Below, one piece after another: positions 1 to 39,449 of a stretch of 39,449 nt of DNA. How positions within the stretch are numbered: position 1 is the first letter of the stretch; each line of letters opens with the position of its first letter. Under the pieces are notes generated by a model. The model did no database searches. It had not been told where the DNA came from and saw only the letters and a list, made by a program, of their open reading frames with translations. The translations under genes and the position numbers were made by a program. This DNA is from a virus, in IMG/VR virus record IMGVR_UViG_3300042352_000132, positions 1-39,449 of that record; one strand, 5' to 3'.

Positions 1-1461
1 GGTAGCCAAGGTGTAACAGGTCCTACGGGACCGACAGGTCCTACAGGGGCGCAAGGCAACGCAAGCACCGTTACGGGTCCAACAGGACCTACTGGTGCTG
101 CTTCAACAGTGACGGGACCTACGGGTCCAACAGGTGCGGCATCTACAGTGACGGGACCGACAGGTCCACAAGGAGTCACAGGTCCGACTGGTTCACAAGG
201 ACCTACAGGTACGCAAGGACCACAAGGAGTCATTGGCAACACTGGACCTACAGGTTCACAAGGGGCTACAGGACCTACAGGTCCGACTGGTTCTACAGGC
301 GCAGCCTCCACTGTCACAGGTCCGACTGGTTCAACAGGTCCAACAGGTCCTATCGGGGCAACAGGTGCCACAGGCGCAACAGGAGCAGCGTCCACTGTGA
401 CTGGTCCGACTGGTCCGACAGGTCCAGGTGGGCAATCATCTAGTTTCTACGACTACAAAATTGACACAGGAACTACAAGTGGAAACCCTGGCACTGGTTT
501 AATTGCATACAACAACGCAACCCAAACATCAGCGACGCAACTACAGATAAACCATATTGACCAAGACGGTTACGACATTGACTTGTTCCTTGGAAACCTT
601 AAAGCCAACGACACTATCTATATTCAAGATGCTGCTAACTCCGCTAACTACCAAAAGTTTGTTGTCAACGGAACTGTTGTTGACAATGGCAACTCTTGGC
701 TTGATGTCCCTGTTTCTTATTCTGCTAGTGCAGGTACAGGGGCAAGTGGTTTTGCTGACAATTTGAATGTCATTGTTGTTATAGCCAACATCGGACCTAC
801 TGGTCCTACAGGTGCAACTGGCGCAGCGTCCACTGTTACAGGTCCGACTGGCGCACAAGGACCGACTGGTCCTACAGGTGCAACGGGTGCAGCGTCTACC
901 GTCACGGGACCCACTGGACCTACGGGACCCGCTGGCACCATCGGTGTTGATGGGGTTACTGGACCTACTGGTCCTATTGGACCGACTGGTTCACAAGGAC
1001 CTACAGGTGCGCAAGGGATACAAGGCACCCAAGGTAATGCAGGTCCTACTGGTCCTACAGGACCAACAGGTCCAACTGGTTCTGCAAGTACGGTTACTGG
1101 ACCTACAGGTCCTAGTGGTCCTACAGGTGCGACAGGTCCTACAGGGACATTCACTGTTGCTCAAACAGTTGTTACTCAAACCACAAGTTTAAGCCCTGTG
1201 CCATCTACCGATGCAGGCAAAATGTACTACTGCACTAATGGTTCAGCGATTACTTTAACTGTTACTTCTGCTACTGGATTTTCTGTTGGTCAAAGCGTTG
1301 ATGTTTTACGCTACGGTGCTGGGACAGTAACTATTGTTCAAGGAACTGGAGCAACAGTAGTGGGAACACCTGGTCTTCTTTTACGGGCGCAATACTCAGC
1401 AGCCACAATTTACTGTGTTGCTGCTAACTCGTATGTTGTTATTGGCGATTTGAGCGCATAA
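1..1461 (+). CDS. Collagen-like tail fibre protein (3' part; 5' part at 39008)
   Basis: The open frame runs from base 1, in phase with the ATG at 39008 once the circle is closed, giving about 575 residues. It is built from Gly-Pro-Thr triplet blocks broken by [10 protein letters not shown] motifs, which should form a collagen-like triple helix. A non-collagen domain lies at about 430-800. The C-terminal domain (about 1150-1461, with YGAGTVTI and [10 protein letters not shown]) is clearly related to the C-terminus of the gene at 7708-8670, so it is probably a fibre tip or trimerisation/receptor module. The stop overlaps the next ATG (TAATG). Role as a receptor-binding fibre is inferred from composition and position. 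Confidence 0.85.
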
Positions 1462-2465
1462 TGCCCATCCATCGTGGGTCGTTTGGTGGTGCGGTAAATC
1501 TTCTACCCACAGTAACTATTGGTGCTACAACTAATTTTACGGAAAGCCGTGCAATTTTTAACGCTACAGTTAACGGCAACCTAGCCAACACGACAGTGGT
1601 TTTTCATTACAGTACGGCTTCTAACTTTAGTTCTTTTACTTCAGTGTCGGGTTCTGGGTCTGGGACTGGTTCGTTTTCTTCTAGCGCAACTGTTACTGGT
1701 TTATCGGTCAACACTTTGTATTATGTTCGTGCTGTAGCAACATCCAGTATTGGTTCTGTTACTTCTGGTTCTACTTCGTTTACTACTTGGAAACTAATTA
1801 CCTTGGCGTACACCTCTAGTGGAACTTTCACTGTTCCTACTGTTTCGGGTGTGAACCCTGCTGCGTTGGTCAATGTTTTGGTTGTCGGCGGTGGTGGCGG
1901 TGGTGTACAGAATGAAAGTGGTGGCGGCGGTGGAGGTTATCGCTATACAACTTCTCGTGCCTTTACTGGTACTAGCGGTGCTTTAACTATCACTGTTGGT
2001 GCTGGCGGCTCAACCACCGTTACCAACTTTGAGGCTGGTTATGGTGGTGCTTCTTCTCTTACTGGAACCAACATGACCACTCTTTCTGCTGGTGGTGGTG
2101 CTGGTGGCGGTGGTGGTGGTGCCAACCCTGGAGGAAATGTTGGTTCGGGAGACAACCCTGCATACACAGGTGGTACTTACTACCCTGACTACAGCCTTAA
2201 ATACACTGACTCTGCTGGTGGTGGTGGTGCTGGTGTTGGTGGCAATGGTGGCAATGGTGCGTCAAGGGCTGGTGGTGCTGGTGGTGCTGGTACAACAATT
2301 AATGGATACGGACTTGGTTCAGGTGGCGGTGGCGGCACCGAGGGGACTGGCAGCCAAGGCTCACATGGTTCACCAACATCAGGATACGGACTCGGTGGGA
2401 ACGGTCACTCCACTCCCGTTGCTGGAACTGCTGGTTTAGTAGTGTTCAGTTATTACGGACCTTAA
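1461..2465 (+). CDS. Glycine-rich tail fibre protein with fibronectin-III-like domain
   Basis: This 334-residue protein starts at the TAATG overlap with the collagen-like gene. Residues 12-110 form a beta-rich, fibronectin-III-like domain (TIGATTNFTESRAIFNATV, then VNTLYYVRAVATSSIGSV). Residues 110-334 are a glycine-rich domain with VLVVGGGGGG and long GGxGG runs, ending in FSYYGP. Such glycine-rich domains are common in phage fibre tips. The same two-domain plan and the ending YYGP recur in the protein encoded at 8670-9698, so the two are paralogues. Probable receptor-binding or accessory fibre. Confidence 0.8.
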   Translation: MPIHRGSFGGAVNLLPTVTIGATTNFTESRAIFNATVNGNLANTTVVFHYSTASNFSSFTSVSGSGSGTGSFSSSATVTGLSVNTLYYVRAVATSSIGSVTSGSTSFTTWKLITLAYTSSGTFTVPTVSGVNPAALVNVLVVGGGGGGVQNESGGGGGGYRYTTSRAFTGTSGALTITVGAGGSTTVTNFEAGYGGASSLTGTNMTTLSAGGGAGGGGGGANPGGNVGSGDNPAYTGGTYYPDYSLKYTDSAGGGGAGVGGNGGNGASRAGGAGGAGTTINGYGLGSGGGGGTEGTGSQGSHGSPTSGYGLGGNGHSTPVAGTAGLVVFSYYGP

Positions 2466-2475
2466 AGGGGAAATT

Positions 2476-3567
2476 ATGGAAACACAATTTTACAATATCA
2501 ACAATTTATCTAATGCCAAATTGTTTTATATGTTAGGCAGCATTACAAATGACTCCGTAAAGTTGTTTCGTAGAACACCAGCAGGCGATGAAGAATTTAA
2601 TAGACACGAGTTACGCCGTATGCCTGATGGCAGACTACTGATTGCGTTTCATAGTTACTGGGCTAACAGGACAACACATAGTTTGGTTGCTAAATGTGGC
2701 AGCCAAGAAGAATTTGTTAATGTGCAACCGTTTGAACGCATAGCCCCATATTGGAATACTGGAACCTCTTTTGACAACAAAGGCGTATTTTGTTTTTTAG
2801 ATTCACAACCAATACATGACCCAAAAGATGAATGGCGTTGCGATACAACATCATACGGACCATTAAAATACTTAGGTAAAAATGAACAACGAAGAACTTT
2901 GTTGTCTGAACTCGCTCAAATAAAAGTTTATGAACCAATTATTTCTATTGGTGGTGTCGGAAACATTGTTTATCTGCATCGCAATGAGGATGAAAACATC
3001 AGAGATGTTGTTGTTAATGCTGAAGAAGTACCTGCTTTTACAGTTACATTATCCGAAATGTTTCGCCTATTAACCGAATGGGCTACTCTGGCTGAGCCAC
3101 CGTTTAATAGTACCGACCCAATTGTTATTGATGCTAAAGAGTTCCTTAACCAAATAAGTTTTGATGGTTCACTGGTTGCTGACCAAACCAATATGCAAGT
3201 AGCACAGTATTTCTTAGGTAACACAGATGCCCGTAGGCGACCTGCCGATGTTGTTGACAATAACCAGGCTTTGCTTAGGTTTGTTAAAAGCAAAATGGCT
3301 CACATGTCACTCGCTAATTTGCTGTCTTGCTATCCAGAATACGGAAATCTTGACGCTGCAATCCAGTTTGATATTGACTCTGCTGACCAAGAATTTATCC
3401 ACAATCTTGGAATTGCAAAAATTGAAGGAGATTTTTCTTTAGATAACTATGAAGATGCTTTAGATTTAATTCCTGACAATCGTGCTAATGAAAAAGAATT
3501 TTACAAATTTAAGTGGGGCTTATTGAAACGCAAAAAAGATTTGGCTTTAGTATTGGCTAACCAATGA
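2476..3567 (+). CDS. Unknown protein encoded next to glycosyltransferase
   Basis: A 363-residue soluble protein preceded by a good ribosome binding site (AAAGGGGAAATT before ATG). I do not recognise the family. It has no signal peptide or membrane segment, is rich in Asp/Glu/Asn, and its C-terminal third looks helical. The stop codon overlaps the ATG of the glycosyltransferase (ATGA), so the two are translationally coupled and may work together, for example in modifying the fibres, but that is inference only. Confidence 0.75.
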   Translation: METQFYNINNLSNAKLFYMLGSITNDSVKLFRRTPAGDEEFNRHELRRMPDGRLLIAFHSYWANRTTHSLVAKCGSQEEFVNVQPFERIAPYWNTGTSFDNKGVFCFLDSQPIHDPKDEWRCDTTSYGPLKYLGKNEQRRTLLSELAQIKVYEPIISIGGVGNIVYLHRNEDENIRDVVVNAEEVPAFTVTLSEMFRLLTEWATLAEPPFNSTDPIVIDAKEFLNQISFDGSLVADQTNMQVAQYFLGNTDARRRPADVVDNNQALLRFVKSKMAHMSLANLLSCYPEYGNLDAAIQFDIDSADQEFIHNLGIAKIEGDFSLDNYEDALDLIPDNRANEKEFYKFKWGLLKRKKDLALVLANQ

Positions 3568-4601
3568 AAATAGCGGTATACACAATTGCATTAAATGAAG
3601 AAGCCTTTGTCCAACGATGGGCTGACTCATGTGCTGATGCCGACCACAGACTTATCTTAGATACAGGTTCAACTGATGACACCTACTCCATTGCATACGG
3701 CATAGGCATAGACATCCACCAAACAACTTTTAGTCCGTGGCGATTTGACCACGCTAGAAACCATGCGCTCAACTTACTCCCAGACGATATTGACCTATGT
3801 ATTGCTTTAGACATGGATGAAGTTCTCCAACCAGGGTGGCGAGAAAAACTAGAAGCCATCCCTACTGGCACTACCCGCCCCCGATACAAATACACATGGT
3901 CATGGAACCCAGATGGCACAGAAGGACTCACATACGGCGGAGACAAAATCCACAGCAGACACGGATACAAATGGAAACACCCAGTCCACGAAGTTCTCAA
4001 ACCACTAGACACAGAAACACAACACTGGGTAGACGGCTTAGAAATCCACCACCATCCAGACAACACCAAGTCCCGCAGCCAATACCTGCCCCTACTCAAA
4101 CTGGCTGTAGAAGAAGACCCCCGTGATGACCGCAACCAGTTTTACCTAGCCCGTGAACTGTACTTCCACGGTGACTATGGCTTAAGTCAGTACCACTTCA
4201 GTCGCCATCTAGACCTATCAACATGGATGCCTGAACGGGCAGCCAGTCACAGGTACTTGGCAAAGATGGTTCCCAACGCTGCTGACTACCACCTGTATCG
4301 TGCCATCGCTGAAGACCCCACCCGTCGTGAATCATGGGTAGACCTAGCCCTCTACTACCACAACAAACATAACTGGCTCGGATGCAGAAACGCAGCATCA
4401 ATGGCTTTAGCAATCACAACCAAACCACTTGACTATCTATGTGAAGCAGAAGCATGGGGATGGCTACCACACGACCTCATGGCAATAGCCTGCCACCACC
4501 TTGGCGACAGCGACGAAGCGTTCTTCCACGGGTCTGAGGCTGTGGCGTTAAACTCAACAGATGAAAGACTTAAAACAAACCTGACCCATTATCGGCTATG
4601 A
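3564..4601 (+). CDS. Family 2 (GT-A) glycosyltransferase with TPR-like C-terminus
   Basis: The 345-residue product has the GT-A nucleotide-sugar fold signature: an N-terminal strand then ALNEE (9-13), DTGSTDDT (33-40), the RFDHARNHAL segment (60-69) and the metal-binding ALDMDE (81-86). The C-terminal half (about 180-340) is helical with repeated aromatic/Leu patterns resembling tetratricopeptide repeats, a common arrangement in GT2 enzymes related to SunS and to teichoic/LPS transferases. It likely transfers a sugar from a nucleotide donor. The acceptor is unknown; its place among tail genes suggests virion fibres or a host surface polymer. ATGA overlap with the upstream gene. Confidence 0.88.
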   Translation: MKIAVYTIALNEEAFVQRWADSCADADHRLILDTGSTDDTYSIAYGIGIDIHQTTFSPWRFDHARNHALNLLPDDIDLCIALDMDEVLQPGWREKLEAIPTGTTRPRYKYTWSWNPDGTEGLTYGGDKIHSRHGYKWKHPVHEVLKPLDTETQHWVDGLEIHHHPDNTKSRSQYLPLLKLAVEEDPRDDRNQFYLARELYFHGDYGLSQYHFSRHLDLSTWMPERAASHRYLAKMVPNAADYHLYRAIAEDPTRRESWVDLALYYHNKHNWLGCRNAASMALAITTKPLDYLCEAEAWGWLPHDLMAIACHHLGDSDEAFFHGSEAVALNSTDERLKTNLTHYRL

Positions 4602-4630
4602 TTATCCTGTCTTAAGGCTAAGGAGAAATT

Positions 4631-4765
4631 ATGTCTGCCAAAGGTGAAATGTATAAGTCCAAAGGTGCTATGAAGAAGCACGAAAAGGGCGAAGGCTCAA
4701 AAGAAAAGATGATGGAGTACGGCAAGAAGGCTCCAGTTCGCAAGGCTAAGGCTAAGAAGAAATAA
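4631..4765 (+). CDS. Small lysine-rich protein, 44 aa
   Basis: A short basic protein with about one third Lys (KKHEKGEGSKEK, ending KAKAKKK) and a strong ribosome binding site (AAGGAGAAATT). It resembles lysine-rich small proteins found near structural genes in other phages; function unknown. It is followed 2 bases later by another lysine-rich gene. A CTTAAG palindrome lies 14 bases upstream of the ATG. Confidence 0.65.
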   Translation: MSAKGEMYKSKGAMKKHEKGEGSKEKMMEYGKKAPVRKAKAKKK

Positions 4766-4767
4766 GA

Positions 4768-4926
4768 ATGGCTGCAAAAAAGGCTGCTGCAAAAATGCAG
4801 AAAGTTATGCACGAATTTAAAGGCGGGACTCTCCACTCTGGGAAGGGTGGACCCGTCGTTAAGTCACGCAAGCAGGCTATTGCTATTGCCATGTCTGAAG
4901 CATCTAAGGCTAAGAAGAAGAAGTAA
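4768..4926 (+). CDS. DUF6496-like small basic protein, 52 aa
   Basis: The product contains KVMHEFKGGTLHSGKGGPVV followed by KSRKQAIAIAMSEASKAKKKK. The pattern VMHEFK-G-TLHSG-G--V--RKQAIAIA-SEA matches the widespread small DUF6496 family as I know it. Function is unknown; the basic character could suit DNA or RNA binding. The TAA stop overlaps the ATG of the connector-like gene (TAATG), so it is in the same structural operon. Confidence 0.75.
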   Translation: MAAKKAAAKMQKVMHEFKGGTLHSGKGGPVVKSRKQAIAIAMSEASKAKKKK

Positions 4927-5813
4927 TGTCCACAGTTGGAACCGTAGTAGACCGTACCGTACGCCAGTTAATGTCTGGCACGGTAGAGGAACGCAACAAA
5001 ACAGTTGGTGCGTTAACTACTACATCCACATCTGTTGTCTTCCAGTACGACCTTAACGGTATACGGGCTGGTGGTGTTATCCAGATAGATAACGAACTGA
5101 TGTATGTATGGGAAGTATCTTCAGGTTCTAAAACTGTAACGGTTGAACGAGGATGGAATGGAACTACCGCAGCCACCCACATCAGTGGTTCCGTGGCTAT
5201 TGTTGACCCAAGGTTCCCACGGGCACAAATCCTTGAAGCAATCAACGCCGAAATAGACGACTTGTCTAGCCCTATGAACGGTTTGTACCAAATCAAAAGC
5301 CTTGAGTTGAACTACAACGGTACTTTTACCATGGTTAACTTGCCAACTACAGACAAAATCATTGACTTAGTATCTGTAACGGTGCGCTACATAGCCACCG
5401 ACTACCCAGTTATCCGTCGTTGTCGCCTCATCCGTGACCTACCTAACGACGACTTCAGTGCTGGGTACGCTATTCGTTTTGATGAACAGGTTCGTGCTGG
5501 ACGCATGATTGTGGTCTACAAAGCACCATTCACTAATGTCACATCCGAATCACAAAACCTTCAAAACATTGCTGGCTTCCCCACCACCGCTGAAGACATC
5601 CTTATGATGGGTGCCCAGATTCGTTTGGTTTCCCCACGAGAAGTTAAACGCAACTTCACCGAATCACAAGGCGACACCCGTCGTTCAGAAGAAGTGCCTA
5701 CAGGGTCGGTGTCTAGTTCTATTAACAACATTATCCGTATGCGCCGTGACCGTATCACTGCTGAAGCGGCACGACTTGCAAGGCAATACCCAACTTTTCT
5801 TAGCAGGGATTAA
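4926..5813 (+). CDS. Probable head-tail connector/adaptor protein
   Basis: A 295-residue protein. The N-terminal part (1-95) is beta-rich (VVFQYDLNGIRAGGVIQIDNELM, VTVERGWNGTTAATH), a pattern seen in phage neck and baseplate proteins. The central part is mixed, and the C-terminal 60 residues are highly basic and helical (INNIIRMRRDRITAEAARLARQYP). The gene lies between small accessory genes and the large tail gene, where podovirus genomes encode adaptor or neck proteins. I recognise no exact family, so the function is inferred from position and fold-like features. Confidence 0.6.
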   Translation: MSTVGTVVDRTVRQLMSGTVEERNKTVGALTTTSTSVVFQYDLNGIRAGGVIQIDNELMYVWEVSSGSKTVTVERGWNGTTAATHISGSVAIVDPRFPRAQILEAINAEIDDLSSPMNGLYQIKSLELNYNGTFTMVNLPTTDKIIDLVSVTVRYIATDYPVIRRCRLIRDLPNDDFSAGYAIRFDEQVRAGRMIVVYKAPFTNVTSESQNLQNIAGFPTTAEDILMMGAQIRLVSPREVKRNFTESQGDTRRSEEVPTGSVSSSINNIIRMRRDRITAEAARLARQYPTFLSRD

Positions 5814-5816
5814 CTA

Positions 5817-7700
5817 ATGGCGGTGCCAACTTTCACCCTGCCGTATTTTGGGACTCCTCCTTTTTATTCAGGTACCGCAGTATCCGAACTTGTTCCTAAC
5901 ATTTTCCCTGTTGCTATTGATGGTCGCCCATTTATGGTTGACCAGAAGTCAGGTAAGTTCCAACGGGGTTATGAACAGCGTGTGCGTGACTCACAAGATG
6001 GTGCCACTACTCCTGGTGAGGGGGCTATTAACCCTGGTGGTTTGTGGCGCAGAGGTCAAGATTCTTGGCATGCTGGTGCAGGACAAACTTATGCAGACAT
6101 GAATGATTCTGCACCGTTTAGGTTTTACAAATCTAAAGGTGTTAACCCTTGGGTTAAGGGACAGTTAAGTCTTTTGAACGCAACAAAGATTTCGTTGTCT
6201 AATGTATCCACTTCTCAACACATGGTTGTTTGTGGTACCCGTGTGTATGTTGCGTTGAACGGTGATGTAAAATTCACCACCAATCCGTATGCGTCTAGCC
6301 CTACATGGACTGCGGTTGTTGATGAGGCTGGCGGTACATCAGCACCTACAGGCACAGTACAAGCGATGGCTACCGATGGCAACGATATTTACCTTGCGTT
6401 TCCTTCCGATAGTGTCCGAAAGGTTGACACAAGCGTTGACCCTGCGATAATTAGCAACACAAAGTTTGTTACTGGAACACATGATTTTTATATACTTGGC
6501 TTTGCTAAAAACTATATGTTCGGTGCATACAACCAAGACTTGCGTTTAATCAAATCAGACGGAACGCATGGCACTACACCTATCACCCCTGATGACACTA
6601 ACTTCCGTTGGGTCGGAGTGGCATCAGGACAAAACGCTGTATATGCAGCAGGGTTTTCAGGAAAGAAATCCCTTATCTACAAAATCACCATCAAAGCAGA
6701 CGGTACCTTAGACGCTGGTGTTGTTGCTCTAGAACTACCAACAGGTGAAGTAGTCACAACTATCAGTGGATACCTGGGGTTCATTCTTGTTGGCACAAAC
6801 AAAGGTGTTCGTTACTGTTCAACTGATGCAGACGCAAACCTTATCGCAGGTAAAATAATCCCAACATCAGGAGATGTTAAAAAGTTTGCATCAAACGACA
6901 GGTTCGCCTACTTCACATGGACAAACTATGACGGAGTATCAAGCGGGCTAGGGACTTTAGATTTGTCTGTGTTCTCCTCACCGAACACGCCAGCATTTGC
7001 CACTGACCTCATGTATACCAGCACTGCAACTGTCAACAGTATTGTCATATTTGACGACCCAGTAACACCATTCGCTACTAAAAAATTATTTGCTTTATCA
7101 GGTGTAGGTATCATCGCTGAAGATGCTGACAACCTAGTTGCTTCAGGAGAAATAGAATCAGGCACATGGCGATGGGGAATCCCAGACCGTAAGTTCATTG
7201 CTAAGGTGGACACACGCTCCACCCCCCTTGTCGGCTCTATTACTTCATACTTGAAAATTGATGACGGTGAATACAATTCCATAGGTGCGTGGTCTGTTGC
7301 TTCAGACACCGAAAACTCATTTGACGGGTCAGATTCCAAAGCCATTGAAGCAGACTTTAAGTTCACGCTAGAACGAGCCACCGCCACTACAGGACCAACC
7401 TTTACCCGTTGGATGGCTAGAGCCTATGCCGCCCCGTTCCGTTCACAAGTTTTTTCTGTCCCAATTATCTTGCATAAGTCAGTAACCGTAAGGGGTAAGG
7501 AATACTATTACGATGTTGATGAACAGCAAGAGTTCTTTGATGACCTGATTGCATCCCCCCGTATCATCACCTTACAAATAGGGACTTTCACGCATAATGT
7601 TATTCTTGAGGATATTGTCTGGGAACCTATGGATTCTATAGGTAACAGTTGGTCATTTGAGGGAACGCTTGTAGTAACCTTGCGTTCGGTAGAAAACTAG
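5817..7700 (+). CDS. Large tail structural protein (nozzle/beta-propeller-like)
   Basis: This 627-residue protein begins MAVPTFTLPYFGTPPFYSGT and then has many short beta-strand repeats with a period of roughly 50 residues (KYMFGAYNQDLRLIKSDG, NAVYAAGFSGKKSLIYKI, LGFILVGTNKGVRYC). This would fit a beta-propeller such as that in podovirus tail nozzle proteins. No signal peptide or membrane span. It directly follows the connector-like gene (3-base gap). Structural role is well supported by context; the nozzle assignment is inference. Confidence 0.65.
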   Translation: MAVPTFTLPYFGTPPFYSGTAVSELVPNIFPVAIDGRPFMVDQKSGKFQRGYEQRVRDSQDGATTPGEGAINPGGLWRRGQDSWHAGAGQTYADMNDSAPFRFYKSKGVNPWVKGQLSLLNATKISLSNVSTSQHMVVCGTRVYVALNGDVKFTTNPYASSPTWTAVVDEAGGTSAPTGTVQAMATDGNDIYLAFPSDSVRKVDTSVDPAIISNTKFVTGTHDFYILGFAKNYMFGAYNQDLRLIKSDGTHGTTPITPDDTNFRWVGVASGQNAVYAAGFSGKKSLIYKITIKADGTLDAGVVALELPTGEVVTTISGYLGFILVGTNKGVRYCSTDADANLIAGKIIPTSGDVKKFASNDRFAYFTWTNYDGVSSGLGTLDLSVFSSPNTPAFATDLMYTSTATVNSIVIFDDPVTPFATKKLFALSGVGIIAEDADNLVASGEIESGTWRWGIPDRKFIAKVDTRSTPLVGSITSYLKIDDGEYNSIGAWSVASDTENSFDGSDSKAIEADFKFTLERATATTGPTFTRWMARAYAAPFRSQVFSVPIILHKSVTVRGKEYYYDVDEQQEFFDDLIASPRIITLQIGTFTHNVILEDIVWEPMDSIGNSWSFEGTLVVTLRSVEN

Positions 7701-7707
7701 GAGTTTT

Positions 7708-8670
7708 ATGGCAGTCAATGGTAAAAGCAGAAGGTCATATCGGGGTGCCCCCGTATCCAACACGCTTGGTGTAACCCTAAACGCAGCAGCAACGAGCATC
7801 ACTTTGGCTGTTGCTGTGTCTGGCTGGTCTACGGATGCTGAACCTTTCTTTGTTGTGGTTGACCCTGGTACTGCTAAGGAAGAAAAGATTTGTGTTAAGT
7901 ACAGCAGTTCTACAACCTTGACTGTTGTAGACCCTTCTGCTACTTCTACATGGGGTGCGTCTGCTGCTGGTCGTGGTGCTGATGCTACCGTTGACCGCCA
8001 ACATGAGCAGGGTGCTGTTATTTATCCTGTGTTCACAGCGTTGGAAGCAAACCAGGCTAACGAGTTGGTATCTAAATACGCCAATGCTGGTTCTGTTGTG
8101 TACCAAGGTTCGGGTACTCCTGGTACCTTTACTGAACTTGTTGTTGGTACGGCTTCTCATGTGTTGAAGGTCAACTCTGGTGGTACTGCCCCTGAGTGGG
8201 GAACTATTGTTAACGCCAACATTGATGCTTCGGCTGCTATTGCCTTAAGTAAGTTGGCTACGGGTGCGTTACCTAGTGGTATTACGGTTGCTTCTGCGAA
8301 CCTTACTGACTTGACTATTGCTACGGCTGATATTGCTGATGCGGCTGTCACTTCCCCTAAACTTGCAGCCCCAACATTGACCTCAAAGACAGACAGTTTT
8401 ACTCTTGCTTTGGTTGATGCTAACTGCACGATGCAATGCAACAAAGCAACTGCAATGACCTTAACTGTCCCTACTTCTTCTATTGCTTTTGCTAATGGAA
8501 CCGTTGTCACCGTGGTTAACTATGGTGCTGGACAGGTAACAATTGCTGGAGATACAGGGGTTACTGTGCGTTCGGCTAACGGTTTGAAACTACGAGTACA
8601 ATACTCTGCTGCTTCTTTGATTAAAATTTCCGACACTGAATGGGTATTAACTGGAGACACCGTAGCCTAA
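7708..8670 (+). CDS. Tail fibre protein, paralogue of the collagen-like fibre C-terminus
   Basis: A 320-residue fibre-like protein with RBS GGAGTTTT before ATG. The N-terminal 110 residues are beta-rich and probably attach to the virion. The middle contains SAAIALSKLATGALPSGITVASANLTDLTIATADIADAAVTSPK-type repeats typical of trimeric phage fibres (split here for description: IALSKLATGALPSG and IATADIADAAVTSPK). The C-terminal about 95 residues (YGAGQVTI, GLKLRVQYSAA, ending TGDTVA) match the C-terminus of the collagen-like gene. The stop overlaps the next ATG (TAATG), exactly as in the first fibre pair. Confidence 0.8.
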   Translation: MAVNGKSRRSYRGAPVSNTLGVTLNAAATSITLAVAVSGWSTDAEPFFVVVDPGTAKEEKICVKYSSSTTLTVVDPSATSTWGASAAGRGADATVDRQHEQGAVIYPVFTALEANQANELVSKYANAGSVVYQGSGTPGTFTELVVGTASHVLKVNSGGTAPEWGTIVNANIDASAAIALSKLATGALPSGITVASANLTDLTIATADIADAAVTSPKLAAPTLTSKTDSFTLALVDANCTMQCNKATAMTLTVPTSSIAFANGTVVTVVNYGAGQVTIAGDTGVTVRSANGLKLRVQYSAASLIKISDTEWVLTGDTVA

Positions 8671-9698
8671 TGCTGATTGGTGCTTCTTCTGGCGGAGTTG
8701 TAGCCCCCACTTTAACGATTGGGTCTACCACTAATTACAACCAAGACACTGCTGTCTTTAATGCGACTGTAAACACAACAGGCAATCGCAACATTACTTC
8801 TGTTCAGTTTCAGTATTCAACTTCAGCATCGTTTGCTTCTGGCAACTCGGCTTTTTTTACTGCTTCCACTAACGCAACCATTGCGCAGGGTGCGACCAGC
8901 ACGGCTTGTACTTACAACGCCACAGGGTTGTCTAACGGCACTGTTTATTATGTTCGTTTCAGGGTCACAAACTCTAGCGGGTTTGTAACAACCAGTTCTA
9001 TCGGTGGTTCGTTCACTACTTATTCGTTGAAGGCATACCAAACTTTCAATAGTTCTAGTACATGGTCTAACCCACGCCCAACATCAGGCACTAGCGGTTT
9101 GGCTATCACTTCTATCCAAGACTTGCTTGTTGTTGGTGGCGGTTCTTCTGGTTCAGGTGAGGAAGACTTTCAAGGATGCGGCGGCGGTGGCGGTGCTGTT
9201 GTTACTTCTTCTTCTATTTCTGTTGGCTCCAGCGTTGTTGTTACCATCGGCGCAGGTGGTGCTGCTTTTTCGGGTGCTGGTGGTAACGCATCAAGTATTG
9301 CTGGAAGTACCACTGTTACCGCTAATGCTGGTGCTTACCCCACTATTGGTCCTGGTGGTGTTGGTTCCAGAGGTGGTGCTTCAGGTAATGGAAATGCAGG
9401 CGGTCTTACCTATGGCGGTGCTGGCGGTGGTGGCGGTGGTGCTGGTGGAGTCGGCGGCAACGCTTCTGCGGGTTCTGGTACTACACAAAACGGAGGTAAC
9501 GGTGGTGCAGCAAGCAGTGGTTACGGAGGTGGAGGCGGAGGCGACCAAAACATTGGTGGTACTGCTGGAACGCCAAATACTGCTGGACCAGCCAACACAG
9601 GACAAGGCGGATGCGGCATTAGGGACGAAGCCTTTTACATCTATCTTGGAGCAGCAGGTGGTTCAGGATACGCACAATTTAGATACTACGGACCGTAA
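8670..9698 (+). CDS. Glycine-rich tail fibre protein, second copy
   Basis: I place the start at the ATG in TAATG (8670), which matches the start of its paralogue at 1461; an upstream ATG at 8640 lies inside the previous gene. The 342-residue product has a fibronectin-III-like N-terminal domain (TIGSTTNYNQDTAVFNATV, VYYVRFRVTNSSG) and a C-terminal glycine-rich domain (LLVVGGGSSGSG, many GGGGG runs) ending FRYYGP. Probable receptor-binding fibre. Divergence from the first copy is highest in the glycine-rich part, as expected for host-range determinants. Confidence 0.8.
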   Translation: MLIGASSGGVVAPTLTIGSTTNYNQDTAVFNATVNTTGNRNITSVQFQYSTSASFASGNSAFFTASTNATIAQGATSTACTYNATGLSNGTVYYVRFRVTNSSGFVTTSSIGGSFTTYSLKAYQTFNSSSTWSNPRPTSGTSGLAITSIQDLLVVGGGSSGSGEEDFQGCGGGGGAVVTSSSISVGSSVVVTIGAGGAAFSGAGGNASSIAGSTTVTANAGAYPTIGPGGVGSRGGASGNGNAGGLTYGGAGGGGGGAGGVGGNASAGSGTTQNGGNGGAASSGYGGGGGGDQNIGGTAGTPNTAGPANTGQGGCGIRDEAFYIYLGAAGGSGYAQFRYYGP

Positions 9699-9700
9699 AT

Positions 9701-9997
9701 ATGGCACATTTTGCACAACTAGAAAACAACACAGTTATCAGAGTCATCGTCATCGGAAACGACGACATCATGGATGCCAACGGCAACGAATCCGAAGCCA
9801 TAGGTCAAGCGTTCTGCCAACAGTTCGGTGAAGGAACCTATGTTCAAACCTCATACAACGGCACCTTCCGTAAAAATTACGCAGGTATAGGGTTCACCTA
9901 CGACTCACAAAGGGATGCCTTCATACCACCCAAGCCTCCAATTGATGTAGACTTTAACGAAGAAACCTGCCGATGGATACCAAAGGAAAACCCATGA
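9701..9997 (+). CDS. Conserved small phage protein, 98 aa
   Basis: The product (MAHFAQLENNTVIRVIVIGN, then AFCQQFGEG, VQTSYNGTFRKNYAGIGFTY) belongs to a family commonly encoded downstream of fibre genes in marine and freshwater phages, with the conserved core TSYNG-FRK-YAGIG-TYD. Its function has not been established to my knowledge; a virion or fibre-associated role is plausible from its position. Stop overlaps the holin-like gene ATG (ATGA). Confidence 0.8.
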   Translation: MAHFAQLENNTVIRVIVIGNDDIMDANGNESEAIGQAFCQQFGEGTYVQTSYNGTFRKNYAGIGFTYDSQRDAFIPPKPPIDVDFNEETCRWIPKENP

Positions 9998-10221
9998 TAA
10001 AAGTACAAACACTCATCCTCCGAATCTTTGGGGTATTCGGCTCATCCGCACTCGCAGCCGTAGCAGGTGGCGCAATCTTCGGAGTTGAACTCTGGAAATC
10101 AGCAGCCATCGCAGGTGTTGTAGCCGCAGGTAAGGTCACTGAATCATTGCTTCGTGCATGGTCTGAAGACGGCACCCTCACTAAAGAAGAAGTTGCAGCA
10201 GCCTTCGGCAAAAAGGGGTAG
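9994..10221 (+). CDS. Holin-like membrane protein
   Basis: A 75-residue protein, starting at the ATGA overlap with an AAGGAAAA ribosome binding site; an alternative ATG 21 bases upstream is less likely. It has one long or two short hydrophobic segments (VFGSSALAAVAGGAIFGV and KSAAIAGVVAAGKV) followed by a charged cytoplasmic-type tail (TKEEVAAAFGKKG). This plan fits small actinophage holins, which time lysis by making membrane lesions. The M15 endolysin gene lies 1.2 kb downstream, which supports the assignment. Confidence 0.6.
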   Translation: MIKVQTLILRIFGVFGSSALAAVAGGAIFGVELWKSAAIAGVVAAGKVTESLLRAWSEDGTLTKEEVAAAFGKKG

Positions 10222-11224
10222 CCGTTACGCCCTCGTAGGGGTTGTACTTTCCATTCTGTTTCTATCGTCTAGCGTTAGCGCAGAAAATCCAATCATCACT
10301 GGTATTACTGATTACTGGTTTGAATACACCGAGCCAACACAGTTTGAAGCACGGACATACATGGTTGACGGGTTTAACTCTGACCCTCAACTGTGGCTAT
10401 ACGACGAACAAGGTGTTCAGTTAGCAACTAACGACGACCATCTTGGTTTGCAGTCGTACATATCTTTAGAGGTGCAGCCTGGTCGGTATCGTTTACGGGC
10501 TGGTACTTGCTGTTATCAGGCTGATGTGTGGCGTAGTAGCCCTGGCTGGAATGAACGGTACGAGTTGAGTTTCAATGGGCAACCAGCGAACACCACATCT
10601 ACTACTGAGGAGCCGACGACCACTACATCTACTAGCACAACAACTAGTACAACTACAACGACCAGTACAACAACAACATCAACAACGCTGCCACCAACCA
10701 CGACAAGTACATCTACCACCACCACAACAGAAACGCCCACAACAACCACAGTGTTGCCAACAACCACCACATCTACTGTTCCCATTCCTCAAACAACTGT
10801 GCCTCCATCAACCGTGCCAACCACGACAACATCAACGCTGGCACCCACAACAACAAGTACATCTACTACCTCCACGACTACACCACCAATCGTAGTGCCT
10901 CCTATCGTAAGTCCTGAAGAAGCAGTGGCTTTAGCCACCGACCCTGAAGCGTTGGCTACCATCACCGCAGAGGAAGCAACCCAAGTCTTTGATGCTCTAG
11001 TGCTAGATGATTTGTCTGATACCGAGTTAGTGCAGTTGGTATCGGCAGTTCAATCCGCACCCGTGTCTGTCAGAAAAAGTTTTGAATCATCAGTCAATGT
11101 TTTCGGAGGGGCAGTAGACACCTATGTCCCTATTGGTTCAACGGTACCTGTCAGTACCCGCCGTGCCCTCATCGCCATCACAATCATGACATCCCTCATG
11201 GTTATCCCAACTAAACGAAAGTGA
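10154..11224 (+). CDS. Secreted, Thr-stalk, membrane-anchored surface protein
   Basis: The 356-residue frame holds a signal peptide (hydrophobic YALVGVVLSILFLSSSVSA ending near residue 43), a beta-rich domain at 45-145 resembling bacterial pre-peptidase C-terminal (PPC) domains (FEARTYMVDGFNSDPQLWLY, GRYRLRAGTC), a Thr/Ser/Pro stalk of about 100 residues, a helical acidic domain at about 250-330, and a C-terminal membrane segment ending IPTKRK. It therefore looks like a type I cell-surface protein. The true start is uncertain: 10154 overlaps the holin-like gene by 68 bases, and TTG at 10193 would still keep the signal peptide. Function unknown. Confidence 0.75.
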   Translation: MHGLKTAPSLKKKLQQPSAKRGSRYALVGVVLSILFLSSSVSAENPIITGITDYWFEYTEPTQFEARTYMVDGFNSDPQLWLYDEQGVQLATNDDHLGLQSYISLEVQPGRYRLRAGTCCYQADVWRSSPGWNERYELSFNGQPANTTSTTEEPTTTTSTSTTTSTTTTTSTTTTSTTLPPTTTSTSTTTTTETPTTTTVLPTTTTSTVPIPQTTVPPSTVPTTTTSTLAPTTTSTSTTSTTTPPIVVPPIVSPEEAVALATDPEALATITAEEATQVFDALVLDDLSDTELVQLVSAVQSAPVSVRKSFESSVNVFGGAVDTYVPIGSTVPVSTRRALIAITIMTSLMVIPTKRK

Positions 11225-11237
11225 TAAAGTACAACCT
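11222..11237 (+). promoter_or_regulatory. Extended -10 promoter for leaderless gene at 11238
   Basis: TGATAAAGT (TG, one base, then TAAAGT at 11225-11230) ends 7 bases before the ATG at 11238, and there is no Shine-Dalgarno sequence. A transcript starting about 7 nt after the hexamer would begin at the ATG. Confidence 0.45.
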
Positions 11238-11411
11238 ATGCGTAAATATCTAGGAGCCATCATCAGCCTGTCACTATGGTTGACAAGCACTGGACTTATG
11301 CTTATCACCCTGTCTGGCGACACGCTAGACAAGGCTTTATACATTAGCGCAGTTGCTTTCGCTATTAACATCCTTGCCATCGCTGCTGGTATCGGGATAG
11401 AAGAAGAATAA
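11238..11411 (+). CDS. Small two-span membrane protein, 57 aa (lysis region)
   Basis: The product has two hydrophobic segments, about residues 4-26 and 35-53, joined by a short SGDTLDK turn, and ends IEEE. It lies between the stalk protein and the endolysin, so it could be a second holin or antiholin. No Shine-Dalgarno is present; the gene appears to be leaderless. The size is too small for family recognition. Confidence 0.6.
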   Translation: MRKYLGAIISLSLWLTSTGLMLITLSGDTLDKALYISAVAFAINILAIAAGIGIEEE

Positions 11412-11413
11412 AA

Positions 11414-11983
11414 ATGTCAAAGACACTGCCATATAAAAAGTTAGTAGTACCAGCAGGTTTGAAAGGTCAAATCAATGGTCGCCTTGACAAGAACCTCCTT
11501 GTCCGTGTCAAAACTGGTGGCAAAATGTATAAAGAAGCAGCCGAAGCGTTCAACAAAATGTATGACGCAGCAATGGCAGCAGGTGTGCATCTCCGCAACA
11601 TCGGTGACTACCGTTCCTATGACGGACAGTTCGCCATGTTCATGGACCGCTATGAAGTAGCCAAGCCTAACGACCCTCGCCTCGGCAAGCCGAAGACAGT
11701 CACCCGCAAGTTTGACAACAAGACATGGATTCTTAAGAAAGGTAAAGCACCTTCGGCTGCACCAGACCCAACAGGTAAGTCGGGTTCCAATCACGGCTGG
11801 GGTCTTGCTATTGACCTGGCAACGGAAGGCAAGGGTGGCAACATTGTCGGCTTGGCATCCGATAAGAAAGGCTTTAAGTGGATGTGTGAGAACGCACCCA
11901 CCTTCGGGTTCTACCTTCAAGGGGACAACATCAAGTCGCCAGAGTTTGAACACTGGCATTGGCAGTGGTGTGACGGGAAATGA
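11414..11983 (+). CDS. M15 peptidase endolysin (VanY-like)
   Basis: A 189-residue enzyme with the M15B zinc peptidase signature: SNHGWGLAID at 125-134 (ligands His127 and Asp134) and EHWHWQW at 179-185 (catalytic Glu179, ligand His182). This family hydrolyses D-Ala-containing cross-bridges or stems in peptidoglycan, which is the usual job of such an enzyme in a phage lysis cassette. There is no signal peptide, so release through a holin is expected. It lies 2 bases after a small membrane protein and overlaps the next gene by ATGA. Confidence 0.88.
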   Translation: MSKTLPYKKLVVPAGLKGQINGRLDKNLLVRVKTGGKMYKEAAEAFNKMYDAAMAAGVHLRNIGDYRSYDGQFAMFMDRYEVAKPNDPRLGKPKTVTRKFDNKTWILKKGKAPSAAPDPTGKSGSNHGWGLAIDLATEGKGGNIVGLASDKKGFKWMCENAPTFGFYLQGDNIKSPEFEHWHWQWCDGK

Positions 11984-12210
11984 CGGTAGTCAGTGTTCTT
12001 GCTTCAATTGCTGGGTCTATTGTTTCTATCGGTGTTATCTATCGTGGTGTTGTTAGACCTCTTTTTCGCTGGGGACAACGACTAGATAACGCAATCACTA
12101 CTGTTGAAATGAACATGAAAAACAATGGTGGTTCTTCTTTGCGTGACGCAGTAGACAGAATTGAAAATCGTATTACAAAACTTGAGGACTATGTAACGAA
12201 GCCTTGGTAG
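11980..12210 (+). CDS. DUF2746-like membrane protein
   Basis: A 76-residue protein with one N-terminal membrane segment (VVSVLASIAGSIVSIGVIY), a basic stretch (RPLFRWGQ), and a C-terminal helix containing NNGGSSLRDAVDRIENRITKLE. The NGGSS-RD-VDR motif is characteristic of DUF2746, found beside lysis genes of actinophages. The role is not established; it may take part in lysis or envelope disruption. Start overlaps the endolysin stop (ATGA). Confidence 0.72.
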   Translation: MTVVSVLASIAGSIVSIGVIYRGVVRPLFRWGQRLDNAITTVEMNMKNNGGSSLRDAVDRIENRITKLEDYVTKPW

Positions 12211-12229
12211 TGATAGAGTCTTAAGTCCT
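12211..12229 (+). promoter_or_regulatory. Extended -10 promoter with GTCTTAAGTC box
   Basis: TGATAGAGT at 12211-12219 is the same extended -10 sequence used by three leftward promoters in this genome. It overlaps a GTCTTAAGTC palindrome (12218-12227), and the ATG follows 10 bases after the hexamer with no Shine-Dalgarno. Confidence 0.5.
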
Positions 12230-12364
12230 ATGACTAACGAAGCAATTGAAACACTCCTGTATTTCCTATCTAAAATCCATGTGCAACCAGCACAACAAGA
12301 CCAGTTCTTCTGGGCTGTAACACAGTTAGAATCCTTGCGTAGCAAGCAAACCCAAGCAGCCTAA
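12230..12364 (+). CDS. Small helical protein, 44 aa
   Basis: The product reads MTNEAIETLLYFLSKIHV, then QPAQQDQFFWAVTQLESLRS. It is probably one helical hairpin, with no motif I recognise. It has its own promoter-like sequence and lacks a Shine-Dalgarno, suggesting leaderless translation. The gene begins the block of nucleic-acid genes after the lysis region. Confidence 0.6.
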   Translation: MTNEAIETLLYFLSKIHVQPAQQDQFFWAVTQLESLRSKQTQAA

Positions 12365-12372
12365 ACCTCTAG

Positions 12373-12384
12373 TATTATTGAGGC
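12373..12384 (+). promoter_or_regulatory. -10 element for leaderless gene at 12385
   Basis: TATTAT at 12373-12378 is followed by exactly 6 bases and then ATG, the spacing expected when the transcript starts on the A of the start codon. There is no TG extension and no recognisable -35. Confidence 0.4.
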
Positions 12385-12510
12385 ATGGCAAATACCCGTG
12401 ACCTTTTTATGTGCCCGCAATGCGGAGAGATGTGGCTGTCAAAGACGGGACGGTACTGTGTTGAGTGCCGAGTGGAAGGGGAACCTCTTGATGACCCAAC
12501 AGACGATTGA
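12385..12510 (+). CDS. Zinc-ribbon protein, 41 aa
   Basis: The product has CPQC and CVEC (Cys10, Cys13, Cys25, Cys28), a minimal zinc ribbon. Such tiny proteins may bind DNA, RNA or a protein partner; the target is unknown. Its end overlaps the next gene by 20 bases in another frame, which suggests coupled translation. Confidence 0.65.
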   Translation: MANTRDLFMCPQCGEMWLSKTGRYCVECRVEGEPLDDPTDD

Positions 12511-12772
12511 GTTCCCACCGCAAGAATACCCAGTGGCTCTTATCTACTGGGCTGATGCTTGTGGTGGTGATGCAGGATGGCTAACACTTGACGATGTAGA
12601 AGACGACGGTGAAGTGTTAGTCCAGTCGGTAGGCTTTCTTGTGCCTGTTGGTGATGCTGGTTCTAAAGAAAACCATGTGACTTTACTGCAAAGTATTCAC
12701 GATGGCGAGGGTATTAACTTGTTTTATATCCCTGTTGCAATGGTCAGGAAAATTGTTTTACTAAACGCTTGA
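12491..12772 (+). CDS. Unknown 93-aa phage protein
   Basis: Start chosen at 12491 because GGAAGGGG lies 9 bases upstream; a longer frame from 12398 would overlap the zinc-ribbon gene without a ribosome site. The product is a beta-rich acidic protein (ALIYWADACGGDAGWLTLDD, VQSVGFLVPVGDAGSKENHV, FYIPVAMVRKIVLL). Similar small proteins occur in many phages, but I know no function for them. Confidence 0.7.
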   Translation: MTQQTIEFPPQEYPVALIYWADACGGDAGWLTLDDVEDDGEVLVQSVGFLVPVGDAGSKENHVTLLQSIHDGEGINLFYIPVAMVRKIVLLNA

Positions 12773-12835
12773 CATTGACACACCCCACCTGTACTCTGTG
12801 ACGCAACAACTGTTACACAGAGAAGGGGAAGTTAA
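12769..12835 (+). promoter_or_regulatory. Promoter and inverted repeat upstream of recombination operon
   Basis: TTGACA (12769-12774), a 17-base spacer and TACTCT (12792-12797) form a strong sigma70-type promoter; a second TTGACA lies at 12775-12780. CTCTGTG (12794-12800) and CACAGAG (12816-12822) form a perfect 7-bp inverted repeat covering the expected start site, so it may be an operator or a leader hairpin. The ribosome site is AGAAGGGGAAG before the ATG at 12836. Confidence 0.75.
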
Positions 12836-13786
12836 ATGACTTTCAACCGTTACCGTATCCACAAAGAACCACACGGTTCACAAGCATGGCTGAATCAGCG
12901 TTACATGGACGAGCAAGGCAACCGCCGTATCTCAGCCAGTGCAGCAGCCGCTATCTATGGCTTGCATCCTTTCGTAAAGAAAGACCACTATGCAGCCGAA
13001 CAACTATCAGGTGTTGCACCTAGCCCTATCACCCCCAATGCAGCGATGGAGACAGGCAACCGCCTTGAAGACACCATCATCCAGTGGGCTGGCGACAGAC
13101 TCGGTGTTGATTTTGAAACACCTAAGGAACTGTTCTGTTACGACACAGATAAAGGTTGCCATCTTATCTCTACCCTTGACGGGTGGAACGAGGAGACACG
13201 CCACATCCTTGAGGTCAAGACCACAAGCCGTGAGTATTCAGGTACTCTCCCTGACTATTGGCGCATCCAAGGTATCACGCAATACATTTGTGCTGATGCC
13301 AAGCGTGTGACTTGGGCTGTGTTTGACAACACCTTGCGTCTTACACTGGTTGAGCAGGTCATCACTGAAGAAGAAGTTGCTGAACACATTGAAGCAGTGA
13401 CCGAGTGGTTGAACAGTGTTGAGTTAGGCATGACACCATCGGGTGTTCGGTGGTCTTATGAAACTATTCAGACTAGGTATCAGCGTCCTGTGTCTCGCAC
13501 TGTTGAGTTGCCTAGTGAAACTGCTGACTTAATACAGAGGTTGCGTCATGTGCGCAGTGAACTTGCATCGTACAAGCAGATGGAAGATGAATTAAAAGCA
13601 GAGGTTTGCGAGTTGCTAGGTGAAGCAGACACCGCTATATTGAATGGTGTCACGGTTGCGACATGGAAGGGACAGAAGCGGGAGTCATTTGATTCTAAAG
13701 CACTGCGCCTTGCCCATCCCGACCTTGCCAAGCAATACATAAAAGAAGTACACACCCGTACATTTCTCTTGAAGGGAGAAAAATAA
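12836..13786 (+). CDS. YqaJ/lambda-exonuclease-type recombinase nuclease
   Basis: A 316-residue protein with the YqaJ order of PD-(D/E)XK motifs: ISASAAAAIYGLHPF (32-46), GNRLED (74-79), STLDG (112-116, Asp115), LEVKTT (125-130, Glu126 and Lys128) and W142-Q145 of the Gln motif. This family resects double-stranded DNA 5' to 3' and works with a single-strand annealing protein, here encoded next (TAATG overlap). The C-terminal 120 residues are helical and charged. It heads the operon transcribed from the promoter at 12769. Confidence 0.88.
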   Translation: MTFNRYRIHKEPHGSQAWLNQRYMDEQGNRRISASAAAAIYGLHPFVKKDHYAAEQLSGVAPSPITPNAAMETGNRLEDTIIQWAGDRLGVDFETPKELFCYDTDKGCHLISTLDGWNEETRHILEVKTTSREYSGTLPDYWRIQGITQYICADAKRVTWAVFDNTLRLTLVEQVITEEEVAEHIEAVTEWLNSVELGMTPSGVRWSYETIQTRYQRPVSRTVELPSETADLIQRLRHVRSELASYKQMEDELKAEVCELLGEADTAILNGVTVATWKGQKRESFDSKALRLAHPDLAKQYIKEVHTRTFLLKGEK

Positions 13787-14448
13787 TGGAAAAGAAAACA
13801 ATCGGACTTGATGAAGTCCTCACTAAATACGGGGTACCTGACCCTAAAATTATTGGCAAGTTACCCAAGGGCGGTCAGCAGTTGTCCTTTGTCGGGCATG
13901 CCGATGTGACAAAAATGCTTCTGGAAGTGGATAGCGCATGGACATGGGAGCCAACAGCGTTTGACTCTGATGGTCTACCTGCCTACCGTGTAGAGAACGG
14001 CATGGCACACATGGCTGGATGGATGACAGTGCATGGCGTGCGCCGTCTTGGTATCGGTTCATGCCTACCCAACAAGCCCGATTTGCTCAAGGAACTTATC
14101 AGCGACCTAATTAGAAACTGCGGAATGCGGTATGGATTTTGTCTCAGTTTATGGACTAAGCAGGAATGGGAAGACTTGGAACACAGCCCTGCCCCAGTCA
14201 AGGCACGCCCTACAGCCACCGCTAATGCCCCTGAGCAGGCTCCTAAGCAGGCTAAACCCAAGACCCTAACCCCACTGTCCCAACCACAGATTGACCAGTT
14301 CAACGCCGCTTGTGAAGCCAAAGGAATCAACCCGAAGGCTGTCGCTGCCAACGCAGGCATCCCCGACGGCACCCCTTGGATGGAGTCACACCTCCCAGCC
14401 CTACGGTCAGCGTTCAAAGAACTTGCATCATTCAAGGACGGCGAGTAA
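13786..14448 (+). CDS. Erf/Rad52-type single-strand annealing protein
   Basis: A 220-residue protein. Residues 25-130 carry the annealing core typical of the Erf/Rad52 superfamily (LSFVGHADVTKMLLEVDSAW, MAGWMTVHGVRRLGIGSC, IRNCGMRYGF). A Pro/Ala/Lys linker (135-165) leads to a small C-terminal domain (165-215) containing CEAKGINPKAVAANAGIPDG. It binds single strands and anneals complementary DNA, forming a Red-like pair with the upstream exonuclease. TAATG overlaps at both ends show tight coupling. Confidence 0.82.
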   Translation: MEKKTIGLDEVLTKYGVPDPKIIGKLPKGGQQLSFVGHADVTKMLLEVDSAWTWEPTAFDSDGLPAYRVENGMAHMAGWMTVHGVRRLGIGSCLPNKPDLLKELISDLIRNCGMRYGFCLSLWTKQEWEDLEHSPAPVKARPTATANAPEQAPKQAKPKTLTPLSQPQIDQFNAACEAKGINPKAVAANAGIPDGTPWMESHLPALRSAFKELASFKDGE

Positions 14449-14630
14449 TGGCTAACAAAAGAACAGTAGACCCAACCGCCAGTGAAGCATCAGCCCACAT
14501 CATCGGGTTGCGTGTCACCCCATCACAGTTAGAACAGATTGCTTTCTTATGTAAGCAACGAGAAACAAAACGGTCACAACTATTCCGTGATTTAATCCGT
14601 CAAGAACTAGAACGAGAACTTGCTAAGTAA
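14448..14630 (+). CDS. Ribbon-helix-helix DNA-binding protein
   Basis: A 60-residue protein starting at the TAATG overlap after GGACGGCGAG. It has a beta-strand (HIIGLRVTPSQ), helix (LEQIAFLCKQRE), turn (TKRSQ) and helix (LFRDLIRQELERELAK), the CopG/Arc ribbon-helix-helix layout. Such dimers bind short palindromes or tandem sites and repress transcription. It is a candidate for the regulator that recognises one of the repeated palindromes in this genome, but nothing in the sequence links it to a particular site. Confidence 0.75.
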   Translation: MANKRTVDPTASEASAHIIGLRVTPSQLEQIAFLCKQRETKRSQLFRDLIRQELERELAK

Positions 14631-14848
14631 TGTCCAGTTACGAAGAACTTCTTGACAACATGGAAGAACGAAACAAACTGTTGAGCGTTCAACTAAAGCA
14701 GACACAAGCAGAGGTACAAGAGTGGAGACGCATAGCCAATGCGTTAGCCCACTCCAGTGCACTCTCGCTAGACAAGCACACACCATTAGTGGAACATGAG
14801 CATTACCGCAAGTGGGAAAAAAAGAACAGGGCGTGGTGGGGTGTCTGA
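14630..14848 (+). CDS. Coiled-coil protein of unknown function, 72 aa
   Basis: Residues 4-45 form a predicted coiled coil (LLDNMEERNKLLSVQLKQTQ, AEVQEWRRIANAL). The C-terminus is Trp/Lys-rich (YRKWEKKNRAWWGV). Start is the ATG in the TAATG overlap. No family recognised. It lies in the recombination operon and may be an accessory or adaptor protein. Confidence 0.65.
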   Translation: MSSYEELLDNMEERNKLLSVQLKQTQAEVQEWRRIANALAHSSALSLDKHTPLVEHEHYRKWEKKNRAWWGV

Positions 14849-15146
14849 TGAACGCATACATGGACGCTCTACCTATCTTAAGTACAAATGCCGATGCACC
14901 ATATGTGTTGAAGATGCACGAGAGTACCGAAGAAACATACGACCTACTGTCTTAATGCTTGACGGTGAACCACTTATTGACAGGCTGACTCGTGACGGAC
15001 GCATCACTTCTATCAAGACCAGTGCTACCCACAAGTGGAAAACTAGAGGGCTGAGTGTTTACTTGGCAGATAGATGGGCAGTGAAACTTGGATACCACCC
15101 GTATGAAATATGGGGCAATGAATTTTACAGAGGATGTAATGAGTAA
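14841..15146 (+). CDS. CxC zinc-motif protein of actinophage type
   Basis: I use GTG at 14841, which overlaps the previous stop; an ATG at 14796 would extend far into that gene. The product begins RIHGRSTYLKYKCRCTICVE (Cys17, Cys19, Cys22) followed by AREYRR, a pattern frequent in actinophage proteins of the form HG--STY---CRC--C--A--EY. The C-terminal part (LSVYLADRWAVKLGYHPYEI) looks like a helix-turn-helix. A DNA-binding role is likely; the target is unknown. Confidence 0.68.
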   Translation: MSDERIHGRSTYLKYKCRCTICVEDAREYRRNIRPTVLMLDGEPLIDRLTRDGRITSIKTSATHKWKTRGLSVYLADRWAVKLGYHPYEIWGNEFYRGCNE

Positions 15147-15474
15147 AGCAAAACAAAAAGGAACATCGGCTGAAACTGCCGTAGTGAACTGGCTTAAGAC
15201 AGAAGGCTGGCTATACGCAGAGAGGCGTGCACTTCAAGGCAATCTTGACAAGGGTGACATCAACATGGGTGCACCTGTGGTCATTGAGGTTAAGAACTGC
15301 AAGACCATCACGCTCTCTGAGTGGCTAAAAGAATTGAAGGTTGAGATGGATAACGCTGGTGTCAGTGTTGGTTCGGTCATCGCAAAGAAGCGAGGAACCA
15401 CTGCTGTTGGTGATTGGTATGCAGTGATGCCTGCCTCTGTGTTCGCTGTATTACTTAAGGAAGCAGGATACTAA
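15139..15474 (+). CDS. Hjc-like Holliday junction resolvase
   Basis: A 111-residue protein starting at the ATG inside ATGAGTAA, which overlaps the previous stop; a frame from 15088 is open but unlikely. It has Glu12 (KGTSAETAVVNWLK), Asp40 (DKGDIN) and the E-V-K pair (IEVKN, Glu50 and Lys52), the catalytic set of PD-(D/E)XK resolvases of the Hjc type. It would cut branched intermediates made by the exonuclease/annealing pair, or clear replication structures before packaging. Confidence 0.8.
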   Translation: MSKAKQKGTSAETAVVNWLKTEGWLYAERRALQGNLDKGDINMGAPVVIEVKNCKTITLSEWLKELKVEMDNAGVSVGSVIAKKRGTTAVGDWYAVMPASVFAVLLKEAGY

Positions 15475-15644
15475 TGAGTGAGTACATACATCAAGACGAC
15501 GCTTACGAATGGCTCCAAGAAAAAGGTATCCAGTTCGCAGAGCAAGACTTCGCCAAGGTACAAGCCGAGCGTGACGAACTCAAACTTAAAGTGCTTGAAC
15601 TATCAACCGAAGTAGAACGCCTATCAAGAGAGTTAGCAAGATGA
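15474..15644 (+). CDS. Small coiled-coil protein, 56 aa
   Basis: Starts at a TAATG overlap and ends overlapping the next gene (ATGA). Residues 24-56 form a heptad-rich helix (FAKVQAERDELKLKVLELST, EVERLSRELAR). No family recognised. Together with the following membrane peptide it fits a pair of small, coupled genes, one soluble and one membrane-bound. Confidence 0.62.
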   Translation: MSEYIHQDDAYEWLQEKGIQFAEQDFAKVQAERDELKLKVLELSTEVERLSRELAR

Positions 15645-15727
15645 CCGATTTCTTTACACAAATAATTATGGTGGTAGCAGTATTCACCTGCGGTGTGTTA
15701 CTTGGCGAGCGTTACCGTGACTGGTGA
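15641..15727 (+). CDS. Single-span membrane microprotein, 28 aa
   Basis: The product is one hydrophobic helix (FFTQIIMVVAVFTCGVLLG) followed by ERYRDW. Start overlaps the previous stop by ATGA, a coupling repeated throughout this operon. It is very short, but its clear hydrophobic core and coupling make it a plausible gene. Function unknown. Confidence 0.5.
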   Translation: MTDFFTQIIMVVAVFTCGVLLGERYRDW

Positions 15728-15728
15728 T

Positions 15729-16145
15729 ATGTCAATCGGGGGCTATGACCCTCGGTTTGATTTCAAGACTGACTTAAGTTATGGACATCAAGGTGAACAA
15801 AACCTTATTGACTTCTTTCATGCACTCAACGATGGCACAGTAGAAGTAAAGGCTGACCGCTACCGCAACGGACGCATGGCTGTGGAAACAGAGCAACGCC
15901 CTCACGGTGGGCAGTGGAAACCTTCAGGTATAAATGTGACACAAGCAAAATGGTGGGCATACAGGTTCGCACCTGACTCCTATGTTCTTGTATCGGTAGA
16001 ACGATTAAAGAATTATTTGCGCTACAACTATGCGCTATTGAACAAGCGTGACTTTGCTTCTGGCTCTGACAATCCAGCACGAGGGTTCTTGTTGTTCCCT
16101 CCACAGGTGCAGGACTTACAGACCAGTGAGTTGTATGACTGCTAA
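15729..16145 (+). CDS. PD-(D/E)XK-like nuclease
   Basis: I start at ATG 15729, just after the preceding stop, although the frame is open upstream to 15693. The 138-residue protein has SYGHQGEQNLIDFF (17-30), VEVKADR (38-44) and AVETEQ (51-56), then GINVTQAKWWAYRF (67-80). The V-E-V-K motif with a following acidic strand and a conserved T-A-WW helix resembles small phage nucleases of the PD-(D/E)XK fold. It may assist recombination or degrade host DNA. The exact activity is not shown by the sequence. Confidence 0.62.
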   Translation: MSIGGYDPRFDFKTDLSYGHQGEQNLIDFFHALNDGTVEVKADRYRNGRMAVETEQRPHGGQWKPSGINVTQAKWWAYRFAPDSYVLVSVERLKNYLRYNYALLNKRDFASGSDNPARGFLLFPPQVQDLQTSELYDC

Positions 16146-16223
16146 ACTTATCTAATCCGTTTAACACTTAAGACAGGAGACCTATGAACCCTAACTGACC
16201 CATCACTTTACGAAAGGACAACC

Positions 16224-16619
16224 ATGCGCAAACGCATCCTCACCTCTATCATCGCCCTATCCCTACTATCAGCGTCCCCCGTACACGCCAAACAGGACAC
16301 CACAAAGACCTGCCCTAAGTACGAAACAGAACTCCGCAAGCACGGACTACCAGTGAAATACTTTTCATACATCATGTGGAGAGAGTCACGATGCAACCCC
16401 CTATCAGTATCAGGACAGAACAGCAACGGCTCCATTGACATCGGCGCACTCCAAGTGAACAGCACATGGGTGACAGTCACATCCCAAGTATGCAAACGCC
16501 CCTGGGGGCAGACAAAAAAATCCCTTCTCATCCTTGACTGCAACCTCAAGGTCGCTCGCTACCTATACAAGAACGGAGGACTGGGACATTGGAAAGCCAC
16601 ATCAGGAAAGTTCCGATAA
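16224..16619 (+). CDS. Secreted lysozyme/transglycosylase-like protein
   Basis: A 131-residue protein with a ribosome site (GAAAGGACAACC) and a signal peptide (RILTSIIALSLLSASPVHA, cleavage near residue 22). The mature part is a small lysozyme-like domain with catalytic Glu54 in IMWRESRCNP, the SIDIGALQVN motif at 70-79 and paired cysteines (30, 57, 90, 106). It should cut the glycan strand. Unlike the M15 endolysin it carries its own export signal and lies in the replication-type operon, far from the lysis genes. Confidence 0.82.
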   Translation: MRKRILTSIIALSLLSASPVHAKQDTTKTCPKYETELRKHGLPVKYFSYIMWRESRCNPLSVSGQNSNGSIDIGALQVNSTWVTVTSQVCKRPWGQTKKSLLILDCNLKVARYLYKNGGLGHWKATSGKFR

Positions 16620-16663
16620 GCCAACTGCTAAGGTAAAAGTATCACGCATAGGGGGATAAACCT

Positions 16664-17092
16664 GTGGATACAGCAACATACAAAGACAGCCAACGCTTTT
16701 GGCACAGAGTAACCATCGGCTCACCTGACGAATGTTGGGAATGGCAAGGGTCACGCCGAGGCGACAACTACGGACAACTGTATGTAGCCCACAAACACAG
16801 AGCAGCCCACCGCTTCTCATTCTTTCTAGCCCACCGTTACTACCCACCTGTCGTAAGACACAAGTGCGACAACAGAGTATGTGTCAATCCCCACCACCTA
16901 GAAGGCGGGACACAGACAGACAACATGAGAGATGTAGTAGAGAGAGGCAGACACTTCTATGCAAACAAAACCCACTGCCCACGAGGACATGAATACACCA
17001 AAGAGAACACCTACACCCGACCCAAGGGAAGCCGAGAATGTCGGGCGTGTAGGAAAGAAAGAAAGAACACGCTGGTCTTGCACAAGTTGTAA
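16664..17092 (+). CDS. HNH homing-type endonuclease
   Basis: Starts at GTG with GGGGGAT 9 bases upstream. The 142-residue protein has CWEWQGS (24-30), the HNH core with His49 (RAAHRFSF) and CVNPHHL (73-79), and two probable zinc sites (Cys68/Cys73 and CPRGH...CRAC at 105-129). This is the layout of free-standing phage HNH homing enzymes, which nick or cut DNA to promote their own spread; such genes often insert between phage genes. No intron is evident. Confidence 0.85.
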   Translation: MDTATYKDSQRFWHRVTIGSPDECWEWQGSRRGDNYGQLYVAHKHRAAHRFSFFLAHRYYPPVVRHKCDNRVCVNPHHLEGGTQTDNMRDVVERGRHFYANKTHCPRGHEYTKENTYTRPKGSRECRACRKERKNTLVLHKL

Positions 17093-17204
17093 GACATCAG
17101 TAACATTGTTTGTCGCAGTAAAATATGCGCCAACACACACCTGCCTTAAGAAAGCAGGACGGATAACACCACTTAAGAAAGAAGAAGCGGAACCAAATGA
17201 GTAA
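16989..17204 (+). CDS. Small zinc-finger protein overlapping the HNH gene
   Basis: Only the part after 17092 is free of the HNH gene. It encodes WSCTSCKTSVTLFVAVKYAP then THTCLKK, a treble-Cys motif like small actinophage zinc proteins, and ends overlapping the SSB start (ATGAGTAA). The start is unclear: in-frame ATG codons at 16959 and 16989 lie in another frame of HNH. It may be an older gene whose 5' end was overrun by the HNH insertion. Confidence 0.5.
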   Translation: MNTPKRTPTPDPREAENVGRVGKKERTRWSCTSCKTSVTLFVAVKYAPTHTCLKKAGRITPLKKEEAEPNE

Positions 17205-17601
17205 CCACATCACAATCAACGGCAAGGTAGGGCAAGAGCCTGAACTGCGCTACTCCCAAGGAGGCATGGCAGTCTTAACATTCTCCGTTGCCGACACATA
17301 CGGCAAAGATGACAAGAAGAAAACAACATGGCACAATGTCACCGTGTTCTCTAAACTTGCAGAGAATGTAGCCAACACCATCGCTAAAGGTTCAACCGTC
17401 ATAGTCGTAGGTCGCTACGAACAAGACGAGTTCACCAAGAAAGATGGAACCAAAGGCAAGAGCCTGAAGTTAATCGCTGATGAAGTCGGTGCGTCATGTC
17501 GTTGGAACTCATGGGTTCAAGACAATACTGAAGCAACGATGCAGCAAATCGGACAGGTATTTCCTACCGCATCACAGGTATCAGAAGACGAGTTCTTCTA
17601 A
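17197..17601 (+). CDS. ssb: Single-stranded DNA-binding protein
   Basis: A 134-residue OB-fold protein starting MSNHITINGKVGQEPELRYS, with AVLTFSVADTYGKDDKKKTT, WHNVTVFSKLAENVANTIAK and VIVVGRYEQDEF. These are the standard bacterial/phage SSB motifs. The C-terminal tail SEDEFF is acidic with two terminal Phe, a variant of the usual DDDIPF tip that recruits partner proteins. It protects single strands during replication and recombination. RBS is GAAGAAGCGG; both ends overlap neighbouring genes. Confidence 0.92.
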   Translation: MSNHITINGKVGQEPELRYSQGGMAVLTFSVADTYGKDDKKKTTWHNVTVFSKLAENVANTIAKGSTVIVVGRYEQDEFTKKDGTKGKSLKLIADEVGASCRWNSWVQDNTEATMQQIGQVFPTASQVSEDEFF

Positions 17602-17861
17602 TGTCTGACCCACTGTCAATGTCATTTGATATGTGGATGGAAGTTGGCTTAAGACAGGGGTGGGTAACACCACCTCTGTGCCACACCCACGATGGTGTAG
17701 CCACCACACCAGATGAAGACCAAGCCTTTGAGGACGGTGACGACATCTGTATCCACATCATGCGTCTCTATGCAAACCCACAAGAGAAAGCAGATTGTGA
17801 AGAGAACCACTCGCCAACGGTATGGCGTAACCCATTCCCAGAACTTAGACCCATACCCTGA
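17601..17861 (+). CDS. Conserved actinophage protein, 86 aa
   Basis: The product contains FDMWMEVGLRQGWVTPPLCH, THDGVATTPDEDQAFEDGDD and CIHIMRLY, then ENHSPTVWR. A protein family with the pattern W---GL--GW--PP-C-THDG, then acidic residues, then CIH--RLY-----K---E-NH occurs in many actinophages. The Cys and His residues suggest metal binding. Function is not known. It starts at the TAATG overlap with ssb. Confidence 0.75.
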   Translation: MSDPLSMSFDMWMEVGLRQGWVTPPLCHTHDGVATTPDEDQAFEDGDDICIHIMRLYANPQEKADCEENHSPTVWRNPFPELRPIP

Positions 17862-17997
17862 CCAGAAATCCTGCGACCATTGCGGTACAGGAACCCGTGC
17901 CCTAACACTGTGGACACCTGAACAGATAGCCAACTGTGGTTGTGCCTGCCATTGGGCAAGACGATACGACATGACAAACAAGAAGAAGAAAAAGTGA
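17797..17997 (+). CDS. Cys-rich protein upstream of whiB, 66 aa
   Basis: I use GTG 17797 with AAGAGAAAG upstream; ATG 17770 is an alternative. The frame overlaps the previous gene. Beyond that overlap it encodes KSCDHCGTGTRALTLWTPEQ, then IANCGCACHWARRYD, with five cysteines and a His in zinc-binding spacing, and ends in a Lys run that overlaps the WhiB start (GTGA). Likely a small zinc protein. Start uncertain. Confidence 0.55.
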   Translation: MKRTTRQRYGVTHSQNLDPYPDQKSCDHCGTGTRALTLWTPEQIANCGCACHWARRYDMTNKKKKK

Positions 17998-18263
17998 AAC
18001 ACTGGCAAGACGATGCGCATTGCAAAGGGTTAGACCCCAACATATTTTTTCCTGAAGTGTTCGGTGACCAACAGAACGGAATGATATGGGAGCAGGCTAA
18101 AAGAATATGCCGTGCGTGTCCCGTCACTGATGAATGTCTTAAGTCCGAACTTGCCTTTGAGCAGGTGAGTGGTCGGCGTAACGGTATGTGGGGTGGACTC
18201 ACACCTAAAGAGCGGGAGCAGTATGCCCGCAACCCCATGAACATACGCATGAAGAAGCCCTAG
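17994..18263 (+). CDS. whiB: WhiB-like iron-sulfur transcription factor
   Basis: GTG 17994 gives an 89-residue protein beginning KHWQDDAHCKGLDPNIFFPE. It has the four cluster-binding cysteines in WhiB spacing (Cys10, Cys39, Cys42, Cys48; CRACPVTDEC) and the GMWGG turn (64-68), followed by a basic tail ending RMKKP. WhiB proteins are confined to Actinobacteria and their phages. They hold a [4Fe-4S] cluster and bind sigma-A region 4 to redirect transcription; phage versions can affect host septation and superinfection. A GTCTTAAGTC palindrome lies within the gene. It is the last rightward gene before a terminator. Confidence 0.92.
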   Translation: MKHWQDDAHCKGLDPNIFFPEVFGDQQNGMIWEQAKRICRACPVTDECLKSELAFEQVSGRRNGMWGGLTPKEREQYARNPMNIRMKKP

Positions 18264-18293
18264 CCATTGGGAAGGGGAACCAACGACTAGGGC
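18257..18293. terminator. Bidirectional terminator between convergent operons
   Basis: GCCCTAG (18257-18263) pairs perfectly with CTAGGGC (18287-18293); inside, TTGG and CCAA can extend the stem. It lies between the end of whiB and the end of the leftward operon. There is no long T-run, so the strength is uncertain. Confidence 0.55.
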
Positions 18294-18310
18294 AAATCAA
18301 GTGTATCAAA

Positions 18311-18604
18311 TCAGATAAGTATTTTTCTTACCTCATACTGATACCGCCATGCTACCTCGCAACTTTCCATTTGCATACGGGCTATGTCCTCTGACGGGAA
18401 TGATGAAGCCATGTTCAGGGTCTTAGTCCACTTCCACACCTCGTCCATGTCCCAACGGAAATACTTAACAGCCTTACCGCCCACTTCGTAGGTGACTATC
18501 CAGCCGTACGGGTTCTGTTCGTAGTTGCCCGTCACTCGTGGTTCACGGAACACTATCTTTTCTCCGAGGATTAACTGTCTTAAGACACGATGCAGTGCCC
18601 GCAT
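18311..18604 (-). CDS. Unknown 97-aa protein, last gene of leftward operon
   Basis: Basic N-terminus (ALHRVLRQLILGEKIVFREP), then YGWIVTYEVGGKAVKYFRWD and a helical C-terminus rich in aromatic residues. No motif recognised. Start ATG overlaps the preceding stop. A GTCTTAAGAC palindrome lies near the 5' end. Proteins of this size and style in phage early operons often counter host functions, but nothing here proves that. Confidence 0.65.
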   Translation of the reverse strand: MRALHRVLRQLILGEKIVFREPRVTGNYEQNPYGWIVTYEVGGKAVKYFRWDMDEVWKWTKTLNMASSFPSEDIARMQMESCEVAWRYQYEVRKILI

Positions 18605-18801
18605 TAGAACGGTTCGGCTGTCCAGTAGTTCTCGTCACGCCCGCTACACACAGGACATAAGTCAGCAGGTGACCCATGCAGGGTGTCGTAGAACCAGCCG
18701 TACTTAAACTCACTCACTCGTGCGTCCGTTAATGTGCCGTAATGGTCTAGTGATGAGATGCCGTTGCACTTGTCACATTGCAACTTGATGATTGCGCTCA
18801 T
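18604..18801 (-). CDS. Zinc-ribbon protein, 65 aa
   Basis: The product contains LQCDKCNG (Cys9, Cys12) and LCPVCSGRDE (Cys49, Cys52), a two-knuckle zinc ribbon separated by a short beta domain with GWFYDTLHGSPAD. It resembles small DUF-type zinc proteins of actinophages. Function unknown. It is coupled to both neighbours by overlapping start and stop codons. Confidence 0.7.
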   Translation of the reverse strand: MSAIIKLQCDKCNGISSLDHYGTLTDARVSEFKYGWFYDTLHGSPADLCPVCSGRDENYWTAEPF

Positions 18802-19055
18802 CGTGTGTAGTCGTTGATAGAACTAATCCAGCAGTAGCCAGCCAACCCCAAAAGGATAAAGCAAAGCAGAGCAGAGGACTCTAACGCATAGAACGAACCG
18901 ATACAGAACACGAAGCCAAAGAATGTTCGTGCCTTGTAGTTCATCTGTAATGGTTCCATACCTAGCCTGTCTCGCACTGCTTGAGTGCGTGAGCGTATGT
19001 CTAGTGGTCTGTCCCATGATTTTACTGCGGGGTGGTTAGGTGAATAGCGTTTCAT
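18798..19055 (-). CDS. Two-span membrane protein, 85 aa
   Basis: An N-terminal basic region (MKRYSPNHPAVKSWDRPLDI) precedes two hydrophobic spans (FFGFVFCIGSFYALESSALL and LCFILLGLAGYCWISSI). It resembles small inner-membrane proteins of phage early operons; it could take part in superinfection exclusion or holin-like effects, which is a guess. The start follows a GTCTTAAGTC box immediately. Confidence 0.65.
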   Translation of the reverse strand: MKRYSPNHPAVKSWDRPLDIRSRTQAVRDRLGMEPLQMNYKARTFFGFVFCIGSFYALESSALLCFILLGLAGYCWISSINDYTR

Positions 19056-19228
19056 GACTTAAGACCTAACTTTTCTGTTGATTCATGGTCTGATGGGAAG
19101 GTGTCATTTTCGTCGCAAACATATTTCCATATTTTGTCATCACCCGTGGCTTGCATATCTGCCCACCCCGTTGGCGTTGCGGTAACTGTGCGTCCACAAT
19201 GCATACAATTTGTTGTTTCTTTTTTCAT
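19052..19228 (-). CDS. CxxC protein, 58 aa
   Basis: The product begins MKKETTNCMHCGRTVTATPT (Cys8, Cys11), then GWADMQATGDDKIWKYVCDE with a third cysteine, probably a small zinc-binding fold. ATGA overlaps at both ends place it firmly in the leftward operon. The last codons form part of a GTCTTAAGTC box that sits before the next ATG. Function unknown. Confidence 0.65.
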   Translation of the reverse strand: MKKETTNCMHCGRTVTATPTGWADMQATGDDKIWKYVCDENDTFPSDHESTEKLGLKS

Positions 19229-19452
19229 TCCACTTCCTCAATCATTGTGTCAATTACTGCGTTAGATATCCACTCGGATACCTCGGCACCAGCGTTGTCC
19301 CAGTTGTCAAACTCGTCACACACCTTGCTCCATTGGATATCGGTGATGGGTTGGTACGCATCATCAAATGTTTCTTGTGTCCACCACAAGGCGCACACTT
19401 CCGCATCGGGGTCTAGTTCCTGCATTGTCTTGATTAGTTCTGATGCTTTCAT
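19225..19452 (-). CDS. Acidic unknown protein, 75 aa
   Basis: MKASELIKTMQELDPDAEVC, then ALWWTQETFDDAYQPITDIQ. Strongly acidic and rich in Trp and Asp; such DNA-mimic-like composition is seen in some anti-restriction proteins, but also in many unrelated small proteins. The start-proximal motif ELIKTMQELDPDAEV resembles a family of small phage proteins whose function I do not know. ATGA coupling with the next gene. Confidence 0.7.
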   Translation of the reverse strand: MKASELIKTMQELDPDAEVCALWWTQETFDDAYQPITDIQWSKVCDEFDNWDNAGAEVSEWISNAVIDTMIEEVE

Positions 19453-19455
19453 GAC

Positions 19456-19746
19456 TTAAGACCTGTACCTGTGTGTGTCGTAGCAATCCTCACAACGAGG
19501 CTCGCTGAACTCACGGTTACCGCACACCTCATCGGGGTCTACCTCTGTCTCGCAATCCACACAGATGTGGTTGCCGTCCTCATTGGTATCCCAAACATCT
19601 TCTATCGCTTCAACGGTGCAAGCAAAGTTGTCACCGCTACTTGGGTTCGCTTCACCGAACTCTGACCACGCCTTGTCTTGTGCATCATCTTCATTGTCTG
19701 CCTCTACCCTTACCGAGTAGTGGAAGACCACATTGTATTCTTTCAT
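19456..19746 (-). CDS. Acidic zinc-finger protein, 96 aa
   Basis: The N-terminal half (MKEYNVVFHYSVRVEADNED, then DAQDKAWSEFG) is a small alpha/beta module like that in the gene at 22069-22278. The C-terminal half has CVDCETEVDPDEVCGNREFS and CEDC, a four-Cys zinc site. The ribosome site is AGAAGGGG and the leader ends ACAAAATG, as in two other genes of this operon. Function unknown. Confidence 0.7.
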   Translation of the reverse strand: MKEYNVVFHYSVRVEADNEDDAQDKAWSEFGEANPSSGDNFACTVEAIEDVWDTNEDGNHICVDCETEVDPDEVCGNREFSEPRCEDCYDTHRYRS

Positions 19747-19854
19747 TTTGTATTCCCCTTCTAGGATTACCTACTGCTACACCCCTTTGGTGTTGCATGG
19801 TGGGTGGTCAGGACTTGCACCCGACTGTCTGCTAGTCACCCTGTCTGACCTAAG
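19747..19854 (-). other. Structured intergenic RNA with tRNA-3'-end-like stem
   Basis: Read on the minus strand this gap has a hairpin CTGAC-TTAG-GTCAG, then a T-arm-like hairpin TCGGG-TGCAAGT-CCTGA followed by CACCC ACCA, and GGGTG upstream that can pair with CACCC, giving an acceptor/T-arm-like minihelix ending in CCA. A third hairpin is ACACC-AAAGG-GGTGT. No D-arm or anticodon arm fits, so it is not called as a tRNA. Candidate processing signal, tRNA remnant or former attachment site. Confidence 0.35.
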
Positions 19855-20133
19855 TCAGTCCTTTGTCGTGTCGTATGGAAAGTCTTTCATGCACTTATGG
19901 TTTGCTACCTCGTAGTAACCACAAGCCACAAGAAATGCCTCTCTGTCAAACTCCCCCATCAACTCATCGTCAAGTTCTTGACACAAGCGCATAGCCACTG
20001 AACAGAAAGTCCAACGATGAACCCCCTCTTCAAGTAGACCGTAGTCCATTCTTGTACTCCAACTATTCGTTAGGCTGTTGAGGCAACCAGCAATGCTACT
20101 TGCTGATAAGACCCCTTTGGTTTTCGTATTCAT
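19855..20133 (-). CDS. Unknown 92-aa protein, first gene after promoter P5
   Basis: I start at ATG 20133, preceded by AAAGGGAAAAT; the open frame extends 54 bases further without a ribosome site. The product is helical with conserved-looking Cys and aromatic residues (VHRWTFCSVAMRLCQELDDE, FLVACGYYEVANHKC). Not recognised. It is the first gene downstream of a CRP-type promoter, which suggests early expression. Confidence 0.68.
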   Translation of the reverse strand: MNTKTKGVLSASSIAGCLNSLTNSWSTRMDYGLLEEGVHRWTFCSVAMRLCQELDDELMGEFDREAFLVACGYYEVANHKCMKDFPYDTTKD

Positions 20134-20177
20134 TATTTTCCCTTTCTTTTTATCAAGCCCTTCAACTTGATATCTCA

Positions 20178-20231
20178 ACCGTAACACAGTTCATGTTACT
20201 TGTCAAGTCTTTTCTTTGTGACTTTGGTCAC
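20178..20231 (-). promoter_or_regulatory. Promoter P5 with CRP/GlxR-type site
   Basis: On the minus strand: TGTGAC-N4-GTCACA (core 20218-20231), 11 bases, TTGACA (20206-20201), 17 bases, TACGGT (20183-20178). The spacer holds GTAACA-N7-TGTTAC. The first gene (start 20133) has an intervening leader hairpin ATCAAG...CTTGAT. Confidence 0.8.
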
Positions 20232-20392
20232 ACCATCAGACTCAAGTCAGGACGGGTAACCCGTTGAACCTGAACATCTTGATAGCCGTCCGATATAAAT
20301 TCACTGGCGATTGCTACCGCCTCTGTCCATAGAAGGTAAAAGTCATTGACTTCTACACCCCCTACCCACACCGTGTACTTCTGTGTACTCAT
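20228..20392 (-). CDS. Unknown 54-aa protein
   Basis: MSTQKYTVWVGGVEVNDFYL, then LWTEAVAIASEFISDGYQDV and QVQRVTRP. A compact beta-alpha-beta module like the other small proteins of this operon (strand, helix starting with TEAVAIA, strand). The ATG overlaps the stop of the upstream gene (ATGA). Its 3' end runs into the CRP-type site of promoter P5. Confidence 0.62.
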   Translation of the reverse strand: MSTQKYTVWVGGVEVNDFYLLWTEAVAIASEFISDGYQDVQVQRVTRPDLSLMV

Positions 20393-20538
20393 GACTTGAC
20401 CTCTGCCAGTTCTTGCTTCGTATATACCATGAGTTCACGCAAGTCTGTTGCTAGTCGGGTGCGCCCACCGTGTAGGTCTATCTCCACCTCTAACTCTGCT
20501 TCTAACATTCTTAGGTACGCTTCTAGTTCCTCAATCAT
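20389..20538 (-). CDS. Small coiled-coil protein, 49 aa
   Basis: MIEELEAYLRMLEAELEVEI, then DLHGGRTRLATDLRELMVYT. A helical, acidic protein with heptad spacing of Leu. Coupled to both neighbours through ATGA overlaps. Function unknown. Confidence 0.62.
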   Translation of the reverse strand: MIEELEAYLRMLEAELEVEIDLHGGRTRLATDLRELMVYTKQELAEVKS

Positions 20539-20729
20539 TCGTGCTTACTCCCTACTTGGATTAGTTGGGCAAGCCGTCTCGCATCTGTTGAGTTGATAGT
20601 CACCTGTGTCTGTTCCTTATCGTCTGTCTGCCTCACTAGATAGTCAATACCTACCCAGTCAAGAGCGTCCTGCAACATTAGATAGTCATACCTAAGATAC
20701 TTAGCGTCATCTGTTTGTTGGCTACTCAT
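20535..20729 (-). CDS. Unknown 64-aa protein
   Basis: MSSQQTDDAKYLRYDYLMLQ, then DALDWVGIDYLVRQTDDKEQ and TQVTINSTDARRLAQLIQ. Mixed alpha/beta, acidic. The ribosome site is GGAATAGAG just before the ATG and lies at the end of the preceding gene. No recognised motif. Confidence 0.62.
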   Translation of the reverse strand: MSSQQTDDAKYLRYDYLMLQDALDWVGIDYLVRQTDDKEQTQVTINSTDARRLAQLIQVGSKHE

Positions 20730-20731
20730 CT

Positions 20732-20944
20732 CTATTCCACCACTTCTTCAATGGTCACAAAGTTTTCGTCATGTTCAGTAGCACGAGCAGTTATTGCTTG
20801 GGGCAAGTCATCAAAATCTCGCTCAAGTTTTTCCTGATTGTGTTGATACTTGTCAATGAAACTTTGCGCTTCTTTTTTACTGGCGAAATCCCAGCCTGTG
20901 TATTTGATGCCATATGTAATGGTCACCTTGTATTGTGTTGTCAT
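20732..20944 (-). CDS. Unknown 70-aa protein, first gene after promoter P4
   Basis: I start at ATG 20944 (after GAAGGGGGATACAAA) rather than at an upstream ATG inside the promoter. MTTQYKVTITYGIKYTGWDF, then ASKKEAQSFIDKYQHNQEKL. The layout is strand, strand, helix, strand, shared with the other leader-linked small proteins at 21983 and 22278. Function unknown. Confidence 0.7.
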   Translation of the reverse strand: MTTQYKVTITYGIKYTGWDFASKKEAQSFIDKYQHNQEKLERDFDDLPQAITARATEHDENFVTIEEVVE

Positions 20945-20985
20945 TTTGTATCCCCCTTCAGAGATGTTTTGTTTTGTTATGTATA

Positions 20986-21039
20986 ACTCTATCATACTGT
21001 TAGACAGTTGTCAAGGGTATTCTTTGTGACTTCCGTCAC
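20986..21039 (-). promoter_or_regulatory. Promoter P4 with CRP/GlxR-type site
   Basis: TGTGAC-N4-GTCACA (core 21026-21039), 11 bases, TTGACA (21014-21009), 17 bases, TAGAGT (20991-20986), preceded by TGA so it is an extended -10. The spacer contains the palindrome ACTGT-CTA-ACAGT. Confidence 0.85.
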
Positions 21040-21049
21040 ACTCACTCAA

Positions 21050-21065
21050 TGTTTCCCGTGAAACA
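21050..21065. promoter_or_regulatory. parS-like ParB-binding site
   Basis: TGTTTCCCGTGAAACA matches the bacterial parS consensus TGTTTCACGTGAAACA at 15 of 16 positions; the single change (A to C) is in the centre. It lies just upstream of promoter P4. No ParA or ParB gene is seen in the window, so a host ParB is the likely partner. Confidence 0.65.
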
Positions 21066-21073
21066 TCTACTTG

Positions 21074-21096
21074 TATAGTACAACTATAAATTATAG
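21074..21096. repeat. AT-rich overlapping palindromes
   Basis: TATAGT-ACA-ACTATA (21074-21088) overlaps CTATAA-A-TTATAG (21084-21096). They lie between the stop of the 21098 gene and the parS-like site. They could be operators or an unwinding element; no T-run makes them a clear terminator. Confidence 0.5.
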
Positions 21097-21097
21097 G

Positions 21098-21286
21098 CTA
21101 ACTTTCTTCTGTCTCGGCGTAGTCACCTTCACCTGCATACATATCTTCGTAGTCTCTGTCGCTTAGTGCCTGACGGATTATGTTGTGGATAGTGTCACTG
21201 TCTCCACCTGAGTAGAACATAGCCACTGCTTCGGCAAACGCTAGTTGGCTCGGCTTCAATGATGTCTTTGTTGTTCTCATTATCAT
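21098..21286 (-). CDS. Unknown 62-aa protein
   Basis: MIMRTTKTSLKPSQLAFAEA, then VAMFYSGGDSDTIHNIIRQA and an acidic tail (YEDMYAGEGDYAETEES). Start at the ATGA overlap. The helical N-terminal half with SQLAFAEAV and a DTIHNIIRQAL helix could be a small DNA- or protein-binding fold. Not recognised. Confidence 0.62.
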   Translation of the reverse strand: MIMRTTKTSLKPSQLAFAEAVAMFYSGGDSDTIHNIIRQALSDRDYEDMYAGEGDYAETEES

Positions 21287-21465
21287 GCGCCTGCCTCAAT
21301 TCCTTTTAGTCCTGCCCCGTTCGGGTAGATAATGTCGTATCCCTCGTGCCTTACTGCCCACTCAATAGACCGCCCTTGTACTTGTAGCAGATACCCCCAC
21401 GCTTTGCCTTCGGTGGTGAATGTGGCGAGCGTCTGCCCGTCACGGGTTACTTGATAGTTATTCAT
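21283..21465 (-). CDS. Unknown 60-aa protein
   Basis: MNNYQVTRDGQTLATFTTEG, then KAWGYLLQVQGRSIEWAVRH and EGYDIIYPNG. A strand-strand-helix-strand module like those of its neighbours. The stop overlaps the next start (ATGA). Function unknown. Confidence 0.65.
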   Translation of the reverse strand: MNNYQVTRDGQTLATFTTEGKAWGYLLQVQGRSIEWAVRHEGYDIIYPNGAGLKGIEAGA

Positions 21466-21468
21466 GCC

Positions 21469-21774
21469 TTATCCCTCGCAACTCATAAGTTCTGTAATCC
21501 AGTCCTCAACTTGCTGTGGGTGGTCTGCCCATTCCTTCAAGGCATCACCTAAGTAGTCCGCCTCTAGATAACCGAGCCGTACATCGTGGCTCATTGTCGC
21601 CCCGTAGTTGTCCTCTGACCACCCGATAATGTCTAGCATTAGATTGAACGGGCGTTGGGCGTGGTCATAGTTCAGTGACCACTCAAATAGAGCCTTCACT
21701 TCTGTTGGGTGCCATTTGGTTTCGTCCTCTAAGAACTCCCAAATATCTTGCGGTTGTGTTTTTGTGTTCGTCAT
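21469..21774 (-). CDS. Unknown 101-aa protein
   Basis: I start at ATG 21774, 2 bases after the preceding stop; the frame stays open for 270 bases further but that part is the antisense-frame shadow of the gene at 21777-21983. MTNTKTQPQDIWEFLEDETK, then WHPTEVKALFEWSLNYDHAQ and RPFNLMLDIIGWSEDNYGAT. Helical, acidic, Trp-rich. It resembles no family I can name. Confidence 0.68.
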   Translation of the reverse strand: MTNTKTQPQDIWEFLEDETKWHPTEVKALFEWSLNYDHAQRPFNLMLDIIGWSEDNYGATMSHDVRLGYLEADYLGDALKEWADHPQQVEDWITELMSCEG

Positions 21775-21776
21775 CT

Positions 21777-21983
21777 TTAGTATTCCATTTCTTCGTAATA
21801 ATCTTTTTCTTGTCCGTAGAAAATACGGGCAGAGCAGACAGTCCCTTTGTATGTTTCCGCCCCTAGCATTGTGTAGGCGTAGCCTTGTGCGTTGGCTTGT
21901 TGGTTGAATGTAACGATGCGGATTATTTCTCCGTCCTCGTTCATTGTGACTACCTTGTAGTCGGGTGTCATTACTGTTGTCAT
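21777..21983 (-). CDS. Unknown 68-aa protein, first gene after promoter P3
   Basis: I start at ATG 21983, after GAAGGGGGCAAACAAA. MTTVMTPDYKVVTMNEDGEI, then IRIVTFNQQANAQGYAYTML and KGTVCSARIFYG. A small alpha/beta module. The leader (TGAAGGGGGC, then ACAAAATGACAAC) is nearly the same as that of the gene at 20944. Function unknown. Confidence 0.7.
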   Translation of the reverse strand: MTTVMTPDYKVVTMNEDGEIIRIVTFNQQANAQGYAYTMLGAETYKGTVCSARIFYGQEKDYYEEMEY

Positions 21984-22018
21984 TTTGTTTGCCCCCTTCA
22001 GGACTTGTTGTTGTTGTA

Positions 22019-22073
22019 ACTCTATCAACCGTGTAACGGTATGTCAAGCCTTTATAGTGTGACTTTCGTCACT
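22019..22073 (-). promoter_or_regulatory. Promoter P3 with CRP/GlxR-type site
   Basis: AGTGAC-N4-GTCACA (core 22059-22072; one mismatch to TGTGA-N6-TCACA), 11 bases, TTGACA (22047-22042), 17 bases, TAGAGT (22024-22019) as extended TGATAGAGT. The spacer contains ACCGT-TAC-ACGGT. Confidence 0.82.
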
Positions 22074-22278
22074 GACTCTGCTCGTAGGTTTCCATGTCAA
22101 TGGCGTAGGCATCAGTGACCTTCGCATCTTCTAGCCACGCCTCAGAGCGTGCAAACTTCCACGCCATAGTCTTAGCCTCATCTATGCTCTTTGCCTCAAC
22201 AGTCGTGGACTCGTGCCACTCCTGTATGTTCTCGCCCCTACCCTTGCGTAGTAGCACCATTAGTTCGTACTCTTTCAT
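22069..22278 (-). CDS. Unknown 69-aa protein
   Basis: MKEYELMVLLRKGRGENIQE, then STTVEAKSIDEAKTMAWKFA. The N-terminal part parallels the gene at 19456-19746 (MKEYN...VEADNEDDAQDKAW), so the two are likely paralogues. The stop lies inside the CRP-type site of promoter P3. Function unknown. Confidence 0.68.
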   Translation of the reverse strand: MKEYELMVLLRKGRGENIQEWHESTTVEAKSIDEAKTMAWKFARSEAWLEDAKVTDAYAIDMETYEQSQ

Positions 22279-22481
22279 TACTTAGCCCTTCCATTGCATA
22301 GAGAACACTTGTGTTCTCCCCCGTAGCGTGTATCCCATGACCATCTGATGCCCGTCCGTTGTGCCTCTTCTAGTCGTGCATCAACATTAGAGCCGTACTT
22401 CGGGTGAACTTCCCAACGGGTCTCCCCACAGTCATCACAGATAAGTTCTTCTGAGTCGGTGTTCGCTTGATAATATGTCAT
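22278..22481 (-). CDS. Zinc-finger protein, 67 aa
   Basis: Two CxxC pairs, ICDDCGETRW and KCSLCNGRAK, flank a middle region with TGIRWSWDTRYGG. Likely a small zinc-binding protein. Start at ATG after a GGGGAGATAG ribosome site. Function unknown. Confidence 0.7.
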   Translation of the reverse strand: MTYYQANTDSEELICDDCGETRWEVHPKYGSNVDARLEEAQRTGIRWSWDTRYGGEHKCSLCNGRAK

Positions 22482-22483
22482 CT

Positions 22484-22675
22484 CTATCTCCCCGTAGTGT
22501 TGGCGTAATCTGTTGGAAGTACCGTGACATCATCTGCCCACAGTATGCGCCACTCCCATAGAGTGCCATTCCATTTTTTTGTCGTGCCAGTTTCCCTACT
22601 GACCCATTCGTAGCATTTAGTCCCATTGCCATTTAGGTAGCAAAGATAGTGGGTGCCTTGTTGTGGTGCCTTCAT
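22484..22675 (-). CDS. Unknown 63-aa Trp-rich protein
   Basis: I start at ATG 22675 in the TAATG overlap. MKAPQQGTHYLCYLNGNGTK, then CYEWVSRETGTTKKWNGTLW and EWRILWADDV. Beta-rich with five Trp. No family recognised. Confidence 0.65.
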   Translation of the reverse strand: MKAPQQGTHYLCYLNGNGTKCYEWVSRETGTTKKWNGTLWEWRILWADDVTVLPTDYANTTGR

Positions 22676-22860
22676 TAGTTCGCCCCGCAAGCGTCTAGGA
22701 ATCTGTCAGTTGAAAAGTTGGGATTATCCGCCTTCATTGTCACTGCCAAATTGGTACAGATTGAGACATAGAGCAACATAGTTTCCCTAGTATTTATAGC
22801 CCCGTTGTCTAGTTCTTGCCGTAGCACTTTGGCTATGGCGTTGTAGTGTTTTCTTGTCAT
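22675..22860 (-). CDS. Unknown 61-aa helical protein
   Basis: MTRKHYNAIAKVLRQELDNG, then TMLLYVSICTNLAVTMKADN and PNFSTDRFLDACG. The pattern KHYN-IA-VL------ and F---RFL-ACG is common in small actinophage proteins of unknown role. The leader TGAAGGGGCTACACA before ATG resembles those at 20944 and 21983. Confidence 0.72.
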   Translation of the reverse strand: MTRKHYNAIAKVLRQELDNGAINTRETMLLYVSICTNLAVTMKADNPNFSTDRFLDACGAN

Positions 22861-22901
22861 TGTGTAGCCCCTTCAGACTTGTTGGTAATCTGCCATCATC
22901 A

Positions 22902-22939
22902 GGCACAGTAGATTAGTTCTGTGCTATCCCTCACGGGAT
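22902..22939. repeat. Pair of hairpins between two leftward genes
   Basis: GCACAG-N10-CTGTGC (22902-22923) and ATCCC-TCAC-GGGAT (22926-22939) lie in the 84-base gap between genes at 22945 and 22860. They could attenuate or stabilise the leftward transcript. No T-run follows on the minus strand. Confidence 0.5.
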
Positions 22940-22944
22940 TTCGG

Positions 22945-23052
22945 CTAGTCTTCTTCTCCTTCTTCCCAGTCGTGGCAATCTCCCGACCCCTCGCAAGGTT
23001 CCTCGCATAGTTCCCACACTGTGTATTTCATTCCACATTCGTAGCACTTCAT
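22945..23052 (-). CDS. Cys-rich microprotein, 35 aa, first gene of leftward operon
   Basis: MKCYECGMKYTVWELCEEPC, then EGSGDCHDWEEGEED. Five cysteines and one His suggest a zinc site; the tail is very acidic. The ribosome site is GAAAGGGAAAAT. Two promoters (P1 and P2) lie directly upstream, which supports a real gene despite the length. Confidence 0.62.
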   Translation of the reverse strand: MKCYECGMKYTVWELCEEPCEGSGDCHDWEEGEED

Positions 23053-23078
23053 ATTTTCCCTTTCGTTATGTTGTTATC

Positions 23079-23132
23079 ACTCTATCAAGTGTTACACACT
23101 TTGTCAAGTTATTTGTATGTGACTTTTGTCAC
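23079..23132 (-). promoter_or_regulatory. Promoter P1 with CRP/GlxR-type site
   Basis: TGTGAC-N4-GTCACA (core 23119-23132), 11 bases, TTGACA (23107-23102), 17 bases, TAGAGT (23084-23079) as TGATAGAGT. The spacer holds the perfect palindrome AAGTGT-GTA-ACACTT (23087-23101). Confidence 0.85.
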
Positions 23133-23175
23133 ACTCTCAGTGTTCCTATTTCTAGGGCTTCACCTTGATAAATCA

Positions 23176-23229
23176 AGTGTAACACAGTACCGAACAGATG
23201 TCAAGTCAATTCCATGTGACATCCGTCAC
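23176..23229 (-). promoter_or_regulatory. Promoter P2 with CRP/GlxR-type site
   Basis: TGTGAC-N4-GTCACA (core 23216-23229), 11 bases, TTGACA (23204-23199), 17 bases, TACACT (23181-23176). A hairpin CTTGAT-TT-ATCAAG lies just downstream. P2 is in tandem with P1. Confidence 0.8.
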
Positions 23230-23239
23230 ACCAACCAAG

Positions 23240-24119
23240 AGTCTGTGACTGTTCATGAAGAGTTCCCGACTGTCCCCAACATCTAAGTGCAAACTATTGC
23301 AAGCACTAGGCGGTCCTGTTGTTAGCAGACGAAGAGCCGTGTCAGTTTTGTAGAGGGACTTGGTAGATGTTCGGTGGCTCTGCCTACCTTCTGGTAGGTA
23401 GTTGCAGGGTGCAAGTAATCATTTAGTTAGTTGTGGTGTGCAAGTTTTGTGTGAACTGGGGCTATGCCGAGGCGCGCCCCCTGAGTACATCTAGTATTGA
23501 GACAAATATAGAACCACTCTTTTGCTGGGTGTGTGGTTGGGTGTCACTGTGTGTGGTGGCTCATCACTCTCTGTGGTGTTATACGGTTGGGGGAGGAGGG
23601 AGGAGGAGTCTCCAAACTGGAAAGTCACCTGCTTAAGTTGGCAAGGAAAGAAAAAAAAGAAATCCACCGACTTGGAAGTTGGCGCTGGCTTTATTTCTTG
23701 CTTCTATGCAAACAACCGCTGGCGTAGCCAAGGGCGTTAGCCGCTTTAGCGGAACCTGATGACTGGCAGACTGGGTTTAGCCTCCCCCACGGTTTAGGTA
23801 TCACATTGATACCAAGGTCGCCGTAGCCAAATTCTTTTAGCCGACACCTGAAAGGTTGAACATATGTCGTTGTTCACGCTGCTTGAATCTCTTACACAAC
23901 AAAACAAGGGGTACATAACGGTCTTGTCTGATTGCAGGATTCATCTACCCCAGTTCCCTGGTGTGAATTGCCCCGTACCATGCAAACGGTATACAGCCAT
24001 GATTGGTATTTCCCCCTGCAACAAAAGCAATATGACACAGGGGGACAACCCAATTGTTACTTCACGAGAGCATAAACCAATGAAGTAACTATGTGTCAGA
24101 AACTCTACACCCTGTCTGA
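23240..24119 (+). ncRNA. Candidate large structured non-coding RNA, about 0.9 kb
   Basis: No convincing coding frame exists here, but many strong hairpins do: AGAGCC/GGCTCT (23332-23381), a 9-bp stem with TTCT loop (23380-23401), GGGGC/GCCCC (about 23458-23480), CCGC-TTTA-GCGG (23741-23752), GGTATC-ACATT-GATACC (23797-23813), GGGGTA/TACCCC (23908-23951), TCCCCCTG/CAGGGGGA (24011-24045) and GTTACTTCA/TGAAGTAAC (24056-24089). Several stems gain G-U pairs only if the plus strand is the RNA. Size, hairpin density and phage setting resemble GOLLD or ROOL RNAs, but I cannot match a consensus. Ends are approximate. Confidence 0.55.
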
Positions 24120-24131
24120 TACTCTTGCAAC
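24117..24131 (+). promoter_or_regulatory. Extended -10 promoter for leaderless gene at 24132
   Basis: TGATACTCT (hexamer TACTCT at 24120-24125) is followed by exactly 6 bases and then ATG, with no Shine-Dalgarno. The transcript would start on the start codon. Confidence 0.5.
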
Positions 24132-24398
24132 ATGCCAACAGAAAAAGATTCTCGTTTAAAACGGGCAGGCGTTTCAGGATACAACCAACCTAAAGCCACC
24201 CCTAAGCACCCAACTAAATCTCATGTGGTTGTAGCCAAAGTGGGCGACCAGATTAAAACGATACGGTTCGGACAACAAGGAGTCACAGGTTCCCCTGACG
24301 GGTCTAAGCGTAATGAAGCGTTCAAAGCCCGCCATGCTTCTAACATTGCTAAAGGAAAAATGTCTGCTGCGTATTGGGCTGACAAAGTTAAGTGGTAG
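24132..24398 (+). CDS. Conserved phage protein upstream of terminase, 88 aa
   Basis: The basic product contains VVVAKVGDQIKTIRFGQQGV, TGSPDG and FKARHASNIAKGKMSAAYWA followed by DKVKW. The pattern IRFGQQGV-GSP and FKARHA-NIAKGKMSAAYWADKVKW is a conserved family in many aquatic phages. The function is unknown; high basic charge and a position next to terminase would suit a DNA-packaging or virion role. Appears to be leaderless. Confidence 0.78.
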   Translation: MPTEKDSRLKRAGVSGYNQPKATPKHPTKSHVVVAKVGDQIKTIRFGQQGVTGSPDGSKRNEAFKARHASNIAKGKMSAAYWADKVKW

Positions 24399-24410
24399 AA
24401 TAAAACCTAC
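24393..24410 (+). promoter_or_regulatory. Extended -10 promoter before terminase
   Basis: TGGTAGAAT (TAGAAT at 24396-24401) ends 9 bases before the terminase ATG. No Shine-Dalgarno lies between, suggesting a leaderless or nearly leaderless transcript. Confidence 0.45.
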
Positions 24411-26384
24411 ATGGGAACAAAACGAATTGTTCCAGTACAAGACAAAGTTAAGTTCTTTGCTCTCATTTCCGCTGGACGAAACATTAAAGACGCTTGCGCT
24501 GAGGCGGGTATCCACTACAACACAGGTAGTAGATGGGTTAAGAAAGCAAAAGAACTAGAAGCAGGGCATAAGTCGGCTGTCCATAAAGCCGCTACTGGTG
24601 CTGGCTCTGGTGGTCGCCAAGAACTACAACACATGAACTTCATGGATGCCATTGATATGCCATCCGCTATCCCCCATGACATGCTTTCCGAGGAAGCGTT
24701 ACGAGGGTTGGAAGATTTTGATTACTTTCGTCGCCGCTATCTAGGGCGAGTTCCAAGTCCGTGGCAAGTTGAAGCCGCTGTGACTCTTGTAAAACTGTTG
24801 GAGTCCGAAGAAAAAGAATTTGTAGTAATTAATGTCCCACCAGGAGCAGGCAAGTCCACCTTGTTTCATGATGTAGCGGTGTGGGCGATAGTGCGCAACC
24901 GACGGGTGCGTGTCATGATTGGGTCAGTGTCTCAAAACATGGCGAAGATGTATTCCCGCCGTATCCGTGAAACTCTAGAACGAGTATCACCAATTCTCCC
25001 AGACCCAGGCATGGTTCAAAAGGGATTAGCAATAGATGCAGAAGGATGTTTAACAATTGACTACGGAAGATTCAAACCAGTGGACAAAGGGGCGCTTTGG
25101 CGTGCCGATGAGTTCGTCGTGGAGCAACTTGACGGAAATGGTTTGGACAACAAAGAGCCAACTGTCCGTGCATACGGAATTGAAGCAGAGTTCATTGGGC
25201 ACCGAGCCGACCTATGCCTCTTTGACGATGTTGCCTCACCTGACAATGCGAGAGAAAGCGTGGCTAGGGACAAACTTCTGGAAAGATGGGACGGAGTGGC
25301 AGAAGCCCGTTGCGACCCAGGCGGGTTGTTGGCTGTTGTCGGGCAAAGACTCGGTTCGGGGGACCTTTACGCTCATTGTCTCGCCAAAGAAACATACGAC
25401 ATTGAAGAAGATATCAATTACGATGGGGCAGATGTCCATACCCCTGAAGATGTATTTGAAGGTGTACCAGTACGGCAAAAAAAGTACCGACATATTGTCT
25501 ATCAAGCGTATTATGAAGACCTTGACACGGGTAAAGAATCTCGTTCTTTCAAATCTTTACCGTACCCAGACGGACCGCTACTAGACCCCAAGCGTCTACC
25601 ATGGAAAGACCTATCTTTCATCAGATACAACAAACCAGATGTATTCAAAGTTGTGTATCAACAAGAAGACCTGGACTTGGACTCTAAACTGGTACAACGC
25701 ACCTGGATTACTGGTGGCATAGGGCTAGATGGGGTGGACTACCCAGGATGTGTAGATGGTGACCGCCAACCAGGGTATATCCCTGAAGGATTAGCCCACC
25801 CGTGGGTATCTATCGTGGCTGTAGACCCCTCACCCACTATGTTTTGGGCGTTTGTCTGGATTATTTACCAGCCAAATACAAACCTTTACCATGTTGTAGA
25901 CATAGAACGAGTCAAACTATCCGCTGAAGAAGTCCTTGGATACGACACCATGACAGGTGAATACTCAGGACTGATGGACAGGATGCAGGAACGCTCATAC
26001 CAAATGGGCTACCCCATCTCACACTGGGTTGTAGAGATTAACGCAGCCCAACGGTTCCTTCTAGCGCACGACTTTGTACGCAAATGGCAAGCCTTGCACC
26101 GAGTCAATGTGATACCACACACCACAAGCCGAAACAAACTAGACGAATCCCTCGGTGTGGAAGCACTACTGCCAGCAGTTATCAGGTCAGGTGCACTACG
26201 CCTGCCTTCTATGAAGGGCAACTGGAAGACCCTTGCCGCTACAGATGAGTTAACTAAATGGTCACGAGATAAGAAACATGGCACCGACATTGTTATGGCA
26301 CTATGGATGGCTCTACTTAACTTGCCGAACCTCACCGAATCCAAACCACCACCCCGCCAATGGCGACCATCCTGGCTTAAGTAA
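24411..26384 (+). CDS. terL: Terminase large subunit with N-terminal HTH domain
   Basis: A 657-residue packaging motor. Residues 12-50 form a helix-turn-helix (FFALISAGRNIKDACAEAGI) like that of small terminase subunits. The ATPase has Walker A NVPPGAGKST (141-150) and Walker B LCLFDD (268-273). The C-terminal nuclease domain begins with IVAVDPSP (Asp near 472) and has DIVMALWMALL near 626. It cuts concatemers and drives DNA into the prohead through the portal, which is encoded next. No separate small subunit is evident. It ends close to a CTTAAG site. Confidence 0.92.
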   Translation: MGTKRIVPVQDKVKFFALISAGRNIKDACAEAGIHYNTGSRWVKKAKELEAGHKSAVHKAATGAGSGGRQELQHMNFMDAIDMPSAIPHDMLSEEALRGLEDFDYFRRRYLGRVPSPWQVEAAVTLVKLLESEEKEFVVINVPPGAGKSTLFHDVAVWAIVRNRRVRVMIGSVSQNMAKMYSRRIRETLERVSPILPDPGMVQKGLAIDAEGCLTIDYGRFKPVDKGALWRADEFVVEQLDGNGLDNKEPTVRAYGIEAEFIGHRADLCLFDDVASPDNARESVARDKLLERWDGVAEARCDPGGLLAVVGQRLGSGDLYAHCLAKETYDIEEDINYDGADVHTPEDVFEGVPVRQKKYRHIVYQAYYEDLDTGKESRSFKSLPYPDGPLLDPKRLPWKDLSFIRYNKPDVFKVVYQQEDLDLDSKLVQRTWITGGIGLDGVDYPGCVDGDRQPGYIPEGLAHPWVSIVAVDPSPTMFWAFVWIIYQPNTNLYHVVDIERVKLSAEEVLGYDTMTGEYSGLMDRMQERSYQMGYPISHWVVEINAAQRFLLAHDFVRKWQALHRVNVIPHTTSRNKLDESLGVEALLPAVIRSGALRLPSMKGNWKTLAATDELTKWSRDKKHGTDIVMALWMALLNLPNLTESKPPPRQWRPSWLK

Positions 26385-26431
26385 GGCTAATATGTTATCG
26401 TTGCATTGTTTGAGTACACTAAAGGTCACGC

Positions 26432-28255
26432 ATGAAATCAGTTGAAGAAATAGTTGACCTCTACCGCCAGCGTGTTACTGCCCAAGGTCCTGTTCTCAGC
26501 CAAATGCGTCAGGTACGCCAACTCGCTAACGGCGATGTTGTTGTCCCACTAAACGAATTAGACCGCAACACTAAATCTTCCGTTGCAAACCTACTGGTAC
26601 AAGGTCTTGACCAGATGTCAATGCGTGTATCAAGCACCATGCCAGTTCCTTACTTCCCTGCTTTGCGTGAAGGTTCAGACCGTTCAATGCAGTTAGCCCG
26701 TGACCGTAAGCGTGCAATGCTTTCTATCTGGGACCAGAACCGCATGAACATGAAGATGCGTCGCCGTGCCCGCCACCTTCTTGCATACAGCAACTCACCT
26801 ATCTATATCAAACCTAACTTTGATAAGCGAATCCCAGAGTGGCAGTTACGCAACCCACTTGATACCTTCCCTGCACCCGTAGCAGACATTGACAACCCAG
26901 TCCCAATGAACTGTATTTTCTCTTATAGCCGTACATACGCATGGCTAATCCAAAACTTTGGTCCAATGATTAACGGTGCACTGCGTGTAGGGCAACCACA
27001 ACACGACGACATGTTCACTGTATTAGAATATGTATGCGAAAACGAAGTAGTTACCCTTGTTATGGGCTACGAAAAAGAGCGTGACCCTATCAGTGGAACC
27101 GCCTACATGGGTTCACCTGCTGTAGAACTATCCCGTATCAGTAACCGTACAGGTATGCCACTTGTTATTGTTCCGCAACGCATTACTCTTGACAAACCAC
27201 ATGGACAATTTGATGGTCTACTTGGTATGTACTACACCCGTGCCCGTTTGCAAGCCCTCACTGAAATCGCTATTGAGCGTGGCATCTTCCCAGATGAATA
27301 CCTTGTAGCACGACCAGGAGAAAACCCAGAGATTATCCAAATTGCTGACGGTAAATCAGGGCAGTTAGGTGTCGTTAAGGGTGGAGATATCAGCATCCAA
27401 CAGTCCAACCCTGGCTACAAAACAGACACAGCACTAGACCGTTTAGAGCGTCAAGAGCGTCTTGAAGGTGCAATCCCAGCAGAGTTTGGTGGAGAATCAG
27501 GCACAAACATCCGTACAGGTCGCCGTGGTGACAGTGTATTGGCAGCAACCGTAGACTTCCGAGTACAAGAAGCACAAGAAATCTTTGCATCATCCATGAT
27601 TGAAGAAGATAAAATAGCAATCGCTATTGAAAAAGCCTATTGGGGTGCCAGTTCTAAATCATTCTTCATGCCAGGTATGGGCGGTGGAATCAAAGATTAC
27701 ACACCAAACAAACTATGGGAAACAGACTTCCACTATGTTGCGTATTCTGCGGCAGGTTCAGATGTTAACAACCTTATCGTTGGTCTTGGTCAGCGTCTCG
27801 GTACAGGACTTATGTCTAAAGAATCAGCCCGTGAAGCAGACCCACTTATCTCAGACCCAGAACTAGAGAAAGACCGTCTTGTTGCTGAAGGTATTGAAGC
27901 AGCATTGTTGTCTTCTATTCAGACACAAGCAGCAGACCCTAACGGTCCATACCAACCAGATGACCTTGCATATATTGCTACACAAGTACAGTCAAACAAA
28001 ATGAATCTTTCTGAAGCAATCATGGCTGCACAGAAACGGGCACAAGCACGACAGGCTGCACAAGCACCTGTGGGTGCACCTGAAACAATGCCAGGTTTAT
28101 CAGCACCAGGTATGGGTATGGAACAACAGCCAATGGGTCCACCACCTGAAGGTATGGACGCAATGCTTGCACAACTTGGTGGAGGTGCAGCATCAGCAGC
28201 ACAACCATCCAGCCCAGGTGGTGTCTTAAGTCTCGCAAATAGTTTAGGAGGGTAA
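26432..28255 (+). CDS. Portal protein
   Basis: A 607-residue protein after an AAAGGTCACGC ribosome site. It starts with a helical region (VEEIVDLYRQRV), has SSVANLLVQGLDQMSMRVSS and many Arg-rich helices (KMRRRARHLLAY), a beta-rich middle, and a long helical C-terminal part with a Gln/Met/Pro/Gly-rich tail. Length, position directly after terminase and pattern (YSNSPIYIKP, TRARLQALTEIAIERG) fit a portal of podovirus or siphovirus type. It forms the 12-subunit ring for DNA entry and exit. Confidence 0.82.
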   Translation: MKSVEEIVDLYRQRVTAQGPVLSQMRQVRQLANGDVVVPLNELDRNTKSSVANLLVQGLDQMSMRVSSTMPVPYFPALREGSDRSMQLARDRKRAMLSIWDQNRMNMKMRRRARHLLAYSNSPIYIKPNFDKRIPEWQLRNPLDTFPAPVADIDNPVPMNCIFSYSRTYAWLIQNFGPMINGALRVGQPQHDDMFTVLEYVCENEVVTLVMGYEKERDPISGTAYMGSPAVELSRISNRTGMPLVIVPQRITLDKPHGQFDGLLGMYYTRARLQALTEIAIERGIFPDEYLVARPGENPEIIQIADGKSGQLGVVKGGDISIQQSNPGYKTDTALDRLERQERLEGAIPAEFGGESGTNIRTGRRGDSVLAATVDFRVQEAQEIFASSMIEEDKIAIAIEKAYWGASSKSFFMPGMGGGIKDYTPNKLWETDFHYVAYSAAGSDVNNLIVGLGQRLGTGLMSKESAREADPLISDPELEKDRLVAEGIEAALLSSIQTQAADPNGPYQPDDLAYIATQVQSNKMNLSEAIMAAQKRAQARQAAQAPVGAPETMPGLSAPGMGMEQQPMGPPPEGMDAMLAQLGGGAASAAQPSSPGGVLSLANSLGG

Positions 28256-28261
28256 TTAACT

Positions 28262-28660
28262 ATGGCAAATGAATATCCAAACAGGTCAGACCTGCGTAAC
28301 CCAGCAAAAAAAATTGCTAAGACCGCAGCAAAAGGACAACCATATGGACAAGCGGGTGCGCAACTAGCAGCACAAGCAGCAGTTCCTATGGCTCCATCAC
28401 CAGCAGCAGCAATGCCAGTAGCCCCTCAAGCACCAGCGGTACAACCTGGTGGGCTTGGTGCGTTCAGTCGCCCAACAGAACGACCTAATGAACCTGTAAC
28501 TGCGGGCGCATCTTTCGGTCCAGGTCCTACACCTGGCAAAGAGTTTGTTGTCCCTGTTGCTGCCGACCCTGTATTGAATGAACTGCGTGGTTTATACCGT
28601 GCTTTCCCACTACCTGAACTTGCAGACATGCTTGACTCGTATGTGCGAGAGGGATATTAA
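28262..28660 (+). CDS. Ala/Pro-rich virion-associated protein, 132 aa
   Basis: Preceded by TAGGAGGGTAATTAACT, a strong ribosome site. The N-terminal 80 residues are low-complexity Ala/Pro/Gln (AQAAVPMAPSPAAAMPVAPQ). The C-terminal 40 residues are a short helical domain (VLNELRGLYRAFPLPELADM, LDSYVREGY). It lies between portal and a giant virion gene, so a small capsid or portal accessory role is possible. No family recognised. Confidence 0.68.
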   Translation: MANEYPNRSDLRNPAKKIAKTAAKGQPYGQAGAQLAAQAAVPMAPSPAAAMPVAPQAPAVQPGGLGAFSRPTERPNEPVTAGASFGPGPTPGKEFVVPVAADPVLNELRGLYRAFPLPELADMLDSYVREGY

Positions 28661-28662
28661 AT

Positions 28663-31600
28663 ATGGGTTTGTCCCCTTTTGACCCACTTAACGAACCACA
28701 AGCAACAGCAAACGCAGTATATAACAAGCAGCAAGTAGACCAACACGCTACATCTTCTGACCCTGTAGTGGCTAAACGCATTGCTCAGATATATAAAAAC
28801 TCTCCGTATATACCAGCCAATGTTATTCTTGCCATGGCTAAACAAGGCGTATCTGACGCTGCTGTTAACGCAATTGCACCTGCCGCTGGGAAACTTGCTA
28901 CCACTTCTAACGACCCATATAAACCAAAAAACAAATCTTGGTTTCAACGCAATGTGACAGACAACTTTAAAACTGTTTCACGATGGTCGTTTGCTGCATT
29001 GCAAGTAGCCCCAGAACTAGCACAGAACCTTGCTGCTGAAGCGTTTTCCCCTAATGACTCTGCTGGTATGGATGGTTTCTTTAGGTCTACAACGCTTGGT
29101 TCAATGATGGCAGGTGCACAAGGTTCAACAATAGATGTTACTAATCCAGATGGAACTATAACTAAAAAATCTATTGATTCTGGTTCAGGATTTTTTGCTG
29201 GTGAGGATGTTTCAAAAAGCCAAGCACAAAAAGCCCGTGAATTTCGTGGAGAAATAAATGGTCACGCATGGACCGTAGGTCGTGGTGCTGCATCTTTAAT
29301 GTTTACCCCTGGTTCAAAGCCATATAGTGTTTTGTCTGGATTTGTTGACGCAGCATTTAATGTGGCTTCCGACCCAACAACATATGCTGGTCCTCTTCTT
29401 AAAGAAATGAAAGCAGCAAAGGCTGCAATCCCAGCATTGACTGGTGCTACTGCTTTATCAGCAGCAGAGAAACTTGCTTACCATGGTTCTGCTGGTTTAA
29501 CAGCAGCGGAGAGAGCATCTTTTAATGGTTCAAAATTTGGTCAATTTATTACTCAAGATAAACGGGCTGTTCGTTTAACGGAGCGTCTTGCACAAATTGG
29601 TGGCGATAGCACAAAAACTATTCACCAAAAAACATTAGATATTCTTACAGAGTTCAACGATTCTATTAGCCCTGAAATTGCAGGTCGTTTTGCTGAAGCA
29701 GATTCCACAGATAAAGTAAGAGGTCTTCTTGGTGAAGCATCAGCACGACTGACCCAAGACCCTAATGAAATTTTAATGACCAAAGACATTCGTGACTTTA
29801 GACTTGCTAAAGGAAAACTTGGTGGGTTGCTTGACGATACAGCAGAACGAGTGCCGTTATATCGCAGTATAAGAAATAGTAAATGGTTTACTGATATGCC
29901 ATCAGGGACCGTGGTTGTTGGTGGTACTGGCATGGACCGTACTAAAGCAATCCGTACATATTCTAATTATATTATTGGTGCTGGAATTAAAAAAGACAGT
30001 GAAAAATATGTCAAGTTAATGGATACCGTTGTTAACGCTTATGGCTTGACAGACCCATCTGTCGCTCGTGATGCTATGCACAAAGCCTTTAGTGAAACTT
30101 TTGAAACTGTGTTCAAAGAAGTTGGCGGCGACAAAAAAAGTTCAATGACTGTATTGCAAAGAATTCTTAGTGAGTCCCGAAAAGAATTAGAAAAGATACG
30201 CACATATACTATTGATGAAGCAGGTGTAGTTACTGACGGTGGTGCATTTCAGGCTATGGCTAAAGACCTGCCAAAAGATATTCTTGAAAAATTTACTCCC
30301 GACCAACAGGGAAGACTTGTATTTCAGGGTCCTGGTTCTTTAGGTGAGATGGCAGATGAAATGTTTGTTCTCCCTAACTATCGTCAGGTTCGTCGTCTTG
30401 CTGGTTCATTGAAATTTGCTACAACTAATAAACTTGGGGAGCAACGCAACTTAATAACCGTTGCAGAGTTTATCCAAAACGATATTTGGAAACCACTATC
30501 TCTTGCAACTGGTGGCTACTTAATGCGCAACTTGGCTGACTCGCAAGTGCGCATTGCTATGACAGGACTTGATGGTCTATTCAATCACCCTATTGATTAC
30601 ATCCAATGGATGATGAGGCGTGGCAAAGGTTTTGCTGACATCGTAGGTAAAGATTTTGATATCAGTGCAGAAGAACTTGCTAAGGCATGGAGTAAAGAAC
30701 AACCAGAGTATGCAGCAGCAATGACTCATGGCATTACCCAACATTACCAAGACCCAATGGCTGCATTTGACCGTAACTTAAACAACCACAACTGGGGACA
30801 AGTAAGTCGTTCTGCTGATTCAGTAGCGCATACAACTGGCTATGTAGATAACTTAGCGTTAATTAACAGTGACCCACTTAACGGCAAGATTGCTCAATAC
30901 ATGGCTTCTGGAGATACACAACCAGAAGCAATAAATAAAATTACTTCATGGCTTAATTCTCCAGCAGGGAAAGATGAAAAAAAACGGGTCATTGAATTTT
31001 TAAGACAGAACCCTAAAGTCATTGACCCTAAAGACCCAACTGTTTATGGATTCATAAAATTTCCTGAAGAAATATCTGATGAACTTGTATCTGAATGGGT
31101 ACAAAAATTTTCGTCTATAAAAATAAATACCATTACCCGTGGAGACAACGAACTAGGTATTATCGCTGCACATAATAGAGTGCCTATAACAATCCCAGAT
31201 ATTGATGGAAAACTTACAGCCATTAGACCTGAACCTATAGATATTCGTGACTTGCGTCTTCAAGATTTTGTTTCTGGTGATGGAGATATTGGTTCTATTA
31301 TTGCTCTTGAAAATGGTAATGAAGGTGTAGTTTTAAAAAAGGTCGGGACAGAGTTAACGGTTCAAGAAGTACACCCTGGTTCTGCTTTTTCTAAAGATGG
31401 TTTAGGTACTGAACAACTACGAACATTGGTTGACCAAAAAGGTGTTGATGGAAAACTTGCTGAAATAGTTAAACGAGCAGAGCGTGCTGGTGCACCTGGT
31501 AAAACTGATTCTGTTGCTCAAAAAGCATTGGGTGTCAAAGACCATTTAACAGATAAAATCTTTAAAGATATGTTTGGGACAGTAACTCAAAAACTTGAAC

Positions 31601-33345
31601 GCTCTCCTGTATTCCGTCAGTTTTACTATCGTGAAGTTGGAGCAAGTGCTGAACTTCTTGCCCCTAAAGAAGCACAAAAACTTCTTGACCATATTGATAA
31701 CATGGTTAAAGAGTTTGGTATTAGGGCTGAAAATTATGTTGGAGATAAAGAGACCTTAAAGAAACTTAGAAGCATTGCAAAGTCTTCTTCTGATGCAACA
31801 GGGACCTTGGAAGAATTAGATTCTTATGCTAAGGCTGTTGCTCTTAAGGCTTCTAAAGATACTTTGTTTGATGCAACAAGCAGAAATAACCTTCAAGATG
31901 TTTTGCGTATTGTTATACCTTTTGGTACTGCGTGGACAGAAGTGCTTGGTTCATATGTCAAAATTGCAGTAGAAGACCCAACCCGTATTCGCCGTGCTCA
32001 ACTCATGTTTGAAGGTGGACGCAAAGCAGACATGAGTATTGTTGGTGGACAACAAGGACAAGGTTTCTTTTACAAAGACGCAACTACGGGTGATTATACA
32101 TTCAATCTTCCAGGTTCAGGATGGGCAACACAACTTGTTACTGGAGTCAAAGCACCACTACAGGCTCCAATTAAAGGGCTATCACTTGGGTTCAACTTTA
32201 ATCCTGGCGTGGGACCTGTATTGCAAGCAGCAGCCTCGGCAATTATCCCAGACACACCATCTACCGATTGGATGGTAAAAATGTTTTTGCCATACGGCAG
32301 AACAAAAGGTGTGCCTCTTACCCCTAGATGGGTGTCTCAATTAAGCCAAGTAATTCGTGGTGACACAATGAATCTTGAAACCACATATGGCAATACATAT
32401 ATGGAAACAATTCGGGCGATGGCTGCAACAGGTGAATACGATTTAAGTAGTGAAACAGACAAGACTAGATTGTTTGCTGATGCCCGCAAGAACGCACGGA
32501 TAATTACTGGGTTACGAACCTTTGCTCAATTCATAGGACCAACTAGTCCATCGGTGGAATTCAGTATTGACACTAAAGATGGTGATATTTATGGCACTCA
32601 ACTGATTAAAGAATTTCAAAAACTACAAACAAACAATTACGACACAGCCGTATCTGAGTTTCTTCGCATCTATGGCAAAGACGCAATGATTTATTTGTCC
32701 AACAAAACTGAATCTGTGTCTGGCGGGTTGGAAGCCAGCCAACAATTTGGCGACTGGGAACGCACTGACGGCAAGAAGATTATGAAATCTTTCCCTGATG
32801 TTGCTGGTTTCATGGCTGAAGGTGGAGACGATTTCTCCTTTGAAGTCTGGTCCCGTCAACTAAAGAAAGGCGAGCGTCGCCGCCTCACAGACCGTGAAAT
32901 GATTGCAGCCGCCCAATACAAAACCGCTTCTGCCCAATACCGTGACTTGCGTAAACAACTTCCAGTCAACCCATCATCGGAACAGTCTGCGTGGTTGCGC
33001 TCATGGCGTATTCAACTCAACAAGGAATACCCTGGCTTTCCTGTCATTTCACAATTTAACCCTGGTGAATTCCCAGGCAAAATTTCTCAACTTAAAGACA
33101 TGCTTAAAGACCCATCTCTTAAAGACAACGATATTGCTATCGCCACTCAGACATACCTTGACCGCCGTGATGATGCCATCGCACAGTATGTTCAATCTGG
33201 CGGGGCTGAAAGTGGCATGAGTTCTGCTAACTCTGCTGCTCCACTGCGTGACTGGCTTGCACAATGGGGTAGGTCACTCGTTAATGAAACCCCAGAGTTC
33301 GCTAGAATCTATGACAGACTTCTTTCTTATGAGGTAGAACAATAA
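28663..33345 (+). CDS. Giant virion protein (putative internal/ejection protein)
   Basis: A 1560-residue protein, by far the largest product. It is mostly helical, with segments such as MRNLADSQVRIAMTGLDGLF, SPVFRQFYYREVGASAELLA and LFDATSRNNLQDVLRIVIPF. No enzymatic motif was identified by eye. Directly downstream of the portal, podovirus-type phages encode large internal proteins ejected into the cell; this would be the single large counterpart. A tape measure is less likely, since no long tail-assembly set is present. Starts 2 bases after the preceding stop. Confidence 0.65.
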   Translation: MGLSPFDPLNEPQATANAVYNKQQVDQHATSSDPVVAKRIAQIYKNSPYIPANVILAMAKQGVSDAAVNAIAPAAGKLATTSNDPYKPKNKSWFQRNVTDNFKTVSRWSFAALQVAPELAQNLAAEAFSPNDSAGMDGFFRSTTLGSMMAGAQGSTIDVTNPDGTITKKSIDSGSGFFAGEDVSKSQAQKAREFRGEINGHAWTVGRGAASLMFTPGSKPYSVLSGFVDAAFNVASDPTTYAGPLLKEMKAAKAAIPALTGATALSAAEKLAYHGSAGLTAAERASFNGSKFGQFITQDKRAVRLTERLAQIGGDSTKTIHQKTLDILTEFNDSISPEIAGRFAEADSTDKVRGLLGEASARLTQDPNEILMTKDIRDFRLAKGKLGGLLDDTAERVPLYRSIRNSKWFTDMPSGTVVVGGTGMDRTKAIRTYSNYIIGAGIKKDSEKYVKLMDTVVNAYGLTDPSVARDAMHKAFSETFETVFKEVGGDKKSSMTVLQRILSESRKELEKIRTYTIDEAGVVTDGGAFQAMAKDLPKDILEKFTPDQQGRLVFQGPGSLGEMADEMFVLPNYRQVRRLAGSLKFATTNKLGEQRNLITVAEFIQNDIWKPLSLATGGYLMRNLADSQVRIAMTGLDGLFNHPIDYIQWMMRRGKGFADIVGKDFDISAEELAKAWSKEQPEYAAAMTHGITQHYQDPMAAFDRNLNNHNWGQVSRSADSVAHTTGYVDNLALINSDPLNGKIAQYMASGDTQPEAINKITSWLNSPAGKDEKKRVIEFLRQNPKVIDPKDPTVYGFIKFPEEISDELVSEWVQKFSSIKINTITRGDNELGIIAAHNRVPITIPDIDGKLTAIRPEPIDIRDLRLQDFVSGDGDIGSIIALENGNEGVVLKKVGTELTVQEVHPGSAFSKDGLGTEQLRTLVDQKGVDGKLAEIVKRAERAGAPGKTDSVAQKALGVKDHLTDKIFKDMFGTVTQKLERSPVFRQFYYREVGASAELLAPKEAQKLLDHIDNMVKEFGIRAENYVGDKETLKKLRSIAKSSSDATGTLEELDSYAKAVALKASKDTLFDATSRNNLQDVLRIVIPFGTAWTEVLGSYVKIAVEDPTRIRRAQLMFEGGRKADMSIVGGQQGQGFFYKDATTGDYTFNLPGSGWATQLVTGVKAPLQAPIKGLSLGFNFNPGVGPVLQAAASAIIPDTPSTDWMVKMFLPYGRTKGVPLTPRWVSQLSQVIRGDTMNLETTYGNTYMETIRAMAATGEYDLSSETDKTRLFADARKNARIITGLRTFAQFIGPTSPSVEFSIDTKDGDIYGTQLIKEFQKLQTNNYDTAVSEFLRIYGKDAMIYLSNKTESVSGGLEASQQFGDWERTDGKKIMKSFPDVAGFMAEGGDDFSFEVWSRQLKKGERRRLTDREMIAAAQYKTASAQYRDLRKQLPVNPSSEQSAWLRSWRIQLNKEYPGFPVISQFNPGEFPGKISQLKDMLKDPSLKDNDIAIATQTYLDRRDDAIAQYVQSGGAESGMSSANSAAPLRDWLAQWGRSLVNETPEFARIYDRLLSYEVEQ

Positions 33346-33346
33346 T

Positions 33347-34102
33347 ATGGCAACAACAGACCCAATCGCATCCAACCAAATAGACCCTAATTTATCTATT
33401 ACTGCTCCCATGGCTGGCGGTAGTGGCATGTTGCCTACTCAACAACTTCAACCTCGTAAATTAAACACAACACCAACATTTACTAGTGCTGTCAAAATAA
33501 ATGAAAAAACTGATTACACCAAAGAAGGTTATGTCGGTCAAGGTCTTGTAGATAAAAATGGAAACATTGCCCGCACTCAATACGGGAGTGAAGCATATGC
33601 GGAACTAGCAAAATTTAAATCGGTATCTGAACGAAAAAACTTTCTTGAGCGTTTGTACCAGGTAGGTCTATATGGTGGGTCTAAACCTTCCCCTACTGGT
33701 TTTGATTCACGAGATATTTCTGCTATGCAAGATGCTTTGAACTGGTCTAACTGGCGTGGTTACACGATTGATGTTGCTGCAACAATGATGGCTAAAGAAC
33801 TAGGCACTGTAGCAAATGGTGGTAATCGTATCCGTACTACTGCTAAAGAAGATTTGCGGGCTGTGTTTAAACAAGCAGCGGGCACTGTCCTTGGTCGTCA
33901 ACTTTCTGATAAAGAGATTGAAAAGTTTGTTAAGTCTTATAACCAAAAAGAAATGGTTGAGGGCGGTGGCGGTGCTTCTGCACCTACTGCTTCTGTTGCT
34001 GCTGAACAGGCTGTTATGTCTGCTGCACCCGAAGAAGCAAAAGCAATGGGCGCTTTAAACCTTACAAATATTTTTGACAGTGTAATTAAAGGACTTGGCT
34101 AA
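33347..34102 (+). CDS. Virion-associated protein, 251 aa
   Basis: The N-terminal 60 residues are disordered (Pro/Thr/Gln). Residues 75-190 are helical with FKSVSERKNFLERLYQVGLY, DISAMQDALNWSNWRGYTID and TVLGRQLSDKEIEKFVKSYN. The segment G-R-L-S-EI---V--YN is shared by several phage internal proteins encoded in this region. It is coupled to the giant gene (1-base gap) and to the next gene (TAATGG overlap). Probable internal virion protein. Confidence 0.65.
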   Translation: MATTDPIASNQIDPNLSITAPMAGGSGMLPTQQLQPRKLNTTPTFTSAVKINEKTDYTKEGYVGQGLVDKNGNIARTQYGSEAYAELAKFKSVSERKNFLERLYQVGLYGGSKPSPTGFDSRDISAMQDALNWSNWRGYTIDVAATMMAKELGTVANGGNRIRTTAKEDLRAVFKQAAGTVLGRQLSDKEIEKFVKSYNQKEMVEGGGGASAPTASVAAEQAVMSAAPEEAKAMGALNLTNIFDSVIKGLG

Positions 34103-35568
34103 TGGCTTCATCTACTGAACTTGAAAAACAAATTAAATTAGCACAAAAAGATTATGCAAGTTATAAACTTGAAGGCGATACAGCAACTGGTAAATACACC
34201 ATGGGGGGCAAAGAACTTAATTACTATGCCTGGAATGAAGGGCGTACTAAAGCAAAAGCAAGATTAGATAAATTACTTACTTCTTCTACTGGCTTGGTAA
34301 CTACTAAAAAATTGGTTTCTTCTATTGAGGAAAAAAATAAAAGTCTTCTAGATGCGCTTGCAAAAGGAAACATCAAGGGCGATAGTGCAATTGAGTTAAC
34401 AAACAAAACTATTGAAGAAAATAATGCTCGTCTTGTTGAACTTAAAAGTCTTGTTGAGCAAAAAATTACTACACCAGACAAAGAAGTAGTTATTCCAAAA
34501 GACGGGAAAAATGTTGTTGGTACTCCTGGCACAACAGAAAAAATACCACTAGGTCCATACCGTCCTGGCACTTTTGGCGTACCTGCTATTCCTACTCCTA
34601 CTGGTCCTGCTGGTTCTACTGGTCCTGGCGGTACAGGTGGCGGTACAAAAGTTGGTTCTACCAAAATTATTGGTGGAGTATCAAATACATGGGACGGCAT
34701 GAAGTGGGTCCCTGAAAAGAAAAAAGTTAAAGTTGATTGGGAACGAAAGTTTCGTGAGATGTTTCCAAGTGAATCTTGGATGCTTGACCTTGACCGTACT
34801 AAATACGCTGATGTGTTTAAGTTGTTTCAAAAATCTATAGATGGTGAAGTTTATAAAACCGCAGAAGGTCAAGCCCGTTTCAAGGCGCAACTAGAAGGTA
34901 CATCGTTTGTTAAAGAACTTGCGTCTACTGACAAGGTGCGTCAAGTAAAGAATGTTGTTGGTGACCTTGGGTTTGATTCAATGCCGTTTAACTCTTTCCT
35001 TACTAAAGCAATGAACATGGGTTGGGAAGGCGTAACGCTTAAGCAAGAGGTTTATAAAGAAGCGTTCCGTAAAAATGATGCTGGTGCTTTTTTGAACCCA
35101 ACTGCTATCACCCGTGCTAAAGCATCAAACGATTATTTGACTGTTGCTAAGATTGGTAAATCATATTTCAGCACCGTTGCTGATGACACAATTCAAAGTG
35201 TTCTTACTGGTGGTATGGCTCAACAAGATGTTGAGCGTCAACAGCGTGAACTAGCCAAAACAAAATACAGTCACCTATCTAATTTAATAGAACAAGGTTT
35301 CACAATGGAACAACTGTCGTCTTCTTTCAAAGACCAGACAGCAAGAATCCTAGAAAAAGACCCTAACGCTATTGACATGAGTCAGTCTGATTATGAACAA
35401 GCCTTCAACTTCGGTGAAGAAGGAAAGAAGCGGATGATGTCTAGCGGTGAGTGGGAAATCAAACTACGCTCCGACCCTCGCTACAACTGGGGTTCTACAC
35501 AGAACGCCAAGGATGAGGCTCGTCGTCTTTCGGCTAGTATTTCTCAAGCCTTTGGAAAGGTTATCTAA
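34102..35568 (+). CDS. Virion-associated protein, 488 aa
   Basis: Residues 1-130 are helical and charged, then a Gly/Pro/Thr linker (PTPTGPAGSTGPGGTGGG, about 163-182), then an alpha-helical C-terminal domain of about 290 residues (VDWERKFREMFPSESWMLDL, FAKxKx-type repeats, FNFGEEGKKRMMSSGEWEIK). The linker suggests two separately folded parts. Sited in the internal-protein block, with TAATGG overlaps on both sides. Function unknown; structural role inferred. Confidence 0.62.
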   Translation: MASSTELEKQIKLAQKDYASYKLEGDTATGKYTMGGKELNYYAWNEGRTKAKARLDKLLTSSTGLVTTKKLVSSIEEKNKSLLDALAKGNIKGDSAIELTNKTIEENNARLVELKSLVEQKITTPDKEVVIPKDGKNVVGTPGTTEKIPLGPYRPGTFGVPAIPTPTGPAGSTGPGGTGGGTKVGSTKIIGGVSNTWDGMKWVPEKKKVKVDWERKFREMFPSESWMLDLDRTKYADVFKLFQKSIDGEVYKTAEGQARFKAQLEGTSFVKELASTDKVRQVKNVVGDLGFDSMPFNSFLTKAMNMGWEGVTLKQEVYKEAFRKNDAGAFLNPTAITRAKASNDYLTVAKIGKSYFSTVADDTIQSVLTGGMAQQDVERQQRELAKTKYSHLSNLIEQGFTMEQLSSSFKDQTARILEKDPNAIDMSQSDYEQAFNFGEEGKKRMMSSGEWEIKLRSDPRYNWGSTQNAKDEARRLSASISQAFGKVI

Positions 35569-36440
35569 TGGACGAGACAGCATTTGACATTATCAAAAAA
35601 ACCCTAGAATATTACGGTTTAAAGGATGCAGCGTTTCTTAAAGAAGTGGGAACACTTTTCACAAGTAAAGTCATTACTGACAAATCAACCATTGATGACA
35701 TCGGTGTTGCAATGCAAAATAGTCCTGCATTTGCCGAACGCTTCCCCGCTAACAAAATCCTAAAAGATGCAGGCAAGGGACAAAAGTCCGTGTCGGAATA
35801 CTTGTCTTTGGAAGCAAGTTACAAAAGCATACTTTCTTCTTCTGGTATGCCCCCAGGTTTTTATGATGACCCGAAAGATTTTCAAAACTGGATAGCCAAC
35901 GACACATCCCCGCTTGAAATCCAAGGTCGTGTTGAACAAGGCTACCAAGCAGTAAACAACGCCAGCCCTGAAGTCGTAGCACAATTTGAGCGTTTGTATG
36001 GAGTTGGCAAAGGTGACCTTGCTGCCTACTTCATTGACCCAGAACGAGCAAAGCCAACCTTTGACAGATACCAAGCCCAGCGTGAAGCCCGTGCAGCCGT
36101 AGTAGCCAGCCAAGCCCAACAGCAAGCCAACATCGCACTCACAGCACAACAGTCTGAAGAACTGGTACGAGCAGGCGTGGAAACACAACAGCAAGCACAG
36201 GCTGGGTTCATGGACATCCAAAACCAGCAGCAACTATTTGCCACCACAACTGCTGAAGCAGCATCAGGTCAACAGAACATCAGTCAAGAACAACAAATTG
36301 CTGGGACCTTCGGAACCAACGCTGCTGCTCGTCAAGCCATTGAAGCACGCAAACGGAAACGCACCGCACAATTTCAACAAGGCGGTTCGCTCCTTGCCAG
36401 TCAAACAGGCAACATAGGTTTAGGCACAGTAGGGCAGTAG
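35568..36440 (+). CDS. Virion-associated Gln/Ala-rich protein, 290 aa
   Basis: The N-terminal 150 residues are helical (AFDIIKKTLEYYGLKDAAFL, FAERFPANKILKDAGKGQKS), and residues 170-290 are rich in Gln and Ala (QAQQQANIALTAQQSEELVR), probably a long helix or coiled coil, with a basic segment ARKRKRTAQ near the end. Last of the four coupled virion genes after the portal. Likely internal virion or scaffolding-related. Confidence 0.62.
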   Translation: MDETAFDIIKKTLEYYGLKDAAFLKEVGTLFTSKVITDKSTIDDIGVAMQNSPAFAERFPANKILKDAGKGQKSVSEYLSLEASYKSILSSSGMPPGFYDDPKDFQNWIANDTSPLEIQGRVEQGYQAVNNASPEVVAQFERLYGVGKGDLAAYFIDPERAKPTFDRYQAQREARAAVVASQAQQQANIALTAQQSEELVRAGVETQQQAQAGFMDIQNQQQLFATTTAEAASGQQNISQEQQIAGTFGTNAAARQAIEARKRKRTAQFQQGGSLLASQTGNIGLGTVGQ

Positions 36441-36588
36441 CACACAACAAAACATTGTGCTAACTTAAGTCTTGACCCCGATGGGGAGACATTGCTGACA
36501 GCCCCCCTAGTTAGCGATTGTAAAACGGGGTGTAAATATGTAGCCATCACAGCCCTCCGTTGTGATGTGGACTTAAGGAGAGTGCCAT
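36441..36588 (+). promoter_or_regulatory. Structured intergenic region before scaffold and capsid genes
   Basis: This 148-base gap holds hairpins CACAA-N7-TTGTG (36441-36457), CCCC-GAT-GGGG (about 36477-36487) and CATCACA-N9-TGTGATG (36544-36566), plus two CTTAAG sites (36464, 36572), the second overlapping the ribosome site (CTTAAGGAGAGTGCCAT before ATG). A terminator and/or a separate promoter for the highly expressed capsid genes is likely, but no clear -35/-10 pair is visible. Confidence 0.45.
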
Positions 36589-37047
36589 ATGTCAAACTTT
36601 GAAGATGATTTCAACGAAGACGACTACGACCAGCCAGCAACCGAAACGAACCCAGTTCGTGCAAGGATGAAGCAACTGGAAAAGGAAGCCAAAGAACTAC
36701 GCAAACAAGTTGCAGAGTTCGCAGTAACCCAACGAGAGTTGGCTTTTGCAAAAGCAGGTATAGACCCCGCTTCACCACAAGCCAAGTATTTCGTTAAAGG
36801 ATACGACGGTGACCTAACACCAGAAGCAATCAGGGCAGCCGCAGAAGAAGCACAACTGATTACACCCCAACCTGTTCAAGCAGACCCAGACAAGGCAGCA
36901 TGGCAGCAAACCAATAGGATTGCCGCTGGAGCCGAGACTGCATCTGAAGGACCATCTTGGGTTAAACGAATCAGGGACGCATCGTCAGCAGAAGAAATTT
37001 CTAACATTTTTGCAGAGGCACAAGCCCAAGGTATCAACCTTGGTTAA
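36589..37047 (+). CDS. Capsid scaffolding protein
   Basis: A 152-residue acidic, helical protein: FEDDFNEDDYDQPATETNPV then a coiled coil (MKQLEKEAKELRKQVAEFAV, TQRELAFAKAGIDP) and an Ala/Glu/Gln-rich C-terminus. It sits 35 bases before the major capsid gene. This position, size and coiled-coil content are standard for phage scaffolds, which guide prohead assembly and are then removed. Strong ribosome site AAGGAGAG. Confidence 0.82.
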   Translation: MSNFEDDFNEDDYDQPATETNPVRARMKQLEKEAKELRKQVAEFAVTQRELAFAKAGIDPASPQAKYFVKGYDGDLTPEAIRAAAEEAQLITPQPVQADPDKAAWQQTNRIAAGAETASEGPSWVKRIRDASSAEEISNIFAEAQAQGINLG

Positions 37048-37082
37048 CCAAACCCCCCTCTAAAATTTAAGGAAAAACCCAA

Positions 37083-38066
37083 ATGGCTGATTATTACGCA
37101 GCAGAAACAGGCACCTCCAACCTCTCGGTTGACCAGGTTGCCTTTGAGAAGTTGGCATACTTTGCCCTTCGTCCAGAAATGTACTTTGACCAGTTCGCAG
37201 ATGTTCAAGCAACAAACGCAACTAACCCAGGTGCATCCGTTAAGTTCACAGTCTTCGCAGACCTTGCAGCAGCAACCACTGCTCTTGGTGAAGCAGAAGA
37301 TGTAACTCCAGTCGCAATGAGCGACAGCCAAGTTACTGTGACTCTTGAAGAATACGGTAACGCAACGGTAACAACCGCTAAATTGCGTGCTTCATCCTTC
37401 CTCCCTGTAGACCCAGTAGCCGCACAGGCTGTTGGTTACAACGCTGGTTTGTCAATTGACACCATCGCTCGTAATGTTCTTCAGGCTGGTTCCAATGTTA
37501 TTTACGCAACGGGTGGTACAGATACCGCTGCTGCTCGTGTTGACATGGATGTTGATGACACCATCACCGCTAAAGACATCCGTCGTGCAGTGGCTCAATT
37601 GCGTGGAGCAAATGTTCCAACAATCGGTGGCAACTATGTCGGTTTCATTCACCCAGATGTTTCGTACGACCTTCGTGGTATTACAGACGCATCAGGTTGG
37701 CGTGACTCATACAAGTACACCAACGCAATGCCTATCTACAACGGTGAAATTGGTATGTTTGAAGGCGTACGCTTCATGGAGTCGCCTCGTGCGCCTCTGT
37801 TCACAAACGCTTACAACGGTTCAGGTGCCGCTGGTACAGGTGACTCATACGGAACACTCATCATGGGACAACAGGCTCTTGCCAAGGCTGTCTCCATGGG
37901 TGGCGAGTACGGTTCACAGCCAACAATCGTGTACGGAACAGTTACAGACCTCTTGCAGCGTTTCCGTCCAGTTGGTTGGAAGCACTTCGTAGGTTACGCA
38001 GTATTCCGTCAGGAAGCACTTCGTCGTATTGAATCTGCTTCAAGCATTGGTACAAACAACGCCTAA
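37083..38066 (+). CDS. Major capsid protein, N4-gp56-like
   Basis: A 327-residue HK97-fold capsid protein: VDQVAFEKLAYFALRPEMYF, DQFADVQATNATNPGASVKF, then the E-loop region, SLSIDTIARNVLQAGSNV-type helix, and HPDVSYDLRG, YNGEIGMFEGVRFMESPRAP. This order and the motif IHPDV-YDLR with G--GMFEGVRF---PRAP are typical of the N4-gp56 family of major capsid proteins. Ribosome site AAGGAAAAACCCAA. A strong terminator follows, fitting high expression. Confidence 0.88.
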   Translation: MADYYAAETGTSNLSVDQVAFEKLAYFALRPEMYFDQFADVQATNATNPGASVKFTVFADLAAATTALGEAEDVTPVAMSDSQVTVTLEEYGNATVTTAKLRASSFLPVDPVAAQAVGYNAGLSIDTIARNVLQAGSNVIYATGGTDTAAARVDMDVDDTITAKDIRRAVAQLRGANVPTIGGNYVGFIHPDVSYDLRGITDASGWRDSYKYTNAMPIYNGEIGMFEGVRFMESPRAPLFTNAYNGSGAAGTGDSYGTLIMGQQALAKAVSMGGEYGSQPTIVYGTVTDLLQRFRPVGWKHFVGYAVFRQEALRRIESASSIGTNNA

Positions 38067-38086
38067 TTCCCGACAAGGAATTGCGA

Positions 38087-38114
38087 AAGCCCCTGCCGAA
38101 AGGTGGGGGCTTTT
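38087..38114 (+). terminator. Rho-independent terminator after capsid gene
   Basis: AAGCCCCTGCC (38087-38097), a GAAA tetraloop, and GGTGGGGGCTT (38102-38112) form an 11-bp stem with two G-U pairs, followed by TTTT. The G-U pairs support rightward transcription. Confidence 0.88.
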
Positions 38115-38128
38115 GCTATTCTTAAGAC
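38115..38128 (+). promoter_or_regulatory. Extended -10 promoter with CTTAAG box, leaderless
   Basis: TGCTATTCT (hexamer 38117-38122) is followed by TAAGAC and then ATG at 38129, so a transcript would begin on the start codon. The CTTAAG site (38121-38126) overlaps the -10. It re-starts transcription directly after the terminator. Confidence 0.55.
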
Positions 38129-38386
38129 ATGACTACCTTCACTCCACCCACAGATAACTATGTGAACTGGGCATTACCAGGGGAGCGTGGCATCCTTGCT
38201 GTCTTAAGACCTGGACGGCGTGGACGCAATGTGTTCAAAATGAACGACGGTTCGTTCACCGAGTTTCAACCTTCGTATCAAGAAGATATCGCTATCACCT
38301 ACCACGGTGGTCACATCCACACAATCACAGCACAAGAAGAAGCAGACCTAATCGCTGCGGGATACGGAGACTACATTGAAGCATAG
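38129..38386 (+). CDS. Unknown 85-aa protein after capsid gene
   Basis: MTTFTPPTDNYVNWALPGER, then GILAVLRPGRRGRNVFKMND and FTEFQPSYQEDIAITYHGGH. A small beta-rich protein of a kind often encoded between capsid and baseplate genes in aquatic phages, where ---YHGG--H-I-----A-L-AAGYG-YI is a common ending. Function unknown; virion role possible. Lacks a Shine-Dalgarno. A GTCTTAAGAC palindrome lies within it. Confidence 0.75.
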   Translation: MTTFTPPTDNYVNWALPGERGILAVLRPGRRGRNVFKMNDGSFTEFQPSYQEDIAITYHGGHIHTITAQEEADLIAAGYGDYIEA

Positions 38387-38648
38387 GGAAACACATCCAG
38401 GTTTGGATGTTGAGGGTTGTTTCGGGTGCCGAGTAGCGGGGGTCCAGATGGGGTCTAACTCCACCACCACCAAAGGTGAATCAGTTGCGTCTATTAACCA
38501 GAGGGAAAAGAACTGGTCTAAAGATATGCCTGCATATAAGCGTTTACGGGCTGAAGGTTTGCAACCGAAAACGATTGACGGCTGCCACGCTGTTGAACAA
38601 CTGGCTACTTCTCGCCATCAAATTGAAGGAACGCCAGCACCTCTTTAG
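38376..38648 (+). CDS. Small phage protein with CxxC motif, 90 aa
   Basis: Start is TTG 38376 with GGAGA upstream, overlapping the preceding gene. MKHRETHPGLDVEGCFGCRV, then GVQMGSNSTTTKGESVASIN and the helical QREKNWSKDMPAYKRLRAEG. The motif HPGLDVEGCFGC--A-V--G is common in phage proteins placed just before baseplate genes. Probably zinc binding; function unknown. Confidence 0.72.
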   Translation: MKHRETHPGLDVEGCFGCRVAGVQMGSNSTTTKGESVASINQREKNWSKDMPAYKRLRAEGLQPKTIDGCHAVEQLATSRHQIEGTPAPL

Positions 38649-38649
38649 T

Positions 38650-38666
38650 GCTACAATCTTTGCTGT
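38650..38666 (+). promoter_or_regulatory. Extended -10 promoter before baseplate-like gene
   Basis: TGCTACAAT (hexamer 38652-38657) lies 9 bases before ATG 38667 without a Shine-Dalgarno sequence. Confidence 0.5.
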
Positions 38667-39005
38667 ATGGCTCAACCCGCTGACCAAGACCTAACTATCA
38701 CTCGTGGTGATACAGAGACCCTCGTTGTGACTATCACGACTGACGGGTCTACTGCTGTTAATATCACAGGTCGCACCTATCGGGCACAGATTCGCAGCCA
38801 GCAGGATTCCACTACCATCAAGGCTTCGTTTACTTGTACTGTTACTTCTGGTGCCACGGGTCAAGTTACTTGTGTATTGTCTGCTACTTCCTCGGCTGCT
38901 TTGTCTGCTGGTTTGTATTTCTGGGACCTTGAAGAAAACGCATCAGGTGTTGTGTCCACAATCCTGTCAGGTAATGTCACGGTTCTTGCTGATGTGACGA
39001 GGTAG
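38667..39005 (+). CDS. BppU-like baseplate/fibre-attachment protein, 112 aa
   Basis: [20 protein letters not shown], then [20 protein letters not shown] and VLADVTR. An immunoglobulin-like beta domain of the BppU N-terminal type ([27 protein letters not shown]), which attaches fibres to baseplates. It directly precedes the collagen-like fibre gene, supporting an adaptor role. Confidence 0.78.
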
Positions 39006-39007
39006 CA

Positions 39008-39449
39008 ATGGCTACTACAAACATCACTCTTACTCGTGGGTCAGGTTCAACTACCTACGACATTGTTGTTACTCGGACTACTGAAACTGTTGGTGCGCTT
39101 GCTACTCCTGCTGTAACAGCGACAACGGTTGATGCTCTTATCACGGTTGTTACTTCTGTAAACACAGGACCACAGGGACCTACTGGACCTACTGGTTCTC
39201 AGGGACCTACTGGTCCTACAGGTGCACAAGGTCCACAAGGTCAAACGGGACCCACTGGACCTACGGGTCCTACTGGTAGCCAAGGTGTAACAGGTCCTAC
39301 GGGACCGACAGGTCCTACAGGTGCGCAAGGCAACGCAAGCACCGTTACGGGTCCAACAGGACCTACTGGTGCTGCTTCAACAGTGACGGGACCTACGGGT
39401 CCAACAGGTGCGGCATCTACAGTGACGGGACCGACAGGTCCACAAGGAG
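39008..39449 (+). CDS. Collagen-like tail fibre protein (5' part)
   Basis: The gene starts at ATG 39008, 3 bases after the preceding stop, and is still open at the window edge. [20 protein letters not shown] is a short beta domain for virion attachment, followed by [13 protein letters not shown] repeats. From 39275 it repeats bases 1-175 in the same frame, so it joins the coding region at the start of the window (about 575 residues in total). Confidence 0.85.
39275..39449 (+). repeat. 175-bp terminal overlap with bases 1-175
   Basis: The two copies are identical except at position 48 of the repeat (G at base 48, T at 39322), a silent Gly codon change (GGG against GGT). This is a circular-assembly overlap in the collagen-like gene, or less likely a true terminal repeat. 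Confidence 0.9.

Follow-up and report, generated by a model that had tools for sequence, protein, structure and literature searches.

The window, that is, the entire 39,449-nt stretch analysed here (IMG/VR virus record IMGVR_UViG_3300042352_000132), contains a region bordered by a leftward operon on one side and by rightward packaging genes on the other (Table 1). The first gene on the rightward side (24132-24398), coding for an 88-aa protein, has 70-76% DNA identity to genes in phages of Lentibacter, Roseobacter and Celeribacter, and it is followed by the gene for the large terminase subunit (TerL). The N-terminal residues 13-82 of TerL (window 24411-24660) match the small-terminase family phrog_4102 (E 4.7e-6) and, weakly, an HTH domain, a match that suggests that the enzyme carries a fused small subunit. 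The window also encodes a WhiB domain, as do 27 of the 28 near-complete records that bear the element described below (the window included); among 14 control genomes, Corynebacterium alone gives a WhiB match. Since WhiB is confined to Actinobacteria (PMC10202952), its presence in these 27 records indicates that the carriers of the element are actinophages, and from related phages in the literature we infer that they are of freshwater origin. Five CRP-like palindromes of the form TGTGACN4GTCACA, one of them with a mismatch, are found in the window (20217-20232, 21025-21040, 22058-22073, 23118-23133 and 23215-23230), where 0.17 would be expected by chance. Each lies ahead of a leftward gene or promoter, two of them directly preceding leftward TTGACA-17-TANANT promoters, and comparable palindromes precede the element in 30 of 76 relatives.

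Table 1. Positions of the RNA element, its structural parts and neighbouring genes in the window.
Feature	Position	Strand	Basis or remark
WhiB domain	18003..18221	+	E 7.7e-19
Structured RNA core	23305..24001 (5' end approximate)	+	conserved block in terminase-anchored alignment, profile matches
Putative closing stem, AGGC with GCC	23308..23311 with 23996-23998	+	predicted on 140-sequence alignment
Stem GAGCC / GGCTC, variable 5' domain	23334-23338 / 23376-23380	+	window letters
5'-domain hairpin CCUACC-UUCU-GGUAGG	23383..23398	+	
Stem CCTACC / GGTAGG	23383-23388 / 23393-23398	+	window letters
Conserved motif AACUGGGGnUnUGCCGAGGC	23454..23473	+	
Conserved motif yCACUCUUUUG	23514..23524	+	
CCGACTT, GG, then AAGTTGG	23667-23673 (CCGACTT)	+	window letters
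Small junction GCAAACAACCGCUGGCGUAGCCAAGGGCGUUAGC plus hairpin	23708..23751	+	
Extra covarying pair around helix a	23792-23819	+	
Helix a, hairpin	23797..23813	+	covarying
Helix GGU/ACC around near-invariant block GCCGUAGCCA...UUUUAGCCGACACC	23815..23849	+	
Helix d, hairpin	23858..23875	+	covarying
Helix e, 23884-23889 with 23938-23943	23884..23943	+	covarying
Helix f, nested in e, apical arm variable	23897..23934	+	model and sequence-only alignments
Helix g, CAG-UUCC-CUG, conserved loop	23947..23964	+	covarying
Helix h, conserved UGCAA loop	23975..23992	+	covarying
Clade-specific linker with two perfect hairpins, replacing the usual 3'-extension hairpin	24011..24089	+	
Perfect hairpin TCCCCCTG / CAGGGGGA	24011-24018 / 24038-24045	+	window letters
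Perfect hairpin GTTACTTCA / TGAAGTAAC	24056-24064 / 24081-24089	+	window letters
88-aa protein, phrog_7595, first gene after the RNA	24132..24398	+	
Large terminase subunit	24411..26384	+	phrog_38, E 2.4e-62

The original prediction had taken the region at 23240-24119 for a giant structured RNA because of its perfect stems. While these stems are present in the window at or near the positions given for them, they do not hold up as evidence of structure, since neither their counts nor the folding energy stands clearly apart from chance: 6, 13 and 17 of 100 shuffles contain as many perfect stems of 7, 8 and 9 bp, respectively, and the minimum free energy of the whole region has a z-score of -1.33 on the plus and -1.96 on the minus strand (20 shuffles). 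In the 3' domain the z-score is near zero, with the minus strand lower in energy, and thermodynamic folding is uninformative as proof of structure. The CCGACTT-GG-AAGTTGG stem is there, but it is not conserved among relatives and its 2-nt loop is sterically implausible. Near the GAGCC/GGCTC stem, relatives have different complementary arms, as judged by eye. Single-sequence stems alone do not establish a structured RNA; comparative evidence does.

Relatives were first collected by a terminase-anchored search of IMG/VR (80 loci), and most of the anchored loci with enough upstream sequence share a conserved block that ends sharply at window position 24001-24005 and is separated from the next gene by a variable linker. 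Many further loci came from a terminase-independent search with two DNA patterns made from conserved motifs. A profile matches the element in 249 IMG/VR loci (some being the same contig fetched twice), and 140 non-redundant full-length members have a median length of 737 nt. The structured RNA lies inside the region originally proposed, but the conserved element is narrower, ~23305-24001, and the long-loop hairpins at 24011-24089, although real in the window, fall outside the core. In most relatives the RNA extends ~60 nt beyond the core at its 3' side with one extra hairpin, which covaries across 22 distinct aligned relatives. Of 28 near-complete phage records, 27 carry the element as a single copy, and the remaining one has two weak matches. 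A protein-coding reading is ruled out, since no frame is kept across relatives: the four forward frames tested are open in at most 51 of 139 relatives, with non-triplet length changes in 79-95 of the 139, in agreement with the earlier view that the region holds no convincing gene.

Covariation was assessed on a tree built from the 140 sequences, using a G-test with average-product correction against alignments simulated with the same substitutions on the same tree, in the manner of R-scape but in our own implementation. At E<0.05, 27 of 191,271 column pairs are significant, about 21 of which are mostly standard pairs inside a few nested helices, the others being non-standard or register neighbours of true pairs; pairs in the 3'-domain helices reach E-values down to 2e-12. 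An alignment of 35 members made by sequence alone has 94.4% paired cells, two-sided changes in 23 of 39 pairs and a covariation score of 0.466, versus at most 0.138 with slid partners. The covariance model derived from it matches all 100 loci searched, and in the resulting model-fitted alignment of the 3' domain (100 sequences) 93.6% of cells are paired and 29 of 39 pairs have two-sided changes, with 834 such changes versus 279 in shuffles and a score of 0.510 versus at most 0.112 for slid controls. The pair that closes the helix around the near-invariant block (23815-23849) occurs in four Watson-Crick types among relatives. Aligning homologues and testing for covariation, the check proposed along with the original prediction, revealed compensatory changes beyond phylogeny, and this strong compensatory covariation bears out the giant structured phage RNA. 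Hairpin a often has GATACC on both arms; this direct repeat leaves two A-C mismatches at a point where one would expect a G-U intermediate (window 23797-23813 and loci L012, L013, L021 and L025).

The 5' half contains conserved motifs and a hairpin whose arms are replaced; its covariation is weak and its fold unsettled. At about the place of this hairpin, relatives have CAUAA-N6-UUAUG, CAUAAC-N4-GUUAUG or CCUAC/GUAGG arms instead. The sequence CACTC[TA]TTT occurs in 95 of 140 elements, a median of 306 nt ahead of AGCCGACACC. The GGGG of the motif at 23454-23473 may pair with CCCC at 23785-23788, and local covariation within the GGGG...CACUCUUUU block was looked for and not found. In the small junction, pairs 23711-23738 and 23712-23737 are significant for covariation, yet just 62-76% of their cells are standard pairs. 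The putative closing stem has 69-93% standard pairs and no significant covariation across the 140 sequences. Beyond the element, the 5' flanks of L026, L030, L032, L062 and others carry repeated small hairpins, AACAGTCnnCGACTGTT, and those of other loci a repeated GCAACnGAGGAACGAnGGCGnTAGC motif that is like part of the junction of the RNA itself (window 23713-23742).

Rightward transcription had been proposed from G-U pairs in the window, a claim that fares unevenly in the relatives. Counting only mismatches flanked by Watson-Crick pairs, G-U outnumbers A-C in helix d (20:1), helix f (11:0) and the 3' extension (10:1), whereas helix e is about even (2:4), hairpin a is opposite (0:23) and the minimum free energy is lower for the minus strand. 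Because of the G-U excess in the first three of these and the 100% shared orientation with terL, the element is likely, though not proven, to be transcribed from the plus strand. A search around the RNA for a rightward sigma-70-type promoter and a rho-independent terminator found neither, and no clear match to a phage-encoded sigma factor was obtained in 7 records. A promoter-like TGnTA box ahead of the first gene was also considered as a conserved feature but set aside as not general, since it lies at -15/-16 in only 24 of 121 non-redundant loci.

The original prediction left open whether the RNA is GOLLD, ROOL or a new class, and suggested a search with Rfam models for these two, introns and tmRNA. 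A cmscan of window 22900-24420 with all 4227 Rfam families, GOLLD and ROOL included, gave no credible match at E<=10; 13 divergent members likewise gave nothing at E<=1, and 20 loci gave nothing at the gathering score save an unrelated hammerhead in one locus. The latter is a type II hammerhead ribozyme on the minus strand of L066 (3374-3441; 49.5 bits versus a gathering score of 37), ~0.9 kb upstream of the element. A direct search of the window record with RF02032 was equally without match, as were the control genomes. Group I and II introns, tmRNA and RNase P are rejected, given no Rfam or ARAGORN match and an element that is intergenic and interrupts no gene; known packaging-RNA families of the phi29 pRNA type are likewise without an Rfam match. 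ARAGORN found no tRNA gene in the window or in 46 loci, and one tRNA in 32 further loci. Without a covariance-model match in the window or the relatives scanned and without adjoining tRNA genes, the element is by these tests a member of neither GOLLD nor ROOL, while the lack of any Rfam match together with covarying relatives fits the alternative of a new class.

Nothing like the element turned up in 50,697 phage and 72,556 plasmid records either (queries: the window, L061 and a three-member query), the matches of the window in known phages being confined to the downstream genes. Among 84,980 prokaryote genomes, the pattern search gave one match (L197), which neither the profile nor the model recognises as the element. 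Profile and model likewise found no copy in E7 and F5, two cultured Planktophila phages with a TerL of 24% identity. In OX376640 (L274, Planktophila phage LanE43-AprE7), a different conserved non-coding stretch of ~330 nt precedes terL (2783-3110); E7/F5 and their relatives carry this same stretch, and 57 aligned copies yielded one significant but non-standard covarying pair. A literature search, within the library it covered, found no paper naming such an RNA. We regard the element, with little doubt, as a large structured RNA of a new family and, among the giant phage RNAs, as a new class.

Giant structured RNAs are rare, most of them have no known function, and GOLLD and ROOL form RNA-only cages. 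In GOLLD (RF02032), which is ~800 nt long, the 3' region is conserved and the 5' region varies (PMC12286853). The element resembles it in giant size, in its setting in phages, metagenomic ones among them, and in this layout, which the conservation profile and the length distribution reveal here as well. It differs from GOLLD in the missing covariance-model match, in not being near tRNA genes and in its fixed position before the terminase. ROOL, too, is a phage or prophage RNA (~660 nt) with a function likewise unassigned, but the element does not match its model and is not near tRNA islands.

The position of the element is fixed. A TerL of the window type was detected in 229 loci and in every one of them follows the element in the same orientation, the median distance being 664 nt. 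Of the 184 loci that the patterns alone brought in, 164 share this arrangement, 14 break off too early to show it and 6 are without this TerL. Four of these six (L087, L124, L156 and L180) have instead, 2.6-3.4 kb beyond the element, a TerL that belongs to a different family (phrog_979), with a WhiB gene between RNA and TerL in L087 and L156; the remaining two are L106 and L191. The RNA is kept across a swap of terminase family. Taken together, positions 23305-24001 are a large RNA gene, and selection acts on both its sequence and its secondary structure across a broad group of actinophages that encode WhiB.

Why these phages maintain such an RNA can be approached from its position. That so many different actinobacterial phages, well over a hundred, keep a large folded RNA at this location implies a job that is probably important late in infection. 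In the picture we propose, rightward transcription at the head of the late block of packaging and head genes produces an RNA that folds with its 3' domain conserved and its 5' domain variable; late in infection it would then work in trans, serving as a stable scaffold or assembly in the way proposed for GOLLD and ROOL. We lean towards such a late RNA acting in trans, while holding the odds to be slightly short of even. Its large size and single copy, covarying 3' domain, lack of a conserved frame, retention beside a swapped terminase and GOLLD-like organisation speak for it. The 23 to 0 excess of A-C in hairpin a, the lower energy of the minus strand and the failure to find a promoter or terminator count against it, and a place at the front of the late genes is equally expected of a cis-acting leader.

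Because of this fixed position, the main rival is indeed that the element forms the 5' leader of the terminase mRNA, an untranslated region controlling late transcription (e.g. by processive antitermination) or processing. Like antitermination leaders of the put and EAR type, the element is a structured RNA at the start of an operon and on the same strand. Its upstream and co-directional placement is invariable wherever terL was detected, the longest intervening frames are co-directional as well, the first frame begins a median of 128 nt past the core, and the place is kept when the terminase family differs. However, known put and EAR-type leaders are far shorter than the ~700 nt with a near-invariant block found here, and the element matches no Rfam family. 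Moreover, the intervening sequence ranges in length from 57 to 3473 nt and holds anything from no gene to several, and conserved gene order alone could hold a trans-acting RNA in place too. On balance, a cis-acting leader seems a tenable but rather doubtful explanation.

Another scenario is that the element is a giant, non-homologous counterpart of phi29 pRNA that works with a terminase having a small-terminase-like N-terminus. Both are phage RNAs encoded beside packaging functions, terL is a universal neighbour, and the N-terminus of TerL matches the small-terminase family phrog_4102. Yet the element is about four times longer than pRNA, matches no Rfam family and persists beside the phrog_979 TerL in four loci; its retention with two terminase families argues against strict co-evolution or pairing with one packaging enzyme, and we consider a packaging RNA of this kind quite unlikely. 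Finally, the proximity to the terminase, the many inverted repeats and the unexceptional folding energy of a transcript from either strand would be compatible with an element that works as DNA (an origin, or a site of packaging or recombination) and looks like a structured RNA because of its inverted repeats. The long-range covarying helix e, which encloses ~50 nt with conserved loops and internal loops, and the preference for G-U on one strand (41 to 2 over helices d and f and the 3' extension) make this highly improbable.

Whether acting in trans or otherwise, the element adds one more family to the giant RNAs: its distinct members number well above a hundred, it covaries strongly, and in actinobacterial phages its place is always ahead of the terminase gene. 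This place ties the RNA to late infection and, unlike at GOLLD and ROOL loci, makes its role testable; the covariance model and the boundaries suffice for transcribing the RNA and attempting its structure. A more far-reaching and, in our estimation, unlikely proposal is that this new class of giant phage RNA, self-assembling or together with the packaging motor, plays a working role in the late stage of infection of abundant aquatic Actinobacteria. If true, phi29 pRNA would no longer be the only RNA machine in the assembly of tailed phages.
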